Positions 1-64,000 of a stretch of DNA of 64,000 nucleotides are shown piece after piece. The stretch comes from a virus. The DNA lies in IMG/VR virus record IMGVR_UViG_3300017971_000214, positions 1 through 64,000 of that record. The stretch is one strand, 5' to 3'. A model generated the notes under the pieces. That model had not been told where the DNA came from, searched no databases, and worked only from the letters and a program-made list of their open reading frames with translations. Both the position numbers and the translations under genes were made by a program. Numbering within the stretch: position 1 is the stretch's first letter; each line of letters opens with the position of its first letter.

Positions 1-81
1 AGAAGCCGGGCGGCATCTGATGCCGGGGTAGTGTGAGGTTCGAGCGCCAGCTCGACCGGGTAGCTCACACGGCTGGCGGTA

Positions 82-109
82 TTGACAATCCGCCTCCATA
101 TGTTATGGT
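82..109 (+). promoter_or_regulatory. sigma-70-type promoter of the TTGACAATC class
   Basis: TTGACA at 82-87, a 16-bp spacer containing ATATGT, and TATGGT at 104-109. The same -35 plus ATC and the ATGTGATA-like end of the spacer recur at 2305, 3777, 5623, 36276 and 47228. The nearest convincing gene starts at 809, so any transcript would have a leader of about 700 nt. Confidence 0.6.
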
Positions 110-808
110 GGTCGAACTGGGACGCCGTATCGGGCGACGGTGGGTGGAGGGGCTTGCGAGACTGAACGAAGGTACGGACATTGGAGCGGGCGCTGCGCCG
201 GAATGAGCTAGCGATCGAATGCATGCCCTTCGGCTCGAAGGTTGGAACGGGGCAGGGAAGGAACAGCGGTACGGGTGTCGACTGGAAGACGGGTACGATG
301 GCGCGACGGAGAGTGAAGAACCATGCGTGCATGGGGCGAGCGCGGGACCCGGAGAACCGGTCGAGGAAGGACTGCTGCTGCGGGGGGCATCAAGGACGTA
401 GGGGTCGGAAGAAGCGCCGGCCCTGGCAACCCCGAAGGAAGTAACCCAAGGACGGGGGAGGGTACGACCGATGATCTAGTCGGCAGGGAGCCAGACCGAG
501 CACCGGAAGAGCGGCTAGTACGTATGTTGGCCGGGAGGAACGTCCGAATCGACGTGAGCAAGAGCGCAAAGGTCGTGGGTCGGAGCGGGAGAGACGGTCG
601 ATGGAAAGCGCGTCAGAGGGTCGGTAGGTCCGGCAGACCGGATGAAGGTCGGTAGGCGTGCACGGCTGGCCGTGGGCAAGAAGAAGCGGTGGGGGGCGTG
701 ATAGGAGAGGAGCCCGAACGAACAACAGCGGGTGGTGCGGGTCGCAGGGTTGAAGGAACGTGAGATAGAACGCGCAAAGTTGGCACAGTTGTTGTAGGGT
801 TGCACAGC
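110..808 (+). other. gene-free leader region, G- and A-rich
   Basis: I see no convincing gene in these 700 bases. Open frames exist on both strands, but their translations are Arg/Gly/Ser-rich and look like by-products of base composition. The plus strand is rich in GGA, CGGA and GGTCGG. Similar purine-rich, gene-free stretches lie at 10110-10227, 10663-10817, 14254-14553, 31966-32135 and 35253-35360. It may be the untranslated leader of the promoter at 82, or an untranslated RNA. Nothing specific can be assigned. Confidence 0.4.
771..796 (+). promoter_or_regulatory. operator half-match plus sigma-54-like promoter of the Fis-like gene
   Basis: The sequence CGCGCA-AAGTT-GGCACA at 771-787 matches the right half of the TGTGCA-N5-KGCACA repeat found at nine other places in the first 10 kb. 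The right half is also the -24 part of a TTGGCACA-N4-TTGTA element at 780-796, which has GT where the two sister promoters have GC. The ATG of the Fis-like gene lies 14 nt past this point, the same spacing as at 1273 and 6403. Autoregulation is an inference. Confidence 0.5.
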
Positions 809-1063
809 ATGGGACAAGAGAAGAGAAGCCGCACGGCGAGCTTCCTGCTCGGGGCTCAGCTCCGTAGCGGGGACAAGAGCGCCATCAAGCGGGTGGTGGA
901 AGCGTACAAGCAGACGAGTGGGAACGAGGTCAAGGCCGCGGAGCTACTGGATGTTCCGCGCCGGACGTTGATCAACTGGCGCAACGTCGTGCCCGAGCTG
1001 GAGACCGCGCTGCGCGAGGCCCGCGAGGCCCGCGAGGCCCGAGACGAGGCCGCCGAGGGCTAG
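809..1063 (+). CDS. Fis-type helix-turn-helix regulator
   Basis: An 84-residue protein that is little more than a Fis/HTH_8-type DNA-binding domain. Residues ~30-60 read AYKQTSGNEVKAAELLDVPR followed by RTLINW, the recognition helix of the family that ends sigma-54 enhancer-binding proteins and Fis. The C-terminal tail is a charged helix built on an REAREA repeat. It has no AAA+ or receiver domain, so it cannot activate sigma-54 RNA polymerase alone; it may repress, or compete with a host activator. NtrC/Fis-type domains bind inverted repeats of the TGCAC-N-GTGCA kind, and such repeats (TGTGCA-N5-KGCACA) lie before and after this gene. I chose the ATG at 809 over the in-frame TTG at 800 because it lies 14 nt from the promoter element, as at 1302 and 6432. 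DNA binding is well supported; the target is inferred. Confidence 0.75.
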   Translation: MGQEKRSRTASFLLGAQLRSGDKSAIKRVVEAYKQTSGNEVKAAELLDVPRRTLINWRNVVPELETALREAREAREARDEAAEG

Positions 1064-1079
1064 GCACGATCCTTGCGCC

Positions 1080-1231
1080 TGTGCATTGTTTGCACAGCAC
1101 CACGACGTGGATGTCGTGGGTCGATCTTTCTGGTTGATCTTCCGTAGTTAGATCGTCGGCGCTCGACGAGCCCGCCAGCGATCCACTACTTACACGATCC
1201 TTTGCCCGAATAGGTGTGCACTGTTTGCATA
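1080..1231. promoter_or_regulatory. two TGTGCA-N5-TGCACA operators (1080-1096 and 1215-1231)
   Basis: 1080-1096 is a perfect inverted repeat TGTGCA-TTGTT-TGCACA; 1215-1231 is TGTGCA-CTGTT-TGCATA. They lie about 190 and 58 bp before the -24 element at 1273, as upstream activating sites do at sigma-54 promoters. The same pair (6258 and 6345) precedes the promoter at 6403, with the proximal site at an identical 58-bp distance. No gene lies in 1064-1301. Confidence 0.65.
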
Positions 1232-1263
1232 GATGCCCCCTCCCCAAGTACTTGATCTTACTG

Positions 1264-1289
1264 TGTGCACAGTTGGCACACCAAGTGCA
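1264..1289 (+). promoter_or_regulatory. operator overlapping a sigma-54-like promoter
   Basis: TGTGCA-CAGTT-GGCACA at 1264-1280 overlaps TTGGCACA-CCAA-GTGCA at 1273-1289. The latter fits the sigma-54 consensus (GG, ten bases, GC). No sigma-70 -35/-10 pair is visible. The ATG at 1302 is 14 nt after the C of the -12 GC, so the transcript would be essentially leaderless. Confidence 0.6.
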
Positions 1290-1301
1290 ATGCTTGGGGG
1301 T

Positions 1302-1601
1302 ATGAACGCGACGCAGATCAAAGGGCTCGAAGACACCATCCGCGCGAAGGCCGAGCGCGCGCACGCGCAGTATCCGCAGTACGCGGGGCACTGGGACGCG
1401 GACAAGGGCTGGAAGCTGGTGCAGGTGACGCGCCGGGTGAAGACCAAGTTCGGCGAGGCGTTCCGCAAGGGCGAGCTGTCGCTGGGTCGGGTGGAGACCT
1501 TGGACCTGGGTGGTGACGAGCCGGAGACGGTGTGGAACGTCTACAGCGTCAAGAACGGGATCGACACGATCCTTCGTCTGCGCGAGGCGGTGGAGGTCTG
1601 A
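1302..1601 (+). CDS. hypothetical protein, 99 aa
   Basis: A basic protein with a helical N-terminal half (ATQIKGLEDTIRAKAERAHA) and a second half containing RRVKTKFGEAFRKGEL and VWNVYSVKNGIDTILRLREA. I do not recognise the family. It is the first gene of a tightly overlapping set (1302-2308) driven by the sigma-54-like element at 1273. In-frame ATGs at 1290 and 1302 are both possible; 1302 is chosen for its fixed distance from the promoter and the GGGGG just before it. The next gene starts 1 nt after its stop. Confidence 0.7.
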   Translation: MNATQIKGLEDTIRAKAERAHAQYPQYAGHWDADKGWKLVQVTRRVKTKFGEAFRKGELSLGRVETLDLGGDEPETVWNVYSVKNGIDTILRLREAVEV

Positions 1602-1602
1602 G

Positions 1603-1839
1603 ATGCGGCGCTTGGGGCTATTGACTGCTGAAGAAGTCGAGAGGATGCGCGAGCTGTACGCGAGCGGGCCGCTGACTCGGCGGCCGGTGGACGCGGGGCT
1701 CATCGCCAAGGGCTGGGCGGAGCCGTATGACGACGAGCCCGCTGTGGACTGCGCGCCTGGGGCGTATCGAGCGGACAACGGGGCTCCCTGCTTGTACGAC
1801 GAGCAGGGGTCGGTACAGGACTGTTGGAGGAAGAGATGA
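1603..1839 (+). CDS. hypothetical protein, 78 aa
   Basis: Small, moderately acidic protein starting MRRLGLLTAEEVERMRELYA, with two cysteines near YDDEPAVDCAPGAY and one near the C-terminus. No known domain seen. ATG 1603 has GGAGGT about 10 nt upstream. Its stop overlaps the next start (ATGA at 1836), so the two are probably translationally coupled. Confidence 0.65.
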   Translation: MRRLGLLTAEEVERMRELYASGPLTRRPVDAGLIAKGWAEPYDDEPAVDCAPGAYRADNGAPCLYDEQGSVQDCWRKR

Positions 1840-2201
1840 GTAGGAGAGGCACACCGTTGAGCAAGTTGAACTGGCGATACGCGCCGGGGCCGGGAGATCT
1901 CGGGAGCCCTCCGGAGGACGACCCGTTGGCACTCTGCGACGAGTGCGGGGACGAGTTCGAGTACGACCCGAAGGAGTACATGGACGCGGACGAGGACGGT
2001 GTGTACTGCACGCCGCCGGATCTCTGCGAAGAGTGCCAGTCGAAGCGGGACCAGTTCGAGCGGATCAACCAGTACATCGACGCGACGGCCTGTTGCGAGG
2101 CCGTGCAGTTCATCATCGAGCAGGGCCTGGGTTGGGACTTCGCTGAGGACCTGGAAGCGGAAGCCGAGGCCGCTAAGAAGGCAGAGGAGAAGGAGTCGTG
2201 A
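1836..2201 (+). CDS. zinc-ribbon protein, 121 aa
   Basis: Acidic protein with two CxxC pairs, CDECG near residue 35 and CEEC near residue 66, spaced like a four-cysteine zinc ribbon, then a helical, Glu/Ala-rich C-terminus. Function unknown; such ribbons usually mediate nucleic-acid or protein contacts. ATG 1836 has GGAGGAAG directly upstream and overlaps the previous stop. The stop overlaps the GTG start of the next small gene. Confidence 0.7.
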   Translation: MSRRGTPLSKLNWRYAPGPGDLGSPPEDDPLALCDECGDEFEYDPKEYMDADEDGVYCTPPDLCEECQSKRDQFERINQYIDATACCEAVQFIIEQGLGWDFAEDLEAEAEAAKKAEEKES

Positions 2202-2308
2202 AGCTGTTGGATGAGTACGCTTCGGCTACTGAAGCTAACCTGAAGACTTTGGAGGAGCTTACCGGGTTTCGGTCGACGGTCGACGGGAGGGCGATCTTTT
2301 ATCCTTGA
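2198..2308 (+). CDS. small hypothetical protein, 36 aa
   Basis: GTG start overlapping the previous stop (GTGA), preceded by GGAGAAGGAG. The peptide starts VKLLDEYASATEANLKTLEE and ends RAIFYP. Its stop codon TGA lies inside the TTGACA -35 box of the next promoter. The good ribosome site, the coupling and the compact fit between neighbours support it; no function can be assigned. Confidence 0.55.
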   Translation: MKLLDEYASATEANLKTLEELTGFRSTVDGRAIFYP

Positions 2309-2332
2309 CAATCGCGGGCTATATGATAATAT
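2305..2332 (+). promoter_or_regulatory. sigma-70-type promoter, TTGACAATC class
   Basis: TTGACA 2305-2310, 16-bp spacer ending CTATATGA, TAATAT 2327-2332, the best -10 match in the window. Transcription should start near 2339, 20 nt before the ATG at 2359 with a GGGAG site between. Confidence 0.75.
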
Positions 2333-2358
2333 TGTATCTGTACCTGGGAGATACTACG

Positions 2359-2943
2359 ATGACGAAGGCAACTGGATGGACGAAGGCGGAGATCATCGAA
2401 CTGGTCGAGAGCAACGACCGCGCGGTTGAGCGAGCTGTGCTCGCGCTCTACGCCAGGCAGACGGATGACGAGCAGACGGGTGGCTACACGGGCCACCTGA
2501 ACGCTCGTGGGTTCAACAAGGCGGACGCGAGCTACGGCTCGTACTGCGCGCGTTGGGTCAAGAAGGGCAACCATCTGACCGGGAAGCACCTGGGGCGTTG
2601 CCGCGCGCTGGTGAAGAAGTACCACCGGCAGCTGGTGGAGGAAGCGAACCTGAAGCTCGCCCGCGCGCTGGTGGAGGCGTTCACCGTGTTGGCCGAGCGA
2701 ACGGAGGAGAAGGAGCCTGAGGTGGAGGCGGAGGCGCCGAAGCTGGGGGCGCAGCTGGAGCTGACCTCGGTGCCGAGCCCCTGCGACGGGTGCTACATCA
2801 AGGCGAAGGGCAACTGCAGCAACGGATGGATCTGGCAGCACGGTTCCGAGTACCCCTGCTCGACCGCGTATCCGAACTACGGACAGGAGAGCCCGGCAGT
2901 GGCGAAGAACCTGTCTCTCTATCTGAATAAAGGCGGGCAGTAG
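2359..2943 (+). CDS. hypothetical protein, 194 aa
   Basis: Begins TKATGWTKAEIIELVESNDR. Residues ~30-90 include a conserved-looking stretch with QTGGYTGHLNARGFNKADAS, where YGSYCARWV and a basic helix follow, which reads like a phage protein acting on nucleic acid. An acidic linker EKEPEVEAEAP leads to a C-terminal part with four cysteines (CDGCYIKAKGNCSNGW and YPCST). No family recognised. ATG 2359 is chosen over upstream alternative starts because it sits 8 nt after GGGAG and downstream of the promoter at 2305. Confidence 0.7.
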   Translation: MTKATGWTKAEIIELVESNDRAVERAVLALYARQTDDEQTGGYTGHLNARGFNKADASYGSYCARWVKKGNHLTGKHLGRCRALVKKYHRQLVEEANLKLARALVEAFTVLAERTEEKEPEVEAEAPKLGAQLELTSVPSPCDGCYIKAKGNCSNGWIWQHGSEYPCSTAYPNYGQESPAVAKNLSLYLNKGGQ

Positions 2944-2945
2944 TC

Positions 2946-3755
2946 ATTTGGATCTTCACCCCATTCGGGTTTCTGAGCGTCGTCGCTCACCGAGACATCA
3001 AGAAGTCCGTGCTCGTTCGAGCGCGGGCGAAGAAGGACTTGGAGCAGTTCCGGGAGAAGTACTGCAAGCGGCTCGGGCCGATCACCTTCCTGGATTGGTC
3101 GGACTATCCCTACCGAGCTACGGTGGGGCGGTGGGCCTTCGCACACGCGATGTTCAAGATCTCCCTGGACCTCACCTACACGAACTTCAAGTCCTCCGTG
3201 AAGGACAACAAGCGCCACAACGTCTACATGAAGGTGTGGACCGTCATGCGCGAGGCCGAACGCAACGGCAACATGGGCGACGAGCAAGCCGCCAAGCGCG
3301 GCCGTGCCAAGCAGTACCACCGGGGCTACACCCCGAGCACTGCCGCCGGCCAGCGCTTCTTCGAGTGGCATGGCGACAGTCAGTGGTGGCTCGATGACGA
3401 GGACGAGGACCGAGGCAAGAAGAAGAAGGGGAAGGCCAAGAAGGGCAACGGCAAGGCCAAGAAGCTAAAGGCTCGCGACGCCGACATCCCCGACCTCCCC
3501 ATCGACCCGCCCTCCCACGAGGAGCTGTGCGAGCGCGAGGAGCAGATGGCCCGCGACGCTGGCGTCTTCGACGACGACATCATCAACGACCCCTTCGGCT
3601 GGGACGACGGGCTCGGAGGCCGGAGCGAGTCCTACGATGACGAGGACCCAGACGGAGACGCCGGGATGGACCGCGGCGAGCTAGCCGACGAGCCTGGCGG
3701 GGTGCTGGAGTTCGACTCGATCAACGACGTGATCAACCACTTCAAAGCGAAGTGA
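2946..3755 (+). CDS. conserved WIFTPFGFLSVV-type protein, probable AUU start
   Basis: 269 aa if started at ATT 2946. The N-terminus WIFTPFGFLSVVAHRDIKKS followed by VLVRARAKKDLEQF closely resembles a widespread bacterial/phage hypothetical family that begins with exactly this block. The first ATG/GTG/TTG in frame is GTG 3009, which would remove it. An in-frame TAA at 2928 limits the start to ATT 2946 (AGGCGGG about 8 nt upstream) or rarer codons. The middle contains FLDWSDYPYRATVGRWAFAH; residues from ~155 are a lysine-rich patch (GKKKKGKAKKGNGKAKK) and the tail is Asp/Glu-rich, likely disordered. Function unknown. Confidence 0.7.
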   Translation: MWIFTPFGFLSVVAHRDIKKSVLVRARAKKDLEQFREKYCKRLGPITFLDWSDYPYRATVGRWAFAHAMFKISLDLTYTNFKSSVKDNKRHNVYMKVWTVMREAERNGNMGDEQAAKRGRAKQYHRGYTPSTAAGQRFFEWHGDSQWWLDDEDEDRGKKKKGKAKKGNGKAKKLKARDADIPDLPIDPPSHEELCEREEQMARDAGVFDDDIINDPFGWDDGLGGRSESYDDEDPDGDAGMDRGELADEPGGVLEFDSINDVINHFKAK

Positions 3756-3776
3756 ACTGAGGCCGATCTTTTATCC

Positions 3777-3804
3777 TTGACTATCGCAAACCATGTGATA
3801 TATT
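3777..3804 (+). promoter_or_regulatory. sigma-70-type promoter, TTGACTATC class
   Basis: TTGACT 3777-3782, 16-bp spacer ending CCATGTGA, TATATT 3799-3804. Transcription should start about 3811, the A of the ATG of the nicotinamidase-like gene, so the mRNA would be leaderless. Confidence 0.7.
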
Positions 3805-3810
3805 GGAGTC

Positions 3811-4434
3811 ATGATGGACGCTAGGGATGTTGTTTTCGTGGACGTGGACACCCAGCGGGACTTCTGTCTGGCGGACGGCGCGCTGGCGGTGAAGGACGCT
3901 CCTGTGGAGGCGTTCCGGCGCCTGACCGCGCTGGCCGTCAAGAAGAAGATCCCAATTGTGGGTTCTGTCGACTCACACCCCTTCGATGACCCCGAGTTCG
4001 AGACCTTCCCGCCCCACTGCGTGAAGGGCACCGAGGGGCAGCTGAAGGTGGAGGGCACGCTGCCCGAGCGCAGCCGCTTCGTGGCGATCCACGAGGGCGC
4101 TACGCCGGCTCTCGCCGACCTCCGGTGCGGTGCGGCCCAAGCCGCCTACCTGGAGAAGCAGACCTTCAGCATCTTTTCTCACCCCGAAGCTACGGACCTG
4201 CTCCTCGCGCTCAGCCGGGACATCGCCGTGGTATACGGTGTCGCCACCGACTACTGCATCAAGGCCGCCGTTCTCGGGCTCCGTGAGCGCGCCTACGAGG
4301 TCTACGTCGTCACCGACGCCATCGCCGGAGTCGCCCCCGATACCGACGCCGAGGCACGGGATGAGATGGTCCGAGCTGGCGCCGTGTTCATCACCGAGAA
4401 AGAGCTGAGTCAGGCGCTGAACAAAGCCGCCTGA
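3811..4434 (+). CDS. pncA-like: nicotinamidase-like cysteine hydrolase (isochorismatase family)
   Basis: 207 aa, usual length for the family. Nicotinamidases hydrolyse nicotinamide to nicotinate and ammonia, the first step of deamidating NAD salvage. Visible family features are the N-terminal Asp in VFVDVDTQRDF, the DSHPFDDPEF and FPPHCVKGTEG metal/substrate segments, the catalytic Lys in EKQTFS, and the nucleophile Cys in YGVATDYCIK. The second His of the usual DxH-x5-H metal site is not evident, so another isochorismatase-fold activity is possible. A nicotinate phosphoribosyltransferase lies at 7492, which supports the NAD role. It has its own promoter at 3777 and an ATG at the expected transcription start; ATG 3814 is an alternative. 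Confidence 0.85.
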   Translation: MMDARDVVFVDVDTQRDFCLADGALAVKDAPVEAFRRLTALAVKKKIPIVGSVDSHPFDDPEFETFPPHCVKGTEGQLKVEGTLPERSRFVAIHEGATPALADLRCGAAQAAYLEKQTFSIFSHPEATDLLLALSRDIAVVYGVATDYCIKAAVLGLRERAYEVYVVTDAIAGVAPDTDAEARDEMVRAGAVFITEKELSQALNKAA

Positions 4435-4460
4435 ACGCCAGCTCGACGCCAGCTGGCGGT

Positions 4461-4484
4461 CGATGCGTCCATGTGGACGTATCG
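4461..4484. repeat. hairpin with core CGTCCA-TG-TGGACG
   Basis: Perfect 14-bp palindrome CGTCCATGTGGACG at 4466-4479, flanked by complementary CGAT and ATCG arms. The same 16-bp core GCGTCCATGTGGACGT recurs at 23774-23789 with different but also complementary outer arms (GGGACAT/ATGTCCC). Both copies sit just after a stop codon and before the next gene, so operator and terminator-like roles are both possible. Confidence 0.6.
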
Positions 4485-4546
4485 GCGGAGGGCTCGCAAA
4501 CTCCCCCTATGCTATCCAGACGCCACCTGCTAATATCGTGGCTCTT

Positions 4547-5173
4547 ATGGAGGAGTCGTTCACGGTAGAGAAGCACGAGCTGAAGGCCCTGGCGGCCTTC
4601 GTGAGCAAGAGCTGGGACCGCTCGCGCCTGACGAGCCTCTACTTCTACGAGGATGGGGCGCTGGCGGCATCGGACGGGCACACGCTGGTGGTCCGGGAGC
4701 ACCGGAAGACCCCCCAGACGAAACGGCCAGAGCGCCAGAAGGTCTTCGGGGTTCCGAAGGACTCGCTGGCGAGGCTCATCGGCGCGCTCGGCCCGAAGCA
4801 GGCGGTGAGAATCGGGCCGCTGGCGGACGAGGGCTGGGGGGAGTTTGAGATCTACGACCCCGCGCCAGGCTGGGACGGCCCTGGCGTGCCAGTGATGAAG
4901 GGCCACGTGATACTCAACACGGAGTCGGAGCCCCCGAGCTTCTTCAAGGTCGTCCCCGAGTTGGAGTCTGGCGTACCCGCAGCGGGGAAGGTCGGCTTCA
5001 ACCTGGACTACCTGCGGAAAGTGGATTTGATCCGCATCGCCTGTGGCCATCGAGCTGGCAGAGGCGTCGAGATGTACCCGCCTCGGGAGGAGCTGGCGCC
5101 TGCGGTGTTCCGGGTGGAAGCCTATGGATCTGACTTCCACTGGCTGGCGGTCATCATGCCCCTCAGAATCTGA
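4547..5173 (+). CDS. beta-clamp-like DNA polymerase processivity factor homologue (short)
   Basis: 208 aa, against about 370 for bacterial DnaN. Family signs are LYFYEDGALAASDGHTLVVR near residues 28-47, resembling the beta-clamp ATDGHRLAV segment, and a C-terminus ending HWLAVIMPLRI, like the MPMRL end of beta clamps. A protein of this length would hold about two of three clamp domains, so it could form a ring with a different subunit number or be a clamp-related inhibitor. ATG 4547 is preceded by TAATAT at 4531-4536, giving a nearly leaderless message; the GGAGG after the ATG is not a usable ribosome site. Assignment rests on short motifs and is tentative. Confidence 0.5.
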   Translation: MEESFTVEKHELKALAAFVSKSWDRSRLTSLYFYEDGALAASDGHTLVVREHRKTPQTKRPERQKVFGVPKDSLARLIGALGPKQAVRIGPLADEGWGEFEIYDPAPGWDGPGVPVMKGHVILNTESEPPSFFKVVPELESGVPAAGKVGFNLDYLRKVDLIRIACGHRAGRGVEMYPPREELAPAVFRVEAYGSDFHWLAVIMPLRI

Positions 5174-5208
5174 TGGGGGAGTTTGGGGACTCGTGTACAC
5201 TGCGGCCC

Positions 5209-5529
5209 GTGAATCGCCAGGACCCGCCAGCGTTCGTCGTCTCGATGCGCCGCCACATCCACATGGATGGGGACCGGCGCCCTGGCGCGCTAGCTCGGGA
5301 ACCGTTGGGCTACGGGAGCTGGATGCTGCTGGTTCTGACAGTCGGAATCACTCTGGCGCTGACGATGGAGACGTGTGATGGACGTGGAGATCAAAGGGGA
5401 CAAGAAGGAAGTACTCCGACGCCTCGTGGCCCCCTTCTTCGAGCAAGGGACCAAGCCCGTCTACGTAGCCCAGTGCTGTGGCCGGCTGTTTGCCGGGGCC
5501 GAGACCCCGAAGGGGTGCCGGGTGTGTGA
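5209..5529 (+). CDS. possible small membrane protein, doubtful
   Basis: An open frame of 106 codons from GTG 5209 with one convincing membrane helix, GSWMLLVLTVGITLAL, near residues 48-63. It overlaps the better-supported gene at 5378 by about 150 bp, and beyond ~5378 its sequence reads as a by-product. If real, the true product may be only the part up to that point or may be nonfunctional. If not, 5174-5377 is a 200-bp intergenic stretch without other features. Confidence 0.3.
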   Translation: MNRQDPPAFVVSMRRHIHMDGDRRPGALAREPLGYGSWMLLVLTVGITLALTMETCDGRGDQRGQEGSTPTPRGPLLRARDQARLRSPVLWPAVCRGRDPEGVPGV

Positions 5530-5626
5530 GTGCGTGCCCGCCTACGTGGGCTTCGACTCGCTGGACGAGGTGGACCCGGCCCATATCCCGGAGCAGCCGG
5601 AAGTCCGCGAGTCTTACCGCTCTTGA
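5378..5626 (+). CDS. cysteine-containing small protein, 82 aa
   Basis: Starts MDVEIKGDKKEVLRRLVAPF and contains QCCGRLF and CRVCECV, four to five cysteines that could bind zinc. The C-terminus is acidic and ends near the -35 of the promoter at 5623. Function unknown. ATG 5378 preferred over the adjacent ATG 5375. Confidence 0.6.
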   Translation: MDVEIKGDKKEVLRRLVAPFFEQGTKPVYVAQCCGRLFAGAETPKGCRVCECVPAYVGFDSLDEVDPAHIPEQPEVRESYRS

Positions 5627-5651
5627 CAATACCTTACCCATATGTTATGGG
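5623..5651 (+). promoter_or_regulatory. sigma-70-type promoter, TTGACAATA class
   Basis: TTGACA 5623-5628, 17-bp spacer ending CATATGT, TATGGG 5646-5651. The expected transcription start falls on the ATG at 5658, implying a leaderless transcript. The -10 region also forms an inverted repeat, ATACC...GGTAT. Confidence 0.7.
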
Positions 5652-5657
5652 TATTGT

Positions 5658-6161
5658 ATGAACGACGGACACGCATCGGGCGGAGAGTACAGAACGAGAC
5701 CATGGAATGAAGCCATTAAGGCGGAAACACGCATAGGCGACAATGTGATCCTAGTCGAAATGCAACCTGGCAACGGGACTCGGTACGGCGTGACCTTCGT
5801 GTACGTGCCGAAGGACATCGCCGGGCCGGACGCGCCTCGGTCGTACATCAACGCGCCCTGTTGGATCGTATCCCTGGCAGACATGAACTGTGCGATGGAG
5901 GTGGCCGACACGGGCAACCTGCTGCACTGGGGCTACGTGGCGGAGAAGATGAGCAGCCGACGCCGGGATTCGATGGGGCCAGCTGATGCTGTGCCTCTTG
6001 CGGAGCTGATCGGTCGGGTCACCGGGAGGCCGGTGGTCAGCTCGGCGGAGCAGGAGCAGCGCGACGCGGCAGCGCGCGCCGAGGCTGAGCGCGAGCGCAA
6101 GGAACGGGAGGCCGAGATGCTGCCTCCGATCGACCAGCTGCGGGGCCAGGAAGGCCCCTAG
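5658..6161 (+). CDS. hypothetical protein, 167 aa
   Basis: Globular N-terminal part (DNVILVEMQPGNGTRYGVTF, CWIVSLADMNCAMEV) with a short beta-rich pattern, then a long charged helix, EQRDAAARAEAERERKEREA, likely a coiled coil. No family recognised. The ATG coincides with the predicted transcription start of the promoter at 5623. It is followed by a regulatory gap and probably forms a single-gene unit. Confidence 0.7.
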   Translation: MNDGHASGGEYRTRPWNEAIKAETRIGDNVILVEMQPGNGTRYGVTFVYVPKDIAGPDAPRSYINAPCWIVSLADMNCAMEVADTGNLLHWGYVAEKMSSRRRDSMGPADAVPLAELIGRVTGRPVVSSAEQEQRDAAARAEAERERKEREAEMLPPIDQLRGQEGP

Positions 6162-6257
6162 AAACGACTTTCCCTCCTTCCGGGTACACACAGACCCCCT
6201 CGTCGGAAAGGCCCTCCAGAACGCCTCAGAGAGCCCTCCGGCGAGAGGGTTGATCTT

Positions 6258-6361
6258 TGTGCAAACATTGCACACCCCTGACAGGATCGTCATAGGAGAT
6301 AAGGTGAGCAATAACACGCGGTTAAGCCAAAGTGCCCCCATAGCTGTGAACTGTTTGCACA
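6258..6361. promoter_or_regulatory. two TGTGCA-N5-TGCACA operators (6258-6274 and 6345-6361)
   Basis: 6258-6274 is a perfect TGTGCA-AACAT-TGCACA; 6345-6361 is TGTGAA-CTGTT-TGCACA. They mirror the pair at 1080 and 1215. The proximal copy starts 49 bp before the promoter-overlapping repeat at 6394, exactly as 1215 does before 1264. The gap 6162-6431 otherwise holds no gene. Confidence 0.65.
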
Positions 6362-6393
6362 ACCGATCCTCTGTAAGTGCCCGATAACACTTG

Positions 6394-6419
6394 TGTGCAA
6401 TGTTGGCACAACTCGTGCA
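6394..6419 (+). promoter_or_regulatory. operator overlapping a sigma-54-like promoter
   Basis: TGTGCA-ATGTT-GGCACA at 6394-6410 overlaps TTGGCACA-ACTC-GTGCA at 6403-6419, with the GG and GC of the sigma-54 consensus ten bases apart. The ATG at 6432 lies 14 nt after the GC, the same as at 1302. Confidence 0.6.
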
Positions 6420-6431
6420 GTATGTATGGGC

Positions 6432-6710
6432 ATGCTCGACGCAATCACCAGCACCAGCCCTGAGACCCTTTCCTCCGACCTGCGCGACGGCGTCCTCGTC
6501 GTCAGCGTGTGCGACCTATTCGACGAGCTGTTCGGCGCGGACAGCTATCTGGTCGAGTACGACGTGACCTCTGCGGCGCTACGCGAGTGGTGCAACGTAT
6601 GGGGCGCGAGCTACTACGCGGAGCCGAGGGAGGACTACAACGAGTGGGCTGGTGTGAACCAGGCGCGCAGGGAGGGAAACGAGATCGTGGTGGTGGAGGA
6701 CTTGTCCTAA
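6432..6710 (+). CDS. hypothetical protein, 92 aa
   Basis: Acidic protein starting MLDAITSTSPETLSSDLRDG, with VVSVCDLFDELFGADSYLVE and a WCNVWGASYY segment. No family recognised. First gene of the unit that leads to the nicotinate phosphoribosyltransferase at 7492. ATG 6432 is preferred over ATG 6426 because of the conserved 14-nt distance to the promoter. Its stop overlaps the next start (TAATG). Confidence 0.65.
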   Translation: MLDAITSTSPETLSSDLRDGVLVVSVCDLFDELFGADSYLVEYDVTSAALREWCNVWGASYYAEPREDYNEWAGVNQARREGNEIVVVEDLS

Positions 6711-7144
6711 TGAGCGCATCGCAGTCACCCCTGAAAAGGCTCGCCGGTGCGGCGCCCTCACGGGTTGGGGTGTACAAGGCCGGTCCGACTCCGGCGGCTG
6801 CGGCCGACTGTCAGATCCGAGCGCTGGCCGGCGTCGGAATCGAAGAGACGATCAACGAGGATGCCTACGAGGCATGGGTGGAGAGCAAGATGGCGACTGT
6901 GAAGTTCGAGAGCCAGGATCAATTCGAGAAGGTCTTCGACTGCCGGTACGAGCTGCACCGGCCGTGCCCCCACCCGGAGGCGTGTCCCTTTGGTGTGAGC
7001 CGGGACGCCTGCGAAGAGGGGTGGTTCTACGGGATGGAGGGGCGCCCGGCGTGCGGGACCCGCATCGAGATCGGAGACGACTACGCCGTGGAGACCCGCG
7101 AGCGGCCCGAGGGCGGCGCGGACGTGGTGGAGGAGCAGATCTGA
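6710..7144 (+). CDS. cysteine-containing hypothetical protein, 144 aa
   Basis: The second half holds six cysteines: CRYELHRPCPHPEACPFG, DACEEGWFYG and ACGTRIEIG. This pattern could coordinate one or two zinc ions. ATG 6710 overlaps the preceding stop and has GGAGG about 10 nt upstream. Function unknown; it sits in the operon with pncB. Confidence 0.65.
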   Translation: MSASQSPLKRLAGAAPSRVGVYKAGPTPAAAADCQIRALAGVGIEETINEDAYEAWVESKMATVKFESQDQFEKVFDCRYELHRPCPHPEACPFGVSRDACEEGWFYGMEGRPACGTRIEIGDDYAVETRERPEGGADVVEEQI

Positions 7145-7488
7145 TGTGGCACAAGGGCAGGCATTGGGGCGTGGCGAAGGTCGCGGGCCGGCGGCAGTTG
7201 GCGGACAAGCTGGTGAACCACAGCTGGACGCTGTGCACGGGCTTTGAGCATGGGGGCTACCTGTGGCTCAACGACTCGCTGAGCGAGGATGGGGCGGCCG
7301 AGTTCGGCGTGGTCCGGGCGGACACGCTGGAGCAGGTGGAGAGCATCACCTTCGGGTGGTGCTCGGAGGACCAGGCGGTGGAGCACATCAGGGCGGTCAT
7401 CGAGGGCGGCGCCGAGCTGCCGGTGATCAGCCGGGTGAAGGACAAGCAGATCGAGCGGGACCACGAGCCCTGCCATCTGTGTAGGTGA
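7144..7488 (+). CDS. hypothetical protein, 114 aa
   Basis: Begins MWHKGRHWGVAKVAGRRQLA. The middle (HGGYLWLNDSLSEDGAAEFG) resembles a small beta-sheet domain, and the C-terminus ends CHLCR. TGATG overlap with the gene upstream. No family recognised. Confidence 0.6.
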   Translation: MWHKGRHWGVAKVAGRRQLADKLVNHSWTLCTGFEHGGYLWLNDSLSEDGAAEFGVVRADTLEQVESITFGWCSEDQAVEHIRAVIEGGAELPVISRVKDKQIERDHEPCHLCR

Positions 7489-7491
7489 GCT

Positions 7492-8664
7492 ATGACCCCG
7501 GTATTCAACAGCCTTCTGGAGACGGACCTGTACAAGTTCACGATGTGGCAGGCGATGCTGCATCAGATGCCGGACAACCACGCCGAGTACACCTTCGTGT
7601 GCCGCAACAAGCCAGCCGTGGACCTGACGGGGCTGTTGGACGGGGTCAACGAGCAGCTGGACCACCTGTGCACCTTGCGGTTCACCGAGGACGAGCTGGC
7701 GTATCTCGGCGGCCTTCGGTACATCAAGCCGGACTTCGTGGACTTCCTGCGGGGCTTCCAGTTCGAGCGCGCGCACATCCGGGCGTGGGTTGAGGACGGC
7801 GAGCTGAAGATCGTAGCGGAGGGGCCTCAGATCAAGGTGATGGCCTTCGAGGTGTTCGTGCTGGCCATCGTGAACGAGCTGTACTTCCGGGGCGAAGAGC
7901 CTACGGCGCTGGGCTGGACTCAGCTTCGGGACAAGGTCGACCGGGTGAAGGACCGCGTGAAGGCTCGGAGGTTCCCCTTCCAGTTCTTCGACTTCGGTCT
8001 GCGCCGCCGGTTCTCTGGCGCCTGGCACCTCCAGGTTGTGGAGGTGCTGGCGCGCGAGCTGCCCGAGCACTTCGGCGGGACCTCGAACGTGAAGCTCGCC
8101 AAGGAGCTGGGCCTGACACCCATTGGGACGATGGCCCACGAGTGGCTGCAGACCTTCCAGGCGCTGCCGCACGTCGAGCTGGAGGACAGCCAGACGGAGG
8201 CGCTGGAGGTGTGGTTGGAGGAGTACGGCTCGGACCTGGGGATTGCCCTGACCGACGTGGTGGGGATGGACGCCTTCCTGCGGGACTTCCACCCGGTGCT
8301 CACCAAGCGCTTCGCTGGCCTTCGCCACGACTCTGGGGACGCGGTGGAGTGGGGCGAGAAGGCCCTGGCACACTACGAGGCGAAGCACGTGGACCCGCGG
8401 ACCAAGCGGCTGGTGTTCTCGGACGGCCTGAACATCGACAAGGCCATCGACCTGTACGATCACTTCGCCGACCGTGTGAGGGTAGGCTTCGGCATCGGGA
8501 CCAACCTCACAAACGACGTGGGCTTCAAGCCGCTGAACGTGGTGATGAAGCTCACGGCCTGCAACGGCAAGCCGGTGGCGAAGCTGAGCGACAGCCCTGG
8601 CAAGACGCTGTGCAAGGATGACGAGTTCGTGGCCCTGCTGAAGAGGGCCTTCGAGGTAGCGTGA
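7492..8664 (+). CDS. pncB: nicotinate phosphoribosyltransferase
   Basis: 390 aa, the usual length. Converts nicotinate and PRPP (with ATP) to nicotinate mononucleotide in the Preiss-Handler branch of NAD synthesis. Family blocks are LLETDLYKFTMWQAMLH at the N-terminus, FGGTSNVKLAKELGLTPIGT plus MAHEWLQ near residues 200-225, RHDSGDAVEWGEKALAHY near 280, FSDGLNIDKAI, and GIGTNLTND near 335. All expected active-site segments are present, so it should be active. With the nicotinamidase-like gene at 3811 it would turn nicotinamide into NaMN, useful if infection triggers NAD destruction. It lies in the sigma-54-like operon from 6432, and its last codon overlaps the next start. Confidence 0.93.
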   Translation: MTPVFNSLLETDLYKFTMWQAMLHQMPDNHAEYTFVCRNKPAVDLTGLLDGVNEQLDHLCTLRFTEDELAYLGGLRYIKPDFVDFLRGFQFERAHIRAWVEDGELKIVAEGPQIKVMAFEVFVLAIVNELYFRGEEPTALGWTQLRDKVDRVKDRVKARRFPFQFFDFGLRRRFSGAWHLQVVEVLARELPEHFGGTSNVKLAKELGLTPIGTMAHEWLQTFQALPHVELEDSQTEALEVWLEEYGSDLGIALTDVVGMDAFLRDFHPVLTKRFAGLRHDSGDAVEWGEKALAHYEAKHVDPRTKRLVFSDGLNIDKAIDLYDHFADRVRVGFGIGTNLTNDVGFKPLNVVMKLTACNGKPVAKLSDSPGKTLCKDDEFVALLKRAFEVA

Positions 8665-8864
8665 TGGCTGGCAAGCGCAGCACCGCGGTGATGGACCGGC
8701 GCATTAAGATCCACCACATGTGGATGCGGCTGGAGATGCTGGTGGACGTTTTGGAGGAGAACCTTCCGATCATCGAGGAAGCGCTGGAGGATGCGGACCG
8801 CCCCACGAAGAGCTGTTTGGCGCAGGTTCGGAGAGCCCTGGAGAAGATCAACGATGACGACTGA
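8664..8864 (+). CDS. small helical hypothetical protein, 66 aa
   Basis: Almost wholly helical and charged (WMRLEMLVDVLEENLPIIEE, LAQVRRALEKINDDD). ATG 8664 overlaps the pncB stop; the GTG three bases earlier is an alternative. Its end overlaps the start of the next gene. Unknown function. Confidence 0.6.
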   Translation: MAGKRSTAVMDRRIKIHHMWMRLEMLVDVLEENLPIIEEALEDADRPTKSCLAQVRRALEKINDDD

Positions 8865-9153
8865 GCGCAAGAAGCCACCTGAAGCGATGACCCCACGGCT
8901 CCTAGGCTACGGCCGAGCGCGCGACTACACAGCGCCCGAGGGCTACGAGCCGGTCGAGGAAGGCCGCCGGGTGTACGCCTACCCCACCGACTTCTTCTGC
9001 TCCCGTTGCGAGGGCTGTGGCTGCAAGAGCTGTAAGTGGACCGGAGAGGAAGCCGTGGCAGCTAGGCTGCGAGCTGCCCGCCGTCGGGGTAGGGCCGCCA
9101 GGAAGGCCGCCCGAAAACGAGCGCACTTGCCCGTAGACCCCGGCGTCCAGTAG
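8854..9153 (+). CDS. cysteine-rich basic protein, 99 aa
   Basis: The central CSRCEGCGCKSC (about residues 46-57) is a compact zinc-binding cluster, followed by a strongly basic tail, RLRAARRRGRAARKAARKRA, that could bind nucleic acid. ATG 8854 overlaps the preceding gene by 11 nt. No family recognised. Confidence 0.6.
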   Translation: MTTERKKPPEAMTPRLLGYGRARDYTAPEGYEPVEEGRRVYAYPTDFFCSRCEGCGCKSCKWTGEEAVAARLRAARRRGRAARKAARKRAHLPVDPGVQ

Positions 9154-9166
9154 TGCTGGAGGCATC

Positions 9167-9226
9167 ATGATCTGGGTAGCCATAGGCGTCGTGCTCATCA
9201 TCGCGTCCCTCGCTGGCGATGAGTGA
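9167..9226 (+). CDS. 19-residue membrane microprotein
   Basis: MIWVAIGVVLIIASLAGDE: a single hydrophobic helix with an acidic end. It has an ideal GGAGG at 9158-9162, 5 nt before the ATG, and follows the last gene of the pncB operon by 13 nt. Short membrane peptides of this kind are common in phage accessory operons; the role cannot be told. Support comes from the ribosome site and the composition. Confidence 0.5.
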   Translation: MIWVAIGVVLIIASLAGDE

Positions 9227-10070
9227 TGCCCCCCACACTTGATCTTCCTCCCGCTTGATCTGCCCCCGGCCCGAGCACAGGAGAGGTGCGCCCCGCCCCC
9301 GCCAAACTCCCTCTTTGCCCCGCGGCCCGCCAGCTGGCGCCGAGATATTAAGATCGCCTGGCGCTCGATGGCATCTTCTTCGAGGCCCCAACCGCCAGCT
9401 GGCCTGAACGTCAGCTCGTTCCTGAACGGCCCCCTTTCCTGAACGGTCCGCCCTGGCGCGCCAGCGGCCCCGCCCAAAGGAAGTTTGGCCCGATTTCGCC
9501 CCTGGCGATCCCGAACAGCCAGCTCGGCCCAACCCCCGCCAGCTCGCCAGCCGCCAGCGCCAGACCGCCAGTTCCTGAACAGCCCCCGATCCTGAACAGC
9601 CCGCCAGAACCCTCCCCGCCAGCGGCCCCCACCCTGAACGACCCCCACCCAAACTCCCTCCCCATGCCTACACCTACCACCCCCTCCCACAAATCAACCC
9701 CCGAGCTGGCCCCTGAACGGCCCCTACCCTCTGGCATGATCTTAGAACGCCCCTCCCGCCCCCTAGCTGCCCCCCTAAGCCCCTCCCCCCACTCCAACAC
9801 CCCCTCGCCAGGGCCGCCAGAAAGGCCCTACACGGCCCCGCCAGGGCCTGGAGAAACGTGCCAACCCACTGCGCACTGTTGGCACGCTTTTTGGCAGTGC
9901 AAAGTTGGCACAGGGCATGCATATGGGCAATGTTGGCACACTTTTTGGCGGCCAAAAAACGTGCCATTTTTTGGATCGAAAACTACCGAGTTTGCCCGTT
10001 TTCTCCGCTTAGGCCGCCCCCACCCCCAAACTCCTTGGCGCTACCCCCTCTACACTCCACGGGACCTCAC
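9227..10070. other. C-rich stretch without genes, with short repeats
   Basis: About 850 bp with no believable gene on either strand; open frames give Pro/Ala- or Gly/Arg-rich translations. The plus strand is strikingly C-rich and G-poor, opposite to its surroundings. It carries about seven copies of CTGAAC followed by GGCCC, AGCCC or similar, many GCCAGCT and GCCAGCTGGC elements, and the 9870-9940 operator cluster. A replication origin, a genome-module boundary or a regulatory hub are possible; nothing decides among them. Confidence 0.5.
9870..9949. promoter_or_regulatory. cluster of three KGCACA operators with sigma-54-like elements
   Basis: Repeats at 9870-9886 (TGCGCA-CTGTT-GGCACG), 9896-9912 (AGTGCA-AAGTT-GGCACA) and 9924-9940 (TGGGCA-ATGTT-GGCACA), spaced 26 and 28 bp. 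The middle one overlaps TTGGCACA-GGGC-ATGCA at 9905-9921, a sigma-54-like match. The first and last run into TTTTTGGC instead. No gene starts at the expected distance, so a small RNA or a binding decoy is possible. Confidence 0.45.
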
Positions 10071-10109
10071 ACTACAATTGTTGACCGTGGACCGGGAGGC
10101 TGGTAAGGT
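10071..10109 (+). promoter_or_regulatory. ACTACAATTG-type promoter
   Basis: ACTACAATTG 10071-10080 directly abuts TTGACC 10081-10086; 17-bp spacer; TAAGGT 10104-10109. The ACAATTGT palindrome spanning the join is shared with promoters at 12361, 14215, 27684, 31357 and 41875 and would let a regulator block the -35 box. The leader to the ATG at 10228 is about 110 nt. Confidence 0.7.
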
Positions 10110-10227
10110 GGGGCTCTCTCATCGGGCGAAGCCGCTGACGGAAGGCGGGAGAGAGTGGCGGGGGAGAAGGCTCGGGGGGAGGATTGGTTGTTGGAACGGG
10201 CGGCGGTGAGATGGAAAGGCGGCGTGA

Positions 10228-10662
10228 ATGACGCGGCAGACGAGCATAGCGGCCTACAATCAGATCAAAGCCGATGGCACCCTCAGCAAGATGCGTTGGA
10301 TCGTGTACGACTGCCTGTTCCGCCACGGCCCCCTCACCAGCAGGGAGGTCGACAATGGCTTGGGTCCAGGGGAGGACCGACCCAGCTACCACAAGCGCCT
10401 GAGCGAGTTGGAGCGCATGGGGGTCGTCACCACGGTGGGGCGCAAGGTCTGCAGCGTGACGGGCAAGGAGTGCGAGCTGTGGGACGTCACGGCGCTCGCG
10501 ACGCCCATCCCCCTCGATGCTGCTTCGAAGTCCCCTTCTCGGAAGGACCGCCAGGCGGCTGCCGAAGAACTGCGGGACATCTACAAGACCCTCGTGGCCC
10601 AAGGTCACCAGGGCTTCAGCGACAACCTCGTGCGGGTCTGCAAGTGGCTCGCAGCGAAGTGA
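10228..10662 (+). CDS. winged-helix DNA-binding protein, 144 aa
   Basis: Residues ~22-80 read as a winged helix: MRWIVYDCLFRHGPLTSREV, then SYHKRLSELERMGVVTTVGR and a hairpin wing with KVCSVTGKECELWDVT. This is the arrangement seen in small phage and MarR-like regulators. The C-terminal third is a helical extension (RQAAAEELRDIYKTLVAQGH). It is the first gene behind an ACTACAATTG promoter, so it could be an early regulator or a replication-module protein; neither is proven. A 155-bp gene-free gap follows. Confidence 0.7.
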   Translation: MTRQTSIAAYNQIKADGTLSKMRWIVYDCLFRHGPLTSREVDNGLGPGEDRPSYHKRLSELERMGVVTTVGRKVCSVTGKECELWDVTALATPIPLDAASKSPSRKDRQAAAEELRDIYKTLVAQGHQGFSDNLVRVCKWLAAK

Positions 10663-10817
10663 AAGGGAACGAAGGCAGAGCAGTCGGACCGCATGCATAG
10701 GCGCACGAGACGGTACGTCGGAGCGGACGGCAGACGGAGAGAACGACGGGAGGAGCGCTGGACAGGACGGTCGATGGCGGGCCTGAGTGCAGGGGAGTTC
10801 GAGAGAAAGACGGAGAG
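10663..10817 (+). other. gene-free purine-rich gap
   Basis: No gene seen. Contains GGTACGTCGGAGC at 10712-10724, which recurs exactly at 35252-35264 in another gene-free gap. Rich in CGGACGG and GGAG. It resembles the other leader-like gaps. Confidence 0.35.
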
Positions 10818-11066
10818 ATGATCCGACCACAACACGACAACCTGCCCAAGAAGACTTTGATCTGGCTCCTGTTCGACATCGACAACGGGCACGGCGGCTC
10901 CCACCACTACGTCTGGTGGTTCGAATCCCGTCGACAGGCCCGCGAGTTCAAAGCCCGCCACCTCGCGAGCCCCAACCCCCACAAGACCGACCTCGTCGGC
11001 CCCGTGAGAGCGAACGTCGATAGGATTCCCCCACGCGCCCTGAAAGGAACCAGGCTGGACCGATGA
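10818..11066 (+). CDS. hypothetical protein, 82 aa
   Basis: Begins MIRPQHDNLPKKTLIWLLFD and contains HHYVWWFESRRQAREFKARH, a pattern met in small phage proteins that take FESRREAREF-type helices. ATG 10818 has GGAGAG just upstream. Stop overlaps the next microgene (ATGA). Confidence 0.6.
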   Translation: MIRPQHDNLPKKTLIWLLFDIDNGHGGSHHYVWWFESRRQAREFKARHLASPNPHKTDLVGPVRANVDRIPPRALKGTRLDR

Positions 11067-11134
11067 GCACCGAAGCCATTCGGAAGACCATCCACTGCGG
11101 CGGCTGCGGTGCCTCCGGTGGAGGAGAGAAGTGA
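11063..11134 (+). CDS. 23-residue CxxC microprotein
   Basis: Peptide MSTEAIRKTIHCGGCGASGG plus GEK, starting in an ATGA overlap with the gene before and ending in a GTGA overlap with the one after. One CGGC zinc-knuckle-like pair. The overlaps on both sides argue for translation, but so short a product may be only a coupling device. Confidence 0.4.
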   Translation: MSTEAIRKTIHCGGCGASGGGEK

Positions 11135-11223
11135 TCGCCCCCTGCTGGTGCCCACCCACCTGCCCCTATTGGGGAACCGAGTGCACCCTCTGCCCCTACG
11201 CTTTGATCTGGAGAGCACCATGA
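11131..11223 (+). CDS. 30-residue cysteine-rich microprotein
   Basis: GTG start preceded by GGAGGAGAGAA. The peptide (VIAPCWCPPTCPYWGTECTL then CPYALIWRAP) has five cysteines in 30 residues, dense enough to bind a metal. Stop overlaps the ATG at 11220. Cysteine density and the strong ribosome site support it. Confidence 0.45.
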   Translation: MIAPCWCPPTCPYWGTECTLCPYALIWRAP

Positions 11224-11486
11224 ACGAGCCCGAACACATCCTCAACCCCGGCACCCAGGTCAAAGTCCACGACGTCCTCGGTGCCCCCCGAGGCATGCTC
11301 ATCAAACCCGAGATTCTAGATCGTCGGACCCCAGGCGTCTCCGGGATGATCTGCGGCTACGTCCCCGGACACGGCGGCGATGTCTACTGGGTCCGGCACG
11401 ACGGCGAAGAAGATACCGGCTCCGCCTACGGCTACTGGGAGTTCGATCTGACCGAAGAAGGTGACCATGAGCTGGCTCAGCCGTAG
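11220..11486 (+). CDS. hypothetical protein, 88 aa
   Basis: Predominantly beta-like sequence: NPGTQVKVHDVLGAPRGMLI, GVSGMICGYVPGHGGDVYWV. This looks like a small SH3-like barrel. Ends acidic and overlaps the next gene by 20 nt. Unknown function. Confidence 0.6.
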   Translation: MNEPEHILNPGTQVKVHDVLGAPRGMLIKPEILDRRTPGVSGMICGYVPGHGGDVYWVRHDGEEDTGSAYGYWEFDLTEEGDHELAQP

Positions 11487-11697
11487 ACGACAGCGAAAAC
11501 ACGTCGAGTCGATCCTGAAGCAGTGCGGCTGCGTCTGCTTCTGCCCCAACTGCCGAACCCCCCTCAACGACCAACCAGGCGAGGCCCTGGACGACAGCAT
11601 CTACCGCTACTCCTGCCGCTGCGGAGCCAAGCCCTGCTTCGACTTCGACTACCCCGTCCCCGTCAAGGTGGCCGACCACTCGATCCCTGAGGTATAG
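11467..11697 (+). CDS. zinc-ribbon protein, 76 aa
   Basis: Basic N-terminus (SWLSRRRQRKHVESILKQCG) then CVCFCPNCRTP and CRCGAKPCFDFDY: a four- to six-cysteine ribbon. ATG 11467 chosen over GTG 11461; AAGAAGGTG lies just upstream. Unknown partner. Confidence 0.6.
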   Translation: MSWLSRRRQRKHVESILKQCGCVCFCPNCRTPLNDQPGEALDDSIYRYSCRCGAKPCFDFDYPVPVKVADHSIPEV

Positions 11698-11704
11698 TCC
11701 CCCC

Positions 11705-12088
11705 ATGGCTACCAGGAAGCTGAGCGAGGCGATCTCCGAACTGCGCGACATCATCGGCGAAGGCGATTGGGGCAAGCTGGACGACCCCAACTTCGAGTTC
11801 CCCAAGCGCAAAGGCCCCACCCCAGGGGAAAAGACCGCCAAGGCCCAAACCAAGGCGATGGAAAACCAGGCCGCCAAAGCCCTCGGCGCTGCCGTGGTGA
11901 AGAAGATCTTGGACCAAGGCTTCCGCATCGCCTCCCTCGGCACCAGCAAGATGAGCTTCCCCACCAGGCCCCGCGTCGCCAAAGCCCTCGGGCTCAAAGA
12001 TGCGCAGATCTCCAAGCTCACCAAGGCCGGCGTCCGCGTCGTCCCCAGCAAGAAAGACCCGAAGTACGACTGGTACTTCGGCGACTAG
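11705..12088 (+). CDS. hypothetical protein, 127 aa
   Basis: N-terminal helix ATRKLSEAISELRDIIGEGD, a basic linker (KRKGPTPGEKTAKAQTKAME), a helix, then a C-terminal stretch, RVAKALGLKDAQISKLTKAG followed by VRVV, that resembles a small helix-turn-helix. Ends PKYDWYFGD. Not recognised. Confidence 0.6.
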   Translation: MATRKLSEAISELRDIIGEGDWGKLDDPNFEFPKRKGPTPGEKTAKAQTKAMENQAAKALGAAVVKKILDQGFRIASLGTSKMSFPTRPRVAKALGLKDAQISKLTKAGVRVVPSKKDPKYDWYFGD

Positions 12089-12096
12089 CCTCACCC

Positions 12097-12354
12097 GTGA
12101 ACCCCTACCGCGCAAAGCCCCCGCCTCGGCACCGCGGTAGCTGGTGGCAACAGCTCAAGTGCCGACTCGGCTGGTGCTTCAAAGAGCTGGATTGGATCGA
12201 AGAGACGCCCATGCACGACGTCTGGCACCAGTCCTGCCCCTTCTGCGGCGCCTCCGCCAACGCCATCGACGAAGGCTCCCCCCGCTGGAAAGACGACCAC
12301 CCCCTCAACCACAACAACCCCCGCGTTCCCCAGCCCCGCAGAATCCAGAGCTGA
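12097..12354 (+). CDS. small CxxC protein, 85 aa
   Basis: GTG start 8 nt after the previous stop. Basic N-terminus NPYRAKPPPRHRGSWWQQLK then CRLGWCFKELDW and SCPFCGASANAID, two CxxC-like pairs. Ends in a Pro/Asn/Arg-rich tail. Modest support. Confidence 0.45.
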   Translation: MNPYRAKPPPRHRGSWWQQLKCRLGWCFKELDWIEETPMHDVWHQSCPFCGASANAIDEGSPRWKDDHPLNHNNPRVPQPRRIQS

Positions 12355-12360
12355 GCCTCC

Positions 12361-12412
12361 ACTACAATTGTTGACTACCATGTTGACAATCATTGTCACT
12401 AGGTGATATGGT
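12361..12412 (+). promoter_or_regulatory. double promoter: ACTACAATTG element plus TTGACAATC promoter
   Basis: ACTACAATTG 12361-12370 abuts TTGACT 12371-12376; a second -35, TTGACA 12383-12388, pairs with TATGGT 12407-12412 over 18 bp. The spacer ends CTAGGTGA as in the other members. It drives the gene at 12453. Confidence 0.7.
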
Positions 12413-12452
12413 CGTGGCATCTCTTCGGACGCTAGCAAAGGAGTAGCAAGAG

Positions 12453-13178
12453 ATGGCGCGAGCGAAGAAGCAAGAGAAGGTAGTCAAGATGTCGGACGTG
12501 TCGGTCCCGGTCATCACGGGGCGCACGGCGAAGGGCCGGGCACAGAAGGTCGACATCAACGTCCCGATCCCCGCCTACATCGAGCTGATGGTCCACGTGC
12601 GAGGAACGGAAGGCGGCGAGCTGCTGACCAACAAGCTGAACGACGACATCCTCAGCGACAACCCGGCGGAAGCGAAGCTGAAGAAGCAGCACCGGCTCCC
12701 AGCGGAGGTCTACGAGCGATCCAAGTACCTCGACGCCGAGGGCAACGACTGCATCCCCGGCGACAACTGGCGCCGATGCTTCGCCGATGCAGCCGTCACC
12801 ATGGACGGGGTGTCCAAAGCGAGCCTGCACCGCGAGATGGTGATCCTCGATGAGATGCCCCGCCTCGACTACAAGGACGTCTACATGCGGCGCGACATGG
12901 GTCGGGACTCGGGAGTGAACCGAGCGCCCCGCTTGATCTTCCGGGCGGCCTACCGTGGGTGGGAGTGCAAGATCCCAGTCCGCATCATGCTCAACGAGAC
13001 GACCTTCGAGCGCGCCGTCGCCCTGTTCAAGATGGCCGGGCTCTGCATCGGCATCGGGGACTGGAGACCCGGAGCACCCAAGGGGGGATCCAAGGGGACC
13101 TTCGACGTGGTGTCGGTGGAAGTCATCGGCGGCACGGTCACGATCAAGGAGCTGCAGGCGGAGCCCAAGGCTGCGTAG
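12453..13178 (+). CDS. conserved phage-like protein, 241 aa
   Basis: Basic start (ARAKKQEKVVKMSDVSVPVI), an early segment AYIELMVHVRGTEGGELLTN, a central IPGDNWRRCFADAAVTMDGV, and a C-terminal GIGDWRPGAPKGGSKGTFDV. The final G-G-W-R-P...G-F pattern with a beta strand reminds me of phage proteins annotated only as hypothetical, and faintly of RAMP/Cas7-like glycine-rich ends. No activity can be claimed. It has a dedicated double promoter and a good leader, so it may be an abundant early protein. Confidence 0.65.
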   Translation: MARAKKQEKVVKMSDVSVPVITGRTAKGRAQKVDINVPIPAYIELMVHVRGTEGGELLTNKLNDDILSDNPAEAKLKKQHRLPAEVYERSKYLDAEGNDCIPGDNWRRCFADAAVTMDGVSKASLHREMVILDEMPRLDYKDVYMRRDMGRDSGVNRAPRLIFRAAYRGWECKIPVRIMLNETTFERAVALFKMAGLCIGIGDWRPGAPKGGSKGTFDVVSVEVIGGTVTIKELQAEPKAA

Positions 13179-13186
13179 GGTGCGCC

Positions 13187-13678
13187 ATGGCGAAGAAGAA
13201 ACGCCTCCTGTACGTCCCGGCCGCCAAAAGCGGGATCTCCGAGGAAGAGGCGCAGGTGTGGGGCGAGGAGCTGACCAAGTTCACGGGCAACCCCAAAGAC
13301 CTCGGGGCCAATGCCGAAGAGGTCTACGATGCCGTGAAGGCCGACCCCTCGCACCCGCTGCACCCTTTGATCTTCTACGTCTCCCAAAAGGAGGCGGCCA
13401 GACGCCACTACATCGAGCACATCCGCAAGTGTTCGCGCAGCATTCAGGTTCAGTACCGGCCCCCGCACAAGCCGAACAACGTGGTGCTCACCCGAGCCTT
13501 CCACAACGTCGGCGGCGACTACTACCGGCTCGATGACGTGATGAAGAGCGACGAGCTGCGGGCTCGGGTGGTGGCCACGGCGGCGGCAGAGGCACGGGCA
13601 TGGGCGAAGAAGTACCGCCTCTACAAAGAACTTGCAGGACTGGCCGACACCATCGACCAGTATTTGGATCAACTTTGA
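13187..13678 (+). CDS. hypothetical protein, 163 aa
   Basis: Starts AKKKRLLYVPAAKSGISEEE; continues with a mixed alpha/beta region including HPLIFYVSQKEAARRHYIEH and ends in a helix rich in Ala/Arg. It follows the 12453 gene by 8 nt and probably shares its promoter. It is the last gene before the hairpin array. Confidence 0.6.
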   Translation: MAKKKRLLYVPAAKSGISEEEAQVWGEELTKFTGNPKDLGANAEEVYDAVKADPSHPLHPLIFYVSQKEAARRHYIEHIRKCSRSIQVQYRPPHKPNNVVLTRAFHNVGGDYYRLDDVMKSDELRARVVATAAAEARAWAKKYRLYKELAGLADTIDQYLDQL

Positions 13679-13679
13679 G

Positions 13680-14212
13680 TGGAACGGTAGGGAACGGTTG
13701 GGCCGTGCGTGGCTTTGCCCCGCCCGGCTTGGACCGGCAATGCGAGGAGCCCCGTCGCGGTGTGATGCTGCCGCGGGGCACCAAACCAAGCGTCACCGGG
13801 ATCGGCTGTGAATGGCATCGTTCGGCCGCGTTCGGTAAGGCTCGGCCCGGCAATGCAAGGAGTCCTATCACGGATGATCTCTGTCGTAGGACGCCAAACG
13901 GTGCGGAACGGAAGGGCCGTGCAGCGCACGACCGCGTTCGGCAGCGCCCCGCTGCGTGCGGTTCGGTGGGGCAATGCAAGGAGTCCTATCACGGATGATC
14001 TCTGTCGTCGGTCGCTATTCGGAAAGGCTGTCCCGAACGGCAGCGCTGGGCACCGCATGGCAGGGCAGCGCAAGGAGCCTGGTCGCGGATGATCTCTGCC
14101 GCTAGGCACTACTCCCTCGGAGTGGAGAGGCACGTCCTCGTAGCGCTAGGCATAACCCGGCGCGGCTTGACAAAGCACGGAGCCCCATCACGGCGGAAGC
14201 TGTCGTGGGGCG
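13680..14212 (+). ncRNA. array of five structured 31-nt hairpin repeats
   Basis: Five hairpins at 13749-13779, 13862-13892, 13983-14013, 14077-14107 and 14182-14211. The central part is TCRCGG...CTGYCG and is preceded in three copies by GCAATGCRAGGAG. The outer 6-bp stem changes on both sides together: GCCCCG/CGGGGC, GTCCTA/TAGGAC, GCCTGG/CTAGGC, GCCCCA/TGGGGC. The inner pair ACGG/CTGT also alternates with GCGG/CTGC. Copy 3 has a degraded right arm. Such compensated change shows selection for RNA (or single-strand DNA) folding. No protein frame is convincing here. It could be a processed small-RNA array, a leader element or a packaging/replication signal; I recognise no known RNA family. Confidence 0.65.
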
Positions 14213-14214
14213 CC

Positions 14215-14253
14215 ACTACAATTGTTGACCATAGTGGGGCTAGGTGATAGGGT
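14215..14253 (+). promoter_or_regulatory. ACTACAATTG-type promoter
   Basis: ACTACAATTG 14215-14224, TTGACC 14225-14230, 17-bp spacer ending CTAGGTGA, TAGGGT 14248-14253. It begins right after the fifth hairpin. Confidence 0.7.
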
Positions 14254-14553
14254 GGTGGCGTTCTCTCGGCTGCGGGGGAGAGAGTTGACCGGATGGGTCG
14301 GCGGGATGTCAGAACGAATGATCATCGGACGGTAGGACAGCGGGAGCGGGCGAGGAGTCGGCATGTCCAACGGTAGGAGCGCAGGAAGGCTTGTTGATCA
14401 CGGCAGACCGCACGATGGTTGACTGGAAGGCTAGAAGGAAGGCGCGCTCAAGACAGTGGTGCGGAAACGGTGGTAGGCCGGTACGCATGACAGAACAGCC
14501 GGGGGCTAATTGGTTCGATCCTGGGAACGTCTGAAAGAAAGCGAGAGCCTGAG
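14254..14553 (+). other. 300-nt gene-free leader
   Basis: Between promoter and ATG 14554 no gene is seen on either strand. Purine-rich, with repeated CGGACGG-, GGTAGGA- and GGAAGG-like segments, as in the other long leaders. Probably an untranslated 5-prime region. Confidence 0.4.
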
Positions 14554-14895
14554 ATGAGCAAGACATGCTGGGACGATCACACGGCTGCGACTGCCGAGCA
14601 AAACGAAGAGCTGGAGCGGGCGGTAGCCGACGTGCTGAACCGGGCCTGTCGAGAGAACATCGCCAACGTGCCCGACTTCATCTTGGCCCGTGTGATGGTC
14701 CGCGCCTTGGCGGCTTTCGAGGAGTCGTTGCAGGCACGGAATGCTTGGTTCGGGTTGGACAAGAAAGATCAAGAACCTATACCGATACCGGAGGGAGCCA
14801 GAGATGATCGACTGGAAGGCTCTGAAGAAGGAAGTCGACGACGAGCACGGTGCGCTGGACGAGTGCGAGTGCTCCGATTGCATCAAGCTGATTGA
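14554..14895 (+). CDS. phage hypothetical protein of the NVPDFILA type, 113 aa
   Basis: Residues ~15-70 (EELERAVADVLNRACRENIA, then NVPDFILARVMVRALAAFEE) match a short helical protein family common in phage genomes, normally 60-80 aa and ending with an R-x-W-[FY]-G segment, here RNAWFGL. The extra C-terminal 40 residues overlap the next gene by 92 nt, are Arg/Ser-rich and look like an out-of-frame extension. A lost stop codon or frameshift is possible. Confidence 0.65.
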   Translation: MSKTCWDDHTAATAEQNEELERAVADVLNRACRENIANVPDFILARVMVRALAAFEESLQARNAWFGLDKKDQEPIPIPEGARDDRLEGSEEGSRRRARCAGRVRVLRLHQAD

Positions 14896-15901
14896 GGAAG
14901 CCGTCAGTGAGGGCTGGCGCTGTGAGATATGCGGCTACGATGGGGAGCCCTTCTCCTTCGCCTGCGCCTGCTACGACGAGAACGCCGCCTACTGCTTCCC
15001 GCGGAGCCCCGGCACAGGATGCTTCCACGGGCAGCTAGGATGCCCTCTGTGCGACGAGGGGGAGCGGCTGGATGTGGTGACCCGTGCGTTGGTGCGTGCC
15101 CTCAGACGGGCGCCTGAGCCCCTTAGCAGGCAGCTCTTCGCCGAGGCCAAGAAGGTGGCGATCGAGACCGGGCAGCCTGTCGTCATCACCCAACAGAAGG
15201 TGGCTAGTTCGGAGGAGATCGAAGAGCTGAAGCGGGTGCTGAAGCCGCGCCCCAAGAGCGACCGGCCACGGCTCCAAGCCAACCACACCAAGCCCGAACC
15301 GGAGACGAGGACCGAGTCCGACAAGCCATGGCGTGACCCCTGCCCCAAGTGCAAGACACCCGCCAACCCCAGAGCCTACTCCTGCAAGAACTGCGACCAC
15401 TCGTGGCTCCCCGTCGCCACCCAAGAGCACGACATCCTCCAAGGCTTCTACAAGGTCGCCATCGCTGAACGTGATCACGAACGCCACCTCGCCCTCAAAG
15501 CCGAAGCCCAAGTCAAAGCCCTCCGCAAAGAGGCCGAAGCCCTCGCCGCCGAATCCGAAGAGGCCCGGTCAGGAGAGTCCGAAGAGCTGCAGATCTTGAG
15601 AGAAGAACTCGCCGCGGCCCGCATCGAACGCGACGACGCCCGCCGCCTCGCCGTTGACCTGTACGAGAACTTCCCAGACCCCACCTACGAGAACTCCACC
15701 CTCGACCGCTGGAAGGCCAACGACCCCAAGCTCGAACACGAGTCCGTCTCCGCCCAAGGCTACGAGCGCATCGTTCAGCTGCTGCTCAACCACGCGAAGC
15801 TGCAACACGACCACGACTACCTCTCCGCACCTCCAGCTGATCTCATCGAGCTGTACCTCGTCGAGCTGCGCGCACACCAACGAGGCGAAGGCCATGGCTG
15901 A
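14804..15901 (+). CDS. zinc-binding coiled-coil protein, 365 aa
   Basis: N-terminal cysteine clusters (CECSDC, CEICGYDG, CACYD, CPLCDEG), a middle four-cysteine ribbon (CPKCKTPANPRAYSCKNCDH near residue 185), then a long coiled coil (HLALKAEAQVKALRKEAEAL and following) and a helical end. It looks like a scaffold or adaptor with several zinc sites. ATG 14804 has GGAGGGAGCCAGAG just upstream. Confidence 0.65.
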   Translation: MIDWKALKKEVDDEHGALDECECSDCIKLIEEAVSEGWRCEICGYDGEPFSFACACYDENAAYCFPRSPGTGCFHGQLGCPLCDEGERLDVVTRALVRALRRAPEPLSRQLFAEAKKVAIETGQPVVITQQKVASSEEIEELKRVLKPRPKSDRPRLQANHTKPEPETRTESDKPWRDPCPKCKTPANPRAYSCKNCDHSWLPVATQEHDILQGFYKVAIAERDHERHLALKAEAQVKALRKEAEALAAESEEARSGESEELQILREELAAARIERDDARRLAVDLYENFPDPTYENSTLDRWKANDPKLEHESVSAQGYERIVQLLLNHAKLQHDHDYLSAPPADLIELYLVELRAHQRGEGHG

Positions 15902-16637
15902 CCGCGTCCACCAAGCCGCTCAGAACCTGCTCGATGCCCTCCCCAGATGCGCCTGCGGCTCCCCCGCCTGCGCCATGCTCCCAGACGGCTCCGACATCTG
16001 CCCCGACTGCATGGGCGACGAAGACCAGGACGCCGCCGAGTTCTACTACGACTGGCACAACATCGCCGACGAGCTGCAAGAAGCCCTCGAAGCCACCAAA
16101 CCCAAGACGACCCCAGGTGTCGTCCCCTTCGACTACGACGGATCTTTTTCCCGAACCATGACCGGATACGTCGAAGAGCCCAACGACGGCCCCTACTCCC
16201 CCGCAAGCACCCGAATCCGCCCCGGCGGCTTCTTCGAATGCGACTTCTGCGGCACCAACACCAACGCCCGACTCCGCAAATGCTGCGCCCTCGGATACGA
16301 GTTCGATGGCGGCACGTGGCCGCTGACCGCCGGAGCCCCCGTCATGAAAGACAACCGACCCCAGCCCCACCCCGTCCCCACCTCCCTCAACCCCGACCGC
16401 ACCAAGGTGCGCATCCGGACTCTTCAACCCTCCGTCGACCTGTCCCCCAAAGACGCCCGCGAGCTGGCACTCAAGCTGGAGACGATGGCCGACAAGCTGG
16501 ACAAGCCACCCCCAGACATCCTCTGCCCCAAGTGCGGCTTCGACGAGCACGCCACCAAAGACATCTACCCGCCCGTCCACATCTGCGCCAAGTGCAAGCA
16601 CCAGTGGACCCCCGAGAAACCCGAGGGACGATCATGA
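15894..16637 (+). CDS. multi-zinc-ribbon protein, 247 aa
   Basis: Three Cys clusters: CACGSPACAM...CPDCMG near residues 20-40, CDFCGTN...CCALG near 115-130, and CPKCGFDEHATK...CAKCKHQW near 210-235. The last is a classic four-Cys ribbon. The ATG overlaps the previous gene by 8 nt. It shares zinc-rich character with its upstream neighbour and may act with it. Function unknown. Confidence 0.65.
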   Translation: MADRVHQAAQNLLDALPRCACGSPACAMLPDGSDICPDCMGDEDQDAAEFYYDWHNIADELQEALEATKPKTTPGVVPFDYDGSFSRTMTGYVEEPNDGPYSPASTRIRPGGFFECDFCGTNTNARLRKCCALGYEFDGGTWPLTAGAPVMKDNRPQPHPVPTSLNPDRTKVRIRTLQPSVDLSPKDARELALKLETMADKLDKPPPDILCPKCGFDEHATKDIYPPVHICAKCKHQWTPEKPEGRS

Positions 16638-16918
16638 GCGACGGAGCCGAAGAGCGCCGCGAGGCCGCCGACTACACCTACCACGTCCACTGGTCCCCAG
16701 AAGACGGGGAGTACGTCTGCACCTGCTCCGAGTTCCCCTCTCTGAGCTGTCTCGCCATTCACCCTCTGGTGGCCTTGGCCGAGATGCTCCCCGTCGTGGA
16801 CGCCGTCCTCGAATCCATGCGAGAGCACGACGAGCCGCTGCCCGAGCCTCTGCGTCCGCCGAGCCCGGTACGCTTCATCGTCATGCCCCCCGCACGCCCC
16901 AAGGAGCCCATGAGATGA
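16634..16918 (+). CDS. HicB-like antitoxin-fold protein, 94 aa
   Basis: DYTYHVHWSPEDGEYVCTCS then EFPSLSCLAIHPLVALAEML fits the HicB/RNase H-like fold: a first strand Y-x-V-x-W, then the EDGEYV hairpin, EFPSLS, and the helix ALAEMLPVVDAVLESMREHD. No HicA toxin with its double-stranded RNA-binding fold lies next to it, so it may be an orphan or an inhibitor of a host toxin. It overlaps its upstream neighbour by 4 nt. Confidence 0.65.
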   Translation: MSDGAEERREAADYTYHVHWSPEDGEYVCTCSEFPSLSCLAIHPLVALAEMLPVVDAVLESMREHDEPLPEPLRPPSPVRFIVMPPARPKEPMR

Positions 16919-17130
16919 TCATCGAGATGCACGCAGGCCGTGGGTACGACCTCGCCAAACACTGCTCCCGACTCCACCTCAAAGCCGAGTCCGACGAGGA
17001 ACGAATCATCCTCGCCCGCCTCGCCCACCTCGGGATGAAAAACGATCTCGTTCGAACCCTCGCCCAGCTCCTCCCCAAGAAGGACCCTGCGGGACTTCCC
17101 CCCACCAAAGACGGAACCTCCGACCCCTAG
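16915..17130 (+). CDS. small helical protein, 71 aa
   Basis: MIIEMHAGRGYDLAKHCSRL followed by KAESDEERIILARLAHLGMK: helical, four-base overlap with the HicB-like gene. It is not HicA-like: too acidic and without the HicA glycine-histidine signature. Unknown function. Confidence 0.55.
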   Translation: MIIEMHAGRGYDLAKHCSRLHLKAESDEERIILARLAHLGMKNDLVRTLAQLLPKKDPAGLPPTKDGTSDP

Positions 17131-17190
17131 ACCCACATGTAGGGAAAAACCCGACAACCCGTAATTTATTTCGGAGATGATCTAAGAGAC

Positions 17191-18786
17191 ATGGCCAAGC
17201 CGTTCGATGATCTGCGTAAGCAGATGAGCCCCGAGCGCCGGGAGAAGAACCGCGGGGACGCCGAGAAGGAACTGGCGGGAATCGAGGACTGCGTGAACCC
17301 GTCGAAGGGCTTCCACGATCTGTCCTTCAACCAACTCGCCGAGCGCGTCCACGCCCTCGCCTGCATCATGGCCGTCGTCGATGGCCCCATGCCTACCCGC
17401 GAAGAGCTGGACGCAGGGCACGACGAGGCCATGGCCGTCGCCGGGAAGCTGTTCGAGCTGTCCGATGGCGCCGAGGAAAGCGCCCCGAAGAAGCAGCTCG
17501 CCCGGTCGAGAAGCTACGCCGCGGCCGTAGCGGGCACCCTGTTGGGAATCGCTGAGGGCCTGAAGAAGATCATCCCCGAGAAGGACCCTCCCGAACTACG
17601 ACTGCTCTGGGACGTGGCCCACGATCTCGCTTCCGAAGGTCAGACCTTCTACCCCTGCTCGCTCTGCGACCACTGCGTGTCCAACGACGAGGAAGCCTAC
17701 TTCTGCCTGAAGCACGAGCGCGGGACCGACCATGACGAGACCTGCAGCGACTGGAAAAGGAAGGTGGAGGAGTCGGCCCGAGCCCTCACCGTTTCAAGGG
17801 AGCTGGGGGCGAAGGAGATCAAAGAGTTGTACGAGGCCGGACCCGAGGGGCTGGAAGCGGCGGCGATCTACGAGCGAGCCCGAGCCCAGATTCAGACGCT
17901 GGAGAAGCAGCTGAACGACGCACGGCAGACGGCGCTGATGTTGGCGACGAAGGTCGACCGGGACCAGATACCCGACGCGGTGCACACGAAGCTGGACCTG
18001 TGGGAGACCGAGCCCATCGCCGAGCTGGCTCGAATGGTGGACGGCCCGCGGCAGCCGGAGGGGTTGCCGGACCCGAAGGACTGCGCGCCGCCTTGGACCG
18101 CCTTCTACGTGGACGGCTACCCCGAGGCCATCATGCCTGCCGGCCGACCGGGGGACGTGGCCATCGTCCGGGGGCTGCCCGAGGAGCTGGTGCAGAGGAT
18201 CATCCAATGCGCCAACGCCGGAGTGCTTCAGGACCGGCTCAAGCCTGGTGAGGTCGAAGAGGCTGTTGCCAACGCCCAGCGGCTGTTCGATGGGTCGAAG
18301 CGTGACGAGATCATCCAAGACTTCTTGGAGAAGACCGCACCGAAGGAGCGCGAGTGCAAGGTATGCGGTGAGACCTACACCGGCATGAGGATGATCTGCG
18401 GAAAGCACGAGTGCGAGATGACCCTGCAGCTTCGCGCCGTCCAAGGTCGTGCCATGCGCCCTATCGACTACTGCGGAGACAACGCGCCGCGAGGGGCGAT
18501 CTTCTTCAACGACTACGTCAAAGCCCCCACGCCTCCGCCCGAGAACCCCTACGAGTGGGAATGCCTCGGCAACGGCTTCAAGCTGAGCGTCGAAGAGGAC
18601 GCTAGCTTGACCCGCGTCGCCCACGTCTACCCGAGTGGGGACCCTGAAAGGCCATGGATGGGAGAGGCCCATTGCGGCGTCTGGGGCATCAAGCGCCCCA
18701 CGTTCCGAACGAAGGAAGAAGCGAAAGCGTGGTGCGAGAAGAAGATCGAGAGTCCAAGAGAAGAGACACCCGAGGAGACGCAATGA
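17191..18786 (+). CDS. large hypothetical protein with zinc motifs, 531 aa
   Basis: Long, charged protein. Residues ~145-195 carry CSLCDHCVSNDEEAYFCLKH and a following Cys; ~220-260 form a coiled coil (ARAQIQTLEKQLNDARQTAL); ~390-410 contain CKVCGETYTGMRMICGKHEC; and the end has a beta-rich domain (EWECLGNGFKLSVEEDASLT, AHCGVWGIKRPTFRTKEEAK) resembling small phage domains that end in a helix with TKEEAKAW. The domains suggest a modular adaptor. No enzyme motif seen. Gap 17131-17190 before it holds only a likely leader. Confidence 0.65.
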   Translation: MAKPFDDLRKQMSPERREKNRGDAEKELAGIEDCVNPSKGFHDLSFNQLAERVHALACIMAVVDGPMPTREELDAGHDEAMAVAGKLFELSDGAEESAPKKQLARSRSYAAAVAGTLLGIAEGLKKIIPEKDPPELRLLWDVAHDLASEGQTFYPCSLCDHCVSNDEEAYFCLKHERGTDHDETCSDWKRKVEESARALTVSRELGAKEIKELYEAGPEGLEAAAIYERARAQIQTLEKQLNDARQTALMLATKVDRDQIPDAVHTKLDLWETEPIAELARMVDGPRQPEGLPDPKDCAPPWTAFYVDGYPEAIMPAGRPGDVAIVRGLPEELVQRIIQCANAGVLQDRLKPGEVEEAVANAQRLFDGSKRDEIIQDFLEKTAPKERECKVCGETYTGMRMICGKHECEMTLQLRAVQGRAMRPIDYCGDNAPRGAIFFNDYVKAPTPPPENPYEWECLGNGFKLSVEEDASLTRVAHVYPSGDPERPWMGEAHCGVWGIKRPTFRTKEEAKAWCEKKIESPREETPEETQ

Positions 18787-18971
18787 CCAAACCCGTTCTG
18801 CCTGAGAGTATGAAGCTGCCGGCCATTGCGATCATGACCGGCCTGCGCCAGATGTTCCCCGCCCTCCCCAACGCGGGGGCGCCGGTTCCAACTCGGGGGC
18901 CGGACGGTGCGGGACTCGGAGCTGTACGCCAGAGTGATGAATGGAGCTGTCATGGCGATGTGGGAACATGA
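18783..18971 (+). pseudogene. truncated copy of the PESMKLPAIAIMTGLRQMFP gene
   Basis: 62 codons whose first 28 share PESMKLPAIAIMTGLRQMFP with the intact 78-residue gene at 20101. The DNA identity is nearly complete over about 55-60 bp, then stops abruptly and the frame runs into the gene at 18907. The rest of the translation is unlike the intact copy. Probably a partial duplication; whether the short product is made is unknown. Confidence 0.5.
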
Positions 18972-19311
18972 TCTGAAGAAGCACGCCGACAAGGTCGACA
19001 ACCCCGAGGCACTGCCCTCGGACGCACACTACGTTCTGCTGCTGTTCAAGGAGCGATCTGTGTACGTGGCCGACCACATCAGCGCATTGGCGGACACGCC
19101 GACCCGAGGCTACCCGGCCCACGATGTCTCCTTTCGAGGCTGCGAGTACTGGGTGGCGAAGGACGGCCACGAGATGTCCGCCGTCATCGAGCTTCTGGAA
19201 GAGGCCAAAAAGAGCTGCGACTACAGCAGCAAGCCCACCTACGTGGTGCTCAGGGCCAAAGCCCTGAAGGTTCGAATGCAGCCGATGCTGGATGACTTCG
19301 ACGAGCTATGA
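18907..19311 (+). CDS. hypothetical protein, 134 aa
   Basis: Starts at GTG 18907 (VRDSELYARVMNGAVMAMWE) after a G-rich stretch. A central SAHYVLLLFKE-like strand and RGCEYWVAKDGHEMSAVIEL suggest a mixed fold. Overlaps the truncated duplicate by 65 nt; the join may have arisen from that duplication. Unknown function. Confidence 0.6.
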   Translation: MRDSELYARVMNGAVMAMWEHDLKKHADKVDNPEALPSDAHYVLLLFKERSVYVADHISALADTPTRGYPAHDVSFRGCEYWVAKDGHEMSAVIELLEEAKKSCDYSSKPTYVVLRAKALKVRMQPMLDDFDEL

Positions 19312-19505
19312 AGATCATATACAAGGGTCCGCACGAGAGTGTGGTCAAGAAGGTCGTCTGCAAAGAATGCGGGGCGACCATCGAGTACGTACCCAATGAC
19401 GTGGAGACCCTGTGGTCCGGCAAGGACTACGACGGGGGGCCGGACGGGGCCACAGGATTCAAGTGCCCCCAGTGCGGCAAGAACGTGATCCTCACAAGGT
19501 GGTAG
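19308..19505 (+). CDS. zinc-ribbon protein, 65 aa
   Basis: A single four-cysteine ribbon: KVVCKECGATIEYVPNDVET and FKCPQCGKNVI. The start overlaps the stop of the gene before (ATGA). Typical small phage zinc protein. Confidence 0.7.
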   Translation: MKIIYKGPHESVVKKVVCKECGATIEYVPNDVETLWSGKDYDGGPDGATGFKCPQCGKNVILTRW

Positions 19506-19507
19506 CC

Positions 19508-20101
19508 ATGAAAAAGAAGAAGACGAAGGTTCAGAAACGGCCGACCTTTGCTCAGCTGCGGGACGCGCTCCGAACATCGGAGATCGAGGGAGATATGCTG
19601 AAGCAGCAACTCAAGGACAAGGACGACTCTCTTCGAAAGGCGCGCGCACAGGTCAGGGAGTTGCGAAAAGAAGCCAAGGCGTATCAGCAGGCCAAGGAAC
19701 AGCAGAGGAGAGCGCAAGAGGCTTTCGACCACTCTTCCCCTGGGGAGCAGTTGAAGGCAACGACCAACGTGCTGCGGAAGCTGCACAAAGATCGGCTGAC
19801 GCTGCTTACGACCTACCCCGCTAGGTCTTTGCTGTCTGTGTTTTGCTCGACTCGCGCCGACGAGGTGTCCGAGGAACTGCGGGAAACCAGGGCCTCGATG
19901 GAGGATGCCAGGGAGAAGATCAAGAACATTGCCGAGGGAACTTCCGTGACGGACGCCTCGGAGCTGATGGTACTGGACGACATCGTCCGCATTCTCATCG
20001 AGCGCACGGCGTTACTCACCAAGCTGGAGCTGGGATGGCGTCGGGAGAGTGTTTCTTGGGACGTGGCTTCGCCTGCAGTCCCTTGTTACCGGGAGCCGTG
20101 A
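19508..20101 (+). CDS. coiled-coil protein, 197 aa
   Basis: Starts MKKKKTKVQKRPTFAQLRDA, then heptad-rich segments (EGDMLKQQLKDKDDSLRKAR, KEAKAYQQAKEQQRRAQEAF) and a second helical region from ~130 (EVSEELRETRASMEDAREKI). No enzyme motif. Two nt separate it from the previous stop; TGATG overlap with the next gene. Confidence 0.65.
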   Translation: MKKKKTKVQKRPTFAQLRDALRTSEIEGDMLKQQLKDKDDSLRKARAQVRELRKEAKAYQQAKEQQRRAQEAFDHSSPGEQLKATTNVLRKLHKDRLTLLTTYPARSLLSVFCSTRADEVSEELRETRASMEDAREKIKNIAEGTSVTDASELMVLDDIVRILIERTALLTKLELGWRRESVSWDVASPAVPCYREP

Positions 20102-20337
20102 TGTCTGATTCTCCAAAGCGGCCCGAGAGCATGAAGCTGCCGGCCATTGCGATCATGACCGGTCTGCGCCAGATGTTCCCCAAGGTTCCTGAGGACCGCT
20201 TCCGCGAGGTGGTCACCACCGAGCTGGCCAACGCCGCCATCGAGACCGCCACCATGAAGGAAGACCCGGACTTCAAGAAGCTCGCGGTGGAGGTGGCCGA
20301 GCGGGTCAAGAAGAAGTTGAGGGAGGAGCTGTCGTGA
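20101..20337 (+). CDS. PESMKLPAIAIMTGLRQMFP protein, intact copy, 78 aa
   Basis: Helical protein: the shared N-terminal block, then EDRFREVVTTELANAAIETA and VAERVKKKLREELS. The truncated copy at 18783 shares the first part at near-identical DNA level. Function unknown. It overlaps neighbours on both sides. Confidence 0.65.
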   Translation: MSDSPKRPESMKLPAIAIMTGLRQMFPKVPEDRFREVVTTELANAAIETATMKEDPDFKKLAVEVAERVKKKLREELS

Positions 20338-20567
20338 CGGTCACCTTGGTCACTTTGGGTAGCGACGAGGACGCAGCGCGCTTCGTGGGGAAACGCGTGG
20401 AGGTCTATGTGGAGACCGGCAACTTCGCACGCGTCGTGGGCTTGGCCCCTAGCGATGAGACCTACGAGGGCATCATCGTGCGCGCCCACCGTCGTGCCTT
20501 CGTGCTGGAAACAGATCAGGGAAAGGTCAAGTGTACGTGGGGCCAGTTACGGAGAGAGCTGCCATGA
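20334..20567 (+). CDS. small beta-barrel-like protein, 77 aa
   Basis: GTG start in a 4-nt overlap. Sequence VGKRVEVYVETGNFARVVGL then GIIVRAHRRAFVLETDQGKV and TWGQLRR alternates strand-like segments as SH3/Hfq-type barrels do. Possibly nucleic-acid binding; inferred only. Confidence 0.55.
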   Translation: MTVTLVTLGSDEDAARFVGKRVEVYVETGNFARVVGLAPSDETYEGIIVRAHRRAFVLETDQGKVKCTWGQLRRELP

Positions 20568-21091
20568 GCGCGCCTGAGTCTAAGTCCGTGCCTCGGAAGT
20601 ACTACGGGGTGTTCCGGCGCAAGGGGCTGAACAGCGTCTACTCGAAGCGCCGCACGGTGGCCCACTTCTCGGACTCCGACCCGAGTTCCAAGTTCGGGGA
20701 GATCGAAGAGGGGGATCACTTCATCGCGATGGGCCGGTCCGGTGCCGCCGAGCGCGGGCTGCTCTGCCACGTGGTGAAGGTGAGCCGCGAGCCGTTGCTG
20801 GAGCTGCTGACCGGGGAAGAGCTGGTCAAGCTGGACTGCGCCGGGGAGGGGCAGCTCGACGAGTACTTCGAGTCTTGGGACGAGTTCCACCCTGACGCCA
20901 AGGCGGCGACCAACCCGATAGCGCTGCGCGTCGAGTTCGAGCCCACGGATACCTGGGTAGACATTCCGCAGTCGCCCATGCAGACGATCATCAACACGAT
21001 GGCTCGGGTAGCGTATGCGGAGATCGTAGCCATAGAGGACGCGCGGGTGTTCGCCGACCTCAACCGCTGCTTGGAGGGAGCACCGCCGTGA
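20564..21091 (+). CDS. hypothetical protein, 175 aa
   Basis: Begins SAPESKSVPRKYYGVFRRKG; beta-rich first half (GDHFIAMGRSGAAERGLLCH) and a helical end. Unrecognised. ATG 20564 sits in a 4-nt overlap with the previous stop. Confidence 0.6.
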   Translation: MSAPESKSVPRKYYGVFRRKGLNSVYSKRRTVAHFSDSDPSSKFGEIEEGDHFIAMGRSGAAERGLLCHVVKVSREPLLELLTGEELVKLDCAGEGQLDEYFESWDEFHPDAKAATNPIALRVEFEPTDTWVDIPQSPMQTIINTMARVAYAEIVAIEDARVFADLNRCLEGAPP

Positions 21092-21360
21092 GCCGGCTGA
21101 GCACTCACGCTCGGTTCGGAAGGAAGCTGTGGTTCACCGGGCATCTGAAGCGCACCAAGGATGGGCGCTTTATCTGCGCACTTCACCCCGATGTTCGCCT
21201 CGTACACCCGCGCCCTTCTAGTTGGATCTGCCCGGTCTGCTACGAGTCCTACGAGCAGAAGCTCGGAAGAAAGACGATCACGCTGTGGCGGCGCCGGCTG
21301 CCCAAACCGCGACGGACGTTCCCCATGCACCGGACGAGACCCGCGAGGGAAGAGACATGA
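21088..21360 (+). CDS. basic hypothetical protein, 90 aa
   Basis: GTG start overlapping the previous stop. Contains ICALHPDVRLVHPRPSSWIC then PVCYESY, with three cysteines and a histidine that could hold zinc, and a strongly basic C-terminus (LWRRRLPKPRRTFPMHRTRP). Confidence 0.55.
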   Translation: MSRLSTHARFGRKLWFTGHLKRTKDGRFICALHPDVRLVHPRPSSWICPVCYESYEQKLGRKTITLWRRRLPKPRRTFPMHRTRPAREET

Positions 21361-21602
21361 CCATCGACGAAGCGTGGGACCGCTGGCTGAACGCGCAGCC
21401 TGTGATGTCGCACGAGGCGCTGAAGGCGGCCAAGACGGCGTTCTACGCGGCGTTCCCTGCGGGCGGTGGAGCGCGGGCGGAGCGCATCGAGCCGGTCATG
21501 AGGGCGGCCCGCAGTCTGGTGCACGAGCAGGGGGACCACAACGATCTCTTCTGCGCGTTGCAGCGAGCCTTGGAGGAATACGATCGTGAACTCACCGGGT
21601 GA
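21357..21602 (+). CDS. helical hypothetical protein, 81 aa
   Basis: TIDEAWDRWLNAQPVMSHEA and following are wholly helical; the end ALQRALEEYDRELTG overlaps the next gene by 17 nt. No family assigned. Confidence 0.55.
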   Translation: MTIDEAWDRWLNAQPVMSHEALKAAKTAFYAAFPAGGGARAERIEPVMRAARSLVHEQGDHNDLFCALQRALEEYDRELTG

Positions 21603-21792
21603 CTTGATGCTTCAGATGCTGACCGCATACCGCAAGTTCGTCGAGCGGGAGGGCCACGTGGTGGTGGTTCTCTACGGCGACAACCTCGCGGCGGTGCTGG
21701 AGCCCGACGCTCCGCGGGTGCAGGCACTCATCAAGGGCATCGACGAAGAGACGGACATGTCGGGAAAGAAGACGGAGGCCAACGGGACATGA
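21586..21792 (+). CDS. hypothetical protein, 68 aa
   Basis: GTG start inside the previous gene. NSPGDLMLQMLTAYRKFVER then VVVVLYGDNLAAVLEPDAPR suggest a small alpha/beta protein. Overlaps the next start by 4 nt. Confidence 0.5.
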   Translation: MNSPGDLMLQMLTAYRKFVEREGHVVVVLYGDNLAAVLEPDAPRVQALIKGIDEETDMSGKKTEANGT

Positions 21793-22028
21793 AGGTCAAA
21801 GAGCTGATGATGGCGCTGGTTGGAGTCGACCCCGAGATGGAGGTCGTGATGAGCGCCGATGCCGAGGGCAACCACTACGCACCACTTCGGGTGGTGGACA
21901 CGGACGGCAACAACTACGGCGATGGGGAGATCGGACTCCGCGAGCTGACGCCTGCGTTGCAGGAAGAGGGCTACTCCGAAGAGGACGTGATGGAGGGCGG
22001 GAAGCCGGTCGTAGTGCTGTGGCCATGA
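21789..22028 (+). CDS. phage hypothetical of the KVKELMMAL type, 79 aa
   Basis: MKVKELMMALVGVDPEMEVV then MSADAEGNHYAPLRVVDTDG belongs to a short family common in phages, starting with MKV-x-EL and containing D-x-E-V-V-x-S-x-D-x-E-G-N. No function is known to me. The end is acidic and finishes VVVLWP. Confidence 0.65.
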   Translation: MKVKELMMALVGVDPEMEVVMSADAEGNHYAPLRVVDTDGNNYGDGEIGLRELTPALQEEGYSEEDVMEGGKPVVVLWP

Positions 22029-22044
22029 TGGGAGACGCCGAACC

Positions 22045-22290
22045 ATGAGAGAAGGCGCTGAAGAAAATCAGAGAATGGCGATGCTGGCAGACTTGATCTC
22101 AAGTGTTCCTGCCGACCACCCGAACTACTTGCCGGTGCTCCTGATGCACGAGATGCTGCTACAGCTTCGAGATCTGCGATGCGAGGCATCTGATCACCAC
22201 CATGCCTTGGCTGTGCACAACAAGTACGTGCGGGGCATGCTCGTTGACATTCGGAACGCCGTCGATGATGAAGAATGTGATGTCGACTGA
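22045..22290 (+). CDS. helical hypothetical protein, 81 aa
   Basis: REGAEENQRMAMLADLISSV, then a Leu/His-rich helix (LLMHEMLLQLRDLRCEASDH) and an acidic end. Overlaps the GNAT gene by 11 nt. Confidence 0.55.
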   Translation: MREGAEENQRMAMLADLISSVPADHPNYLPVLLMHEMLLQLRDLRCEASDHHHALAVHNKYVRGMLVDIRNAVDDEECDVD

Positions 22291-22627
22291 GCCTGACATC
22301 CACGTGACCTCCACGCCGGGCTGCGTCTCGGCTTCGATGCGGCACTCCAACGTGTGGGTGTCGCTGGCGGAAGCCAACGAGCTTCGACCGGGCTTCTGGT
22401 GGGTCTGCCGTGTGAAGGTTCACCGAGGCTGCGAAGGCAAGGGCATCGGGAAGGCCCTTGTTGGGGCCATGAAGGCTGCTTGTGCTGAGCAGGGTGCGGA
22501 GGTGCTTCAGGTCGCGCCAGGCGGTTACGACGGCGATACGGCCCGGCAACGGGGCTTCTACGCGGCGTGCGGGTTCGAGCCCGAGCCGGACGACCCGGAG
22601 GGGCCGATGTATTGGAGGCCCGAGTGA
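22280..22627 (+). CDS. GNAT-family N-acetyltransferase, 115 aa
   Basis: The acetyl-CoA-binding motif A is clear: CRVKVHRGCEGKGIGKALVG (about residues 45-64), with the RxxGxG/A pattern as GCEGKGIGKAL, then a helix and GGYDGDTARQRGFYAACGFE, the usual motif-B segment. At 115 aa it is short for the family (140-160) but has strands on both sides. The target is unknown; phage GNATs can acetylate host proteins or toxins. ATG 22280 chosen over 22265/22268. Confidence 0.8.
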   Translation: MSTEPDIHVTSTPGCVSASMRHSNVWVSLAEANELRPGFWWVCRVKVHRGCEGKGIGKALVGAMKAACAEQGAEVLQVAPGGYDGDTARQRGFYAACGFEPEPDDPEGPMYWRPE

Positions 22628-22926
22628 CCGTGGATTTTTGGATCCCCCTAGTCGTCGTGCTGTGTGGTGTAGGCTTTCCAGCGTGGTGGGCGCTGCGGGA
22701 GCAGCGCAAGAACATGCAGCTCCGTGAGGAGCTGGTGGTGGCCAAGATTCGTTTGGAGCACAAGGACGAAGAGATCGAGCACCTGCACGAAGAGATCGCC
22801 TTCCAGAAGGAGATGCGCAAGCACGCCGACGACTTCTTGAAGCAGGTGAAAGGTTGGATCTTTTCGCTGCCCGACGACGAAGACGAGGACGAAGAAGATG
22901 AAGATGAACCCCTTGACCCAAGCTGA
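22624..22926 (+). CDS. membrane-anchored coiled-coil protein, 100 aa
   Basis: GTG start overlapping the GNAT stop. One membrane helix (FWIPLVVVLCGVGFPAWWAL, residues ~5-24), then a coiled coil (LEHKDEEIEHLHEEIAFQKE) and a highly acidic tail (DDEDEDEEDEDE). The layout resembles inner-membrane spanins or other anchored scaffolds; no lipoprotein partner is adjacent. Confidence 0.6.
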   Translation: MTVDFWIPLVVVLCGVGFPAWWALREQRKNMQLREELVVAKIRLEHKDEEIEHLHEEIAFQKEMRKHADDFLKQVKGWIFSLPDDEDEDEEDEDEPLDPS

Positions 22927-23113
22927 CCTTCGCGGCGTTCAGTGCCAGACCCCCGGTTGCGACCATCAGGGGCATGGGCCTCTGTTCCTTCACGGCCGCT
23001 GCCACCCCGAGGCGGGGACTTGGGCGAGCTACGAAGATGGTGTGATCACCATCGTGTGTGCCACTTGCGAAAAGCTCGTGGTCAAGGTGGCAGTAGCGGA
23101 GGGCGGATCATGA
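22898..23113 (+). CDS. zinc-ribbon-like protein, 71 aa
   Basis: VQCQTPGCDHQGHGPLFLHG and VCATCEKL give two Cys pairs plus histidines. ATG 22898 (or 22904) lies within the previous gene. Small zinc protein, unknown role. Confidence 0.55.
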   Translation: MKMNPLTQADLRGVQCQTPGCDHQGHGPLFLHGRCHPEAGTWASYEDGVITIVCATCEKLVVKVAVAEGGS

Positions 23114-23310
23114 GCCGGTTCGACAACCTCCAAGTCCAGATAGCTGAGGCACAGCTCCGCACTATGAAGGAGTTGGAGGCCCACGCCACCAAGCTCAGAG
23201 CCTTGGAGCTAAAGAAGGCCGAGACCGAGCTGGACACTGCCCAGCGCCTCAACCTGCTGGCGGTCCGTCTTGGCGACGACCAGAACCTACCCCCTATCAA
23301 GTTGTCCTAG
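23110..23310 (+). CDS. coiled-coil small protein, 66 aa
   Basis: SRFDNLQVQIAEAQLRTMKE and following form one long helix to residue ~55. Four-base overlap with the previous stop. Unknown function. Confidence 0.55.
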   Translation: MSRFDNLQVQIAEAQLRTMKELEAHATKLRALELKKAETELDTAQRLNLLAVRLGDDQNLPPIKLS

Positions 23311-23312
23311 AT

Positions 23313-23435
23313 ATGGCTCTCAACACGAAGCTGAAGCTGAAGGTGGCATTACTCTCCACGGGAAAGAGCCAATACGTCTTGGCTGGAGTTGGGGCGGCCA
23401 CTGGTCCCCACGCATGTGAGGAGCGCGAGGTATGA
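23313..23435 (+). CDS. small hypothetical protein, 40 aa
   Basis: ATG 2 nt after the previous stop, ending in an ATGA overlap with the next gene. Sequence LKVALLSTGKSQYVLAGVGA after a basic start. Tight packing on both sides is the main support. Confidence 0.45.
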   Translation: MALNTKLKLKVALLSTGKSQYVLAGVGAATGPHACEEREV

Positions 23436-23767
23436 GGTTTCCCTGGATCAAGATCGCCGAGTTCCTGCGGCTCCCCGACCCCTACGAGCACCTCGACGGC
23501 TGGGCGTTCGACGGCAAGCGGGTCTTCGCCGACACGTTCGTCCAACGGAGCGGCCCTCCCGACGGGGAGATCCCTCCGGCGGGTTCTGACTGGTGGTGGT
23601 CCTACTTGGTCGGGAAGTCGTTTCGCCGGGACTGGATCTTCGACAACCGGCGAGAGGCGGTCGAGTACGCTTTGGAGTATCTCGACAAACGCATCGAGCG
23701 CTTTCAGGGGATCCGAGAGCGCGTAGTCCACGAGTGGAAGGGGCACCTGAAGGTCGCTGACGCCTAG
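23432..23767 (+). CDS. hypothetical protein, 111 aa
   Basis: Starts RFPWIKIAEFLRLPDPYEHL; aromatic-rich middle (SDWWWSYLVGKSFRRDWIFD) and a helical end (REAVEYALEYLDKRIERFQG). Not recognised. A 30-bp perfect hairpin follows the stop. Confidence 0.6.
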   Translation: MRFPWIKIAEFLRLPDPYEHLDGWAFDGKRVFADTFVQRSGPPDGEIPPAGSDWWWSYLVGKSFRRDWIFDNRREAVEYALEYLDKRIERFQGIRERVVHEWKGHLKVADA

Positions 23768-23796
23768 GGACATGCGTCCATGTGGACGTATGTCCC
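23767..23796. repeat. 30-bp hairpin with core CGTCCA-TG-TGGACG
   Basis: GGGACAT-G-CGTCCA-TG-TGGACG-T-ATGTCCC, sharing its 16-bp core with 4465-4480 but with other complementary outer arms. It begins at the last base of the stop codon of the 23432 gene. It could end transcription, though no T-run follows, or bind a dimeric regulator of the gene at 23858. Confidence 0.6.
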
Positions 23797-23857
23797 CTAC
23801 CTGGGGTGTGGTGATCGGGTCCGAGCTGCGGTATTGTTGGGCAGCTAGGAGTCCAGC

Positions 23858-24193
23858 ATGCGCAACAAGAGCGAGAGCGTTCGAGAAGATCTGGAGTCGG
23901 TTGGGATCTTGTCCGAGGACCCTGCACTCAAGGCGTTCCAGGCTGCCTACAACATCGCGAAGGACCTGAAGGCCAATCCGGACTGGGACAAGCGCACGCA
24001 GCAGATCGCCAAGAAGTACTTCGATCTGACGCACAAGGCGGCCTACGAGAAGGACCGAGTGAAGGGGGCTAGGGAAATGCTCGACCAGCTCCGAGCCGAG
24101 CGGGACGCCGCGGAGTCTCTTGCCAAGGTCGCGGCCAGCCACATCAAGTTCTTCAAGGCTGCCTTGGAAGCCCACCTGAAAGACCAGGACTAG
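23858..24193 (+). CDS. helical hypothetical protein, 111 aa
   Basis: RNKSESVREDLESVGILSED then ALKAFQAAYNIAKDLKANPD and further helices to the end. No motif recognised. A likely promoter region with TATTGT near 23831 precedes it, after the hairpin at 23767. Confidence 0.6.
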   Translation: MRNKSESVREDLESVGILSEDPALKAFQAAYNIAKDLKANPDWDKRTQQIAKKYFDLTHKAAYEKDRVKGAREMLDQLRAERDAAESLAKVAASHIKFFKAALEAHLKDQD

Positions 24194-24199
24194 CCTCCG

Positions 24200-24502
24200 A
24201 TGGGCCGCCTGCAGCGCCTCTCCGCCGAGGCCGGAGCCATCACCTCTCGGGATCCCAAGAGCCCCGAGGCTATTCTGGACACCGCCAAGTCCGAGGGCCT
24301 ACACGTCCCGAGCAAGTACGACGTGGACCGCCTCGGGCGCCTGACCTTCAAGCTCGGCTCCGTCAAGTACACCTACACGTGGGGGCACAGCGCCAAGAAG
24401 CTGTTCGTCAGCCTCACCGTGGATGGCAAGACGTACACCGGGACGAGCGTGGCAGCGCTGAAAGACCTCGCCGACGCACTCAAGAAAGTAGGTGTGAAAT
24501 GA
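24200..24502 (+). CDS. hypothetical protein, 100 aa
   Basis: Basic/helical start (GRLQRLSAEAGAITSRDPKS) and a beta-rich second half (LTFKLGSVKYTYTWGHSAKK, LFVSLTVDGKTYTGTS). Unknown. Overlaps the next gene by 4 nt. Confidence 0.6.
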   Translation: MGRLQRLSAEAGAITSRDPKSPEAILDTAKSEGLHVPSKYDVDRLGRLTFKLGSVKYTYTWGHSAKKLFVSLTVDGKTYTGTSVAALKDLADALKKVGVK

Positions 24503-24753
24503 GCCCGAGCCCCTTCCGCCGAGCGAACCTACTGCTCGAAGAAATCCGAGACCGTCTCAACGAAGGGCGCCCCGAGTGGCCCGAGCGCGTGCAGCTCTAC
24601 AGCTGGGAAGTCGGGGGCCGCACGCAGATCTTGGACGCCAAAGGCAAGAAGGTCATCGAGGTCGCCAACCTGAAGACCGCCAAGAAGCTGCTGCACATGC
24701 GGGGCTACAAGCCCGACAGCAAGAGCAGCATCCTCTGGTGGTCGAAGAAGTAG
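24499..24753 (+). CDS. hypothetical protein, 84 aa
   Basis: SPSPFRRANLLLEEIRDRLN, then RVQLYSWEVGGRTQILDAKG and a basic helix, ending ILWWSKK. Last gene of the plus-strand run from 12453; a 100-bp gap without visible terminator separates it from the convergent minus-strand genes. Confidence 0.6.
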   Translation: MSPSPFRRANLLLEEIRDRLNEGRPEWPERVQLYSWEVGGRTQILDAKGKKVIEVANLKTAKKLLHMRGYKPDSKSSILWWSKK

Positions 24754-24854
24754 ACCCGCCCGCGCCAACGCCCCCTACGGCGAGGCGCAGGTTCCTGGCG
24801 AGCATATCAGCGCGAGCGGGCCATCTACTACTGTGCGCGAGCGCGCTGGAAATT

Positions 24855-25028
24855 TCACCGCCCCTGCTCTTTTTCCGCGAGGGCTTTGGCGGCGTCCTCT
24901 ATCAACGCCACGTTGAGCAGGAAGGCCGCGATGAGTACGCAGCCTGCTACACGCCACCAATCCTCTTCGACGAAGTTGGCGCTCGCCATGACGACACAGA
25001 GGGCCGACAGCACGACCTTCCAGCTCAC
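24855..25028 (-). CDS. small membrane protein, 57 aa
   Basis: GTG start in a GTGA overlap with the gene upstream. Two hydrophobic segments: WKVVLSALCVVMASANF and VAGCVLIAAFLLNVALI, with an acidic/basic tail. Last gene of the minus-strand run. Holin-like size and topology, but nothing links it to lysis. Confidence 0.6.
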   Translation of the reverse strand: MSWKVVLSALCVVMASANFVEEDWWRVAGCVLIAAFLLNVALIEDAAKALAEKEQGR

Positions 25029-25279
25029 TCGCAAAGCAGCACCTTTTTCTCGGACTGCTTCACCCACTCCAAGTCTGACCAAACTACCTCCACCAACGGG
25101 TGCTTCGACTTGTGACTCGTGCTCGGGTTCATCGCCAGCAGGAACCGAGGGAGAGAATCGCTGCCCATGTAGGCCGCGACGATCTCTCCCTCCTTCCCCC
25201 GATGAGCATAGGCCGGGATGTCGGCCCCCGCTTTGATCTTGGCGGTGCTGCCGACGAGGTTCGTGTGAATCGTGGACAT
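25025..25279 (-). CDS. hypothetical protein, 84 aa
   Basis: STIHTNLVGSTAKIKAGADI, a beta-rich pattern as in small KOW/SH3-like proteins (PAYAHRGKEGEIVAAYMGSD), then a charged end. Its ATG lies at the expected transcription start of the minus-strand promoter at 25287-25315. Confidence 0.6.
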   Translation of the reverse strand: MSTIHTNLVGSTAKIKAGADIPAYAHRGKEGEIVAAYMGSDSLPRFLLAMNPSTSHKSKHPLVEVVWSDLEWVKQSEKKVLLCE

Positions 25280-25286
25280 GGTGGAG

Positions 25287-25315
25287 AGCCTACACTACAA
25301 ATGTAGACCAGTCAC
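25287..25315 (-). promoter_or_regulatory. minus-strand promoter with ACTACAAATG operator in its spacer
   Basis: Read on the minus strand: GTGACT, 17 bp, TAGGCT, with the start expected at about 25280, next to ATG 25279. The spacer contains ACTACAAATGTAG (plus strand 25294-25306), a variant of the ACTACAATTG element of the plus-strand promoters. On the plus strand it lacks a proper -10. Confidence 0.5.
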
Positions 25316-25524
25316 GTTATGGTGTCGGGCCTGTCGGTCCGGTTGGACACATCAGGCCGTCGCCATCGAGCCCCACAGCGGGCGCAGTACTTGGCGTACT
25401 TCAGGTCGCCCATGTGGATCTGACCACATGTGCACCACCACCCCATGTAGCGAGGCGGTCCTGGGATCTCGATGGTCTCGATCTCCAAGTCGACCTCGGG
25501 AACCTCACAGGAACTCGAACTCAC
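25312..25524 (-). CDS. small CxxC protein, 70 aa
   Basis: GTG start. Acidic N-terminus, then WWCTCGQIHMGDLKYAKYCA and RCGARWRR: a zinc-ribbon-like set of four cysteines in a membrane-free protein. Overlaps the gene upstream by 20 nt. Confidence 0.55.
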   Translation of the reverse strand: MSSSSCEVPEVDLEIETIEIPGPPRYMGWWCTCGQIHMGDLKYAKYCARCGARWRRPDVSNRTDRPDTIT

Positions 25525-25777
25525 CGGGCTTCTCCTTCGGCTCTTCCTTGTCGTGGTCCGGCCAGCGCCCTAGCAGCTCCAAGCGCTCCCGCTCTTCTCG
25601 GCACCGTTCACAGGCGATGCGCTCGATAGGGCACCACCAGAACGCCAAGGTCTCCGTGACGTTGTTCGCCAAGATGGGCGCGAGGTTTCTACCGCAGAGA
25701 GTGCGGCACTCCTTTTCCCCGAGCGGCTTGTCCTTCTGCGCCTCGTCGAACTCGTAGTCTCGGTGATGACGGATCAC
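25505..25777 (-). CDS. cysteine-containing hypothetical protein, 90 aa
   Basis: GTG start overlapping the previous stop. VIRHHRDYEFDEAQKDKPLG, then cysteines in CRTLCGRN, WWCPIERIACERCREE: four to five Cys that could hold zinc. Acidic, Pro/Glu-rich tail. Confidence 0.55.
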   Translation of the reverse strand: MIRHHRDYEFDEAQKDKPLGEKECRTLCGRNLAPILANNVTETLAFWWCPIERIACERCREERERLELLGRWPDHDKEEPKEKPGEFEFL

Positions 25778-26892
25778 TACCAGCTCCCATTGCGCACGCC
25801 GTCCGCGCACTGAATGACCTTGTCGGGAGGCACGACCACTGACTCGTTGCTGGGGAACACGCCGATGCCTTTCTGGAAGCCGAGCGCCAGCACGCTCTTG
25901 ATGGCCTTCAGGTTCTTGCCTCCCTCGGCGATGGGCACGCCTTCGAGGTAGTGATCGAACCAGGGCATCCCCCGCTCGGCGTAGCGCTCCGCAGTACACG
26001 GCGTGGGAGGGGGCTTGTGCTTCGTGATGGCTTCCCAGGCGAAGCTGTTGGCGAGATGCACGTAGACCCGGCTCGACATGCTGCGCTTGGCCCACACATT
26101 CTTGCCGAAGGGATCCTTGTGGATCTGCTGCTTCATCTTGCCGCCGGCCCCGAGACCCATATCCGCCTTCACCGGAATGAAGTGGTCCTCGGAGGCTTCC
26201 ATGGCACACCAGTCCATGGTCGCTGCGCCGGCCTGGTCACTGAGAAGGATGCCCTTCGTCTTCACTTCGCCTGCGCTGCGCATGGCGCACCGGCGAGCTG
26301 AGCCTGGACGCTGAGGCTTCGGCTTCGGGTAGCGCTTCTCGTACTCGTCCCCCTTCATCGGGTAGACCTCGATCTGCACGCCCCCGAACTCCTCCTTGCC
26401 CGTCACCTGCTGCTCCACCGTCAGACCCCAGCCCAGTGGCATCGCCACGAACTGGCGGATCTGCTCCTTGTCCACGCAGAAGCCGTCCAGCCAACGCTGC
26501 GGAGGCGCCACCATGTAGTCGCCCTTCTTCATCTTCTTCGTCCACTCCTCACCGTTCACCGCGTTGACCTTGCCGGCCGCCACGCGGATGGCGAAGGGGT
26601 ACGGCGCTCGACCGAAGACCCGATTGGGCTTGAAGTTCAGCCACATCGCTTCGGCCTGATACATCGGCAGCATCACGCCGCCGTGCTCGACCCACTCCGC
26701 AGGGACTCGATCCTTGCAGTCGTCCACGAGCTTCACCGGGAACGTCCCGAAGCCCGGAGGAAGCGGATAGGTCTTGTCGTCGTCGGGGATCCTGAACGTC
26801 CGCTGGAACTCGACCTCCAGCTTCGCTTCCGGATGCACCTCGGGGAACTCGAACACCAACACGTTTCGCTGCAGCTCCAACATTTCGATCAC
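25777..26892 (-). CDS. conserved hypothetical protein, 371 aa
   Basis: Matches a bacterial family known only as conserved hypothetical. Visible conserved blocks include FRIPDDDKTYPLPPGFGTFP, EHGGVMLPMYQAEAMWLNF, YPFAIRVAAGKVNAVNGEEW, DYMVAPPQRWLDGFCVDKEQ and DMGLGAGGKMKQQIHKDPFG, all in the usual order and spacing, so it is full length. No catalytic role is established in what I know of it. GTG 26892 or ATG 26883 are the possible starts. Carriage on a phage suggests transfer from a bacterial chromosome. Confidence 0.75.
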   Translation of the reverse strand: MIEMLELQRNVLVFEFPEVHPEAKLEVEFQRTFRIPDDDKTYPLPPGFGTFPVKLVDDCKDRVPAEWVEHGGVMLPMYQAEAMWLNFKPNRVFGRAPYPFAIRVAAGKVNAVNGEEWTKKMKKGDYMVAPPQRWLDGFCVDKEQIRQFVAMPLGWGLTVEQQVTGKEEFGGVQIEVYPMKGDEYEKRYPKPKPQRPGSARRCAMRSAGEVKTKGILLSDQAGAATMDWCAMEASEDHFIPVKADMGLGAGGKMKQQIHKDPFGKNVWAKRSMSSRVYVHLANSFAWEAITKHKPPPTPCTAERYAERGMPWFDHYLEGVPIAEGGKNLKAIKSVLALGFQKGIGVFPSNESVVVPPDKVIQCADGVRNGSW

Positions 26893-27058
26893 CTCGTCCT
26901 TCCTCGCCGTAGGCCCGCATCTGAGCCTCCATCACTTTCGTCTTCAGCTCGGCGGGAGTTCCCCGCACGAACCGCGCTTGCTTCCCGGTCTCCCGGATGA
27001 CCGCCTCGATGGGACGGCCCTGCTTGTCGAACTGCGTGAACTCGACTTTGACTTCCAT
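26549..27058 (-). CDS. small protein with out-of-frame C-terminal extension
   Basis: The first ~55 residues (MEVKVEFTQFDKQGRPIEAV and on to VMEAQMRAYGEEGRGD) read as a normal small protein immediately upstream of the 25777 gene. No stop follows in this frame until 26549, so the formal product has over 110 further residues that are Arg/Gly-rich and read across the next gene in another frame. A TGA lies in the neighbouring frame at the start of that gene, so a one-base change would give a 56-residue protein. A frameshift or a truly long overlap cannot be distinguished. Confidence 0.45.
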   Translation of the reverse strand: MEVKVEFTQFDKQGRPIEAVIRETGKQARFVRGTPAELKTKVMEAQMRAYGEEGRGDRNVGAAAKRVGVRVPRGASGSEAGGRVPADVQDPRRRQDLSASSGLRDVPGEARGRLQGSSPCGVGRARRRDAADVSGRSDVAELQAQSGLRSSAVPLRHPRGGRQGQRGER

Positions 27059-27525
27059 CACCACTTCCCTGTCCGCACTTTCTTGGCAGTGTCTTCGACC
27101 ATGCGAATCGCCTCGTCCGGTTCGAGCTTCCCCACGTCGATGTAGTAGACGTAACGAATCTGAGCAGAACCGGCGGCCACGTTCAGTACGTGCCGCGCCC
27201 ACTCCGCGGTACTCATGCCCGCTCTAGCCGCCGCCCTCTGGTAAGCAGCGAGCGCCGCGGCTTCCACCCGAATCGAAAACGGGGCAGGGCGCTTGGCGTG
27301 CTTGCTGCCAGGCTTGCGTACCGGACGGTCCCCAAGCTCCTGATGGCGTTGCACGTGGCATCCGGTGCAAAGCCATTCGACTGCTAGCGGTTGGCTGTAG
27401 TCCGGATGGTGCGCTTGCAAAGGAACCTTCGCGTTGCAACACGCGCAGCGCTCAGGCCGAAGGATCGTGCCGTTCTTCAAAGCCCTCTTTACGGCCCGGT
27501 GCGCTTGCTCCTTGGCAGACTTCAT
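27058..27525 (-). CDS. composite HNH-like zinc / ribbon-helix-helix protein, 155 aa
   Basis: Residues ~27-62: CACCNAKVPLQAHHPDYSQP then WLCTGCHVQRH, the Cys/His arrangement of HNH-type treble-clef folds with the HH pair. Residues ~84-118: FSIRVEAAALAAYQRAAARA then GMSTAEWARHVLN, a ribbon-helix-helix pattern. The end RYVYYIDVGKLEPDEAIRMV resembles a short motif seen in T4-type portal proteins, probably by chance. It may be a DNA-binding regulator or nuclease. First gene of the minus-strand operon; ATG coincides with the predicted start of transcription. Confidence 0.6.
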   Translation of the reverse strand: MKSAKEQAHRAVKRALKNGTILRPERCACCNAKVPLQAHHPDYSQPLAVEWLCTGCHVQRHQELGDRPVRKPGSKHAKRPAPFSIRVEAAALAAYQRAAARAGMSTAEWARHVLNVAAGSAQIRYVYYIDVGKLEPDEAIRMVEDTAKKVRTGKW

Positions 27526-27532
27526 GGGTCCA

Positions 27533-27561
27533 TTGGTAGTTCAAGTGAACTTCCAAGTCAA
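27533..27561 (-). promoter_or_regulatory. minus-strand promoter with AGTTCA-AG-TGAACT operator
   Basis: Minus strand TTGACT (27561-27556), 17-bp spacer, TACCAA (27538-27533), ATG at 27525, leaderless. The spacer contains the perfect palindrome AGTTCAAGTGAACT at 27538-27551, a likely operator, perhaps for the ribbon-helix-helix product itself. Confidence 0.55.
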
Positions 27562-27671
27562 CCCGGAAAGTCAGGCACCTTGCGTGCAGGCTGCCCCCGC
27601 AGATTCTCAAGCGTAACCAGAATCATCCGATGCAGCGCTTCCGGATCGGAAGGCAGGTGTTCGATGGTCAT
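27558..27671 (-). CDS. small hypothetical protein, 37 aa
   Basis: Minus-strand ATG 27671, divergent from the promoter at 27684. Peptide MTIEHLPSDPEALHRMILVT then LENLRGQPARKVPDFPG, compositionally normal and helical. The stop lies in the -35 of the next promoter. Support is moderate; no function. Confidence 0.4.
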   Translation of the reverse strand: MTIEHLPSDPEALHRMILVTLENLRGQPARKVPDFPG

Positions 27672-27683
27672 GCCGAGACCCAC

Positions 27684-27721
27684 ACTACAATTGTTGACCA
27701 TCCGAGTCAATGTGGTAGGAT
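27684..27721 (+). promoter_or_regulatory. ACTACAATTG-type promoter
   Basis: ACTACAATTG 27684-27693, TTGACC 27694-27699, 16-bp spacer, TAGGAT 27716-27721. Drives the plus-strand run from 27759. Confidence 0.7.
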
Positions 27722-27758
27722 GGGAGCGGTCCAACGAGCGGGCGGAGTAGGAGAGACC

Positions 27759-27989
27759 ATGGCGAACGAGCGGCCCGGCGCGCCGGAGACGGGGCTGACC
27801 CCTGAGCAGAAACGGGGGTGTGCGTGGGCTCTTCTGCTAGGAATCATCGGGGTCATCATATTCGGGCTCTACCTCATAGAACGCGATGACCGGCACGACT
27901 GTGAGATCCGGTCCTGCGTGGAAGGGAGAACGCCGAGGCTCATCGACGGGGTGTGCATCTGCGTAGTTCTGCCGGGAGGGGAGCGATGA
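27759..27989 (+). CDS. membrane protein with cysteine-rich tail, 76 aa (paralogue of 29580)
   Basis: A short N-terminal cytoplasmic part, one membrane helix (CAWALLLGIIGVIIFGLYLI), then CEIRSCVEGRTPRLIDGVCI and CV. The tail pattern C-x3/4-SC-x-EG-x-x-P-x6-D-x2-C-x-C recurs in the protein at 29580, so the two are paralogues. The cysteines could pair as disulphides in the periplasm. GGAGTAGGAGAG precedes the ATG. Confidence 0.65.
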   Translation: MANERPGAPETGLTPEQKRGCAWALLLGIIGVIIFGLYLIERDDRHDCEIRSCVEGRTPRLIDGVCICVVLPGGER

Positions 27990-28330
27990 AAGATCCTTCT
28001 CCTTGGGGTCCGTTCGAGTACTGGCGCAAGGGCTCCACGCCGAAGGGCTACGTCTGTTCGGTCTGCGGAGACTCTGGTGTGCGGCTATGGCGGCAGTCGA
28101 ATACGATCGCTTCCTGCATCGAACTGATGTGTCGCGGCTGTGCTCTGAAGAACCAGACGGGCAAGGGGCACATGCAGGGGCTAGAAGGGATCAAGACGGA
28201 CTGCATCGGATGGCTCGTCCCCGCTGTACCCACCGAGGAAGGCAACACCTTCTGGGGCTATACGTCGGTCCCTCCGTCTGGTGTCAAATGGTGGTACAGC
28301 CTACCGAGTTGGGAGGGAGCTGGGGCATGA
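27986..28330 (+). CDS. zinc-ribbon protein, 114 aa
   Basis: VCSVCGDSGVRLWRQSNTIA and LMCRGCALK form a four-Cys ribbon; the rest is Trp-rich (WWYSLPSWEGAGA). ATG 27986 follows GGGAGGGGAGC. Four-base overlaps with both neighbours. Confidence 0.65.
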   Translation: MKDPSPWGPFEYWRKGSTPKGYVCSVCGDSGVRLWRQSNTIASCIELMCRGCALKNQTGKGHMQGLEGIKTDCIGWLVPAVPTEEGNTFWGYTSVPPSGVKWWYSLPSWEGAGA

Positions 28331-28599
28331 CGGGAGCCGAGAAAAAGCTGGTCTACTTCCTGACCCTCTACGCTGACGGGCTCTGCACGCGCGACGAATT
28401 GGTGACGCAGCTCGCGATGCTCCCTCCGAGCGTCTTGGCGCTGGTCCCTGACAACGGGCGGCAGCCCCGCGACGACTTCCCCGGCATCCGCCCCGACGCT
28501 GAGAAATTGCGGGAGCAGATCAAAGACTCCTCCGTCACCATCATGAGCAGCAGCGGCCACTTCTACACCGCGGCCGACTTGCAGGACGACGAACCATGA
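28327..28599 (+). CDS. hypothetical protein, 90 aa
   Basis: TGAEKKLVYFLTLYADGLCT then RDELVTQLAMLPPSVLALVP: a small helical domain with a disordered end. Unknown. Confidence 0.6.
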   Translation: MTGAEKKLVYFLTLYADGLCTRDELVTQLAMLPPSVLALVPDNGRQPRDDFPGIRPDAEKLREQIKDSSVTIMSSSGHFYTAADLQDDEP

Positions 28600-28979
28600 G
28601 CAGTGATCTCTTCGACGCCGAAGACCACAAGGGCATCTCCATCGACTTGGAGATGAACGTCCACAACACCTTGTTCCTGACGGCGCTGGGAAAAGAGGAG
28701 CGGGACTACGGGGAGCGCGGCGAGGAGATGGTGACGTTCACCTTCCGCCCTGATGAGAAGGGGATCGAGCAGGCTCGCGGGATGCGCGATGCGTTGGACA
28801 AATGGGCACGGCATGCGGGGGGAGTGGAGATCCAAACGAACATGCCGCCCAAGTTGAAGGCAGTGCTCGACGCGCTGTACGAATGGCGTGACAGTCTTCC
28901 TGCTGTTCCTGGGGATGCTACCGATGGCGTGGCTGGGAAGCTCATTCACGCTACGGATGAGTGGAGGTCAATCGGATGA
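28596..28979 (+). CDS. hypothetical protein, 127 aa
   Basis: SSDLFDAEDHKGISIDLEMN, a beta/alpha pattern with MVTFTFRPDEKGIEQARGMR and a helical end. Not recognised. Four-base overlaps on both sides. Confidence 0.6.
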   Translation: MSSDLFDAEDHKGISIDLEMNVHNTLFLTALGKEERDYGERGEEMVTFTFRPDEKGIEQARGMRDALDKWARHAGGVEIQTNMPPKLKAVLDALYEWRDSLPAVPGDATDGVAGKLIHATDEWRSIG

Positions 28980-29209
28980 GTACCTACAGAGATGCAGCGT
29001 CTGAGGCGCAAGCCAAGACGCAGGTGATGATGCTGGAGCTGATGCAAGCGATGACCAAAGCGTCGCTGGCTTTTCAGGGAGACGACTTGGCCGAAGCTGC
29101 CATGAGCATGCGCGACGCTGCTGGGGCGCTGAAGAAGCTAGCAGCCGAGTTCGACAAGACGGCCGACGAGATCCAAGAGGAGATCAGCAAGAACCAGAAG
29201 GACCGCTGA
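28976..29209 (+). CDS. helical protein, 77 aa
   Basis: Almost all helix: ASEAQAKTQVMMLELMQAMT, KLAAEFDKTADEIQEEISKN. Could be a coiled-coil dimer. Stop overlaps the next start by one base. Confidence 0.55.
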   Translation: MSTYRDAASEAQAKTQVMMLELMQAMTKASLAFQGDDLAEAAMSMRDAAGALKKLAAEFDKTADEIQEEISKNQKDR

Positions 29210-29580
29210 TGGACCGCTGCGACACCGAGGTGTTCGAAAAGGGGGAGCCTTTGCTACTCGCTTCCACCGGGGAGACGGGGGGCAACAAGCTGTTCGAGGC
29301 TTGGGTTCAGCGTGTGGCCCGTGTGTCAGGCCAACGTGTGGACTGGCACTACTCGGGGGGCATCGCGCAGGTGCTGACCCTCGGGGACCTGGAGCAAGCG
29401 GGCGTCGCCGCGCGCAGCCTGGAAAGCGAGCTGCCTGAGGGTCAAAGGATCATGCGCTGGTTCGTCTCCGGCGAAGCCGGCGCGTATCGTAGGGGCGTGA
29501 CCGAGGAGCCGGAAGGCGCCATCGCCGGGTTCACCGATCTGAACGGGGAGCAGCAGTTCCTGGTGAAAGCTGAGGACTGA
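29209..29580 (+). CDS. hypothetical protein, 123 aa
   Basis: Alpha/beta sequence with SGGIAQVLTLGDLEQAGVAA and QRIMRWFVSGEAGAYRRGVT. Unrecognised. Ends at the ATG of the next gene. Confidence 0.6.
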   Translation: MDRCDTEVFEKGEPLLLASTGETGGNKLFEAWVQRVARVSGQRVDWHYSGGIAQVLTLGDLEQAGVAARSLESELPEGQRIMRWFVSGEAGAYRRGVTEEPEGAIAGFTDLNGEQQFLVKAED

Positions 29581-29765
29581 TGCGGAAGCTCGATTCGTTC
29601 GACAAGAAGATGGTGATCGGCATCGCCATCGGAATCGCGATGGTAGCGGTTTCGATCTACATGCGTTGCGGGATGCATCAGGAGTGCCAGGAGAAGAGCT
29701 GCCCCGAAGGTCACGTTCCGGCCCGAGTCGACGAGCGCTGCGTATGCTTGTTGGAGGCAAAGTGA
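29580..29765 (+). CDS. membrane protein with cysteine-rich tail, 61 aa (paralogue of 27759)
   Basis: Membrane helix MVIGIAIGIAMVAVSIYM, then CGMHQECQEKSCPEGHVPAR and VDERCVCLL. The tail pattern matches the protein at 27759. Both would expose five to six cysteines outside the membrane. Confidence 0.6.
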   Translation: MRKLDSFDKKMVIGIAIGIAMVAVSIYMRCGMHQECQEKSCPEGHVPARVDERCVCLLEAK

Positions 29766-29950
29766 CGATCTACGTGGACGAGACCGGTCATGTGTGGGAG
29801 GAGCGTTGCTTTCCTCCCCCCTTGGATTGGAAACCGGGCAACGTCATCAAGGTGCGCGGAGCCCGCTTCTCCATCGTCAGCATCCACCGCGAGCTGTCGC
29901 CTTACCCGCGGGAGCCCAAGAACAAGGTGGTGATTCGTGGGGTGGATTAG
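29762..29950 (+). CDS. small beta-rich protein, 62 aa
   Basis: GTG 29762 with GGAGG at 29753-29757 is preferred over ATG 29744. VTIYVDETGHVWEERCFPPP and NVIKVRGARFSIVSIHRELS suggest a small beta barrel. Unknown. Confidence 0.55.
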   Translation: MTIYVDETGHVWEERCFPPPLDWKPGNVIKVRGARFSIVSIHRELSPYPREPKNKVVIRGVD

Positions 29951-30191
29951 GCGTGCCCTCCAAGTGCTCTGGGACTGGTTCGCTCCTGCGTCTCCGGACG
30001 ACGAGTACACCATCCGGCAGGGCGTCCGGGTTCCCGCCTGCTGCGAATGTGGCGTGGAGGTGAAGAACTTCAAGGATCGCAACGTAGTGGACCTGACGGA
30101 GCCGGGTGACGTGGACAAGCGCGTCGTGCGGTTCGGTTTGATCTGTGACTCCTGCTTGGAAGTCAGAGGGAAGGTAGACGGTTCGGGCTGA
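29937..30191 (+). CDS. zinc-binding protein, 84 aa
   Basis: GTG start. Hydrophobic/amphipathic N-terminus GWIRRALQVLWDWFAP, then CCECGVEVKNF...ICDSCLEV, a four-Cys ribbon. Unknown. Confidence 0.6.
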   Translation: MGWIRRALQVLWDWFAPASPDDEYTIRQGVRVPACCECGVEVKNFKDRNVVDLTEPGDVDKRVVRFGLICDSCLEVRGKVDGSG

Positions 30192-30251
30192 AGGTACGAT
30201 CTGGTGTTGGAGAGGTTAGCCGCATGCTCGTGCGACGGAGAGGTTGATTGC

Positions 30252-30476
30252 ATGATTCATGATCTCGTAAGCGAGCTGGTCGCGCGCCTTCGCGCGAATG
30301 AAGGTGCCAGCGCAGAAAACTTGGTCCAGAGGCTCGAACGCGAAGCCAAGGAGTTCGTCTGTCCTGTGTGTGGGGTAGGCACAGACGATCCCTTCGTGGG
30401 GTTGGTGGAGGAGCCCCAAGCCAAAGTCATTTTCTACTGCCCTGCGTGCAACGATTTGGGGAGCAGCGATGCCTGA
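30252..30476 (+). CDS. helix plus zinc ribbon, 74 aa
   Basis: MIHDLVSELVARLRANEGAS, a helix NLVQRLEREAKEFV, then CPVCGVGTDDPF...FYCPACNDLG. The helix-ribbon layout and order recur in the protein at 39936, suggesting paralogues. Upstream TTG 30204 is an alternative start. Confidence 0.6.
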   Translation: MIHDLVSELVARLRANEGASAENLVQRLEREAKEFVCPVCGVGTDDPFVGLVEEPQAKVIFYCPACNDLGSSDA

Positions 30477-31350
30477 GTTCGAGATCATTTACTCAGCCCT
30501 TCTTGAGTTCGACGACCGAGGAGACGCCAACGACTTCGCGCGAGCTACGGACGTGAACAACGACTTGCGCGGGGCGCTAGAGGGCAACGGTCGGCGGGCG
30601 GTGAAGCGGCTCAACATTCAGGTGCAGGAGATCGAGGACGCCGACTTCTTCCTGGACCCCGAAACCCCTGAAGAGGAAGTAGACGAGGCGCTGCGCAAGC
30701 TCAACATCGATCCAGAAGAGCTGAAGGCAAGAGGAAAGAAGTTCATGGATGACCTGTTGAAAGAGCGCCAGTTCATGTGCCCGCGCTGCAATACTCAACA
30801 TGACCGCGGCGCCGTGGACGGCTTCGGGGTCTACCGCTGCCTGAACTGCGGGTACGTCGGTCCACGCAAGCCGAAGGTGTCGATGGTCGAAGCCCTGCAC
30901 AACGCTCGCAGCTACCTGGATGCCAAGCGCGCCGCAGCACAAGGTCGTCCTGCCTCCAAGATGTCTCTCGCTGAAGAGATGCTGCACAACCTCTACGACT
31001 GCGCCGAATGGTGGCGGTTCGAGACGGACGCAGCCGTGGAGAAAGCGGCTCAGCGGGCGCGTGAGGACGAACGTGAGAAGTGCGCCAAAGTCTGCGAAGC
31101 GATGATCATAGGAGGCCGAGCTTGGACCGAGGACCAGGCCAAAGCCGCCGAGGTGCTGCACGCCGCGGCCAATGCCATCAGGAATAGACAGGACGAAGCC
31201 GAGAGGCTGGACGAAGCCATCCAGCACGCGGCTCAGGTGGCAGCGAGCTACGACGGTACGGCCTCCGACTCCCCCTGCGCTCGCGAACACCGGCAGCTCG
31301 CTACGTGGTTGCGGGAGTTGAAGGAGCGCCGAAGCAAGGACGAATCGTAG
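30469..31350 (+). CDS. hypothetical protein with zinc ribbon, 293 aa
   Basis: N-terminal helical region with EIIYSALLEFDDRGDANDFA, a central ribbon (FMCPRCNTQHDRGAVDGFGV...CLNCGYV near residues 103-128), and a C-terminal part EREKCAKVCEAMIIGGRAWT followed by a helix, a pattern often ending phage hypothetical proteins. The cluster REDEREKCAKVCEAM may form a second metal site. Unknown activity. Confidence 0.65.
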   Translation: MPEFEIIYSALLEFDDRGDANDFARATDVNNDLRGALEGNGRRAVKRLNIQVQEIEDADFFLDPETPEEEVDEALRKLNIDPEELKARGKKFMDDLLKERQFMCPRCNTQHDRGAVDGFGVYRCLNCGYVGPRKPKVSMVEALHNARSYLDAKRAAAQGRPASKMSLAEEMLHNLYDCAEWWRFETDAAVEKAAQRAREDEREKCAKVCEAMIIGGRAWTEDQAKAAEVLHAAANAIRNRQDEAERLDEAIQHAAQVAASYDGTASDSPCAREHRQLATWLRELKERRSKDES

Positions 31351-31356
31351 TGCTCC

Positions 31357-31395
31357 ACTACAATTGTTGACCATCCCAACACTAGCTGATAGGTT
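31357..31395 (+). promoter_or_regulatory. ACTACAATTG-type promoter
   Basis: ACTACAATTG 31357-31366, TTGACC 31367-31372, 17-bp spacer ending CTAGCTGA, TAGGTT 31390-31395. Leader of about 90 nt to ATG 31493. Confidence 0.7.
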
Positions 31396-31492
31396 GGTAG
31401 CGTCTGAACGATGGATTCATGGATGGATGGCCTGGTGGTTTAGCGTCGGGTAGCACGCGGGACGGCAGGGCCGGAAGGCTGGAAGAAAGACG

Positions 31493-31705
31493 ATGGGATC
31501 TGATCTCTACATGCAGCACAGTATGTACTGCCAGCACGAGTTCCCGAAGCTCATGGCAGCGTGCAAGAGACTTACCGAGCGATGGCGTTCCGCTGACGCG
31601 CACAAGATGTTCCCTGCCGCCGAGAGGGCTGTGGCCGAAGAGGTCATGAAGGGCTGCGCCGAGGCGCTGGAGAAGGTCATCAAGGAAAGCGAGTTCGGGC
31701 CATGA
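31493..31705 (+). CDS. helical hypothetical protein, 70 aa
   Basis: GSDLYMQHSMYCQHEFPKLM then helical to the end (EVMKGCAEALEKVIKESEFG). No family. GAAAGACG precedes the ATG. Confidence 0.55.
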   Translation: MGSDLYMQHSMYCQHEFPKLMAACKRLTERWRSADAHKMFPAAERAVAEEVMKGCAEALEKVIKESEFGP

Positions 31706-31965
31706 GTTCACGACGCATCGACGTGGTTCTTCGCAGCACTGTGCCGTTCGGCAACTTGGGGACGAAGGCCGTAGAAGTTCGACGCAAGATGTCCTTCGAC
31801 TGGGAGCCGGGGGAGGCGGGCGAGGAACCGTCCAAGTTCCAGCACGCCGTCAGCGACCCGAAGGAGTTCAAGAAGATCTTGGCGCTCACCATCATGAGGG
31901 GAATCGAAGCCGAGATGCCTCGCATGGTGGACGAGTTCATCGACGCCCTGGAGGAGAATGGGTAG
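31702..31965 (+). CDS. hypothetical protein, 87 aa
   Basis: SSRRIDVVLRSTVPFGNLGT, an amphipathic strand/helix pattern, and an acidic helical end. Four-base overlap with the gene upstream. Unknown. Confidence 0.55.
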   Translation: MSSRRIDVVLRSTVPFGNLGTKAVEVRRKMSFDWEPGEAGEEPSKFQHAVSDPKEFKKILALTIMRGIEAEMPRMVDEFIDALEENG

Positions 31966-32135
31966 GCCACGTCGGCTGTCGGTCGGACGCAGGGATCCAA
32001 GGTCGGAAGGAAGGTCAGATAGGACGCAAGCGGAGCGGTCGACTGGGAGTACACACGATCGGACGAAGGGATGAACGAACGGAGGCGCGACGTCTAGGAC
32101 GAGAGCCGGAAGGGGCGTAGGCCCGAAAGGAAGCC
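31966..32135 (+). other. gene-free purine-rich gap
   Basis: 170 bp without a gene. Runs of CGGACG, GGAAGG and GGCG as in the other leader-like gaps. No clear promoter found inside. Confidence 0.35.
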
Positions 32136-32444
32136 ATGACTACGAGCCAAGATGCAATCGCATTCCTGAAGAGTCACAAGGACCACGGGGTTTACCCTGC
32201 CGATGACCCGGCCCGCAAGCGTAAGGGGCTGCTCTGCTCCAGGTGCGACGTGCTCTGCGAGGTGTCCTTCGCGGAGTGGGCGCTAGAGCCCGCGCTGAGG
32301 GCCTGGGAGGCCGAGCAGCGAGAGGCGATGGCCCAGGCTTCCGAGGAGCGAGGACGCCTCCAGAGGGCTCTCAGAGCCCAGCAAGAGGCCCTTCTGCCAG
32401 AGGTGCGAATGGGGGCCAACTGGTGCGGAGACTGGGAACCATGA
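32136..32444 (+). CDS. hypothetical protein, 102 aa
   Basis: TTSQDAIAFLKSHKDHGVYP, one CSRC pair and a long helix (RAWEAEQREAMAQASEERGR, LQRALRAQQEAL). Unknown. GAAAGGAAGCC precedes the ATG. Confidence 0.6.
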   Translation: MTTSQDAIAFLKSHKDHGVYPADDPARKRKGLLCSRCDVLCEVSFAEWALEPALRAWEAEQREAMAQASEERGRLQRALRAQQEALLPEVRMGANWCGDWEP

Positions 32445-32920
32445 GCGACGTGGCTTTGATCTGTCACCTGCCTCGATCCCGGCGCACGACCTTAGGGATT
32501 GCACGAGCGCGAGAGATCTTCGAGGAAACGGAGTGCACGATACAAGAGCGCGTAGGTGTACGTCCCTTGCATCTGAATCCCGGAGTGCCACCCATTATGC
32601 GCTTCGGTGGATGTCTTCTGCGCTCCAACTGCAAAGGGTGCAAGGAAGAACCCTTCGAAGATCCATGTGGGCGTCGGGACAGCGAGCGTCCCTTCCCGAA
32701 GTGGGGGTTTTCGATCGCGTTGGACAAGTTCGACCAGGCATTCATCGAGAACAACGACGAGAACCACACGTTCCGGTACAAGCATGCGGAGGTGGTGGAG
32801 GTCATGACGGAGGTGATCTCCAAGACTCCCGAGCTGGCGCCGGAGATCTGGTGGGACCGAGGCTTCGGGCACTTCGTCTACAACCTGTTCTTCGAGCCCG
32901 ATGCCTGGGAGGGCGTGTAG
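32441..32920 (+). CDS. cysteine-containing hypothetical protein, 159 aa
   Basis: FGGCLLRSNCKGCKEEPFED then PCGRR: a cluster of four cysteines around residue 60, in a mixed fold with EIWWDRGFGHFVYNLFFEPD near the end. Unknown. Confidence 0.6.
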   Translation: MSDVALICHLPRSRRTTLGIARAREIFEETECTIQERVGVRPLHLNPGVPPIMRFGGCLLRSNCKGCKEEPFEDPCGRRDSERPFPKWGFSIALDKFDQAFIENNDENHTFRYKHAEVVEVMTEVISKTPELAPEIWWDRGFGHFVYNLFFEPDAWEGV

Positions 32921-33508
32921 ATGTACAAGGGGAAGATCCCGTTCACCCGTGAGGGGCGCCTGATGAACTACGTGCACGAGTACAGCTCGATGCACAAGCC
33001 GCACGAGTGGCGGGACAACCACGAGTTCCAAGCGACTCTCACCTTCCAAGGGTTCGAGCGCGGGCGCAGCGCGGCCCATGGCATCTTCCGGGACGAGGAA
33101 GGTCAGCGTTTCGTCATCTTCCTGAAGGACGTGGACAAGCTGATCACTTCCGGAGCCCTTCGGACCGGCGGCATTGCCAGCGGCACGTGGTGCTACTGCA
33201 AGCGCGGGACGAACTACGGGGTGCAGCCGGTCAAGCTCGACATGCCTGAGCCCCCGAAGCCGTGGGTGTGGGACCGCGACGCCAAGGACCACTGGACAGC
33301 GCACGTCCCCGGCGCCGAGCTGACGATGACGGTGTGGGGCGGCTTGGGGGCTCACGAGCCTGAGCCTATCCCCGGTGGTTGGACGTGGGAGGTGTGGGGA
33401 CCTGACCCGGCCAACCCGGACGAGCCCGACTTCACCGGGAAGGTCGGTTCATTCGAGGCCGCTCAGGCTGCGGCGGAACAGTGCCTGAAGGAGAACAGCT
33501 GGGGATGA
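32921..33508 (+). CDS. hypothetical protein, 195 aa
   Basis: YKGKIPFTREGRLMNYVHEY, then a beta-rich part with AHGIFRDEEGQRFVIFLKDV; the second half, with TMTVWGGLGAHEPEPIPGGW, is Trp/Pro-rich. A central ALRTGGIASGTWCYCKRGTN resembles a loop in phage hypothetical proteins. Adjacent stop/start with the previous gene. Confidence 0.6.
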   Translation: MYKGKIPFTREGRLMNYVHEYSSMHKPHEWRDNHEFQATLTFQGFERGRSAAHGIFRDEEGQRFVIFLKDVDKLITSGALRTGGIASGTWCYCKRGTNYGVQPVKLDMPEPPKPWVWDRDAKDHWTAHVPGAELTMTVWGGLGAHEPEPIPGGWTWEVWGPDPANPDEPDFTGKVGSFEAAQAAAEQCLKENSWG

Positions 33509-34584
33509 GCGAGAGGAAACTACGCCAACCGTGCCCGGTCTGCGGATCTACTGACCCCGGAGAGGACCCCTGCTGCAACCCCAAGTGCGACGGCATGTGG
33601 GGGACCAACTGCTACCACTGCCACTACCCCCCGTTTCTGACGATGGTGGAGGCGGAGGACATCCCGGACCTCGTCGAGCGCGTGAAGAAGTACGCGGGGG
33701 CCATGAACGCCGAGGAGATCCGCAGGAAAGAGCGTGAGCGCTGCGCGGACCTCTGTGACGAAGAAGCTGACCAGATAGGCTCTGGGCCGATTGGCGCTTT
33801 CCGCGCCTGCGCTCGGCGCATCCGAGAGATGGCGGAGGGATACATCCCGCGCCCTCGGAAGAAGACGGGCAACCGTCGAAATGCTTCTGACCCCACGGAT
33901 TGGATCGAAGCTGTGAATCAGATCTTGTACGACCTCACGGACCGCCGCGGGTTGCGCCAGGCGTGGGAGAGCATCGACGTGGACATTCGGGACGAGATCA
34001 AGTCCGCGTGGGTCGACATCGTTTGCCGTGGCATGTTGAAGGCGCGCGAGCTGGAGCGCTTGAAGGTTCTCCGCAACCTCTACAGTCGGTTCGGCTATGA
34101 CGAAATCGCGGTGCCTCGCGACGAGCTGTCGGAGGACATCATCTGGAGCTGCACGATGGACGAGGTGGCAGCGGCGCGGACCCAGGAGCGGCAGGCCATC
34201 GTCGCGGAGCTTCAGAAGATCTTCGACAACACCATGATGAACCAGGATGGCAAGACGGCCCTGGCGCTCAGCATCGACCATCTCAAGAAGCTCCCCGCTT
34301 CGTGGCCCGACGCTCCTTCGGCGGACGAGCAGCGGACTGCGGCCATGACCGCCTGGACTGTTCGTCAGATGCGGAGGAGCAGTCTGAAGAAGTCCGCCGA
34401 GGCGGTGAAGGATATGATCGACTCGCTCACCGAGGCGGTGTCGAGCTTGGACGCGATGCCTGACGTGCTCGCAGACCGCATCACCGCGCGACTCACCGAG
34501 CACTTCAACAATGGGTCGGTACGCCGAGACAAGGAGCAGGACCGTGATGCTGGAGAGCCCGAAGAAGACGACTCGTCTATCTGA
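33505..34584 (+). CDS. zinc-ribbon plus helical protein, 359 aa
   Basis: N-terminal cluster of eight Cys and His (CPVCGSTDPGEDPCCNPKCD, NCYHCHYPP), a helix ending in RERCADLCDEEADQIGSGPI, then helical and mixed segments (EIKSAWVDIVCRGMLKAREL, SLKKSAEAVKDMIDSLTEAV). No enzymatic motif seen. Confidence 0.65.
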   Translation: MSERKLRQPCPVCGSTDPGEDPCCNPKCDGMWGTNCYHCHYPPFLTMVEAEDIPDLVERVKKYAGAMNAEEIRRKERERCADLCDEEADQIGSGPIGAFRACARRIREMAEGYIPRPRKKTGNRRNASDPTDWIEAVNQILYDLTDRRGLRQAWESIDVDIRDEIKSAWVDIVCRGMLKARELERLKVLRNLYSRFGYDEIAVPRDELSEDIIWSCTMDEVAAARTQERQAIVAELQKIFDNTMMNQDGKTALALSIDHLKKLPASWPDAPSADEQRTAAMTAWTVRQMRRSSLKKSAEAVKDMIDSLTEAVSSLDAMPDVLADRITARLTEHFNNGSVRRDKEQDRDAGEPEEDDSSI

Positions 34585-35029
34585 GGCGGAGCGCCGGGAG
34601 AAAGCGCTCGGGCACGAGTGCCCCGACTGTGGAGGGCTCATCCAAATCGTTCCTGCCTCGGTGATGCACGAGGCGCACGAGGAAGGGGAGGTCGCACGGC
34701 GCTGTCTGCTCTGCCCCTTCATCTGCTACATAGGCGACGATCCTCTGCACTACTCGCTAGAGGAAGAAGAGACGGTGATAACACCCATCTTCCCGGCCGC
34801 TGACGCGTTCCGAGGCTTCAACGAGGCAGTGAAAAGGATGGCCGATCAGATGGCTGCGGTGGTGGCTGCGATGTCGATCCCTCCTATGCGCTTCGAGCTT
34901 CCTCGCTTGCCTTCTCTCACGCTGCGCCAGGACTTGGAGGAGCTGGGAGAGTTGATCACCGGCCCCGACGACTCGGAAGAAGAGGAGCCCGAAGAAGATG
35001 GCGACGATCGACGTTACAGCGACATGTGA
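34547..35029 (+). CDS. zinc-ribbon protein, 160 aa
   Basis: CPDCGGLIQIVPASVMHEAH and RRCLLCPFIC form a ribbon near residues 27-58; the rest is helical and acidic, ending EEEEPEEDGDDR. ATG 34547 is chosen for the upstream GGAG and the shorter overlap; ATG 34511 is possible. Confidence 0.6.
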   Translation: MLESPKKTTRLSEAERREKALGHECPDCGGLIQIVPASVMHEAHEEGEVARRCLLCPFICYIGDDPLHYSLEEEETVITPIFPAADAFRGFNEAVKRMADQMAAVVAAMSIPPMRFELPRLPSLTLRQDLEELGELITGPDDSEEEEPEEDGDDRRYSDM

Positions 35030-35252
35030 TCGCTGCGAGAAGCAAGAGCGGCACAGCATTCCGATCAGCCAGCTCAAGAACTCCTGGTGGAAGCCGCACG
35101 ATTGGCTGTGGATGACCGCAGCGATAGGGTTCGACGCCCGGTTGAACGTGAAGACCAGGGCTCATGCGCTAGTGTGCCCCGAGTGCCAGGACAAGATGGG
35201 CGTGCACAAGGATTTGAACATCTCGATGGGTGTGCAGACGGAACAGCGGTAG
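34998..35252 (+). CDS. zinc-ribbon protein, 84 aa
   Basis: ATIDVTATCDRCEKQERHSI and LVCPECQDK, a standard four-Cys ribbon. Overlaps the previous gene by 32 nt. Confidence 0.65.
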   Translation: MATIDVTATCDRCEKQERHSIPISQLKNSWWKPHDWLWMTAAIGFDARLNVKTRAHALVCPECQDKMGVHKDLNISMGVQTEQR

Positions 35253-35360
35253 GTACGTCGGAGCAATGGGCAGGTGGCACGACACGCGGTCGGTCGGTTC
35301 GGCTGGCCGGAGGTCGGTTGGAAAGTTGGCCCTACTTGGCGACGGCGGTAGCGTGGGAAC
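35253..35360 (+). other. gene-free gap with leader-like repeats
   Basis: No gene. Contains GGTACGTCGGAGC at 35252-35264, identical to 10712-10724, and several GGTCGGT units. Presumably a promoter/leader for 35361. Confidence 0.35.
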
Positions 35361-35594
35361 ATGAGTGCAGAGATGAGACGAGGGCGGCTCGTGCAAGACC
35401 TTCAGGGATACGCAGAGTACGTAGCTGAAAAGATCAAAACGGCCTTCAACACGATGCCTATGGATCGAGCACTTCCGGCCACACGCACGGCGCGCGAAGA
35501 GCTGAGGCTGTTGGAGGAAGCTCGGGACACCGCGATGAAGCTCGACATCGACGACATGCCGGCAGTGGTGAAGGTGAAGCAGGTGAAGCCGTGA
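35361..35594 (+). CDS. helical hypothetical protein, 77 aa
   Basis: SAEMRRGRLVQDLQGYAEYV and TAREELRLLEEARDTAMKLD: helical. Unknown. Confidence 0.55.
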   Translation: MSAEMRRGRLVQDLQGYAEYVAEKIKTAFNTMPMDRALPATRTAREELRLLEEARDTAMKLDIDDMPAVVKVKQVKP

Positions 35595-35815
35595 GTGGGG
35601 GCGATGATGGATACAACGCCGAGCCCCTGAACTTCGGCTGTGTCATCTGTCACGCTGCGAGCGCGAAGCACGAGAGTCCTGGGGACGAAACCAAGGTCAT
35701 CCTGCTCATGTTGCTGAAGGGTGATTCCTCGGCGGCGGAGATGTACGAGGACTTGTGCTTCTTCCACCGTCGCATCATGAACGACTTGCTGGAGACGACA
35801 CCGGAGGCGGTATGA
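35591..35815 (+). CDS. hypothetical protein, 74 aa
   Basis: GTG start overlapping the previous stop. GCVICHAASAKHESPGDETK then LCFFHRR give Cys/His residues that could bind zinc. Unknown. Confidence 0.5.
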   Translation: MSGGDDGYNAEPLNFGCVICHAASAKHESPGDETKVILLMLLKGDSSAAEMYEDLCFFHRRIMNDLLETTPEAV

Positions 35816-36228
35816 ACAGGCGAGAGTTGATCAAGTTGGGAGCCCTGGCTCCTCTGATGGCGTGGTTCGAGCGGGTGTTCGGGCGCTTCTTCCCCGAGCG
35901 CGCCCAAGAGAAAATGCGGGGCTTCCGCCTGTACTTGGACGGCGAAAGCGTGACCTTCCCTGATGCAGTGTCCTTCGAGCACGACCCCTCGGAGTCCTTC
36001 AGCATGGCCTTCTGGTTCAAGACTCAGGCGAAGGACGCGGAGGTGAAGACGCAGCGCAGGAAGAAGATCCCAGCGATGCGCGTGAAGATCTCCAGGCTGT
36101 TCAGCCGCTTGAAGCCTGACGGGCAGTGGCACCACTTCCAGTGTAGCTACGACGGCGGCTCAGACCGGTCCCCAGAGGTCATCGTCCACGAGCCCCCGCC
36201 CGGAGGCATCGAGTTCTGGAAGGGGTAG
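35812..36228 (+). CDS. possible LamG-like (concanavalin-fold) protein, 138 aa
   Basis: N-terminus MNRRELIKLGALAPLMAWFE is a charged-then-hydrophobic segment like a twin-arginine-type signal or anchor. The rest has RLYLDGESVTFPDAVSFEHD, SFSMAFWFKTQAKD and DGQWHHFQCSYDGG, the F-x-M-x-F-W-x-K and W-H-H-F segments of LamG-like domains. It may bind a surface ligand. Short for the fold. Confidence 0.5.
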   Translation: MNRRELIKLGALAPLMAWFERVFGRFFPERAQEKMRGFRLYLDGESVTFPDAVSFEHDPSESFSMAFWFKTQAKDAEVKTQRRKKIPAMRVKISRLFSRLKPDGQWHHFQCSYDGGSDRSPEVIVHEPPPGGIEFWKG

Positions 36229-36275
36229 GAATCAGCCATGTAGGTCTGGGTGGGACACATCGTGATCTCGGCGTG

Positions 36276-36304
36276 TTGACAATCAGTTTCCTATGTGATA
36301 GGTT
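36276..36304 (+). promoter_or_regulatory. sigma-70-type promoter, TTGACAATC class
   Basis: TTGACA 36276-36281, 17-bp spacer ending CCTATGTGA, TAGGTT 36299-36304. Spacer end identical to that at 47228. Confidence 0.7.
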
Positions 36305-36347
36305 AGTATTAGAAGCCCAGAAGAAGGGCACGAAAGAGAAGGCAGAG

Positions 36348-36626
36348 ATGAGCGAAGCGGACAAGGGATTCAACAACGAGCGGCTGCTAGCGAAGGCCAA
36401 GGAACTGGCTGCGGCGGCCAACGCTGCTACGGGCTCCGACGACTTCAACGCCGGGATGCTGTCGGTGTACAGCTCGGTGGAGAACGACCACGGAGAGTTC
36501 GTGGTGATCTGGACGGCCAATCTGGGCAAGTTCTCCTCGAACGGCGGCGGCGAGACCATGGAGCGGGCACTGAAGGCGCTGGAGGACAAAATCGCCCGGT
36601 TCGCTTCCGCGCAAGCGGGCGGCTGA
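36348..36626 (+). CDS. hypothetical protein, 92 aa
   Basis: SEADKGFNNERLLAKAKELA (helix), then a beta-rich part with GEFVVIWTANLGKFSSNGGG and a closing helix. The alpha-beta-beta-alpha order resembles small double-stranded RNA-binding or HicB-like folds but lacks their signatures. Confidence 0.6.
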   Translation: MSEADKGFNNERLLAKAKELAAAANAATGSDDFNAGMLSVYSSVENDHGEFVVIWTANLGKFSSNGGGETMERALKALEDKIARFASAQAGG

Positions 36627-36787
36627 TGCAGCTGACCGAAAAGCAGAAGCAGGCCATCGAAGACTGGGTGTTCGAAATCAGTGCCAAGGGGCTCATCGAG
36701 ACCGGCGAGTTCGGCGACGACTTTCGCGAAGCCGAGGCTGCGATCCTCCAGTACGTGAAGGAGCTGAAAGAGAAGGCCCTGCGATGA
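36626..36787 (+). CDS. small helical protein, 53 aa
   Basis: TGATG overlap with the gene before and ATGA overlap with the gene after. MQLTEKQKQAIEDWVFEISA then DDFREAEAAILQYVKELKEK. Charged helical composition; unknown function. Confidence 0.55.
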   Translation: MQLTEKQKQAIEDWVFEISAKGLIETGEFGDDFREAEAAILQYVKELKEKALR

Positions 36788-37053
36788 TCACCGGAGACTA
36801 CGAGTGGACCCCGGAGGAATGGGCGGAGGTACAGAGGTATCTCGAATCTCCGGATCGGCAGGTCAAACACCAGCCGGGGTGTCCGGGGTTCGAGCCCTCT
36901 GAGGGCGTCGAGCCCTGCGGAGGCGTCTTTCAGTGCGGGCGCTGCGGGAGGTACTTTGGCTGGTGTTACGGCGCCTCGGACGGCACAGAGGCCGACGAGT
37001 GGTGCGACGACTGCTGGTACGAGGTCTACGGAAAGAAGCTCTCCACGGGCTGA
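36784..37053 (+). CDS. zinc-ribbon protein, 89 aa
   Basis: CGRCGRYFGWCYGASDGTEA and WCDDCWYEVYG in addition to CPGFEP and PCGG: enough Cys for one or two zinc sites. Aromatic C-terminus. Confidence 0.6.
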   Translation: MITGDYEWTPEEWAEVQRYLESPDRQVKHQPGCPGFEPSEGVEPCGGVFQCGRCGRYFGWCYGASDGTEADEWCDDCWYEVYGKKLSTG

Positions 37054-37066
37054 GGAGACCAACATC

Positions 37067-37495
37067 ATGAAGACTTGGTGCATCGTTCGTTTTCATTCCA
37101 TCGGCTCGGACCGCTCCATGTGCGGACCGCTTGGACGAGAAGGGTGCTTTCCGAACGGGCAGATCTCCACAGAGGTGATGCGCTTCCGAAGCCGCGACAC
37201 TGCCGAGGAGTTCATGCGCCAGCACTTCCCCGACTTCGGTGCAGCGGACCACGAGGTAATGACCCTCGATTCGATCACTTTCACCGTGACCACCCACCGG
37301 TACTACAACGGCAAGACCCGCGTGGTGTTCCGCGGACCCTACGACGAAGCGGTGGCGTCCTACTTCATGTGGAAGGGCCGGCACGCCGACGAGGTTCCGC
37401 GTGTGAAGGTGTCCCTAGATGTCGAACTAGACCTGTCCGTGGCTTTGGAAGAGCGCGGGCATCTGATGCAGATCTGTGAACCGCAAGTGGCCTAG
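37067..37495 (+). CDS. hypothetical protein, 142 aa
   Basis: KTWCIVRFHSIGSDRSMCGP opens with a strand, followed by a helix (SRDTAEEFMRQHFPDFGAAD) and beta-rich repeats. It starts 13 nt after the previous stop with GAGGAGACC between. Unknown. Confidence 0.6.
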   Translation: MKTWCIVRFHSIGSDRSMCGPLGREGCFPNGQISTEVMRFRSRDTAEEFMRQHFPDFGAADHEVMTLDSITFTVTTHRYYNGKTRVVFRGPYDEAVASYFMWKGRHADEVPRVKVSLDVELDLSVALEERGHLMQICEPQVA

Positions 37496-37509
37496 AGAGG
37501 ATCAAGTCG

Positions 37510-38121
37510 ATGGGAGACAGAAAGGTACGCGACACTTCTACGAAGGAAGAAGCCACCATAGTGATGATCGACGCCGCGTTGGGAGGGAACAGCGGCGATG
37601 CCATCGAGCGCCAGGAAGCTCGGGGGCAGCAGGACTTCGTGAACAGCACGCAGCTTCCGGTGAAGGGAAGCAACGACGAGGCGTTCACCAAGATGGGAAT
37701 CAGGTTCGGCGTCGCTGTCGAAGGCGAGCTGTTCCGCCACGCCGACCTACCCGAATGTTGGTCCAAGCAACCTACGGAGCATTCAATGTGGTCGAAGCTC
37801 GTTGACCGGAACGGCAACGAGCGAGCTGAGATCTTCTACAAGGCCGCGTTCTACGACCGTCGCGCGCATATGCGTGCCTGTCGCCGGTTCAGTGTCCGGC
37901 ACGACTACGAATACGAGAACAAGAACGAGGGCGAGCTGCGGATCTGCGTGTTCGACATGTGGGGTGGCAAGGAGACGGTGGTCTTCACTGCCGAGGACTC
38001 CTTCACCAAGCGCGAGGAGCGCTGGGAGAAGGACGACGGTCTGACGAATCAGTGCAAGGCGTGGTTGGTGGAGAACTACCCCGAGTGGGAAGACGCGAGC
38101 GCCTGCTGGGACAAGGAGTAG
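37510..38121 (+). CDS. conserved phage hypothetical protein, 203 aa
   Basis: QLPVKGSNDEAFTKMGIRFG, GELFRHADLPECWSKQPTEH then SMWSKLVDRNGNERAEIFYK and AAFYDRRA are blocks of a family widely annotated in phages without function. Full length. Acidic second half. Confidence 0.65.
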   Translation: MGDRKVRDTSTKEEATIVMIDAALGGNSGDAIERQEARGQQDFVNSTQLPVKGSNDEAFTKMGIRFGVAVEGELFRHADLPECWSKQPTEHSMWSKLVDRNGNERAEIFYKAAFYDRRAHMRACRRFSVRHDYEYENKNEGELRICVFDMWGGKETVVFTAEDSFTKREERWEKDDGLTNQCKAWLVENYPEWEDASACWDKE

Positions 38122-38127
38122 CGGGCC

Positions 38128-38799
38128 GTGTGGGAGCTAGACGACTACCACAAGGGGCCTCCCCTGAAGCTGCACGAGCTGCGTGACTTGGAGGACGGGG
38201 AGGTCGTGTGGGTCGTCTACTACGACTTCACGTCTGATGGTGGGAGGGAGCCAAAGATCGACGGCCCCTCGCGCATCGAGGACCAGGGGGACGGCTTCAC
38301 GTGGCTGCTCGACGAAGCTGGCTGTGAGTTCGCCATGGAAGGTGAAGACGACGAGGAGTGCTTCGACGACGGGGGCGATGGCTCGGGCGAGATGCGTCTG
38401 TACAAGGCCGTACTCGGCAAGAAGAACGCCGACATCAAGATCTACAAGTACGCGCTGGCGCTCTCTGACGGTGCGTCTCCCGTCTGCATCGTGCAGATGC
38501 CCGAAGGGGCGCGGGTGCTGAAGGTTGCCGCAGCTACGGTGACGACGGGGTTGCCTCCGGACGGTTACCCCCGTGACGAAGAGCGCATGTTCCTCTGGGC
38601 TGCGGTAGACCCCGCCGCGCCTCCAGTGAACCGCGAGTTCGAGGTCTACCCCACGGGGCTTACCAGCTTGCAACCTCCAGTAGACGAGCTGATGCACCTG
38701 GACACTGTGCTGATGCACAACGGCACGCTGGTCTTTCACGTGTTCGAGCGTGATCCCGAAACAGCCGCGCTGATGCGGGAGGCCAAGGCATTGCGATGA
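38128..38799 (+). CDS. hypothetical protein with DUF7352-like C-terminus, 223 aa
   Basis: GTG start. The N-terminal ~90 residues (GPPLKLHELRDLEDGEVVWV, then acidic) look separate from a C-terminal domain: DIKIYKYALALSDGASPVCI, VQMPEGARVLKVAAATV, MFLWAAVDP, EVYPTGLTS and LVFHVFE. These fit the short phage family I know as DUF7352, normally found alone, so this appears to be a fusion. Function unknown. Confidence 0.6.
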   Translation: MWELDDYHKGPPLKLHELRDLEDGEVVWVVYYDFTSDGGREPKIDGPSRIEDQGDGFTWLLDEAGCEFAMEGEDDEECFDDGGDGSGEMRLYKAVLGKKNADIKIYKYALALSDGASPVCIVQMPEGARVLKVAAATVTTGLPPDGYPRDEERMFLWAAVDPAAPPVNREFEVYPTGLTSLQPPVDELMHLDTVLMHNGTLVFHVFERDPETAALMREAKALR

Positions 38800-39125
38800 G
38801 TGAAAGTGCCAAGCACCAGTGGGAGCATCTGAGCACGTCCATCGAGAAGAAGTACGTGTCCTGGTGCCACAAGTGCGGGGCGGTCAGGGTAAAAGCGCTG
38901 AAGATCGACACGGATAAGGCATCGTCGCACTACGTCACTTGGTACTACGCGATGGGGACCAAGGCCGCGCTGAAGCACTCTCCGCCTTGCTACCCCGTAG
39001 AGCTGCACAAGGAGTGCCAGGGGCTCGCCGTCGCGCTGGAGACCGCCATCGAGAAGCTGGAGAAGGCTGAGTCCGACAACGCCTTCCTGCGCAACGAGCT
39101 GAAGGAGCTGATGCCGCCGCTATGA
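38796..39125 (+). CDS. hypothetical protein, 109 aa
   Basis: SESAKHQWEHLSTSIEKKYV, one CHKC pair and a coiled coil at the end (AVALETAIEKLEKAESDNAF). Four-base overlaps with neighbours. Confidence 0.6.
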   Translation: MSESAKHQWEHLSTSIEKKYVSWCHKCGAVRVKALKIDTDKASSHYVTWYYAMGTKAALKHSPPCYPVELHKECQGLAVALETAIEKLEKAESDNAFLRNELKELMPPL

Positions 39126-39376
39126 GAGACTTGCAGATCAGATTCCACTGGGACCCGATGCCTTGGGAGAGGCAGCGCGACCGAGGAGAACGCCTGGTGA
39201 CCTGGCACCGCGTGCCCCGAACTGGGGACTTGGTGAATCTCATTCTCCAGAACGAGGACTCTCAGGGGACCCTGGCGACGTTCGAGGTCAAGCATGTGCT
39301 CTGGAACGCTGACGGGCTAGACGGATCTCAAATCCACATCTTGCTGCACTCCACAGGACACACCTACGGCGTCTGA
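39122..39376 (+). CDS. small beta-rich protein, 84 aa
   Basis: RDLQIRFHWDPMPWERQRDR, then LVTWHRVPRTGDLVNLILQN and LATFEVKHVLW: strand pattern of a small barrel. The gap 39377-39461 that follows is GC-rich, with CGAGCTGGCGG, and holds no gene. Confidence 0.6.
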   Translation: MRDLQIRFHWDPMPWERQRDRGERLVTWHRVPRTGDLVNLILQNEDSQGTLATFEVKHVLWNADGLDGSQIHILLHSTGHTYGV

Positions 39377-39461
39377 GCGCGGCCCGAGCTGGCGGTTCGC
39401 GAGGGCGCTGGAAAACTCCCGCCTCCGAAGTTTGCCGCGCTCCGCGCCGAGCTGCCGCCTG

Positions 39462-39490
39462 TTGACTATCGCGCTGCTATGCGATACTGT
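39462..39490 (+). promoter_or_regulatory. sigma-70-type promoter, TTGACTATC class
   Basis: TTGACT 39462-39467, 17-bp spacer ending CTATGCGA, TACTGT 39485-39490. Expected start 39497 coincides with an ATG. Confidence 0.65.
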
Positions 39491-39496
39491 CACGAC

Positions 39497-39676
39497 ATGG
39501 AATGCGCGCACTGCGGGAGCAAGGAGGGGGTCGAGCTGGAGTCCTCGCGGACGGCCTACCCGAAGAAAGAGGAAGAGCCTGATCCCAACGCCCCCATTCC
39601 ACTGTGCCGCAAGTGTGCCAAAGAGCATCATGAGTATTGGAACGAGATGTGGCTGAACGCGATGCCAGAGATTTGA
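39497..39676 (+). CDS. small zinc-ribbon protein, 59 aa
   Basis: MECAHCGSKEGVELESSRTA and LCRKCAKEHHEYW: a four-Cys ribbon. ATG 39497 preferred over ATG 39479, which lies inside the promoter. Leaderless. TTGA overlap with the next gene. Confidence 0.6.
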   Translation: MECAHCGSKEGVELESSRTAYPKKEEEPDPNAPIPLCRKCAKEHHEYWNEMWLNAMPEI

Positions 39677-39936
39677 TCCTATGCGACCGTGAAGGTTGTG
39701 AGGAGCCGGCAACCCGAATGTTCATACAGGGGCCTCCGAGCAAACGCCGGTTCACATGCAACCCCTGCGGCGAGAACAACGAAGTGCTGTTCGCCGAAGG
39801 CAGCGTAGGCAATGCTCCGCTGCGGGAGTGCTCGATATGCGAGGCTCTGAAAGCGATTCGAAGACAGGCATGGAAGCTGGGGCTGATCTCGCAGCAGCGC
39901 TACGCGACCCTCTGCCGTTGGCATCCGGAGTGGTGA
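39673..39936 (+). CDS. zinc-binding protein, 87 aa
   Basis: TTG start in a TTGA overlap. CDREGCEEPATRMFIQGPPS, then TCNPCGENNE, CSICEAL and a C-terminal histidine: Cys pairs for one or two zinc ions. No in-frame ATG precedes them, which supports the TTG. Confidence 0.55.
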   Translation: MILCDREGCEEPATRMFIQGPPSKRRFTCNPCGENNEVLFAEGSVGNAPLRECSICEALKAIRRQAWKLGLISQQRYATLCRWHPEW

Positions 39937-40184
39937 TGAGTCTACCTGCCCTATCCGCTGTTCTGCGCAACCTTCGCAACGACGGGGAGCACGCGCTAGC
40001 CGGCCGCATCGAGCGCGAAGCGGACCGATGGCAATGTCCGACGTGCACCTTCCGATCAAACCCCGGCTTCGAGTTCGCGGGGCCGCCGCCGGCCACCGAG
40101 GACGAGCCCATCGCCGTGTTCCACTGCCCGTTCTGTTCGCCCGAAAGGGTGCGAGTCGATGATGGTCCTGAAGATCCTAGCTAG
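39936..40184 (+). CDS. helix plus zinc ribbon, 82 aa
   Basis: LPALSAVLRNLRNDGEHALA and a following helix, then CPTCTFRSNPGFEF...FHCPFCSPE. Same layout as the protein at 30252. TGATG overlap with the preceding gene. Confidence 0.6.
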   Translation: MSLPALSAVLRNLRNDGEHALAGRIEREADRWQCPTCTFRSNPGFEFAGPPPATEDEPIAVFHCPFCSPERVRVDDGPEDPS

Positions 40185-40428
40185 GTGGATCATACGCAAC
40201 GAGCTGGCGGAGCTAAGAGGTACTGCCGCCATGACTCGGAGGTTCTTCCACTCGTGGCGTTCGGGCGCGCGGCTGTGGGAGCGGTACGCCCACTACTTGG
40301 AAGAGAAGTACGACTTGGACGAGGACTTCAACGACTTCTTTTGGACACTCTCTTCCGAAGAGCGCAGGGACCCGGCGTCTTCGGACTACGTACCAGGGTT
40401 CACACCAAGGAGAAGCGAGAGAAAGTGA
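40159..40428 (+). CDS. hypothetical protein, 89 aa
   Basis: MMVLKILARWIIRNELAELR, basic, then aromatic-rich (FFHSWRSGARLWERYAHYLE) and an acidic helix. May associate with membranes. Overlaps both neighbours. Unknown. Confidence 0.5.
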   Translation: MMVLKILARWIIRNELAELRGTAAMTRRFFHSWRSGARLWERYAHYLEEKYDLDEDFNDFFWTLSSEERRDPASSDYVPGFTPRRSERK

Positions 40429-41453
40429 ACGACAAGATCAAAGGTTCGATCGTTGGGCTCGCCTGCGGCGATGCTCTGGGGGCTCCCGTGGAGTTCCTGA
40501 ATCAGACGGAGCTGATCACTCGGTACGGCTCGGACGGTATCAGAGATCTCGAAGAGTCCTACGGAGTGGAGGGCGCGTACACCGACGACACGCAGATGAC
40601 CCTCTCAACTGCGGAGGGTGTCGTGGCGGCACGTACTGCAGAGGGGGATGGCATCAACGTCGACCCGGTGCCCTACATCTACGGGGCTTACATCGAGTGG
40701 CGCCGGGGCCAGCTCGACCACGCCAACAATCGCGGGCCGGGCAACACCTGCCTGAGTGCCCTTTCCGGGGGCGTAGCGGGGTCCTCAGCAGCCCCGGTGA
40801 ACAACAGCAAGGGTTGCGGTGGGGTCATGCGCGTCGCCCCTGTGGGGCTCGTCTACAGCGGTACACGGGCTTGGAAGTACGGGCTCGAAAGCGCCGCGTT
40901 GACGCACGGGCATGAGGGGGGATTCTTGCCAGCAGCCTTCCAGGCGCTGATGCTATCCAGAATCATGTCCGCGCCGGAGAAGGAAGCGCCGGCCAAGACG
41001 ATCACGGAGGCTGTGGGGGCGGCGATGAACATGCTCGAACGCTCCCCGAGAAGCGAAGACCGCGACACCTTCGCGGCGATGGTCACGCAGGCAATGAACT
41101 TGCACCGGCAGACCAAGTGGTCCGACGAGATGGTGCTGCGGAAGCTCGGCGCCGGATGGGTAGGCGATGAAGCATTGGCCATGTCGATCTTCTGCGCCAT
41201 GCGCTACCCCAACAGCTTCGAAGGCGCAGTCACCTCCGCGGTCAACTACTCCGGAGACCGGGACTCGGTGGGGTGCATCACGGGCGCCATCATGGGGGCG
41301 CTGCTGGGCTACTCTTCGATACCTGAACGCTGGGCGGCCAAGGTCGAGAACTACGACCTGCTCGTGTCCGTAGCCGAACAGCTCTCCGAAGCGCGCATCG
41401 AGCCCCCGCGTCGCCCTCAACCCCATCCTCCAAAGACGGTAGGCATCGACTAG
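40425..41453 (+). CDS. draG-like: ADP-ribosylglycohydrolase (DraG/ARH family)
   Basis: 342 aa, usual size. These enzymes remove ADP-ribose from proteins or nucleic acids using two Mg ions. Family blocks: IVGLACGDALGAPVEFLN near residue 10, the metal-binding YTDDTQMTL near 50, GPGNTCLSAL near 100, SKGCGGVMRVAPVGL near 125, and the second metal site NYSGDRDSVGCITGAIMGAL near 270. All key acidic residues are present. Together with NAD salvage genes in the same window it suggests the phage counters ADP-ribosylation or NAD loss. GTG start; AAGGAGAAG lies upstream. Confidence 0.9.
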   Translation: MNDKIKGSIVGLACGDALGAPVEFLNQTELITRYGSDGIRDLEESYGVEGAYTDDTQMTLSTAEGVVAARTAEGDGINVDPVPYIYGAYIEWRRGQLDHANNRGPGNTCLSALSGGVAGSSAAPVNNSKGCGGVMRVAPVGLVYSGTRAWKYGLESAALTHGHEGGFLPAAFQALMLSRIMSAPEKEAPAKTITEAVGAAMNMLERSPRSEDRDTFAAMVTQAMNLHRQTKWSDEMVLRKLGAGWVGDEALAMSIFCAMRYPNSFEGAVTSAVNYSGDRDSVGCITGAIMGALLGYSSIPERWAAKVENYDLLVSVAEQLSEARIEPPRRPQPHPPKTVGID

Positions 41454-41454
41454 G

Positions 41455-41865
41455 GTGAAGGTCGAGCTGAACAACATCAAGTTCAACAGCGTCGCGCAGG
41501 CGAGGTTCACCTTCGGCTCGGACGGCAGTGGGCAGAAGTCTACGACGGGCTACCGAGCCTCGAAGCAACTACCAGCAAATTGGATCAAAACCGTCTCCTG
41601 GCTCAACAAGGGGAAGATCCATATCGTTGCGCACGAGCCCATGTTCGCGCAGAAGGACAAGACCGTCCTCACCGTCCAGGTACTCCAACCCCCGGAGCAG
41701 CAGTGGCAGGGCTCCACATTCGTAGAAGACGCCCACACCGTGCTCGTCACGCTGATGCGCCTAGCTCCTCCAACCCACCCCCTTCCTGCTCCCTCAGATG
41801 ATCCCTTCGGCGGCTTGATGGCCCCAGGCGATTGCGGATTCGACCTCCTTGTCTGGACACGCTGA
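41455..41865 (+). CDS. hypothetical protein, 136 aa
   Basis: GTG start 1 nt after the ADP-ribosylglycohydrolase stop. KVELNNIKFNSVAQARFTFG then a beta-rich region; the C-terminus is Pro-rich. It shares its operon with the hydrolase, so it may work with it. Unrecognised. Confidence 0.55.
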   Translation: MKVELNNIKFNSVAQARFTFGSDGSGQKSTTGYRASKQLPANWIKTVSWLNKGKIHIVAHEPMFAQKDKTVLTVQVLQPPEQQWQGSTFVEDAHTVLVTLMRLAPPTHPLPAPSDDPFGGLMAPGDCGFDLLVWTR

Positions 41866-41874
41866 ACCTCTCTC

Positions 41875-41912
41875 ACTACAATTGTTGACCATTGGTGATG
41901 GTTCAGTACGCT
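41875..41912 (+). promoter_or_regulatory. ACTACAATTG-type promoter
   Basis: ACTACAATTG 41875-41884, TTGACC 41885-41890, 16-bp spacer, weak TACGCT 41907-41912. An inverted repeat, ACCATTGGTGATGGT, follows the -35. Confidence 0.6.
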
Positions 41913-41958
41913 GAGACTTAACCATCACGGACGACAGCTCACTGAAAGGACGCTTCGG

Positions 41959-42714
41959 ATGCATGAACCGGAGGACGTGATGGGTCTGAAGCCAGGAGAG
42001 AATCCGAGGCATGTGTTACCGAGACACGAGGAGCGCAAGTCGGTCTTTTACGAGTTCGATCTCGCAACGGTGGCGGAGGCCGCTGGGGTCAACTATCAGA
42101 CGGCACGCAAGGCGGTCAGCACGGGGCGCTTGCAGCTCAAGGACGCGACAGCGGCTGAGCGCTTGCGTTCGGTGGCGAGCTACATCCAGCGGGCGCTGGT
42201 GCACAAGAGCAAGCCCATCCACAGCGACGAGGCTGTAGGCATGCTGAGCCCCGAGATGAGAAAGTGGTGGGCCGATCGGTGGCCCACGTTTGAGCTGTAC
42301 CGATGCGCGCACCCCGGATGTGATGAGTTGCTGTTCGGCCCTGGAGCCTGCGCGGAGCACGGCGGGGAGAGAAGGCCGCTCATCAAGCTCGACACGGACG
42401 GCCATGTCGCGCTTCTGCTGGGACGAGACTATGTCCCGCTACATCGCCTCGTGGCGCAGACGCCGAAAGGTCAGCACACGCACCACCGAGACGGCAACCC
42501 GTGGAACAACCGCTGGCAGAACTTGGAGTCGTTGTCTCCTGCGGAGCACGAATCTCGGCACATGGGGAGTGTGCTGTCGGCCAAGGTCGTCAAGAAGCAG
42601 CCCCCACGCCGCCCCTTCCGTAGCGAAATGGGTGCGGTGTCGAAGGCGGAGATGCAGAAGAAGGTCGACGAAGCCTACATGCGGGGGCTGAAGGACGGGA
42701 AGAAACGAGCGTAG
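41959..42714 (+). CDS. HNH homing-type endonuclease, 251 aa
   Basis: N-terminal helix-turn-helix (LATVAEAAGVNYQTARKAVS), a possible zinc site (CAHPGCDELLFGPGACAEHG), then an HNH_3-type nuclease: YVPLHRLVAQTPKGQHTHHR, DGNPWNNRWQNLESLSPAEH, ending with a histidine in SRHM. The H-H-x-D-G-N-x-x-N-N-R-x-x-N-L pattern is typical of phage free-standing homing endonucleases. It has its own ACTACAATTG promoter. Confidence 0.8.
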   Translation: MHEPEDVMGLKPGENPRHVLPRHEERKSVFYEFDLATVAEAAGVNYQTARKAVSTGRLQLKDATAAERLRSVASYIQRALVHKSKPIHSDEAVGMLSPEMRKWWADRWPTFELYRCAHPGCDELLFGPGACAEHGGERRPLIKLDTDGHVALLLGRDYVPLHRLVAQTPKGQHTHHRDGNPWNNRWQNLESLSPAEHESRHMGSVLSAKVVKKQPPRRPFRSEMGAVSKAEMQKKVDEAYMRGLKDGKKRA

Positions 42715-42717
42715 CTC

Positions 42718-42981
42718 ATGGCCGCGACGAAGGAAGAGATCAGAGCGTTCTACGAACAGATGCTTGACGAACACGTGGACCTCGCCGAAGAGCTGATGCA
42801 CCTCAGCCGCCGTCTAGTGCGCACGCGCGGCGTGAAGGTAACGCGCTGCGACTTCCTGAACGGACTTTCGATCACCACCATCGAAGACCCCTATGCGGAC
42901 CCTCGCGAGATGGTGCTGCGCAGCGGCATGAGCACAGCACTCGTCAAGCTGGAAGTCGACAAGCCGGAGGGGGACGAATGA
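42718..42981 (+). CDS. hypothetical protein, 87 aa
   Basis: AATKEEIRAFYEQMLDEHVD and a helical first half, then a small strand region. Follows the HNH gene by 3 nt; overlaps the next gene by 4 nt. Confidence 0.55.
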   Translation: MAATKEEIRAFYEQMLDEHVDLAEELMHLSRRLVRTRGVKVTRCDFLNGLSITTIEDPYADPREMVLRSGMSTALVKLEVDKPEGDE

Positions 42982-43637
42982 GCTGGCAACCTATCTGTCA
43001 TGGTGGACAGGTTCTTCGGACCAAGAAAGCCGCGAGGGAGCGAGCGCGGGAGATCCTGAACGGCTACAGCATCGGAGAGACCTTACTTCCCAAAGACTTG
43101 GCTTTCATGCTGTTGTTGTTTGAGCGGCACCCAGAGTTCGACTTGAAGCGGGGCTGCGGGATAGCATCTGTCCAGATCGAGAGTAACTGGAACAGCCGGG
43201 GGTTCTGGATCACCCGAGTGGACGGATCTAGGACAGACATCAGTTACCGTGCGTGCCTGTCCCCACCGACACACGAGCAGAACGTCAGGAACGCGATGCG
43301 TACCGAGATACGCGACCAGATCTGGGACTTCCGTAAGGAGCATCTGAAACCGGAAGCCCGCTGCTCTGTGACCGACGAACCGTTGACGTCCAACAACGTC
43401 CACGTAGATCACAAGTACCCGTTCGAGGATCTGCTGAGAGACTTTCTCGCCGCGTGGGGTTTGAGCGCGGATCAGATAACCATCCGTCCGACCTTTGACA
43501 AAGAGACGGACACGCTTTTGGCTGACCGCGCCCTGGCTGCTGCATGGCAGAAATACCATGGGGAACGCGCAGAGCTTCGGCTGGTGACGAGGTACGCTAA
43601 CCTCCACCTGTTGAGACGGAAGCCTGAGAGTCGATGA
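42978..43637 (+). CDS. DUF3223/DCL-like domain protein with HNH-like C-terminus, 219 aa
   Basis: Residues ~30-90 (YSIGETLLPKDLAFMLLLFE, RHPEFDLKRGCGIASVQIES, then GFWITRVDGSRTDISYRACL) match the DUF3223 domain, with its G-C-G-I and DGS...S-Y segments. From ~125 on, CSVTDEPLTSNNVHVDHKYP and FEDLLRDFL look like a degenerate HNH nuclease with the V-D-H-K/D-Y-P-F segment. DUF3223-nuclease combinations occur in mobile elements. No third motif-3 His is obvious, so activity is uncertain. Confidence 0.65.
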   Translation: MSWQPICHGGQVLRTKKAARERAREILNGYSIGETLLPKDLAFMLLLFERHPEFDLKRGCGIASVQIESNWNSRGFWITRVDGSRTDISYRACLSPPTHEQNVRNAMRTEIRDQIWDFRKEHLKPEARCSVTDEPLTSNNVHVDHKYPFEDLLRDFLAAWGLSADQITIRPTFDKETDTLLADRALAAAWQKYHGERAELRLVTRYANLHLLRRKPESR

Positions 43638-43954
43638 AAGGCCACAGGCGCAATCCACTTGGCCCCCTGCGGATACCGCAGGCCGCGTGGGATGAGATGT
43701 TCGAGGAGCTAGAGCCTGTTCGGCGCGAAAGCGACGGGCGGTTGCTCAAACGCTACAGGCTGGTGAAGTTCGGGGGCGTGCCCATCGAAGACGTTCCCAT
43801 CTGTGTCGAGGACCCGATGGACCAGCTCATTCACTGCGAGCTGATCGAACGCAAGCCGCTGCCGATGCCGAAGACCCCGTCCATTTTCTTCATGGACTAT
43901 TCCTACGGATCGGACGATCCTGAAGGGACAGAGGGAGAAGACCCATGCGAGTGA
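43634..43954 (+). CDS. hypothetical protein, 106 aa
   Basis: KGHRRNPLGPLRIPQAAWDE, mixed fold, then an acidic tail. Overlaps both neighbours. Unknown. Confidence 0.55.
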   Translation: MKGHRRNPLGPLRIPQAAWDEMFEELEPVRRESDGRLLKRYRLVKFGGVPIEDVPICVEDPMDQLIHCELIERKPLPMPKTPSIFFMDYSYGSDDPEGTEGEDPCE

Positions 43955-44208
43955 AGTGCCCCAAGTGCGAACGTGAGTACCCGATTGCTCGGGGAAGTGA
44001 GGTCATCTGCCCCTGCGGGCACCGCTTCCCTGTGAAGGGCAACGAGGTGAAGCTACCGGAGATCTTCTGCGACGAGGACTTCTTCACCCAGCCTTGCCTT
44101 CAGCCTGTGTCGGACAACAAGCCGACGAGCACGGAGGAAGACATCGAGTACTTCCAGAAGAATCTGTACGCCGCCATGGGCATCCCGCCGGACATGCTGG
44201 GGAGGTAG
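43945..44208 (+). CDS. zinc-ribbon protein, 87 aa
   Basis: RVKCPKCEREYPIARGSEVI then CPCGHRFPV: the MJ0042-type zinc finger (CPxC...CpCG-x-x-F-x-V). Helical end with YAAMGIPPDMLGR. Role unknown. Confidence 0.65.
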   Translation: MRVKCPKCEREYPIARGSEVICPCGHRFPVKGNEVKLPEIFCDEDFFTQPCLQPVSDNKPTSTEEDIEYFQKNLYAAMGIPPDMLGR

Positions 44209-44210
44209 CC

Positions 44211-44435
44211 ATGTGTTTCCACTGCCGCCCCTATCCTCACTGCGAAGTGGTTCTGCAGATCGAACGTCCTTCGGAAGAAGAGCTGCACCTGACCGTCATC
44301 AAGGGCCGCTCGACTCCAGCCGAGGTTCGCTTCGACACTGCCGAGGACGGGTCCGATGTTGTGGAGGTCGCGGTCGCTCCCAACCGCCCGGCCGAACACA
44401 TCAGGTTCAAGTTCGAGCAAGGAGATGGCGACTAG
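44211..44435 (+). CDS. hypothetical protein, 74 aa
   Basis: MCFHCRPYPHCEVVLQIERP, three cysteines at the start, then beta-rich sequence, ending FKFEQGDGD at a TAG. The same frame continues open after this TAG with a zinc-ribbon-like sequence (see next entry). GGGGAGG precedes the ATG. Confidence 0.6.
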   Translation: MCFHCRPYPHCEVVLQIERPSEEELHLTVIKGRSTPAEVRFDTAEDGSDVVEVAVAPNRPAEHIRFKFEQGDGD

Positions 44436-44615
44436 CCCGACAACACGGCACCGTGCCAACGGTGCGGAGAGCCGTGGCCTACGTTTCTCGACCCCGAGGA
44501 GTTCCACATCGACGGGCACTACTGCCTCGGGTGTAGGGCTTTGCGCCAGCGGGAGCGAGAGGCGGTGAGAAGGGGGGAAGCAAAGTGGTTAAGGTCCCCA
44601 CCATGGAAGTCCTAG
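44436..44615 (+). pseudogene. zinc-ribbon-like frame lacking a normal start codon
   Basis: In the frame following the TAG at 44433-44435 the translation APCQRCGEPWPTFLDPEEFH then IDGHYCLGCRALRQRERE is clearly protein-like, with a four-Cys ribbon. There is no ATG, GTG or TTG before it. It could be read by suppression of the amber codon as an extension of the 44211 protein, start at a non-standard codon, or be a broken gene. An overlapping ATG at 44426 with AAGGAG opens a different frame without this content. Confidence 0.45.
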
Positions 44616-45085
44616 ACACCTACAAGTTCCAAGGTCCGGGTTTCGTAGCAGTGCTGCGTCGCTCTGAGTGCCCCGACGAGGTCCGTCAGGGCGACCGGGT
44701 GGAAGGGTCGGACGGCCGTAGGTGGGCCATCCGCGGGGTGCTTCCCGGAACGGCTGTGGTGGGACAGTCCTTCAACGAGCCCATCATTGGACTCATGCTC
44801 GAAGGGCGCGGAGAACCCAGGATCGGCAAACCCCTGGTGCTCGTGAGCGAGGGTAACGGAGACGCCATCTGGTTTTCTTCCGAGCAGGCCAGAGCTGTCC
44901 TTCACATCCTACGTACCGTCGACATCTGGTCGAAGTACGAAGGCTGCAACCCCGACAGCGCCGGACTGAAGAAGCTGCCTTTGCACGCCAAGCACTTCGA
45001 AGAAGCTCGCACCGAAGGACTGATGGATCAGCTGCGGGTCATCGGCTACGGCGCTCCCAAGAAGTCGTCGAAGAACTCCGCTTGA
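44585..45085 (+). CDS. hypothetical protein, 166 aa
   Basis: GTG 44585 with GGGGGGAAG upstream, or ATG 44603. MEVLDTYKFQGPGFVAVLRR, then beta-rich (RRWAIRGVLPGTAVVGQSFN) and a helical end. The stop falls in the -35 of the next promoter. Confidence 0.55.
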   Translation: MVKVPTMEVLDTYKFQGPGFVAVLRRSECPDEVRQGDRVEGSDGRRWAIRGVLPGTAVVGQSFNEPIIGLMLEGRGEPRIGKPLVLVSEGNGDAIWFSSEQARAVLHILRTVDIWSKYEGCNPDSAGLKKLPLHAKHFEEARTEGLMDQLRVIGYGAPKKSSKNSA

Positions 45086-45110
45086 CAATTGCGTAGCGCA
45101 TTGATACAAC
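45082..45110 (+). promoter_or_regulatory. sigma-70-type promoter, TTGACAATT class
   Basis: TTGACA 45082-45087, 17-bp spacer ending GCATTGA, TACAAC 45105-45110. Confidence 0.6.
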
Positions 45111-45148
45111 GGTAGAGCTAAGGACGGCAGTTACCGAAAGGATCGAAG

Positions 45149-46207
45149 ATGGACGAGCTACAGCAGTACATGGGCATTCACGTCGACCACAACTACCTGT
45201 GCCGCGTTCGCGGGCAGGAAAACGGGGGGTGGAACGGCGACAAGGATTGGCAGGGGCACATCAAGTTCCACGCCGAGATGGACGGCCATAAGCTCGTTCC
45301 TCGCTACTTCGAGTCTGACATCGAGGGGCTGCGAAAGCAGGACCACGAGACGGCTCAGGTGGTCGACATCTCTTTCCCCGAACGGTCGGACGAACAGAAG
45401 GAGATCTCCCTGCGCCTTCGGATGCCGGACGGGTCGGAGTTCATGTACACCTTCCAATTCCACCGGTCCTCAGTCCCGAACCTCGTGAGCTTCGTGCGCA
45501 ACAGCCTTGGCGAGTTGGAGCCTCGGTCGGCATTGATCGAGTCAGCCACGACTCGCGAGAAGGCGGCCCCGCTGTTCGCCAATCCGAACGACGCCCTACG
45601 GCCTGCGGATCCGGACGAGGTGGACAAGAGTGCGGTCATGGGTGTGGTGGGCTACGCGACGGACAAGGAAGGCCAGCTGGCGGAGGAAGCGAAGATCGTC
45701 GACTACGCGCCGAGCTTGGACGACCAGAAGCTCATCGTGTTTTGGGAGAAGATGTTGGGGCGTGGGGATGTCGTCGGCGACCCCATCATCGCGCGGACTG
45801 CTTCCGTGGCGCTCATTCGGACCGCCATGCGCGAGCCCGGTAGGATCGTTCCCCTCGCAGCGGTTTGGGGGGCGAGCCGCCGCCTGCTCCATCGGACCAT
45901 CCAGTCCGTTCTTGCCTGCTCCGGTCTATGGCGCTTCGCCAAGAACAACGAGCACACCATCTGCTTCGTCAAGCCCGAGGGGGAAGACAGCTACGACTGG
46001 GGCCGGCTCTGCGAGCAGTGGCTCGCGCCCATCGAGGAGCTGAAGATCGAGGTCCACGCTATCCCCGAGTCCTCGGTGACCAGCATCCCCGGCGACAAGG
46101 CGACCAGCGAGGCGATGAAGGAAGCCCTGGACATGTGCCGTCGTCTCGATGACGAGCACCCCATGGCTCATCACCCGGCCACGCCCCGCAACCCCTTCGA
46201 GAAGTGA
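45149..46207 (+). CDS. hypothetical protein, 352 aa
   Basis: N-terminal 120 residues are beta-rich (HVDHNYLCRVRGQENGGWNG, DGSEFMYTFQFHRSS); residues ~190-270 are helical with ARTASVALIRTAMREPGRIV and a winged-helix-like LHRTIQSVLACSGLWRFAKN; the rest is mixed. It is one of the larger unknown proteins and has its own promoter. GAAAGGATCGAAG precedes the ATG. Confidence 0.6.
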   Translation: MDELQQYMGIHVDHNYLCRVRGQENGGWNGDKDWQGHIKFHAEMDGHKLVPRYFESDIEGLRKQDHETAQVVDISFPERSDEQKEISLRLRMPDGSEFMYTFQFHRSSVPNLVSFVRNSLGELEPRSALIESATTREKAAPLFANPNDALRPADPDEVDKSAVMGVVGYATDKEGQLAEEAKIVDYAPSLDDQKLIVFWEKMLGRGDVVGDPIIARTASVALIRTAMREPGRIVPLAAVWGASRRLLHRTIQSVLACSGLWRFAKNNEHTICFVKPEGEDSYDWGRLCEQWLAPIEELKIEVHAIPESSVTSIPGDKATSEAMKEALDMCRRLDDEHPMAHHPATPRNPFEK

Positions 46208-46650
46208 TCACTCTCGGCGAACTGGAAGACCTTGTGGGTCGGGCGGCGTCCGCCTCTGAAAATGTGAACGACCCTGCCTTGGCCCACACCCTCCGGGCTC
46301 TCTCGGAGGCGGCCGACTGCGCCCATGCCGCCCTGTTCCGGAAGCTCGTGCAGGACGGAATGCTGAGGGAGGCCCGCGGCAAGATGCCGGAGGAGCCCGT
46401 GGAGGCCCCTAGCAGCCCTCCAGAGGCCCCGGAGGAGCCTGAGGCGGGCGAGGATATCCCCGAGGCGGAAGACGTCTCCAGGAGTCCTCTAGCGGAGGTA
46501 GACCGCAAGTTGGCGGAGGGGCCTGTTTTCCGAGTCCGCCCCCGCAGCTCGACCCGGCGGTGTTCGGTGTGCGGGGAGCCTCAGTGGAAGCGGGCGTCGG
46601 GGTGGGTGTGCAATCGGGGGCACGAGGGAGCAGAGCCGCTGGACGAGTGA
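46204..46650 (+). CDS. hypothetical protein with zinc ribbon, 148 aa
   Basis: GTG start overlapping the previous stop. Helical start (ITLGELEDLVGRAASASENV), a Pro/Glu-rich linker (EEPVEAPSSPPEAPEEPEAG), then CSVCGEPQWKRASGWVCNRG and a final His: a C-x2-C...C-x3-H site. Confidence 0.55.
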   Translation: MITLGELEDLVGRAASASENVNDPALAHTLRALSEAADCAHAALFRKLVQDGMLREARGKMPEEPVEAPSSPPEAPEEPEAGEDIPEAEDVSRSPLAEVDRKLAEGPVFRVRPRSSTRRCSVCGEPQWKRASGWVCNRGHEGAEPLDE

Positions 46651-46665
46651 CATGATCGTCACGTC

Positions 46666-46694
46666 TTGAGCTTCTGGGCATCTTAGCCTAGAGT
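46666..46694 (+). promoter_or_regulatory. sigma-70-type promoter
   Basis: TTGAGC 46666-46671, 17-bp spacer, TAGAGT 46689-46694, ATG 46702 at the predicted start. Confidence 0.6.
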
Positions 46695-46701
46695 ATCCCC
46701 C

Positions 46702-47166
46702 ATGCCTCTACTCACCGAAGAACAGAAGCGGCTCATGGGGATCGAACCCCGCGACTTCGGCGGCATGCCTGCCATGTTCCAGCCCGGAGCCTTCCAAGAG
46801 ATGTCTGCCGAGGAGCTGGCAGAGGCCAAGAAGAAGGCCAAGAAGAAGAAGGCCAAGGGCCGGAAGAAGAGGACCGAGGGTCGCCGGTCGCTGACCCTGT
46901 TCCCCACCACGGAGGCCATGGTCAACGCTCTGGAGCGGGCCAACAAGCTCATCCAGCGGGTGAACGCCACGGTCAACCGCGAGCGCCAGGGGTCCTCGGG
47001 CACCGTCATGAATGAGAAGGCGCGCGCCGACATGTACCGGCTCGACCAAGAGCTAGCCACGGCCATGGACGCCGTGCGTTCGGCGAGCGACGCTCTGGAG
47101 TGCATCGAGCAGGCCAAGAAGATGGCTGCCCGCGAGGCGCGCCAAGCCCGCCGTCAGGGCCGCTAG
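46702..47166 (+). CDS. basic helical protein, 154 aa
   Basis: PLLTEEQKRLMGIEPRDFGG, then a lysine-rich patch (EAKKKAKKKKAKGRKKR) and helices (MVNALERANKLIQRVNATVN, MDAVRSASDALECIEQAKKM). Could bind nucleic acid. Leaderless ATG; a terminator follows. Confidence 0.6.
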   Translation: MPLLTEEQKRLMGIEPRDFGGMPAMFQPGAFQEMSAEELAEAKKKAKKKKAKGRKKRTEGRRSLTLFPTTEAMVNALERANKLIQRVNATVNRERQGSSGTVMNEKARADMYRLDQELATAMDAVRSASDALECIEQAKKMAAREARQARRQGR

Positions 47167-47191
47167 TTCCCCCCACACCTCCGGGAAGAAA

Positions 47192-47217
47192 GGTCGATCT
47201 TCGGGTCGGCCTTTTTT
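47192..47217 (+). terminator. rho-independent terminator
   Basis: GGTCGA 47192-47197 pairs with TCGGCC 47206-47211 (one G-T), loop TCTTCGGG, then six T at 47212-47217. It ends the 46702 unit and precedes the promoter at 47228. Confidence 0.75.
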
Positions 47218-47227
47218 GATCTTCCTG

Positions 47228-47256
47228 TTGACAATCCTTTTCCTATGTGATATTGT
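47228..47256 (+). promoter_or_regulatory. sigma-70-type promoter, TTGACAATC class
   Basis: TTGACA 47228-47233, 17-bp spacer ending CCTATGTGA, TATTGT 47251-47256. Drives the SNF2-type ATPase; leader about 25 nt. Confidence 0.75.
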
Positions 47257-47287
47257 TTTTACGTACCCTGGGAGAAGGACAGAGCAG

Positions 47288-50071
47288 ATGGGACGAAAAG
47301 CATGGGCGAATCGGCGGAGCGGAACCTGCGAGGCGTGCGGCACTTCGGTGGCGGCGCAGGCCGGCTGGGTGTACCGGGACGATGCGGGTTCCTGGAAGGT
47401 GTGCTGCAAGAGCGCGGTGTGCGGGACGCAGCTCGGCCTCGCTGGGGCGGCCCCCGAGGCGGCGGAGACGCGGGAGCTGACGGCGGACGGTCGCGTACTG
47501 ATGCCCTACGAGAAAGCAGCGCTCCCCTTGCTGCGGGCGATGCCGGGCGCGCGGTTCGACCGTGACGCCTCCCCGAAGTGTTGGCGCGTGTCACTGGATC
47601 CCGGTGACCGGGACCGGCTCTTGGAGCTAGCGGACGAGCTGAAGCTCGCCGTGGCCCCCGAGCTGCGCACCGTGTCGGAGGACATCGAAGCGTTGTCCAA
47701 GCAGCTCATCGCGGACGGCCTGTACCCCTTCCAGGTGAAGGGCGTGTGTTGGTTGCGGCAGCGACGCCGCGCGTTGCTCGGCGACTCGATGGGACTAGGA
47801 AAAACCATCCAAGTCTTGTTTGCCCTACCCCATCCAAAGGGGTACGGTAAGAATCATGCCGAGAGGAGTGTATCCGAGAACGTCAAATCAGCTCAGAGCC
47901 GCCAAGGAGAATCTAGCCAAGGGGCGGCAGCCGAATGCTCGGCGAAAAGCAAAAGCGACGATGCGGAAGACAGCTCAGACGCCGGAGTGGCGCGCAAAGG
48001 TAAGCGAGGCCACGCGTCGTGCGATGCAGCGTCCCGAAGTGCGAGAGAAGCATCTCAAAGGTCTGAAGGGGAATCCAGTAGGATTCAAGGGGGGAAACGG
48101 ACAGCCTCCAGTTCCGATAGTCGAGTTGGCGGCCATTTTTCTGGAGCCTCTGGGGTTCGTGAGGGAGCTACCAATACGGACGAAAGGCCACGGAACGGAG
48201 TTGCGAGCACCGACACACTACAAGGCAGATTTAGGCCAGCCGGAACTGAAGATCGTAGTGGAACTGGACGGTCCGAGTCATTGGAACAAGCGCCAGCAGG
48301 ACAAGGATCGGAAGAAGACCGAAATCCTGGAAGCACTGGGTTGGACGGTGATCCGCATCCAGCACGGGCGATCGTCATCTGCCCGGCGAGTCTCAAGCTG
48401 AACTGGCGCGACGAGTGCAAGCGGTGGCGTCCGGGCCTGAAGCCTGTCGTGCTCTCGGGTCGCGGCAGCTTCCGGCACCCCGAAGCTGGAGAGGTCATCA
48501 TCACGAACTACGACATCTTGCCGAAGCTACCCCGCTGCACCTGCAAGGCGCACGGTCAGCTGAAGTACGTATCGGGCACCTGGGAGTGGGTGTGCGAGAA
48601 GTGCTCCAAGAAGAGCAACGCCACGGTGACCATCAAGGCCGACCCCGTGCTCGACCTCTCGGGCAAGGGGATCGTCGTGGTCGCCGACGAGTCCACCGCG
48701 GTCAAGAACTTCAAGGCCATCCGGTCCAAGGTCTTCAAGGCGCTCGCCGTCACCGCCGACAAGGTGTGGCAGCTGTCGGGCACCCCGATGCTCAACCGCC
48801 CGTTTGACCTCTACGGGATGCTCCAGTCCGGAGACATGGCCTACGAGGTGTTCGGTGGCTGGAGGTCCTTCCTCCGCTGCTTCAACGGCTACAAGAACCG
48901 GTGGGGCGGCTACGAGTTCGGCGAGCCTCTTCCCGAGACCCCTGAGCGCCTGCGCCGTGTGATGCTGCGCCGGCTCAAGACCGAGGTGCTGACTGATCTC
49001 CCTGAGGTCACCTACCAGACCCTCACCGTCAACAGTCTCGACAAGGGCCTGAAGGCGGAGCTGGACGCCGCGTGGAGCGCCTGGAACGACGAGGCCGAAG
49101 CACTCGACGGGCTCGCCGATGGTGCCCCCGCAGACCTTCCTCCCTTCGAGCAGTTCTCGAAGCTGCGCGCGAAGCTCGCTGCCAGCCGCATCAACGCGAT
49201 GCTTGATCTGGTCGAGCAGTACGAGGACAACGAGCAGCCGCTCATCGTCTTCTCCGCGCATCGCGCCCCCATCGACACCTTGGCCAAGCGCGAGGGGTGG
49301 GCCGTCATCACCGGCGACACCAACGCTGAGGCCCGCAACGAGGCCGTCAAGCGCTTCCAGAGCGGCGAGCTGAAGGGCATCGGCCTGACCATCAAGGCCG
49401 GCGGCTACGGGCTCACGCTGACCCGCGGCAGCCACCTTCTGTTCGTCGACCTCGAATGGACCCCCTCCGCCAACGCGCAGGCAGAGGACCGGGCTCGTCG
49501 TATCGGGCAGACCGCCGACTCGATTCAGGTCACCCGCATGGTCTCCGACCACCCGCTCGACCAGCACGTCCTACGGCTTCTCGCTGAGAAGACCGCCATG
49601 ATCTTCAAGGCTGTCGAAGCCGAGGTGCAGTACAAGCGGGCGCCCAAGCCCAAAACCGCCCAGCCCAGCGGTTGGGTGCAGGAGAGCGACGCGGACCAGC
49701 AGGCGCGCAAGGATGCCATCGAGCAGGCCGCCAAGGAGGCCGAGAAGGCTCAGGCGCAGAAGCGCATCGACAAGATCATCCTCCAGGAAAAGGACCGTCA
49801 GGGCACCGCTCCGGGCGAGACCTTGGAGCTGACCTCCGAAGTCCGCCAGGCTCTCACCGATGCCTTCTACTTCATGAAGAGCGTCTGCGATGGCGCGCAG
49901 GAGAAGGACGGCCAAGGGTTCTCCAAGCCCGACGTCTACCGCACCGCGTTCCTCGCATCGTGGATGGACACCGGAGAGGAGACCGCGTTCCGCGCGGCGG
50001 CCATGATCCTCTGCCGCTACAGGCGGCAGCTCGGCAAGCAGTTCCCCATCCTTTTCAAGAAGGCGGCTTGA
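47288..50071 (+). CDS. SNF2-family DNA-dependent ATPase interrupted in frame by a nuclease insert
   Basis: 927 codons. Superfamily 2 ATPase that would translocate on double-stranded DNA. N-terminal cysteines (CEACGTSVAAQ...CCKSAVC), then a HARP-like/N-terminal region, motif I GDSMGLGKTIQ, Ia ARAIVICPASLKLNW, a zinc-like insert (RCTCKAHGQ...CEKCSKKS), motif II VVADEST (in place of DEAH), III LSGTPMLNRPFDLYG, and V-VI ending LEWTPSANAQAEDRARRIGQ. Between motif I and Ia a 525-bp in-frame insert (about 47837-48361) encodes a Ser/Glu/Arg-rich low-complexity segment and, in the +1 frame, a homing endonuclease. Flanking CATCCA copies suggest the join ALPHP/ARAIV. No intein motifs are visible in the insert. 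Confidence 0.85.
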   Translation: MGRKAWANRRSGTCEACGTSVAAQAGWVYRDDAGSWKVCCKSAVCGTQLGLAGAAPEAAETRELTADGRVLMPYEKAALPLLRAMPGARFDRDASPKCWRVSLDPGDRDRLLELADELKLAVAPELRTVSEDIEALSKQLIADGLYPFQVKGVCWLRQRRRALLGDSMGLGKTIQVLFALPHPKGYGKNHAERSVSENVKSAQSRQGESSQGAAAECSAKSKSDDAEDSSDAGVARKGKRGHASCDAASRSAREASQRSEGESSRIQGGKRTASSSDSRVGGHFSGASGVREGATNTDERPRNGVASTDTLQGRFRPAGTEDRSGTGRSESLEQAPAGQGSEEDRNPGSTGLDGDPHPARAIVICPASLKLNWRDECKRWRPGLKPVVLSGRGSFRHPEAGEVIITNYDILPKLPRCTCKAHGQLKYVSGTWEWVCEKCSKKSNATVTIKADPVLDLSGKGIVVVADESTAVKNFKAIRSKVFKALAVTADKVWQLSGTPMLNRPFDLYGMLQSGDMAYEVFGGWRSFLRCFNGYKNRWGGYEFGEPLPETPERLRRVMLRRLKTEVLTDLPEVTYQTLTVNSLDKGLKAELDAAWSAWNDEAEALDGLADGAPADLPPFEQFSKLRAKLAASRINAMLDLVEQYEDNEQPLIVFSAHRAPIDTLAKREGWAVITGDTNAEARNEAVKRFQSGELKGIGLTIKAGGYGLTLTRGSHLLFVDLEWTPSANAQAEDRARRIGQTADSIQVTRMVSDHPLDQHVLRLLAEKTAMIFKAVEAEVQYKRAPKPKTAQPSGWVQESDADQQARKDAIEQAAKEAEKAQAQKRIDKIILQEKDRQGTAPGETLELTSEVRQALTDAFYFMKSVCDGAQEKDGQGFSKPDVYRTAFLASWMDTGEETAFRAAAMILCRYRRQLGKQFPILFKKAA
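47837..48361 (+). mobile_element. 525-bp insert in the SNF2 gene, dual-coding
   Basis: Bounded by CATCCA direct repeats (47831-47836 and 48356-48361) in the same codon phase. Its length is a multiple of three, so the host frame runs through as 175 codons without a stop, giving a disordered-looking segment rich in Ser, Glu, Arg and Gly. The +1 frame holds the endonuclease. A self-splicing intron is unlikely because the nuclease gene fills the insert, leaving no room for a ribozyme core. Boundaries are inferred from protein continuity. Confidence 0.7.
47856..48401 (+). CDS. NUMOD3 plus Vsr-like homing endonuclease, nested in +1 frame
   Basis: 181 aa from ATG 47856. N-terminal NUMOD3-like basic repeats (RGVYPRTSNQLRAAKENLAK, TAQTPEWRAKVSEATRRAMQ, RPEVREKHLKGLKGN), then a Vsr/DUF559-type nuclease: THYKADLGQPELKIVVELDG, with D and then E-L-D-G-x-x-H-W, and DKDRKKTEILEALGWTVIRI. 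The catalytic-type pattern (Y-K-A-D...V-V-E-L-D-G-x-S-H-W...G-W-T-V-I-R-I) is intact. Its last 13 codons and stop use host sequence encoding motif Ia in the other frame. It has no clear ribosome site. Confidence 0.8.
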   Translation: MPRGVYPRTSNQLRAAKENLAKGRQPNARRKAKATMRKTAQTPEWRAKVSEATRRAMQRPEVREKHLKGLKGNPVGFKGGNGQPPVPIVELAAIFLEPLGFVRELPIRTKGHGTELRAPTHYKADLGQPELKIVVELDGPSHWNKRQQDKDRKKTEILEALGWTVIRIQHGRSSSARRVSS

Positions 50072-50072
50072 G

Positions 50073-50588
50073 ATGTCGAAGGGAAAGAAGCGCAGGAAGG
50101 GCGAGCCCACAGGAAAGCAGCGCCGACGAGAGAAGGCCCGGCTCCGATTCGTGCGGACGGTTCAGGACTTCTGGTCTGACTTCGAGGAGTGCCCTCTGTC
50201 CGAGGACTACATCAAGGCGAACCCCAAGGCCGTGGAACAAGGAGACCGCATGTTCTGGAACAGTCGCTACCACGTGTGGCTGCGCGACTTCCACTCCGAG
50301 GCGTTCGACACGACCATAACGCACCTGTCGATCAAACGGAACGACAAGGAGCCGTTGCACGACTGGAGAGATCTGCAGAGGATCAAGAACGAGCTGTGCG
50401 GCGAAGAACGAGAGGCCATCGAGCTGTACCCTGCGGAGTCGCGGACTGTCGATTTGGCAAATCAGTATCACCTCTGGGTGTTCCCGGAAGGGGTGAGGGT
50501 GCCCCTAGGATTCTTCGAGGGGCAGATGAAGGGCACACCGAAAGAAGCGGAAGAGATAGGCGCGAAGCAACGTAGGTTCGAGAGCTGA
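50073..50588 (+). CDS. conserved phage protein (DUF7694-like), 171 aa
   Basis: Basic N-terminus (KGKKRRKGEPTGKQRRREKA), then DRMFWNSRYHVWLRDF, THLSIKRNDKEPLHDWRDLQ and RIKNELCGEEREAIELYPAE, SRTVDLANQYHLWVFPEG: successive blocks of a family common in phages, which I know as DUF7694. Function unknown. It starts 1 nt after the ATPase stop. Confidence 0.75.
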   Translation: MSKGKKRRKGEPTGKQRRREKARLRFVRTVQDFWSDFEECPLSEDYIKANPKAVEQGDRMFWNSRYHVWLRDFHSEAFDTTITHLSIKRNDKEPLHDWRDLQRIKNELCGEEREAIELYPAESRTVDLANQYHLWVFPEGVRVPLGFFEGQMKGTPKEAEEIGAKQRRFES

Positions 50589-50592
50589 AACC

Positions 50593-50667
50593 CCTTGCTT
50601 TCTAGCAAGAACTGAGCCGGGCACGGACTAGAGATCGACCTCAAAGTCTTGCCCGGTTGTTCTTTTT
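50593..50667 (+). terminator. double hairpin with T-run, rho-independent terminator
   Basis: First hairpin CTTGCT-TTCT-AGCAAG at 50593-50608. Second, GAAC(50608-50611)...CCGGGCA with a 23-nt loop to TGCCCGG and GTTC, followed by TTTTTT 50662-50667. The loop is unusually long, so an attenuator or small-RNA end is possible. Confidence 0.7.
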
Positions 50668-50701
50668 TGCTGTAGGGTCCGTACCGCAACGACAACTAAC
50701 C

Positions 50702-50745
50702 GCGAGGAGTGCCGAGGATCACGCTTGGTGCGTGACGGCCCTCGC
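50702..50745 (+). ncRNA. structured leader upstream of the FGE-like gene
   Basis: Three nested stems in 44 nt: GCGAGG/CCTCGC, GCCG/CGGC and CACGC/GCGTG with a TTGGT loop, all perfectly paired. It lies about 20 nt before the ATG at 50766. Could be a regulatory or stabilising 5-prime structure; no known riboswitch recognised. Confidence 0.5.
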
Positions 50746-50765
50746 CGAACCGTTGAGAGGAGTGG

Positions 50766-51425
50766 ATGGGAGCTGAGTCGATGACAAGTCTTGTGCTTCT
50801 GAATGTGATCTTCTCGTTGACGGCTATGGTGCCGACCTGCCCTACGGACATGGTGGAGTCCGGGGCGGGAACTTGCATCGACCGATACGAGTGGCCCAAC
50901 AAGCCCGGCGTGAAGCCGCTGTTGGGCGTCAGCGGGATTGCAGAAAAGCACGACGTGCGCGAGGGTCTAGTGATGGACGCTGAGCGGCTTTGCGCCAGCG
51001 TCGGAAAGCGGGTGTGTCGTCTCGAAGAATGGCGATCGGCATGCCGCGGAGAGCAGTCCGCGCGCTACCCGTTTGGTGAGAAAATTCCCAAGCTGCTCAG
51101 CAGGGAAGACGCCCCGTGCAACTTCGCCAAGTTCTTCCGAGAACCGAACTGGATGAAGATCTACAACCGCGACGCCAAGCACATGGCGTGGTTGGATCAG
51201 AGTGAGCCCGCAGGTGCCCGCGAAGAGTGCCGGAGTGCGAGCGGAGCATACGACCTCATCGGCAATGCTGAGGAGTGGGTCCGATGCGGGCAAAAGAACA
51301 AGTGGGGTTGGTGCTTGGTCGGCAGGTACTGGTCGCAGGCTGTCGACTGCTCCGCTGTAGTCACAGGTCACTCTCCGAATTGGCACAGCTACGAAAGCAC
51401 TGCTAGATGTTGCTTAACTGTTTAG
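50766..51425 (+). CDS. secreted FGE/SUMF1-like protein, 219 aa
   Basis: Signal peptide-like start MTSLVLLNVIFSLTAMVPTC, then CIDRYEWPN, DAERLCASVGKRVCRLEEWR, RYPFGEKI and GAYDLIGNAEEWV, the successive blocks of the FGE-sulfatase (formylglycine-generating enzyme-like) C-type-lectin fold. Real FGE active-site cysteines are not obvious; many such proteins are non-catalytic binding modules. Ten cysteines could form disulphides outside the cell. It may be displayed or act on the envelope. Confidence 0.75.
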   Translation: MGAESMTSLVLLNVIFSLTAMVPTCPTDMVESGAGTCIDRYEWPNKPGVKPLLGVSGIAEKHDVREGLVMDAERLCASVGKRVCRLEEWRSACRGEQSARYPFGEKIPKLLSREDAPCNFAKFFREPNWMKIYNRDAKHMAWLDQSEPAGAREECRSASGAYDLIGNAEEWVRCGQKNKWGWCLVGRYWSQAVDCSAVVTGHSPNWHSYESTARCCLTV

Positions 51426-51462
51426 TAGACAAGAGCCTTCGCAGCAGGATACAGTCGCATGC

Positions 51463-52227
51463 ATGAAGCCCGGAAGGCCGCCGAAACATGGGCATGCGAA
51501 GACTGGGTTCAGGACTTCTGAGTACGTCGCTTGGGTGAGCATGATCTCTAGGTGCGTCAACCCGTCGCACAAGAGCTTTGGCCTCTATGGAGGTCGTGGC
51601 ATACGTGTTTGCGCCAGATGGTTGGATTCGTTCTCCAACTTCCTTGCGGACATGGGAGTGAAACCAGACCCGTCGTGTTCTGTAGATCGCATAGACCCCG
51701 AAGGGGATTACGAGCCACGCAACTGTCGTTGGGCCACCCCGAAGCAGCAAGCCAGGAACAGGAGAAATACGACGTTCCTTACTTCAGAAGGGACAACGAA
51801 GTCTTTGATGGACTGGGCTGAAGAACTGGGTGTTTCTGCAACTGCTATTCGGGAGCGGCTGCGCCGAGGTTGGTCAGACGAAGAGGCGTTGAGTACGCCT
51901 TTCAAGCCTAGGCTAACGAAGGGGACCGTACTCGCCATCTGCAAAGAGTACGATCTAGGGGGTGTGACGATCACAGACCTAGCAACACGGCACGCCACCA
52001 ACCCTTCTACAGTGCAGGCCATTTTGAGCGGGCGGCAGTGGGGGGACGTGACGGGAAGAACGTACACGCCGGTGGTGGGGAGAAAGAAGCCAGTCCTGCT
52101 GAAGCGCGGGGAATCACTTATCACCAAGATCCGAAGGATGATTGATCGAGGTATGTCCCAGCGGGCTGTGGCGCGCGAGCTGGGAACGTCACACACGACG
52201 ATAGCGCGCATTCTTGAGGAGGACTGA
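51463..52227 (+). CDS. free-standing phage homing endonuclease with AP2/HNH-like core, 254 aa
   Basis: YVAWVSMISRCVNPSHKSFG, LYGGRGIRVCARWLDSFSNF, LADMGVKPDPSCSVDRIDPE then GDYEPRNCRWATPKQQARNR R: the conserved core of a phage family with the Y-G-G-R-G-I-x-V-C-x-R-W and S-x-D-R-I-D...N-C-R-W motifs. The second half carries three helix-turn-helix-like repeats (SLMDWAEELGVSATAIRERL, ITDLATRHATNPSTVQAILS, SQRAVARELGTSHTTIARIL), suggesting sequence-specific DNA recognition. It probably inserted between the FGE-like and transglycosylase genes. Confidence 0.8.
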   Translation: MKPGRPPKHGHAKTGFRTSEYVAWVSMISRCVNPSHKSFGLYGGRGIRVCARWLDSFSNFLADMGVKPDPSCSVDRIDPEGDYEPRNCRWATPKQQARNRRNTTFLTSEGTTKSLMDWAEELGVSATAIRERLRRGWSDEEALSTPFKPRLTKGTVLAICKEYDLGGVTITDLATRHATNPSTVQAILSGRQWGDVTGRTYTPVVGRKKPVLLKRGESLITKIRRMIDRGMSQRAVARELGTSHTTIARILEED

Positions 52228-52228
52228 C

Positions 52229-53611
52229 ATGCTGGAAAAGACCCTAGCCTACCTGATGATCTTGATGTTCTCGCGCGAGGCGCCAGGCATCATGAAGAAC
52301 ACGCCTCAGATGGAGGCACGCCGTCAGGAAATCACCCAGCTCGCGAAGATCCACGCGGAGGTGGCTGCCCCCGGCCACTTGGTTGACCCACAGACCGACG
52401 CCGCCCTTCTCGCAGCAGTCAGCTGGTTCGAGTCTCGTCACATGCTCAAGCCGCGTGACGGCGACGCACGCTACAACCAGGCGCAGCAGAAGCTCGTGGG
52501 CACCGTCGTCGGACCGATGCAGGTGTCGAAGGCAGCTCCGCAGATCGTGCCCACGTGGTCCATTCTGGGTCCGAAGTACAAGGGGCTCACGGTCGAGAAG
52601 ATGCGCGACCCCCGCAAGAACGTCGAGTTAGCCTACGACATCCTTCGTCAGTGGAAGGACCAGTGCGAGGGTTCACCCGGCGTTTGGATCACCGCCTACG
52701 GCTGGGGCCGTTGCCCTGGGAAGACCTTCGGGCCGAGCGAGCGCACGGTCGACTGGGAGGGCAAGCGTCGCTGCAAGCTCGCAACCCAGACGATGATCCG
52801 CATGGAGAAGGCAGCGCGCACGGACCCCAACTTCACCTACACCGTCCCGAAAGACTGGTACTGCGGTCATGAGACAGGGGTGACGAAAGCATCCCTCAGC
52901 TCAAAGGCCCCCGCCGATCCTACCGAGGAATGGCTTCTCGAACTCGCGCTGAACTTCGCGCCGCCTGCACGAGCCCACCAGTTCCCTGGCTGGGAAGAGA
53001 CCGTTGCGGAACGCACGGCCCGATACCGAGAAGTCGTGAAGGACATCCGAGAAGTCGTGTTCGACAAGAAGCAGCGCCCCATTCCTGGGATGTCTCGGTC
53101 CCGCACGGCGGCCTACATGTTGGCTCTGGGCATTGGAGAGAGCGGGCTCGACCCTGATGCGGACAAGGGGCCGTGCTACCGCGACAAGGGTTGGTGGCGC
53201 CGGTGCGACGCGGGGCAAGCCGCGAGCATGTGGCAGGTGAAGATCGGAAAGGGTTTTCTGTTCGACCGGGATCAGAATCGAATCTGGATGAAGGACCTTT
53301 TCGCCGACCGCAAGGTGGCACTGCGCATCGCCCTTCGAGCTGTGCGCGGGTCGTTCTGGGCCTGCCGGAAGTCCGAGCCCAAGCACCGCCTCGCGGTCTA
53401 CGGTTCAGGTTCCTGCTCGAACAAGGCCGGCATGGTCGGTTCGGAAAAGAGGTACGCTCTTGCCACCAAGCTGTGGGGGCACACTACGATCCCTAAGCCC
53501 GCGCCGACGCCTCCAGAGGCGGAAGAGAAGCCCGAACCCGAAAAGGACCCAGATCGCGTAGTTCTTCAGACCGTTCCAGGTCCAGTGGCGCTCAAGCCGG
53601 CTACTCCATAG
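52229..53611 (+). CDS. double lytic transglycosylase-like endolysin, 460 aa
   Basis: Two SLT-like modules. The first has AAVSWFESRHMLKPRDGDAR with the catalytic-type Glu, then VVGPMQVSKAAPQIVPTW and AYGWGRC. The second has LALGIGESGLDPDADKGPCY, SMWQVKIGKG and RALRAVRGSFWAC. Both follow the E-S-x, Q-V order of lytic transglycosylases, which cleave the glycan of peptidoglycan. The C-terminus is Pro/Glu-rich. ATG 52229 has TTGAGGAGGA upstream. It starts 2 nt after the homing endonuclease stop. Confidence 0.75.
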   Translation: MLEKTLAYLMILMFSREAPGIMKNTPQMEARRQEITQLAKIHAEVAAPGHLVDPQTDAALLAAVSWFESRHMLKPRDGDARYNQAQQKLVGTVVGPMQVSKAAPQIVPTWSILGPKYKGLTVEKMRDPRKNVELAYDILRQWKDQCEGSPGVWITAYGWGRCPGKTFGPSERTVDWEGKRRCKLATQTMIRMEKAARTDPNFTYTVPKDWYCGHETGVTKASLSSKAPADPTEEWLLELALNFAPPARAHQFPGWEETVAERTARYREVVKDIREVVFDKKQRPIPGMSRSRTAAYMLALGIGESGLDPDADKGPCYRDKGWWRRCDAGQAASMWQVKIGKGFLFDRDQNRIWMKDLFADRKVALRIALRAVRGSFWACRKSEPKHRLAVYGSGSCSNKAGMVGSEKRYALATKLWGHTTIPKPAPTPPEAEEKPEPEKDPDRVVLQTVPGPVALKPATP

Positions 53612-53630
53612 CTCGGAGCGGGCAAACGAA

Positions 53631-53660
53631 AGGCCCCATGCCTGGGTAGGCGTGGGGCCT
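53631..53660. terminator. bidirectional hairpin between convergent genes
   Basis: AGGCCCCATGCCT, loop GGGT or smaller, AGGCGTGGGGCCT: a strong 13-bp stem with one G-T, between the ends of the plus-strand transglycosylase and the minus-strand lipoprotein gene. T-runs on either side are weak. Confidence 0.65.
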
Positions 53661-53682
53661 TCGTCGTTGCTGGGGTTGTGGT

Positions 53683-54030
53683 TCAGCCCTTGTCCGTGCA
53701 GGCGTGGCGGTCCTCGCACGTTTCGATCTTCGCTATGCACGCAGGGTGCAAGTCCACGCCGTTCTTCTCGGCGTTCTTGAAGACATCCACGCAGCTCACG
53801 CCTCCCGGCGTAGGCTCCCACAGAGGGCGCCCATCACGGGACATGCACTGCAACTCCTCGTAGCGCTTGCACGCCGCCTCCGCCGGATCCACGTCCGGAG
53901 GGAGCACAGGGTCTGGCTCTACGCCGGCATCCGGAGCTGTTGGGATGTGGGGATCCGGGCAAGCCGGGCACCCTACAGCCGTGACGGCGAGGAACAGTAC
54001 AGGGGTCAGTAGTAAAAGCAGCTTCTTCAC
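53683..54030 (-). CDS. cysteine-rich lipoprotein, 115 aa
   Basis: MKKLLLLLTPVLFLAVTAVG then C: a signal peptide with lipobox (VTAVGC). The mature part has a Pro/Asp-rich linker and a small domain with six cysteines (AACKRYEELQCMSRDGRPLW, SCVDVFKN, ACIAKIETCEDRHACTDKG), similar to short lipoproteins of myxobacterial type. It may be an outer-membrane spanin partner or lectin-like. The start overlaps the stop of the peptidase gene. Confidence 0.7.
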   Translation of the reverse strand: MKKLLLLLTPVLFLAVTAVGCPACPDPHIPTAPDAGVEPDPVLPPDVDPAEAACKRYEELQCMSRDGRPLWEPTPGGVSCVDVFKNAEKNGVDLHPACIAKIETCEDRHACTDKG

Positions 54031-56069
54031 TTCACGAACTCCTTAGGGATCTTGACTGCCCACCAGTCAGTGACTTGATGCCAAGCCACCCACTCCCAGG
54101 ACATCCGAAAGAACCCTCCCGAGTGGAACCCAGAGGGATCTGACGCACCCCAATCCTTGCCCCAGGAATTGAGAACCCAGAGGCCGTCTTGGTCGTAGGC
54201 CACGGCGCACATCATGTGCCGCCCGCTGAACCCCTTGGGAGGCTTCAGCGGCTCGGGGTTCTTGATGCCCTTGTAGCGCTTGAAGTCGTCATCGACGATG
54301 GTGCCGAAGATGACAGGGTGGCCCTGGGAGATTGCCGACCGCACTTCTTCAGCTCGGCCTGAAAGGCCCCAGATGTTGTAGTAGCCCTCGATCCACTGCT
54401 GGTCGATGGCCGCGGCAGTGGCGTCGAAGTCCGGAGGTCGGTTGATGTTGGCCGGATCGAAAGCCCACATCTTCTCCTCGCAGAAGCCCATCCCTTTGGT
54501 GGCCTGCCAAGCGAGTCTGGGGAAGCATCCGAGATCTAGCTTCTCGGTCCCTCCCCGGTTGCGCGTGTGCCAGTAGCCGAACATCACGCTGAGGGGCTTA
54601 CGGTCAGCTATTCCGTGGACGCCCTGTGCGATGAAGTGCTGCTGTTGGATCGACTGCCACACGCAGTTATGTACGGCCACTCCGTCCGCGATGTAGGTGT
54701 GGTCCCCTTCCACTTCTAGGTTGTAAACCGGGAAGTTGGCCGGGGTTTCAGGGATGTTCACTTCACGGATACGACACAAGAATCCCAGATCGTGTTCCTT
54801 GTACCAGGAGTAGGATGCGATAGTAACGTCGTGCTCCTCCAGAACCTCTTGAAACTCGGGGAACACTCGGAGGATGTTTTTCCCATAGAGACTCAGTTCA
54901 CGCCCAGGGGCGTTCTGATGATCTTGTTCGCGTCGGAGTTGGGTGCTCAGCTTGACTCCGCTAATGGAAGCCAGCCTAAATAGCCCCCGATGGAGGGCTT
55001 TGGAGCTGGTGACTCCTTGAACAGCGGCACTCTTTCGTATCGAGCCGTCTTTCTTCTTTCGGAATCTTACCGGCTCTGAACTGCCGTCTCCTTCAAACCA
55101 ACCTCGAAGAACGGCCAATCGAGTCGAGAGCGGAGCGCGGAAACACACCGTAGGCATGTACTTGTGCAGCGCTCCCTCCCCACAAAGATTGTGGAATACC
55201 TGGGCTAAGGTGGAATTGTGGACCAGCACGCGGGAGGTTGACTCCCTGGATGGGGGCTCGTCCAAAACCCCTTCTACCCCGAATACATCGCCCAGAGCCT
55301 CGATCACGAAGTTGTGCAGGGTGCTTTCTTCGCGGGCAAAAGTGAAAGCAAGCCCCTGGAGGGTTCCCGAAGGCTTCAGGAAAGATCCCTCAGCCAAGAA
55401 CAGTCCGATGAGACGTCCGAGAGTAGAGTCCAACACGACTTCGGACGGAAGTTCGCTCCCTTTCCTACCCTGATACGCTCGAATCTTGTCATTTTCCTCC
55501 CAGAAGTCGCCTTCCAGATAGTCACGTGGACATAGGACTGCATCGGGCTTGTCACCTGACAGATCCAGGTTGGCCGGGAGAAGAACGTAATCCCCCCCTT
55601 CCAACTCGGAAGCCCTCTTCCACGTTAGTGGTCCCGCCTCGAAACTACCGTGCTTGGCCCGAGGGGATACATTCGGAAATACAGCGAAGGGGTGTTCCTC
55701 TGTAGCCGTCGCCGGGTAGATCCAACCTTGAACATTGATCTCGTATAGCGTTCCGTTGTAGGAGCGCTCCGAACATTGAGCCACGGTTCCTACTCGGCCT
55801 GTATGAGTCCGAACCCTGTTGCCAGGGACCAACTCTTCGATGGGCCTTTCGGTGAAGTCTTCCATCACGACCAACGTTCCGGCCGGGAAGCACGAGTTGG
55901 TGTTGCGCTGGTCGTTGATGAAGTCGATGAACTGGATCATGTCCATATGCTCAGACGGGGCAGCCGGAAGGCTCACCCCGAACAGAGCAGTTTCATCCCC
56001 GACCAGTTTGAAGTCGCGGTCATCGACCGGCGACGGGATGTATCCCATCCCCCTCTCGACCATCGTCAC
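54027..56069 (-). CDS. papain-like cysteine peptidase carrying an intein
   Basis: 680 codons, of which residues 60-468 are intein. The mature host protein would have 271 aa: MGYIPSPVDDRDFKLVGD, then NDQRNTNS joined to CVWQSIQ. Catalytic elements are Gln (NDQRNTNS), Cys (first residue after the intein), His (SGRHMMCAVAYD) and Asn (LWVLNSWGKDWG), the papain (C1) order. There is no signal peptide. The intein directly precedes the catalytic Cys, which is also its +1 splicing residue, so no active peptidase can exist before splicing. Lies in a minus-strand set with two lipoproteins and a membrane protein. Confidence 0.85.
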   Translation of the reverse strand: MTMVERGMGYIPSPVDDRDFKLVGDETALFGVSLPAAPSEHMDMIQFIDFINDQRNTNSCFPAGTLVVMEDFTERPIEELVPGNRVRTHTGRVGTVAQCSERSYNGTLYEINVQGWIYPATATEEHPFAVFPNVSPRAKHGSFEAGPLTWKRASELEGGDYVLLPANLDLSGDKPDAVLCPRDYLEGDFWEENDKIRAYQGRKGSELPSEVVLDSTLGRLIGLFLAEGSFLKPSGTLQGLAFTFAREESTLHNFVIEALGDVFGVEGVLDEPPSRESTSRVLVHNSTLAQVFHNLCGEGALHKYMPTVCFRAPLSTRLAVLRGWFEGDGSSEPVRFRKKKDGSIRKSAAVQGVTSSKALHRGLFRLASISGVKLSTQLRREQDHQNAPGRELSLYGKNILRVFPEFQEVLEEHDVTIASYSWYKEHDLGFLCRIREVNIPETPANFPVYNLEVEGDHTYIADGVAVHNCVWQSIQQQHFIAQGVHGIADRKPLSVMFGYWHTRNRGGTEKLDLGCFPRLAWQATKGMGFCEEKMWAFDPANINRPPDFDATAAAIDQQWIEGYYNIWGLSGRAEEVRSAISQGHPVIFGTIVDDDFKRYKGIKNPEPLKPPKGFSGRHMMCAVAYDQDGLWVLNSWGKDWGASDPSGFHSGGFFRMSWEWVAWHQVTDWWAVKIPKEFVK
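54666..55892 (-). mobile_element. LAGLIDADG intein in the peptidase gene, 409 aa
   Basis: Starts CFPAGTLVVMEDFTERPIEE (block A), block B around ATEEHPFAVFP, two LAGLIDADG motifs (GLIGLFLAEGSFL and LRGWFEGDGSS), and ends FPVYNLEVEGDHTYIADGVA then VHN with Cys +1. All splicing residues (C1, block-B His, final HN, +1 Cys) are present, so splicing and homing look competent. Confidence 0.88.
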
Positions 56070-56449
56070 TTCTCCGGGGCCGGGGTGGGAGCAGGGGTGG
56101 CTTCAGGAGCGGCCGTTGCTGGCGCTGCGGGGGGCTCAGGAGCCGGTTTCGCCTCGGGGGCGGCCTCAGGGGCCTTCTCGCACTCGGGGCATTCTGGACA
56201 CGCCCCAGCGGCCCCAGCGGCCTGCGCGGCAGCGGCCTGCTGAGCTGCGAGAATGGAGTCGATGAAGGGCCGAAGCTGCTCCTCGGTCTCACAGACATCC
56301 TTGAACGACACCCCGGTCTGCTCCGCATAGACGGCGCAGGCGTGGCGAGCAGCTTCGAGCGCAGTGCGCGCGAAGGGCTTGATTTGGGGGCAGCCCGTCA
56401 GCACCGTGAGGGCCGCTGCGATGAACACGAATCCGATGAGCTTCTTCAC
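56066..56449 (-). CDS. lipoprotein, 127 aa
   Basis: MKKLIGFVFIAAALTVLTGC: signal peptide with lipobox LTGC. Mature part has AARHACAVYAEQTGVSFKDV and a C-terminal Pro/Ala/Glu-rich segment with CPECPEC. It fits a spanin-type outer-membrane lipoprotein. Overlaps the next downstream gene start by 4 nt. Confidence 0.7.
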   Translation of the reverse strand: MKKLIGFVFIAAALTVLTGCPQIKPFARTALEAARHACAVYAEQTGVSFKDVCETEEQLRPFIDSILAAQQAAAAQAAGAAGACPECPECEKAPEAAPEAKPAPEPPAAPATAAPEATPAPTPAPEK

Positions 56450-56880
56450 TTGTCCTTCTCCTTGTCGTCCTTGGAGTCCTCGTCTTCGGAAGCATCTTCT
56501 TCCTTGTCCTCGGAGTCCTTCTTCTTCTCGTCCTTCGAATCCTTGTCGTCTTTCTCCTCTTCGGGATCAACGCCATCGACGACAGCATCGAGAACTTTGT
56601 CGGCCACCTCCAGAGCTGGGAGAGGCTTGGGCGCGTTGGCCTTGCCGTCCACCATCCGTTTGAAGGCGAGCAGGGCTTTGTGCAAGTCGATGCCCATGGA
56701 ACTGCACAGACGGATCAGTGCGGCCATGCGTGGGTTCTTCTTGCCGTACTCGATCCACGCTTCGGGGCTCTTCTTGCGAAACAGAATGTTGAGGACGGCG
56801 CTGAGCACCATCCAGGCTAGGGGAATGAGCCAGTAGCTGTGCTTGGCCCACAGATCTTGCAAAGTCTCTTGAATCTCCAT
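56446..56880 (-). CDS. membrane protein with acidic tail, 144 aa
   Basis: One hydrophobic helix near residues 17-32 (WLIPLAWMVLSAVLNILF), a cytoplasmic helical part, and a very acidic/lysine tail (DDKDSKDEKKKDSEDKEEDA). Topology resembles class III holins or anchors. First gene of the minus-strand set, with the divergent uracil-DNA glycosylase gene on the other side. Overlaps the lipoprotein gene by 4 nt. Confidence 0.6.
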   Translation of the reverse strand: MEIQETLQDLWAKHSYWLIPLAWMVLSAVLNILFRKKSPEAWIEYGKKNPRMAALIRLCSSMGIDLHKALLAFKRMVDGKANAPKPLPALEVADKVLDAVVDGVDPEEEKDDKDSKDEKKKDSEDKEEDASEDEDSKDDKEKDK

Positions 56881-56964
56881 GGGATCCTCCAACGAGGGGG
56901 AAGCATACCGCAGATCTTGGAAGCAGGACCAGCAGAGAGCGGGCACCACGGAAAACTCCCCAGA

Positions 56965-56993
56965 TAGACAATCTGGTCCCTTAGAGGTATGGT
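56965..56993 (+). promoter_or_regulatory. sigma-70-type promoter, TAGACAATC class
   Basis: TAGACA 56965-56970, 17-bp spacer, TATGGT 56988-56993, ATG 57002 at the predicted start. Confidence 0.6.
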
Positions 56994-57001
56994 GGTGGAG
57001 C

Positions 57002-57613
57002 ATGGGTGAACAGGTGATGATGTTCTCCTCGGACGTGATGCGCGGACCAACTGGGGAACAGGAAATAGAACGCCTTCGTGCTCGGGCAATGGACTGCATG
57101 ATGTGTCGTCTGGCAGAGAGCCGGACGAACGTGGTCTTCGGTGTGGGGAATGCCGAACGCCCTCCGGTGGCCTTCGTGGGTGAAGGTCCAGGAGCCAACG
57201 AGGATCTGAAGGGTGAGCCGTTCATCGGCCCGGCCGGTCAGCTTCTCGACCAGATGCTCGACGCGATGGGGTTGCAACGCCAGGAAGTGTTCATCACCAA
57301 CTGCGTCCTGTGCCGACCACCAGACAATCGGAAACCACACCCCCACGAGATCGGAGCCTGTCGCGAGTTTCTTCTCGGACAGCTTCGAGCAGTGGATCCC
57401 AAGTGCATTGTGGCGCTGGGAGGTTCTGCAGCTCAAGCACTCTTGGGGACCAAGAAGCGTATCGGAGCCCTCATGGGGGAGTGGTACGAGTGGGAGGAGA
57501 CGCCTCTGCGCGCCACGTTCCACCCGGCCTACCTGCTACGCGACCCCTCCCAAAAGCGGAAGGCTTGGGACGACCTCCAGGCCGTTATGCTAAGATTAGG
57601 GATAGTCAAGTGA
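57002..57613 (+). CDS. udg: family-4 uracil-DNA glycosylase
   Basis: 203 aa, usual length. Removes uracil from DNA. Motifs: CMMCRLAESRTNVVFGVGN with CxxC, AFVGEGPGANEDLKGEPFIG, PAGQLLDQMLDAMGLQRQEV, ITNCVLCRPPDNRKPHPHEI with further Fe-S cysteines, ALGGSAAQALLG, and HPAYLLRDPSQKR. The four cysteines for the 4Fe-4S cluster are all present. Uracil repair could protect phage DNA or open host uracil-containing DNA. Leaderless start. Confidence 0.9.
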   Translation: MGEQVMMFSSDVMRGPTGEQEIERLRARAMDCMMCRLAESRTNVVFGVGNAERPPVAFVGEGPGANEDLKGEPFIGPAGQLLDQMLDAMGLQRQEVFITNCVLCRPPDNRKPHPHEIGACREFLLGQLRAVDPKCIVALGGSAAQALLGTKKRIGALMGEWYEWEETPLRATFHPAYLLRDPSQKRKAWDDLQAVMLRLGIVK

Positions 57614-57688
57614 TTCCCCCGACAGGGAGACCGGTCGCTCGTGTACTCCTTCAGAGGTTGCTCGATACGTCGGGACTAGGAGAAAGAC

Positions 57689-57928
57689 ATGGTGGCGGCT
57701 ACAGCGGAGGAACTAGAAGTTCGCTGCATAGGTTGCGGAAGACCCATTGCAGAAGGTGAAAAGATCTACCGGATCGCCAAGGGAGATCTCGACAGCGGAG
57801 AGTTCGACGAGCACTCGGAGTACGGCTCCATGCATGAGGAGTGCTTTCATCGAGCTGTCGAGTCCCCCCGTTCGGTGCTAGAGGAAGTGCGACGCATCTC
57901 CCGAAAGCAACGACGGCGGAGGTCATGA
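57689..57928 (+). CDS. zinc-finger protein, 79 aa
   Basis: RCIGCGRPIAEGEKIYRIAK, then MHEECFH: a C-x2-C...C/H treble-clef-like site, with a basic tail (EEVRRISRKQRRRRS). Similar small proteins are common in phages. Unknown role. Confidence 0.6.
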   Translation: MVAATAEELEVRCIGCGRPIAEGEKIYRIAKGDLDSGEFDEHSEYGSMHEECFHRAVESPRSVLEEVRRISRKQRRRRS

Positions 57929-58206
57929 GCGGTAGAAGCACGATCGACCAGCTGAAGTTGGATTTGGAGCTGGAAGGGTACGAACCCGGAACGCCTCAGT
58001 TCGACGTCATGCTCCGGCAGCGCCAGGTGGAACACTGCGTGGAGATGAAGGAGCTGCCGAGCTGCGAGACGTGCCCAGCATACTTCGACTGCGAGATCAT
58101 CAAGGCACACCTTCGTGACCTCCGGTACGGAGTGGAGATAGATCAAGATGGACCCGATGGAGGAGCAGGAGCTGCTGACCGAAGTGGTTCGGGCGCTGGT
58201 GGATAA
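57925..58206 (+). CDS. hypothetical protein, 93 aa
   Basis: SGRSTIDQLKLDLELEGYEP then SCETCPAYFDCEIIKAHLRD, four cysteines, and a Gly-rich end that reads across the start of the KH gene. The last ~20 residues may be an artefact of the overlap. Four-base overlap upstream. Confidence 0.5.
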   Translation: MSGRSTIDQLKLDLELEGYEPGTPQFDVMLRQRQVEHCVEMKELPSCETCPAYFDCEIIKAHLRDLRYGVEIDQDGPDGGAGAADRSGSGAGG

Positions 58207-58411
58207 CCCTCACGTCGTGCAAGTGCACGAACGAAGGTCCAACGGTGCTTCTCACATGATCATATGCGTGGATGCTCAGGATCGCGGAAAGGTCATCGGC
58301 AGGTCCGGGGCCACCATGCGCGCGATGCGCGTACTTTTTGGAAGGATCGCTGCGGTAGAAGGCCGCAAGATCTTCCTACACGTGGAAGGGGACGAGCGCT
58401 GCTCGGCGTAG
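58148..58411 (+). CDS. KhpA-like KH-domain RNA-binding protein, 87 aa
   Basis: A single type-II KH domain like bacterial KhpA: EVVRALVDNPHVVQVHERRS, then IICVDAQDRGKVIGRSGATM and VLFGRIAAVEGRKIFLHVEG. The GxxG loop is GRSG within GKVIGRSGA, as in KhpA. Usual KhpA length is about 75-85 aa. It probably binds RNA, and a phage copy could redirect host RNA regulation. ATG 58148 with GGAGATAGATCAAG upstream; overlaps the gene before by 59 nt. Confidence 0.82.
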   Translation: MDPMEEQELLTEVVRALVDNPHVVQVHERRSNGASHMIICVDAQDRGKVIGRSGATMRAMRVLFGRIAAVEGRKIFLHVEGDERCSA

Positions 58412-58419
58412 GAGACCTT

Positions 58420-58902
58420 GTGGACCTGATAGCTGTACTTGTTGGCGGAGTCGTTCTAGGCGTCATCCTCACCCTCGGCATTCTGCGGTCTCGTAAGAGC
58501 CCTGCCCCCCATCTCGTGGAAGAAGTCCCTGAGGTGGACGAGCCGGGCGACGTGTACGAGGTAGCCTTCGGGGCCGCGGAGGCGCCAGAGGCCGCGGTGA
58601 CTCGTCGGGGAGGTGCAGTCATCTTCGGGCTGCCGCCGCGGGCACAAGAGCCGCAGGAGAAAGACGAGGAGATCGTGGAAGCAACGATGCAAGAAGACAA
58701 GGTGCTGGTCGAAGGTCACCCCTGTGTCCACCTATCGGGGGAGACCCCGCCCAACTACAAGCCCTCGGAGTGCTCGGGGATTTGCCAAGCCCCCGGCCAA
58801 AACGGTCGTCCCTGTTTCTGGGCTTCCAATGCGGCATCGAAGTGCCCCTACTTCCGCCCCAAAGTGCTTCCCAGACGGGTGAAGCTGAAGCGTGTCGGCT
58901 GA
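58420..58902 (+). CDS. membrane-anchored protein with cysteine tail, 160 aa
   Basis: GTG start. Membrane helix LIAVLVGGVVLGVILTLGIL, a charged linker, then HPCVHLSGETPPNYKPSECS, GICQAPGQNGRPCFWASNAA, SKCPYF: six cysteines in the C-terminal part. Unknown function. Confidence 0.6.
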   Translation: MDLIAVLVGGVVLGVILTLGILRSRKSPAPHLVEEVPEVDEPGDVYEVAFGAAEAPEAAVTRRGGAVIFGLPPRAQEPQEKDEEIVEATMQEDKVLVEGHPCVHLSGETPPNYKPSECSGICQAPGQNGRPCFWASNAASKCPYFRPKVLPRRVKLKRVG

Positions 58903-58904
58903 CG

Positions 58905-58933
58905 TTGACAATCGTTTAGCTACCTGCTAGTCT
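58905..58933 (+). promoter_or_regulatory. sigma-70-type promoter, TTGACAATC class
   Basis: TTGACA 58905-58910, 17-bp spacer, TAGTCT 58928-58933. Confidence 0.65.
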
Positions 58934-59001
58934 GGTTCCGTCATACCGAATCGATCAGAGGCCGCACTGTGCCGCCGGATGAACGAACGGAGGAACCAGA
59001 A

Positions 59002-59505
59002 ATGAACGAACTGCTCTCAGCGCTCAAGACCCTGTTCTCGCACACCCTGTTCGCTGGGCCTGTTTCCGAACTGTCGATCGCCCAGATGGCGCTCGTCTAC
59101 AAGTTCGTGGACGCTGTCGAGAAGGCGGCGCAGGCGCGCAAGAAGGAGCTGAAGCCTACGCTCCTCGCCTACGCGCAGGCCAACGGGGAGAAGACGGAGA
59201 AGGGGCACTATCAGGCGTCTGCGGACGGGCACAAGATCATGAACGAGGTCCGTCAGGCCACTGAGCCTAAGATGGACGACTTCCGGGAGCTACTGGAAGA
59301 GAAGGGGCTCAAGTTGACCACTGCCTTCAACGAGGTGAAGACCCTCGTGTACGACCCGAGCAAGGTGAAGCACCTGATCGACGTAGGCAAGCTGGAGGCA
59401 GACGAAGTCGACGAGCTGCGCAGCACCAGCCATGCGCTGAAGGTCACGCTGAGCAAACCAGCGGCCAAGGAGCTGAAGGAGTCTCTACCCCCGAAGGGGG
59501 AGTGA
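59002..59505 (+). CDS. hypothetical protein, 167 aa
   Basis: Mostly helical: NELLSALKTLFSHTLFAGPV, EKAAQARKKELKPTLLAYAQ, PKMDDFRELLEEKGLKLTTA, EADEVDELRSTSHALKVTLS. Resembles phage proteins of unknown function that begin with an ELL-x-ALK helix. ATG 59002 follows GGAGGAACC. Confidence 0.6.
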   Translation: MNELLSALKTLFSHTLFAGPVSELSIAQMALVYKFVDAVEKAAQARKKELKPTLLAYAQANGEKTEKGHYQASADGHKIMNEVRQATEPKMDDFRELLEEKGLKLTTAFNEVKTLVYDPSKVKHLIDVGKLEADEVDELRSTSHALKVTLSKPAAKELKESLPPKGE

Positions 59506-59717
59506 TGTCCTGGATCGGCAACCAGCTGTTGCCGGCCGTCATGGATGCGCTGCACGCGCCGGGCGGTAGCGGGGAGTTCCGAAGGCCCTCGTCTGCCGCC
59601 CAGCTTGCGAGCTGGCTCCGTGCGGTTGGCTGCGAGTCCGAAGCGAAGTACGTCGAGAAGATGAACGAGGCTACCTTCCAGACGCTTCTCGACTACTTCC
59701 CCCTCGAAGACTCATGA
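59505..59717 (+). CDS. hypothetical protein, 70 aa
   Basis: TGATG overlap. SWIGNQLLPAVMDALHAPGG and AAQLASWLRAVGCESEAKYV: helical. Unknown. Confidence 0.55.
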   Translation: MSWIGNQLLPAVMDALHAPGGSGEFRRPSSAAQLASWLRAVGCESEAKYVEKMNEATFQTLLDYFPLEDS

Positions 59718-60265
59718 GCCTACCAGAGAACCTGCACACAGCGGAGGGGGCGTTGGAGTTCGCGGAGGTGGTGTTTCGATCCGCCAAGGCGAGGTTCGAC
59801 GAGCGCGGGGCCGTTGGCGCCGCGTCGTTCCTTCTCGTAGATCTAAACCCTGAAACCGGTGAGCCCTTCGAGGACGGTACGAAGGTGACCGTGGTGGAGG
59901 GAGGCGACCAGACGCCAGAGCAGCACGCGGCCGTCGTGGGCAGGAACGCCAAAAAGTATCGAGCTGTAGGAATCCTCACGCTGTTCGAGGCTTCGATCGG
60001 TGACGTATCCGAGGACGACGGCCCTTCAGAGAGCGAAGAGATGAACGAGTTCTTGTCCGGGTTCGAGGACACCGATCCGGACGTCAAGGTGACCCCCGCA
60101 GTGCTCGCGACATTCGAGCACCTGCGGTTCCGACCGCGCACGCGGGTGTGGGGTGCGCCCGTGATGACTGTGGACGGCTCGAAGGTGCTCGGCGCTTTCG
60201 AGGAACGAACCAACGAGGTGCAGGGGCTCAACCACTTCGGGAGCATCCTGACCTTCTACGACTGA
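59714..60265 (+). CDS. hypothetical protein, 183 aa
   Basis: SLPENLHTAEGALEFAEVVF, then a beta-rich part (AASFLLVDLNPETGEPFEDG) and acidic segment (DDGPSESEEMNEFL). No family recognised. Confidence 0.6.
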   Translation: MSLPENLHTAEGALEFAEVVFRSAKARFDERGAVGAASFLLVDLNPETGEPFEDGTKVTVVEGGDQTPEQHAAVVGRNAKKYRAVGILTLFEASIGDVSEDDGPSESEEMNEFLSGFEDTDPDVKVTPAVLATFEHLRFRPRTRVWGAPVMTVDGSKVLGAFEERTNEVQGLNHFGSILTFYD

Positions 60266-60271
60266 GGAACC

Positions 60272-60481
60272 ATGAGAGACGGCAGTGGAAGCAACGATTT
60301 CGAGATCTCGGTGGAGGTACTGGTGGAAGGGCGAAACGCCATCAAGGTGCTGACCGAGCATGGCGACGAGGCGTGGATACCTCACTCCCAAATCCGCCAG
60401 GGGTCGGACGTGGAAAGCAGCGGGGACGAGGGCGTGCTCATCATACCGATGTGGCTAGCTCGCAAAGAAGGCTGGGCGTAG
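60272..60481 (+). CDS. small beta-rich protein, 69 aa
   Basis: RDGSGSNDFEISVEVLVEGR then AIKVLTEHGDEAWIPHSQIR: strands like an OB or SH3 barrel. It ends 10 nt before a promoter. Confidence 0.55.
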   Translation: MRDGSGSNDFEISVEVLVEGRNAIKVLTEHGDEAWIPHSQIRQGSDVESSGDEGVLIIPMWLARKEGWA

Positions 60482-60490
60482 GCGCCACGC

Positions 60491-60519
60491 TTTACAATAG
60501 GCAGCACACTTGGTAACTT
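60491..60519 (+). promoter_or_regulatory. sigma-70-type promoter of the MoxR-VWA operon
   Basis: TTTACA 60491-60496, 17-bp spacer, TAACTT 60514-60519; GGAGGAGAG precedes ATG 60545. Confidence 0.6.
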
Positions 60520-60544
60520 CGGAGCACGAAAAACTGGAGGAGAG

Positions 60545-62632
60545 ATGACAGAGCTGAGCATCCAGCGCATGGGCTCGGGTGAGTTCGAGCCCAAAGCCGG
60601 CCTGATCTACAAAGACGTATTCGACCTGATGAGCCTGTACGAAGGGCTCGCGTTCCGGGCGCCGACCATCGTGGTTGGCCCGAAAGGCATCGGCAAGACC
60701 CTGAGCATCCAGGCGTTCGCGGCGCAGCAGGACTGTCCCATCGTGACGTTCGACTGCTCGGAGGATGTTCGTCGCCAGCACTTGATCGGCATCTTCGTTC
60801 TGCGTGGGCAGGAGACTCCGTTCGTCCTGGGGCCGCTGACGACGGCGTTCGAGGTCGCCAACGAGGTGGGGCAGTGCATCCTGTGTTTGGAGGAGATCAA
60901 CTGTCTCTACCCCACCACTACCGTCTTGGTCCCCTCTGGCGAAGAAGTTCCGATCGAGCGGCTGCGGTTGGGAGATCCTGTTGTTGGATTCGATCCTGCG
61001 GGCGGTCAGTGTTTAGCGCATGTGGTAGAAACCCGGTATCAACGCGCTGACTCCTCATATACAATAGAAGCCGGTGAGGAAATCATCAAAGCCAGCGAAA
61101 ACCACCTCTTTTGGACAAGGAGGGGGTGGGTCCCCGCGAAGTTCCTCCAAGAAGGGGACGAAGTCCTTCGTGTGTGCGAAGTGTGGTTGCCGCAAAAAGG
61201 ACCTGAGGTCTCTTCGGGCGCACGAACGGATGGCTCACGGGAAGAATCCGATGAAGAATCCGGAATGCGTCGTGAAGGTTCACACGGCGGCTCGGAACGA
61301 GAAGATTTCAAAAGCCGCAACAGCGCGGTGGAAGGACCCGGAGTACCGGGAGACGATGAGCGAGTTTCTACGGGAGTTGCGTCCCATGGACAACCCCAAG
61401 GTGAGATCAAAGATGTCCGAAACCCAGAGGCTTCGGATGCTTTCGGAATGGAGGGATCCGAAAAAGAGAGAACGTCGCTTGGAGAGTTGTCGGACGCCGG
61501 AGTTCCGAGAGACTGCGGCGAAAGGGGGAAAGAAGACCGCTGCGTTCTGGAGGTCCCCAGAAGGAAGAAAGATAGCTTCGATGCGCTCCAAGAAGCTCTG
61601 GGCGGACGAGAGACACCGGAAGCTCATGTCCGAAAAGCGAAAACAGCATCTACTGGATCATCCAGACAAGAAGATACAGTTCGTACATGCGGGATGGAAC
61701 GCTCAACGCCCAACGAAGTTGGAACGTCGGGCCATAGAGATTCTAGTCGACCTTCCAGTCTTCTACACAGGGGACGGAACGAGATGGATCACTACACCCA
61801 AAGGGCGACATTTGAATCCGGACTTTTCGGTGGAAGGCAAGAAAGTGATTCTTGTGGATGGGGACTACTGGCACCCACCGAATCAGAAGAGGTCAGAGAC
61901 TTTGGCCTACAAGAGCGCGGGATTCTCAGTTCTTCGCTTGTCGGAAGACCAAGTGAAGAACCATCCAGCACTTGTGCTAAAGCGGGTCCAGAAATTCCTC
62001 TCTGGGTAACCGTTCGAAGAGTCACCCGAAATCTTGAGGCTACTCCTCTGTGCGAAATCGGCCTTACTGGTCCTCACACTTACTTTGCTTCGGGGCTCGG
62101 AACGCACAACTCACTGACACCCCAGATGCAGAAGGTGCTCAACGCCCCAACCGACTGGCGGCAACGCATCGAGGTGCCGGAAGCTCGGAAGGTGTTCCGG
62201 TTGGAGAAGGGCAAGAAGATTTGGGTAACGGGGACGATGAACACTGCGGTATACGGCGGCGTGTACCAGCTCAACGAAGACCTGAAGAGTCGCATGAGGC
62301 TCGTTGCGCTTACCTACCCGAAGTCCTCCAAGGAGAAGGAGATCATCGCCGCGGTCCTCTCCGACACGTCTCTGGATCAGTCGGTAGTCGACCGGGTGAT
62401 TCTCCTTGCGCACGAGACTCGACAGCAGTCGTTGGAGTACGCGCTCAGTACACGCGACGTCGTGCAGTTGCTGGAGGACATCGCGGCTATGGATTTGACC
62501 AGGGCGCTGCGCATCGTACTCGGCAAGTTCGACGACACCGACCGGGACACGGTGGCAGAGAGAATCCAAAGCATCTTCGGCGTGAGCTTCGATCAGACCT
62601 CGCGGCGTCGCGGGGCTGCAGCGAGGGCGTGA
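60545..62632 (+). CDS. MoxR-type AAA+ ATPase carrying an intein
   Basis: 695 codons; residues 120-522 are intein, leaving a 292-aa ATPase. Walker A VGPKGIGKT near residue 44, Walker B CILCLEEIN ending at residue 119, then, after the intein, SLTPQMQKVLNAPTDWRQRI, sensor-1 region TGTMNTAVYGGVYQLNEDLK with R finger SRMRLVALTYP. MoxR ATPases act with VWA-domain proteins to insert metals or remodel complexes; one follows directly at 62634. Splicing should join LEEIN to SLTPQ right behind Walker B, so the unspliced protein should be inactive. GGAGGAGAG ribosome site. Confidence 0.88.
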   Translation: MTELSIQRMGSGEFEPKAGLIYKDVFDLMSLYEGLAFRAPTIVVGPKGIGKTLSIQAFAAQQDCPIVTFDCSEDVRRQHLIGIFVLRGQETPFVLGPLTTAFEVANEVGQCILCLEEINCLYPTTTVLVPSGEEVPIERLRLGDPVVGFDPAGGQCLAHVVETRYQRADSSYTIEAGEEIIKASENHLFWTRRGWVPAKFLQEGDEVLRVCEVWLPQKGPEVSSGARTDGSREESDEESGMRREGSHGGSEREDFKSRNSAVEGPGVPGDDERVSTGVASHGQPQGEIKDVRNPEASDAFGMEGSEKERTSLGELSDAGVPRDCGERGKEDRCVLEVPRRKKDSFDALQEALGGRETPEAHVRKAKTASTGSSRQEDTVRTCGMERSTPNEVGTSGHRDSSRPSSLLHRGRNEMDHYTQRATFESGLFGGRQESDSCGWGLLAPTESEEVRDFGLQERGILSSSLVGRPSEEPSSTCAKAGPEIPLWVTVRRVTRNLEATPLCEIGLTGPHTYFASGLGTHNSLTPQMQKVLNAPTDWRQRIEVPEARKVFRLEKGKKIWVTGTMNTAVYGGVYQLNEDLKSRMRLVALTYPKSSKEKEIIAAVLSDTSLDQSVVDRVILLAHETRQQSLEYALSTRDVVQLLEDIAAMDLTRALRIVLGKFDDTDRDTVAERIQSIFGVSFDQTSRRRGAAARA
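60902..62110 (+). mobile_element. intein with an out-of-frame endonuclease gene in place of its nuclease domain
   Basis: 403 codons. N-terminal Hint part: CLYPTTTVLVPSGEEVPIER, block B ASENHLFWTRRGWVPAKFLQ. C-terminal part: ATPLCEIGLTGPHTYFASGL then GTHN, with Ser +1. Between them, about 280 codons of host frame are Ser/Glu/Gly/Arg-rich low complexity with no LAGLIDADG or HNH motif. In the +1 frame of that stretch lies a complete endonuclease gene. Splicing residues are all present (Cys1, His, final HN, Ser+1). Confidence 0.88.
61074..62009 (+). CDS. C2H2-finger, NUMOD3 and Vsr-like homing endonuclease, nested in +1 frame of the intein
   Basis: Up to 311 aa (GTG 61074; the true start may be later). 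Order: C2H2-like finger FVCAKCGCRKKDLRSLRAHE then RMAHGKN; NUMOD3-like repeats (ISKAATARWKDPEYRETMSE, KMSETQRLRMLSEWRDPKKR, GKKTAAFWRSPEGRKIASMR); then a Vsr-like nuclease, RPTKLERRAIEILVDLPVFY, HLNPDFSVEGKKVILVDGDY WHPPNQKR and YKSAGFSVLRLSEDQV. The P-D-F, V-D-G-D-Y-W-H and L-R-L segments fit the Vsr/EDxHD homing class. The host frame remains open throughout. Confidence 0.85.
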   Translation: MRKSSKPAKTTSFGQGGGGSPRSSSKKGTKSFVCAKCGCRKKDLRSLRAHERMAHGKNPMKNPECVVKVHTAARNEKISKAATARWKDPEYRETMSEFLRELRPMDNPKVRSKMSETQRLRMLSEWRDPKKRERRLESCRTPEFRETAAKGGKKTAAFWRSPEGRKIASMRSKKLWADERHRKLMSEKRKQHLLDHPDKKIQFVHAGWNAQRPTKLERRAIEILVDLPVFYTGDGTRWITTPKGRHLNPDFSVEGKKVILVDGDYWHPPNQKRSETLAYKSAGFSVLRLSEDQVKNHPALVLKRVQKFLSG

Positions 62633-62633
62633 G

Positions 62634-64000
62634 GTGCGGACTCCTTTTTCTCCCCCCGCGGACCCGCTAGCTGCGGCGATGTCGGAAGAGGCTGAGTCCG
62701 CCGACACGTTGGCGGACTTACGTCGGTACTCGGTGCTCAAGTCGGTGGCCTACAAGACCGTCGACATGTTCTCCGGCATCACCAAGCGGCGCTTGTGGCT
62801 GAAGGACGGCTCCTTCGTGGGGACAGACGGGAACGAGATCAGAGTTCCCTTCTCCGATCCGGACTTCTACCAGCTGGTGGAGCGCCAGCTCGCCCACGTC
62901 CTGTTTCGCTCGGACGCCAAGGCCAAGAAGGTGTTCGTCCGGGACTACTCGATGAAGGTGGCGGAGGTAGCCAAGAAGATGGGGGTCGAGCTGAACGCCG
63001 GCCACCTTCAGGGAGCCATCGGCCACATCATCACGGTTCTGGAGAAGCGCCGCGTCACCTCCCTGTGGGGGATCTTGTATCCCGGCAGCCACCAGCTACT
63101 GAAGGAGATCGACCAGGAGTCCGTCGCAGAGCTGATGAATGAAGCGCACGGGAGCCTACTCGCCTATCTGACCTGTTTGGAAGGCGACGGAGCGTCGGTC
63201 GGTGCGGGGGAGATGGATCGATTCCGGCCCTACATCGAGGAAGCCTTCCGGAAGGTGCACAAGCGGGGGTTCTCGGCGACGCTTTCGATCTCCAAGTGGC
63301 TCGTGATGCAGTTCGTCAACGAGATCATCCGAGAGCTGAAGGACATCCCACCCCCTCCCCCGCCCATGCCTACGCCCCAAGGGCAGCCCGGCTCTGCTGG
63401 AAGCTCCGGCGAGAACGATTCAGAGAGGGAGGAAGGTGACGACTGCGACTGCGACGCCCCGAAGGCTGGGGGCAGCTCGGAGGGATCCGGAGAAGAAGGC
63501 GATGAAGGCTCCCAGGAGCCCTCTGAAGGCGACGATGGGGAGGGGGAGGGCGACGCCCCCGACGAAGGCGACGAAGGGCAGGAAGGGGCCTCAGAGGGGG
63601 AAGAAGACGGGGATGGGGATGCCCCCTGGAACCCGCCGCCTCCGCCGGCTACCGGGGCCGAGCGTACCCAGGCGCTGAAAGATCTGATCGACAAGCTGGG
63701 GAAGGCCCCCGAGCAGGTGAAGGACACAATGCTGGAGTCCAAGTTCACCAAGTCTCGGCACTCGCCTAAGGCGCAGGCGCTTGCTTCGCAGGCGTTGAAG
63801 GCGGACGTGAACAACCCGGACAAGTTCGAGGACAGCCTGGATGACTCCGAGCAGGAGATGGAGGACATCCTGGATGCGGCTCTCCGAGCCATGCGCCAGA
63901 AGATGCACCACGACGAGTGGTTGCAGAAAGATGCGATGGCGAAGATCAGCTTCGTCGACAAGGAGGATCAGAAGCACGCCCGGCAGCCCATGAGCTTCGA
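62634..64000 (+). CDS. VWA/CobT-like partner of the MoxR ATPase, cut by the window end
   Basis: 455 residues visible, no stop inside the window. GTG 62634 overlaps just after the ATPase stop; ATG 62679 (SEEAESADTLADLRRYSVLK) is an alternative. The N-terminal 230 residues are helical; a Pro/Asp/Glu/Gly-rich acidic region follows (about 235-340: GEEGDEGSQEPSEGDDGEGE), then helical sequence. Acidic linkers of this kind precede the VWA domain in CobT- and MoxR-partner proteins; the VWA domain itself would lie beyond 64000. The assignment rests on position and layout. Confidence 0.55.
   Translation, partial: MRTPFSPPADPLAAAMSEEAESADTLADLRRYSVLKSVAYKTVDMFSGITKRRLWLKDGSFVGTDGNEIRVPFSDPDFYQLVERQLAHVLFRSDAKAKKVFVRDYSMKVAEVAKKMGVELNAGHLQGAIGHIITVLEKRRVTSLWGILYPGSHQLLKEIDQESVAELMNEAHGSLLAYLTCLEGDGASVGAGEMDRFRPYIEEAFRKVHKRGFSATLSISKWLVMQFVNEIIRELKDIPPPPPPMPTPQGQPGSAGSSGENDSEREEGDDCDCDAPKAGGSSEGSGEEGDEGSQEPSEGDDGEGEGDAPDEGDEGQEGASEGEEDGDGDAPWNPPPPPATGAERTQALKDLIDKLGKAPEQVKDTMLESKFTKSRHSPKAQALASQALKADVNNPDKFEDSLDDSEQEMEDILDAALRAMRQKMHHDEWLQKDAMAKISFVDKEDQKHARQPMSF

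Follow-up and report, generated by a model that had tools for sequence, protein, structure and literature searches.

Homing nucleases are usually thought to require an intron or an intein for invading the interior of a gene. The locus described here raises the question of how a nuclease gene can lie within an SNF2-type ATPase gene where neither is detected, and what becomes of the interrupted protein. The virus record analysed is 126,260 bases long, and the window covers its first 64 kb. The insert is probably an intronless homing-nuclease gene overprinted on the ATPase gene, and the ATPase protein would retain it in the form of a disordered loop.

Host gene and insert boundaries

The host gene (47288..50071, + strand) is an unbroken ORF of 927 aa starting with ATG at 47288. 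Its initial annotation as an SNF2-type ATPase was borne out by the Pfam domains SNF2-rel_dom (E 5e-26) and Helicase_C (E 8e-12), by matches to SNF2/ISWI/Ino80 structures in the PDB (E to 8e-21), and by intact motifs I (GDSMGLGKT), II (ADEST) and VI (QAEDRARRIGQ). A search of the whole 126-kb record with PF00176 yielded no second SNF2 domain.

The insert (47837..48361, + strand) measures 525 bp and is located in the loop between ATPase motifs I and Ia. It had been described as keeping the host frame open for 175 codons, and the ORF is indeed unbroken across it. A single-sequence search of viral contigs with the ATPase gave no match; insert-free phage ATPase homologues were found by alignment search and were used to define the edges. 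The boundaries proposed initially proved correct in this comparison. The insert-free homologue L126, 45-46% identical to the window ATPase, reads ..LAALPKEFGTLVVCPASLKFNW at the place where the window reads ..FALPHP, the 175 codons and ARAIVICPASLKLNW. In the same comparison, LLGDEMGTGKTVQTLAALPKEFGTLVVCPASLKFNW of L126 corresponds to LLGDSMGLGKTIQVLFALPHP, the 175 codons and ARAIVICPASLKLNW of the window. When CATCCA (HP) is counted once, exactly the native length is obtained, as in L126. An equally long loop native to homologous ATPases had been considered as the alternative to an insertion. It is ruled out (0/48 homologues), because the spacing between GKT and PASxKxW is 17-24 aa in 48 homologues versus 192 aa in the window.

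The insert is flanked by two copies of CATCCA (47831..47836 and 48356..48361, both + strand). Their reported arrangement was reproduced in that the copies are exactly 525 bp apart and in identical codon phase; the 3' copy, in addition, doubles as code for the nuclease C-terminus (IRIQH). A further CATCCA is located just upstream of the 5' copy (about 47805), and CATCCAGCAC is present in the other nested nuclease too. With these occurrences and the coding role of the 3' copy, the repeat was rejected as a diagnostic target duplication. Since the 3' copy belongs to the nuclease's own code, microhomology is as likely an origin as target duplication.

Nested nuclease

The nested ORF (ATG 47856..TGA 48401, + strand) is in the +1 frame and encodes 181 aa. 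Pfam matches were obtained for DUF559 (E 3e-9), MTES_1575 and DUF2726. In an alignment with 46 relatives, D125, E136, D138, H142, D151, G162, W163 and R167 are invariant; D125, E136, D138, H142 and D151 are residues of catalytic type. The structural model (pLDDT 84) consists of helices in the N-terminal part and a strand/helix core of PD-(D/E)xK/Vsr-like type in the C-terminal part. Using this model, Foldseek retrieved I-Bth0305I (3R3P, probability 0.97) and Vsr (1VSR, 0.91) with E-values of only 0.05-0.06, and profile comparison with 3R3P gave E 0.029. Because the Foldseek E-values are near 0.05, "EDxHD/Vsr-like" is a good description of the predicted fold rather than proven membership. The ORF, the DUF559 match and the conserved E, D, H and D residues thus agree with the earlier proposal of a Vsr-like nuclease in the +1 frame. 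The NUMOD3 element proposed along with it found no support, as no Pfam match to NUMOD3 was obtained in the window nuclease at E <= 1; the N-terminal part consists of successive helices. Changes relative to the related locus L001 amount to 0.59 per codon at nuclease third positions and to 0.32 and 0.28 at the other two. Since changes pile up at nuclease third positions, it is the frame of the nuclease that has been conserved.

The nucleases of relatives end in ..RxxH; their reading frame closes at a conserved His or no more than a few codons away from it. The corresponding codon in the window (His170, 48363..48365, + strand) is overrun, and the ORF terminates within motif Ia (TGA 48399-48401). 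At the 3' junction, the nuclease code CGC ATC CAG CAC coincides with the host code CAT CCA GCA CGG. The stop codon borrowed from host sequence, noted initially, is therefore real, and the stop of the relatives has been lost at this junction. Two RNA hairpins (UACCCC..GGGGUA and CGGUA..UGCCG) are predicted at the 5' edge of the insert (47827..47861, + strand); the second would enclose the nuclease start codon. The ribosome-binding site of the window nuclease is weak. Shine-Dalgarno-like AAGGAG/GGAGG sequences precede the nuclease ATG in the relatives L001, L016, L210, L212 and L214.

Host frame across the insert

For assessing whether the open host frame could be due to chance, synonymous codons were permuted within each nuclease, with the protein and the codon counts kept. 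The window has 0 stops in the ATPase frame versus 5.9 expected (P = 0.0002) and 10 stops in the third frame versus 8.5 expected. Likewise, 0 host-frame stops were counted in each of the seven nested clade members, the window included (4.7-9.0 expected each, P from 0.003 to <0.00005 each), and several of these members are AT-rich. The free-standing sister L214 has 5 stops in the corresponding frame versus 7.8 expected, and 17, 6 and 6 stops were counted in the free-standing bacterial DUF559 genes L096, L098 and L103, respectively. The free-standing gene of L017 also has 0 stops (2.3 expected, P = 0.057); its open frame is near chance because of its GC content of 71%. In the wider family, the +1 frame is open in 57/58 viral loci (L017, which is not nested, among them) and the other frame in 0/58. 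All 58 wider-family loci subjected to shuffling have 0 host-frame stops; these loci were chosen as already open and include near relatives.

Relatives and insertion sites

The window nuclease belongs to a clade in which no Hint domain, intron or other splicing element was found, and whose members are always located in or beside SNF2 ATPase genes. Support for this clade is 100/100 for the five members included in the tree; L210-L215 were found later and were assigned to it, outside the tree, by 42-55% identity. Three nested sites, two free-standing cases and a codon-atypical flank were observed among close relatives, a distribution that may hint at mobility. Most nested members occupy the N-terminal linker of the SNF2 gene (L016, L018/L019, L210/L211/L213, L212 and L215). 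In L001, the insertion precedes Walker A, and in the window it follows Walker A, in both cases within a loop. For the site of the window, one insert-bearing allele is known. In L017, the stop TAG of the free-standing nuclease directly precedes and overlaps the ATG of the SNF2 gene. In L214, the nuclease is flanked by two SNF2 sequences, a truncated start on one side and a complete but recoded one on the other. L211 carries a nonsense change in the nuclease, and its host frame is still open. The ATPase frame of L001 is broken by an 8-nt indel in Walker A, so that this host gene, as read from its sequence, may be dead or unusually decoded.

For isolate phages, tblastn with the nuclease matched 40 records. 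Five of these loci were inspected, and each has one helicase CDS with the nuclease in its +1 frame, where it replaces the endonuclease part of a Hint intein at the helicase DE|C motif. Intein-borne sister nucleases include those of Pseudomonas phage MR14, of the isolate phi673 and of Vibrio phages, Vibrio lentus phages among them. Non-clade viral loci in which the pattern had missed a Hint edge nearly all have the DE|C intein start and usually a ..HN|C end, as judged by eye. By these sequence comparisons, the nuclease family is widespread and nearly always +1-nested, mostly inside inteins.

Fate of the insert in the ATPase

The host-frame peptide of the insert is rich in Ser, Gly, Ala, Arg and Glu, and 9% of its residues are hydrophobic versus 31% in the core. 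In the AlphaFold2 model, the insert is predicted to be disordered (residues 209-352, pLDDT about 30), while the flanking helix (172-179) and strand (360-365) are well predicted. Both the low pLDDT and the low hydrophobicity favour the disordered loop that had been offered earlier as one alternative. In the proposed mechanism, the insert would occupy a surface loop that connects the Walker A helix to the strand of motif Ia. The insert would be translated in full along with the rest of the ATPase frame, giving a protein with a hydrophilic, disordered loop of 175 residues, so that no splicing would be needed. The predicted EDxHD/Vsr-like nuclease would be produced from the +1 frame by internal initiation at ATG 47856. 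From these metagenomic contigs we infer nuclease expression, loop retention and nuclease activity alike. The disordered loop, being beside the P-loop, could impair the ATPase.

The relatives suggest that the loop is retained rather than spliced out. Read-through and retention are favoured because the nested sites are tolerant loops or linkers, as expected if nothing removes the insert; the Hint-bearing intein relatives, which are expected to be removed, occupy in contrast the catalytic DE|C motif. A retained loop would mean that these selfish genes conceal themselves at places where a host gene tolerates an insertion.

Removal at the RNA level would be expected if the insert were an intron (group I, group II or of an unknown type) with the ORF overlapping its ribozyme and with a host frame that is open by accident. 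Homing nucleases often ride in introns, and a protein-level splicing domain is absent from the ATPase by Pfam. However, the insert leaves only about 19 nt upstream of the nuclease ATG and no sequence downstream of the conserved nuclease end. No ribozyme core was recognised, the only Rfam match at E <= 10 was to an sRNA and is due to chance, and the fold energy of the whole insert is ordinary (z-score -1.35). A group I or II intron was accordingly rejected, and an intron of any kind is considered highly improbable. Ribosome bypass, as in T4 gene 60 or the mitochondrial byp elements, with the paired CAT CCA codons serving for take-off and landing, is rated equally improbable. The in-phase codons 525 nt apart and the hairpin at the 5' edge would suit such a mechanism, and GGC TGA CC GGC in L001 resembles a take-off codon, stop and landing site. 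But the window contains no stop or frame break to skip (0 stops in 175 codons), the 3' CATCCA is nuclease code, and no matched codon pair was noted on unsystematic inspection of the linker-site relatives. Both routes share a further difficulty. A host frame has to stay free of stops only when it is translated, and this speaks against intron and bypass alike: neither would require an open frame, yet 7/7 nested clade members are stop-free. Against an intron stand also the three different insertion sites, all in loops or linkers. The earlier suggestion that the insert is lost by bypass is thus unsupported, the host frame being stop-free in every nested clade relative.

A better, though still unlikely, alternative is removal or cleavage at the protein level without a Hint domain, either by unrecognised protein splicing or by proteolysis with the pieces staying together. 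Because sister nucleases live inside true inteins, removal from the protein is the commoner solution in this family, and a disordered loop would plausibly be protease-sensitive. An intein itself was rejected, as no Hint family was detected in the ATPase and the edges read HP|KGY..DPHP|ARA. The absence of Hint motifs and the lack of room for an intron core, both pointed out initially, are in line with this result and with the lack of an Rfam intron match. Conserved Cys/Ser/Thr...His-Asn edges are likewise absent, edge residues vary between the sites, and tolerant insertion sites predict retention rather than removal. Very little weight is given to a recent harmful insertion into a decaying gene with a frame left open by luck. 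The single known insert-bearing allele at the site of the window and the Walker A frame break in L001 would be compatible with decay; against it stand the improbability of the open frame in the window (P = 0.0002), the 0 stops in 7/7 nested members, several of them AT-rich, and a window gene with intact helicase motifs that is open to its end. The overprinted nuclease gene with a retained, disordered host-frame loop hence continues to be the preferred reading.

Proposed homing, with Walker A as putative target

In that reading, SNF2 genes without an insert would probably be cut by the nuclease in or close to the conserved Walker A codons. Repair would then copy the insert and some flanking sequence into the cut gene. 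Both the Walker A target and homing are what we infer from the following observations; the co-conversion and target arguments involve small numbers and were noticed post hoc. Walker A (GGA CTA GGA AAA ACC) opens a 45-bp segment that reaches to the insert (47792..47836, + strand). Among 15-codon stretches in the ATPase gene, this one has the most atypical codons, and its GC content is 50% versus 70% upstream and 65% downstream. This stretch may represent a co-conversion tract. Immediately upstream of the nested ATG, L001, L016 and L018 have MGLGK-like codons, which are possibly carried-over flank. The indel of L001 within Walker A would be a hint to Walker A as the cleavage region, and the truncated SNF2 copy of L214 stops just short of Walker A. 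A Walker A other than MGLGKT was found in 5/9 carriers versus 5/48 homologues (Fisher p = 0.005, post hoc and with related sequences).

Somewhat short of an even chance is given to a broader reading, in which one clade specialises on SNF2 ATPase genes, cuts the invariant Walker A codons, places its own gene close to them and spares the host gene by interchangeable routes. These would comprise an overprinted loop or linker (window, L001, L016, L210 and others), a free-standing gene beside the target (L017), a free-standing gene with a recoded 5' end of the target (L214) and, in the wider family, +1 nesting in inteins. If this were true, out-of-frame overprinting would be a general lifestyle of homing nucleases and no oddity.

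Comparison with known systems

T4 gene 60 is translated by bypass and is associated with mobA; an in-frame stop follows its take-off codon, and the gap is untranslated. As in gene 60/mobA and other intronless homing genes, a homing nuclease is tied here to an interrupted phage coding gene. Unlike in gene 60, the window has no stop or untranslated gap, and the frame would be read through.

I-Bth0305I (PDB 3R3P) is an EDxHD homing endonuclease listed among those of group I introns (PMC3943268). The window nuclease shares with it the order of conserved residues (E136, D138, H142, D151) and a similar predicted fold of the catalytic domain, but is not accompanied by an intron. Compared with homing-endonuclease inteins, the sister nucleases reside in Hint inteins at DE|C, whereas the window insert has no Hint domain. 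Even those sister inteins encode the nuclease by an ORF of its own in the +1 frame and not as an in-frame domain.

The closest precedent is the ShiLan domain, described for the DNA methylase gp65 of mycobacteriophage ShiLan and for Pacc40 gp60 (Arsenault, Gosselin and Gogarten 2025, PMC11855218). It combines a stop-free host frame without splicing element, a hidden out-of-frame nuclease and a proposed retained loop; the nuclease in the methylase is of HNH type, and its authors found no ribosome-binding site (PMC11855218). When ShiLan gp65 was re-read here, the HNH ORF was located in frame +2 (the third frame), and the host frame contained 0 stops versus 2.3 expected (P = 0.016). Common to both systems are an insert in a phage enzyme gene, the stop-free frame, the out-of-frame nuclease, the failure to detect an intein or intron, and the predicted loop. 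In contrast to the HNH nuclease in the +2 frame of a methylase gene, the window nuclease is Vsr/DUF559-like (EDxHD type), and the gene that it overlaps in the +1 frame encodes an SNF2 ATPase. Several relatives of the window nuclease have a Shine-Dalgarno-like sequence, and its family is also intein-borne and free-standing and occupies several sites. New here are thus the nuclease family, the host gene, the frame, the number of sites and the link to inteins. A literature search for out-of-frame nucleases inside inteins, in which subscription literature was thinly covered, brought up the ShiLan papers and, beyond these, just an announcement in which an out-of-frame HNH is cited.

The present locus extends the ShiLan exception to a different nuclease family, a different gene and three separate sites. 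It makes the tolerance of ordinary enzymes for long overprinted loops testable, and the stop-free host frame provides a statistical signature that can be searched at scale. Overprinting would also explain why such nucleases are missed in annotation: in the isolate records examined, the nuclease lies beneath a gene already annotated as helicase, P-loop protein or hypothetical protein.

Nested nuclease of the AAA ATPase gene and intein-borne nucleases in isolate phages

An AAA ATPase gene with an intein (60545-62632) holds the window's other nested nuclease (61074-62009), which is read in the +1 frame relative to this gene. Across this nuclease, 11.7 host-frame stops were expected from synonymous-codon shuffling and 0 were observed. 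The decamer CATCCAGCAC is common to both nested nucleases of the window phage and is located near their 3' ends (61962-61971 and, in the nuclease of the SNF2-type gene, 48356-48365); its presence in both is perhaps due to chance.

A Vsr/DUF559-like nuclease was found as a separate +1-frame ORF in phage helicase inteins at the DE|C motif, in Pseudomonas phage MR14, Corynebacterium phage phi673 and Vibrio phages 104E43.1, K391 and 1.088.O (L003, L004, L005, L006 and L007, respectively). In these five records the nuclease is unannotated, and a helicase, P-loop or hypothetical protein alone is annotated there.

Sequence changes in SNF2-associated loci

In L211, with the nuclease in the N-terminal SNF2 linker, a Trp codon of the nuclease is changed to TGA (3633-3635) and the host frame is still open. 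L211 and L210, which has the same arrangement, differ at only two positions over the whole host ORF. Upstream of the nested nuclease ATG, within ~60 bp, L210 has the perfect 16-bp palindrome CCCATTATATAATGGG with TATAAT inside, and L018, another linker locus, has a near copy at the same maximal distance. The palindrome may serve the nested ORF as a promoter or as a hairpin at its start site.

In L001, where the nuclease precedes Walker A, 8 additional bases (TGACCGGC) within this motif (4570-4585) result in GGC TGA CC GGC. Either the SNF2 frame is broken, or a bypass take-off/landing pair is mimicked. In the 3300-4150 region of L214, the free-standing nuclease has on one side a truncated SNF2 5' end, terminating just before Walker A, and on the other a complete, recoded SNF2 start. 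The arrangement looks as though the element had restored the gene that it cut.

Other elements in the window

A third intervening element of the window phage is the intein with LAGLIDADG domain in a papain-family peptidase gene (54027-56069, minus strand). Genes for an HNH_3 protein (41959-42714) and then a DUF3223 protein (42978-43637) are possibly additional mobile nuclease genes.

Follow-up and report, generated by a model that had tools for sequence, protein, structure and literature searches.

Can an intein carry its homing endonuclease as a separate gene, overprinted in another reading frame, and not as a domain of the intein polypeptide itself? The question is raised by an insert in an ATPase gene of a phage that infects bacteria and is represented by a virus record of 126,260 bases (a 126-kb phage contig). 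The stretch that was analysed, called the window here, comprises 64,000 nucleotides of this record and has a GC content of 62%. The host gene is open from 60545 to 62632 (695 codons) and encodes a MoxR/CobS-like AAA ATPase (AAA_5, 1e-10; phrog_249, 9e-16). Exactly 1209 bases (60902-62110) are inserted in the Walker B region of the ATPase, between EEIN and SLTP, and divide the gene into the following parts.

60545..60901, plus strand: N-extein of the MoxR/CobS-like AAA ATPase, 119 aa, with Walker A GPKGIGKT and Walker B ..CLEEIN
60902..62110, plus strand: intein in the host frame, 403 aa, from Cys1 to His-Asn and followed by Ser+1; missing at the same site in 18 distinct relatives
62111..62632, plus strand: C-extein of the ATPase

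The gene 3' of the ATPase (window 62634-63998) has an acidic second half, and this synteny, which is like that of a CobS/CobT-like pair, is found in nearly all relatives of the ATPase. The phage has four other inteins, in a cysteine-peptidase-like protein, a DnaB-like helicase and, twice, a terminase.

54030-56102 of the window, minus strand, and 72820-75453 and 101769-106229 of G000: these four inteins, each of which has a LAGLIDADG or HNH domain in frame

The borders that a sequence-only reading of the window had assigned to the intein (60902-62110) are exact, with the host frame open throughout. All the class 1 cis-splicing residues are present in this frame, which reads CLYP...ASENH...GLGTHN and then S (Cys1, the block B His, His-Asn and the +1 residue). 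When the ends of the insert are joined, they align over their full length, including the terminal HN, with the gp41-1 intein (phmmer, E 3e-4), and they also match a bacterial intein-like domain (phmmer, E 2e-4). The Pfam Intein_splicing model scores 0.07 on the host frame, which is below the cut-off, and the intein of the window is therefore a divergent one. Intein-like domains and mini-inteins are the top Foldseek matches of a model of the host-frame insert. In the AlphaFold model the Hint strands occupy residues 5-90, with a pLDDT of about 60-78; a closed Hint domain is not visible in this whole-insert model, which is poor and leaves the C-terminal half undocked. No Rfam intron matches the insert at E values up to 1, and group I or group II intron identity is ruled out on this ground. 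The host frame of the insert consists of three parts (L217 is a relative of the window intein, described below).

60902..61168, plus strand: N-terminal splicing half (blocks A and B; ASENH), under purifying host-frame selection in comparison with L217 (dN 0.40 / dS 2.1)
61169..62002, plus strand: stop-free host-frame linker, about 278 codons long, rich in Ser, Gly, Glu and Arg and unconstrained in sequence
62003..62110, plus strand: C-terminal splicing half (WVTV...PHTYFASGLGTHN), with an identity of 73.5% to L217 in a comparison of 34 residues

The earlier claim that some 280 host codons remain free of stops without any domain-like sequence fits the linker, whose codons number about 278, are disordered in the model (pLDDT about 30) and have a pN/pS of 1.32. 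The +1 frame of the same DNA has the following content.

61170..62009, plus strand: hidden EDxHD (Vsr-like) homing endonuclease in the +1 frame, 279 aa, with a GTG start and a TAA stop
61173..61238, plus strand: C2H2-type finger of the nuclease (CAKC..HERMAH)
61710..62006, plus strand: catalytic core of the nuclease, with E at 61722, the Asp of PDF at 61821, the His of GDYWH at 61872 and Glu at 61944

The stop of the +1 ORF at 62009 is the point at which the C-terminal splicing half starts. The nested ORF matches Pfam DUF559 (1e-4, above the cut-off), Vsr (2e-3, a weak match) and, over residues 24-306 or nearly its whole length, phrog_22215 (1e-11), and these matches confirm the proposal that a complete nuclease gene lies in the +1 frame inside the intein middle. 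The C2H2-like finger named in that proposal is supported by phmmer matches to solved zinc fingers and by the conservation of its Cys and His residues in L217. The Vsr-like core with PDF and VDGDYWH is supported by its active-site residues, since the Glu, the PDF motif, GxYWH and the distal Glu are invariant in an alignment with 10-11 relatives, and by its fold: the C-terminal core of the nuclease model is confident (pLDDT mostly 80-96), and the best PDB match of the model is the catalytic domain of I-Bth0305I (Foldseek, E 4e-4, probability 1.00). The NUMOD3-like repeats that had also been proposed find no such support; Pfam detects no NUMOD3 in the window copy, and the middle of the nuclease is a run of helices. 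With a conserved Glu, the PDF Asp, the GxYWH His and a PD-(D/E)XK-type Vsr fold, the nuclease meets the criteria for membership of the EDxHD family.

Scans of viral and genome collections for exact peptides of the window nuclease and ATPase gave no match, phage and plasmid records held no homologue of the nuclease or the intein, and an alignment with the cyanophage CobS retrieved only cyanophage ATPases, which are about 25% identical. Relatives were retrieved with a degenerate ATPase pattern, MNTAxYGG, which gave 16 loci and, in a second scan, 22 ATPase loci. Only one independent relative of the window intein was found, an identical intein on two contigs, L217 and L226, which lies at the same codon boundary, has a nuclease that is again in the +1 frame and 58% identical to that of the window, and shares the terminal GGTAAC; the L217 host ORF is a stop-free frame of 683 codons. 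The intein is missing from 18 distinct relatives of the ATPase, a number that includes L335-like outgroup members; the tree, from which identical copies were removed, holds 17 sequences and the two carriers. At the DNA level, the +1 position in the intein-free relatives inspected is Gly or Ala, as against Ser in the carriers, and in the distant intein-free L335 it is an Ala that follows a Ser. One intein-free allele (L221/L326) shares a metagenome number with L217. The two carriers form a moderately supported sister pair in the extein tree (86/85), and from this placement a single origin of the two inteins, followed by long divergence, is inferred to be likely.

The sequence-only reading would have been refuted by a frameshift error that had displaced an in-frame nuclease, or by related genomes in which the +1 frame is full of stops. 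Neither was encountered. A relative that is only 58% identical and is open in both frames has the same +1 offset and the same GGTAAC stop, and a sequencing frameshift is excluded for this reason.

The remaining question is whether the openness of the host frame is maintained by selection. Every stop in this frame requires a T at the wobble base of a nuclease codon, followed by AA, AG or GA, and such stops are easily avoided because the T in question always has a synonymous substitute. In the window nuclease, codons ending in T precede AA, AG or GA in 0 of 66 cases, compared with 48 of 161 elsewhere (P 1e-8). A stricter, purine-only control gives 0/59 against 10/53 for the window (P 3e-4) and 0/63 against 17/71 for L217 (P 8e-6). 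When synonymous codons are permuted, the mean number of host stops is 10.4 for the window and 8.4 for L217, and none is observed in either; for the window, no permutation among 20,000 was free of host stops in one run, and the fraction was 0.0003 of 3,000 in another.

It could be supposed that the frame is open by chance in GC-rich DNA, or that it has been produced by a frameshift in sequencing or assembly. The GC content of the window, 62%, is in favour of such an explanation; ordinary ORFs of the window phage also use less T in these contexts (10.9%), and among control ORFs 12 of 474 stretches of 279 codons (2.5%) are open by chance in the frame concerned, so that openness in a single copy, taken alone, would be only moderately surprising. 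Chance becomes untenable, however, because an independently diverged relative whose synonymous sites are saturated (pS 0.80) has the same openness, which is found also in unrelated inteins, one of them antisense at 38% GC. An error would have to consist of two compensating errors, identical in independent assemblies. Chance or error is accordingly considered scarcely credible as an account of the locus.

Comparison of the window with L217 separates the frames. The nuclease frame is under purifying selection (pN/pS 0.38, 0.31-0.45), the host-frame middle is unconstrained (1.32, 1.10-1.64), and the unused third frame, which contains 12 and 13 stops, has a pN/pS of 1.09. Selection on the amino acids of the host-frame middle, for which 77 identities against 66.7 +/- 6.0 expected might be adduced, is rejected because the excess in the unused third frame is larger (85 against 71.0 +/- 5.8). 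The proposed selection on both frames is therefore borne out by the per-frame test in two lineages, as purifying selection in the +1 frame and stop avoidance in the host frame. Judged from these substitution patterns, one frame is maintained as nuclease coding sequence, and the other is kept open in its middle and kept in sequence at its ends.

This avoidance of stops bears also on the possibility that the middle is lost from the RNA or jumped by the ribosome, through an intron inside the intein or translational bypassing, and is not translated in the host frame. Group I introns are a common location of homing endonuclease genes, and the nearest cultured relatives of another hidden gene, the HNH gene of L352 described below, carry the annotation of HNH genes within polymerase introns. 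The absence of an Rfam intron match argues against skipping, as does the fact that selection in both lineages has kept the entire middle free of host stops, since stop avoidance would be pointless if the middle were untranslated; this explanation is rated very improbable.

The sequence-only reading placed the start of the nuclease near GTG 61074, with a product of 311 aa. The ORF can be read from this codon, but it has no Shine-Dalgarno sequence, and it was rejected as the start. The likeliest start is GTG 61170, which has one, and the likeliest product is thus the 279-aa protein that begins at the zinc finger.

61151..61158, plus strand: Shine-Dalgarno-like GAAGGGGA (-7.9 kcal/mol), 11 nt 5' of GTG 61170

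No internal sigma-70-like promoter was found for the hidden nuclease gene in the window. The nuclease of the relative has an internal ATG with a Shine-Dalgarno sequence at a spacing of 6 nt (-6.6 kcal/mol). The window copy lacks this ATG, and a start at the GTG would cut off a conserved aromatic residue that precedes the finger. The leading alternative for expression of the nuclease is programmed +1 frameshifting near 61117-61123, in which some ribosomes would slip from the N-terminal half of the intein to make an N-extein/N-intein/nuclease fusion ending at 62009 while the rest would give the spliced ATPase. A strong Shine-Dalgarno-like AAGGAGG (61117-61123) stands just 5' of GTC CCC GCG, where a slip from CCC to CCG enters the nuclease frame; no ATG lies near the finger in the window copy, and the residues directly preceding the finger are similar in the relative. 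Against this must be set the good internal ATG of the relative, the ATG after AGGAGG in a hidden nuclease of another intein (L362, below) and the Shine-Dalgarno sequence of GTG 61170 itself, and frameshifting is considered unlikely.

The reading preferred with considerable confidence is that the locus holds a mobile intein with a homing endonuclease that is overprinted and not fused. The sequences establish that both ORFs exist, that each frame is selected in its own way, that the insert is present or absent at one site and that the arrangement recurs in other inteins; splicing, internal initiation, cutting and homing are inferred, without experiment. Ribosomes in frame 0 would read the whole ATPase gene and produce an ATPase precursor, in which the two Hint halves, tethered by the disordered linker of about 278 residues, would fold together, and the intein would then excise in cis with ligation of the ATPase at the N/S junction. 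An internal +1 start on the same mRNA (GTG 61170, or the ATG in the relative) would yield the separate EDxHD endonuclease, which would cut intein-free ATPase genes, and repair would copy the intein into them. The host-frame middle would be selected solely for the absence of stops. Several points speak against this reading: it rests on no experiment, the intein is divergent and its C-terminal half undocked in the model, the intein has a single independent relative, the window copy lacks the ATG and would lose the conserved aromatic residue with a GTG start, and an internal sigma-70-like promoter is missing.

Of the 150 distinct EDxHD-type ORFs retrieved, four are entirely enclosed by a longer ORF (with about 100 or more codons on either side), namely L217 and the antisense cases L058, L112 and L129. 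Hidden nucleases in inteins other than that of the ATPase are the following.

L352 (G001:C1:54500-60500), 3142-3693, minus strand: hidden HNH (HNH_3, 2e-12) in the +1 frame of a DNA-polymerase-A intein, in the phage of L217
L361, 3290-4111, and L362, 2025-2867: hidden NUMOD3 + TnsA-like nuclease in the +1 frame of terminase inteins of two related phages (L361: NUMOD3 2e-17, TnsA-like 1e-10)
L058, 4232-5074 (host ORF 3797-6073, minus strand; L123 the same), L112 and L129: antisense in-register EDxHD nucleases in Mu-F/SPP1-gp7-like head proteins

L352, L361 and L362 have zero host stops each, compared with permutation means of 8.0, 9.7 and 7.4, and between L361 and L362 purifying selection is seen in the hidden frame only (pN/pS 0.46 vs 1.24). 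The hosts of L058, L112 and L129 are inteins by Hint and intein C-terminal models. For these antisense cases codon counts were used, because stops depend only on the choice of Leu and Ser codons and synonymous permutation is uninformative. TTA, CTA and TCA are absent from the 36, 31 and 24 Leu and Ser codons of the three hidden genes, L129 avoiding them even at 38% GC; their share in free-standing relatives of similar GC is about 22-36%. The contig of L217, G001, is unusually rich in inteins, with 13 matches to the intein splicing model in 113 kb and several genes that have two inteins each.

All the hidden endonucleases found lie in the sense +1 or the antisense in-register frame. Enumeration of the genetic code shows that these are the two of the five alternative frames in which no dipeptide forces a stop, and the remaining three force a mean of 2-4 host stops in free-standing relatives. 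Overprinting is possible without harm to the nuclease because the two permissive frames never force stops in the host frame.

The nearest precedent outside inteins is the ShiLan domain, an HNH endonuclease encoded out of frame within a methylase frame that stays open and has no intein; it lies in the remaining sense (third) frame, and the insertion is presumed to be retained in the protein (PMC11855218). Its position shows that the frame rule is not absolute for non-intein inserts. The window insert is like ShiLan in having an endonuclease out of frame in a stop-free host frame, a disordered host-frame product and a disjunct distribution. It is not of that type, since it is in the +1 frame, encodes an EDxHD enzyme and has splicing halves. 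The claim of novelty in the sequence-only reading must be narrowed accordingly: out-of-frame endonucleases in host genes had already been published (ShiLan, PMC11855218), but no description of one inside an intein was found in the literature searched, coverage of which was partial and left out most subscription papers.

Large inteins with in-frame LAGLIDADG or HNH domains share with the window intein the Hint halves A/B and F/G, the insertion in a conserved ATPase motif and the endonuclease between blocks B and F. They differ in that the window endonuclease is outside the intein polypeptide, in the +1 frame and with its own start and stop, and the disordered, unconstrained host-frame middle also excludes the insert from their class. 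The nuclease itself resembles I-Bth0305I in the fold of the catalytic core and in the active-site motifs of the EDxHD family; I-Bth0305I is not known to be intein-encoded. Dassa et al. reportedly described, in 2009, fractured genes in which a free-standing Vsr-like endonuclease lies between the halves of a split intein. The nuclease superfamily, its place between the splicing halves and the gp41-1-like mini-intein are the same in the window, whose host gene, unlike a fractured gene, is unsplit, one continuous ORF with the nuclease overprinted (695 codons in the window, 683 in L217). Fractured genes were also seen in the course of the analysis, in dnaE (L117 and L124), where a Vsr-like nuclease separates the two halves of a split intein, and in T4-like terminases (L363, L364 and L365; for example, Yersinia phage phiR1-RT), where the nuclease in this position is TnsA-like.

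It appears probable on balance, with appreciable room for doubt, that overprinted inteins are a general and repeatedly evolved architecture, in which EDxHD, HNH and NUMOD3 + TnsA-like genes invade mini-inteins without fusion and persist only in the two permissive frames, as an alternative fate to gene fracture that leaves the nuclease independent of the spliced polypeptide. Inteins are usually described as fusions that combine splicing and homing in one polypeptide; in the present case a distinct, overlapping gene encodes the endonuclease, so that its production, regulation or loss involves no fusion junction, and annotation overlooks it. By this route inteins may acquire an endonuclease with no need for a domain fusion to evolve; fractured genes offer a contrast, because there the host gene is broken by members of these nuclease families. 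The two genes form an unusually clean natural overlapping pair, in which one frame needs its sequence, the other needs just to be free of stops, and the genetic code predicts the permissive frames. Inteins with long low-complexity middles merit a rescan in the other five frames, and the frame rule predicts where hidden endonucleases would lie.
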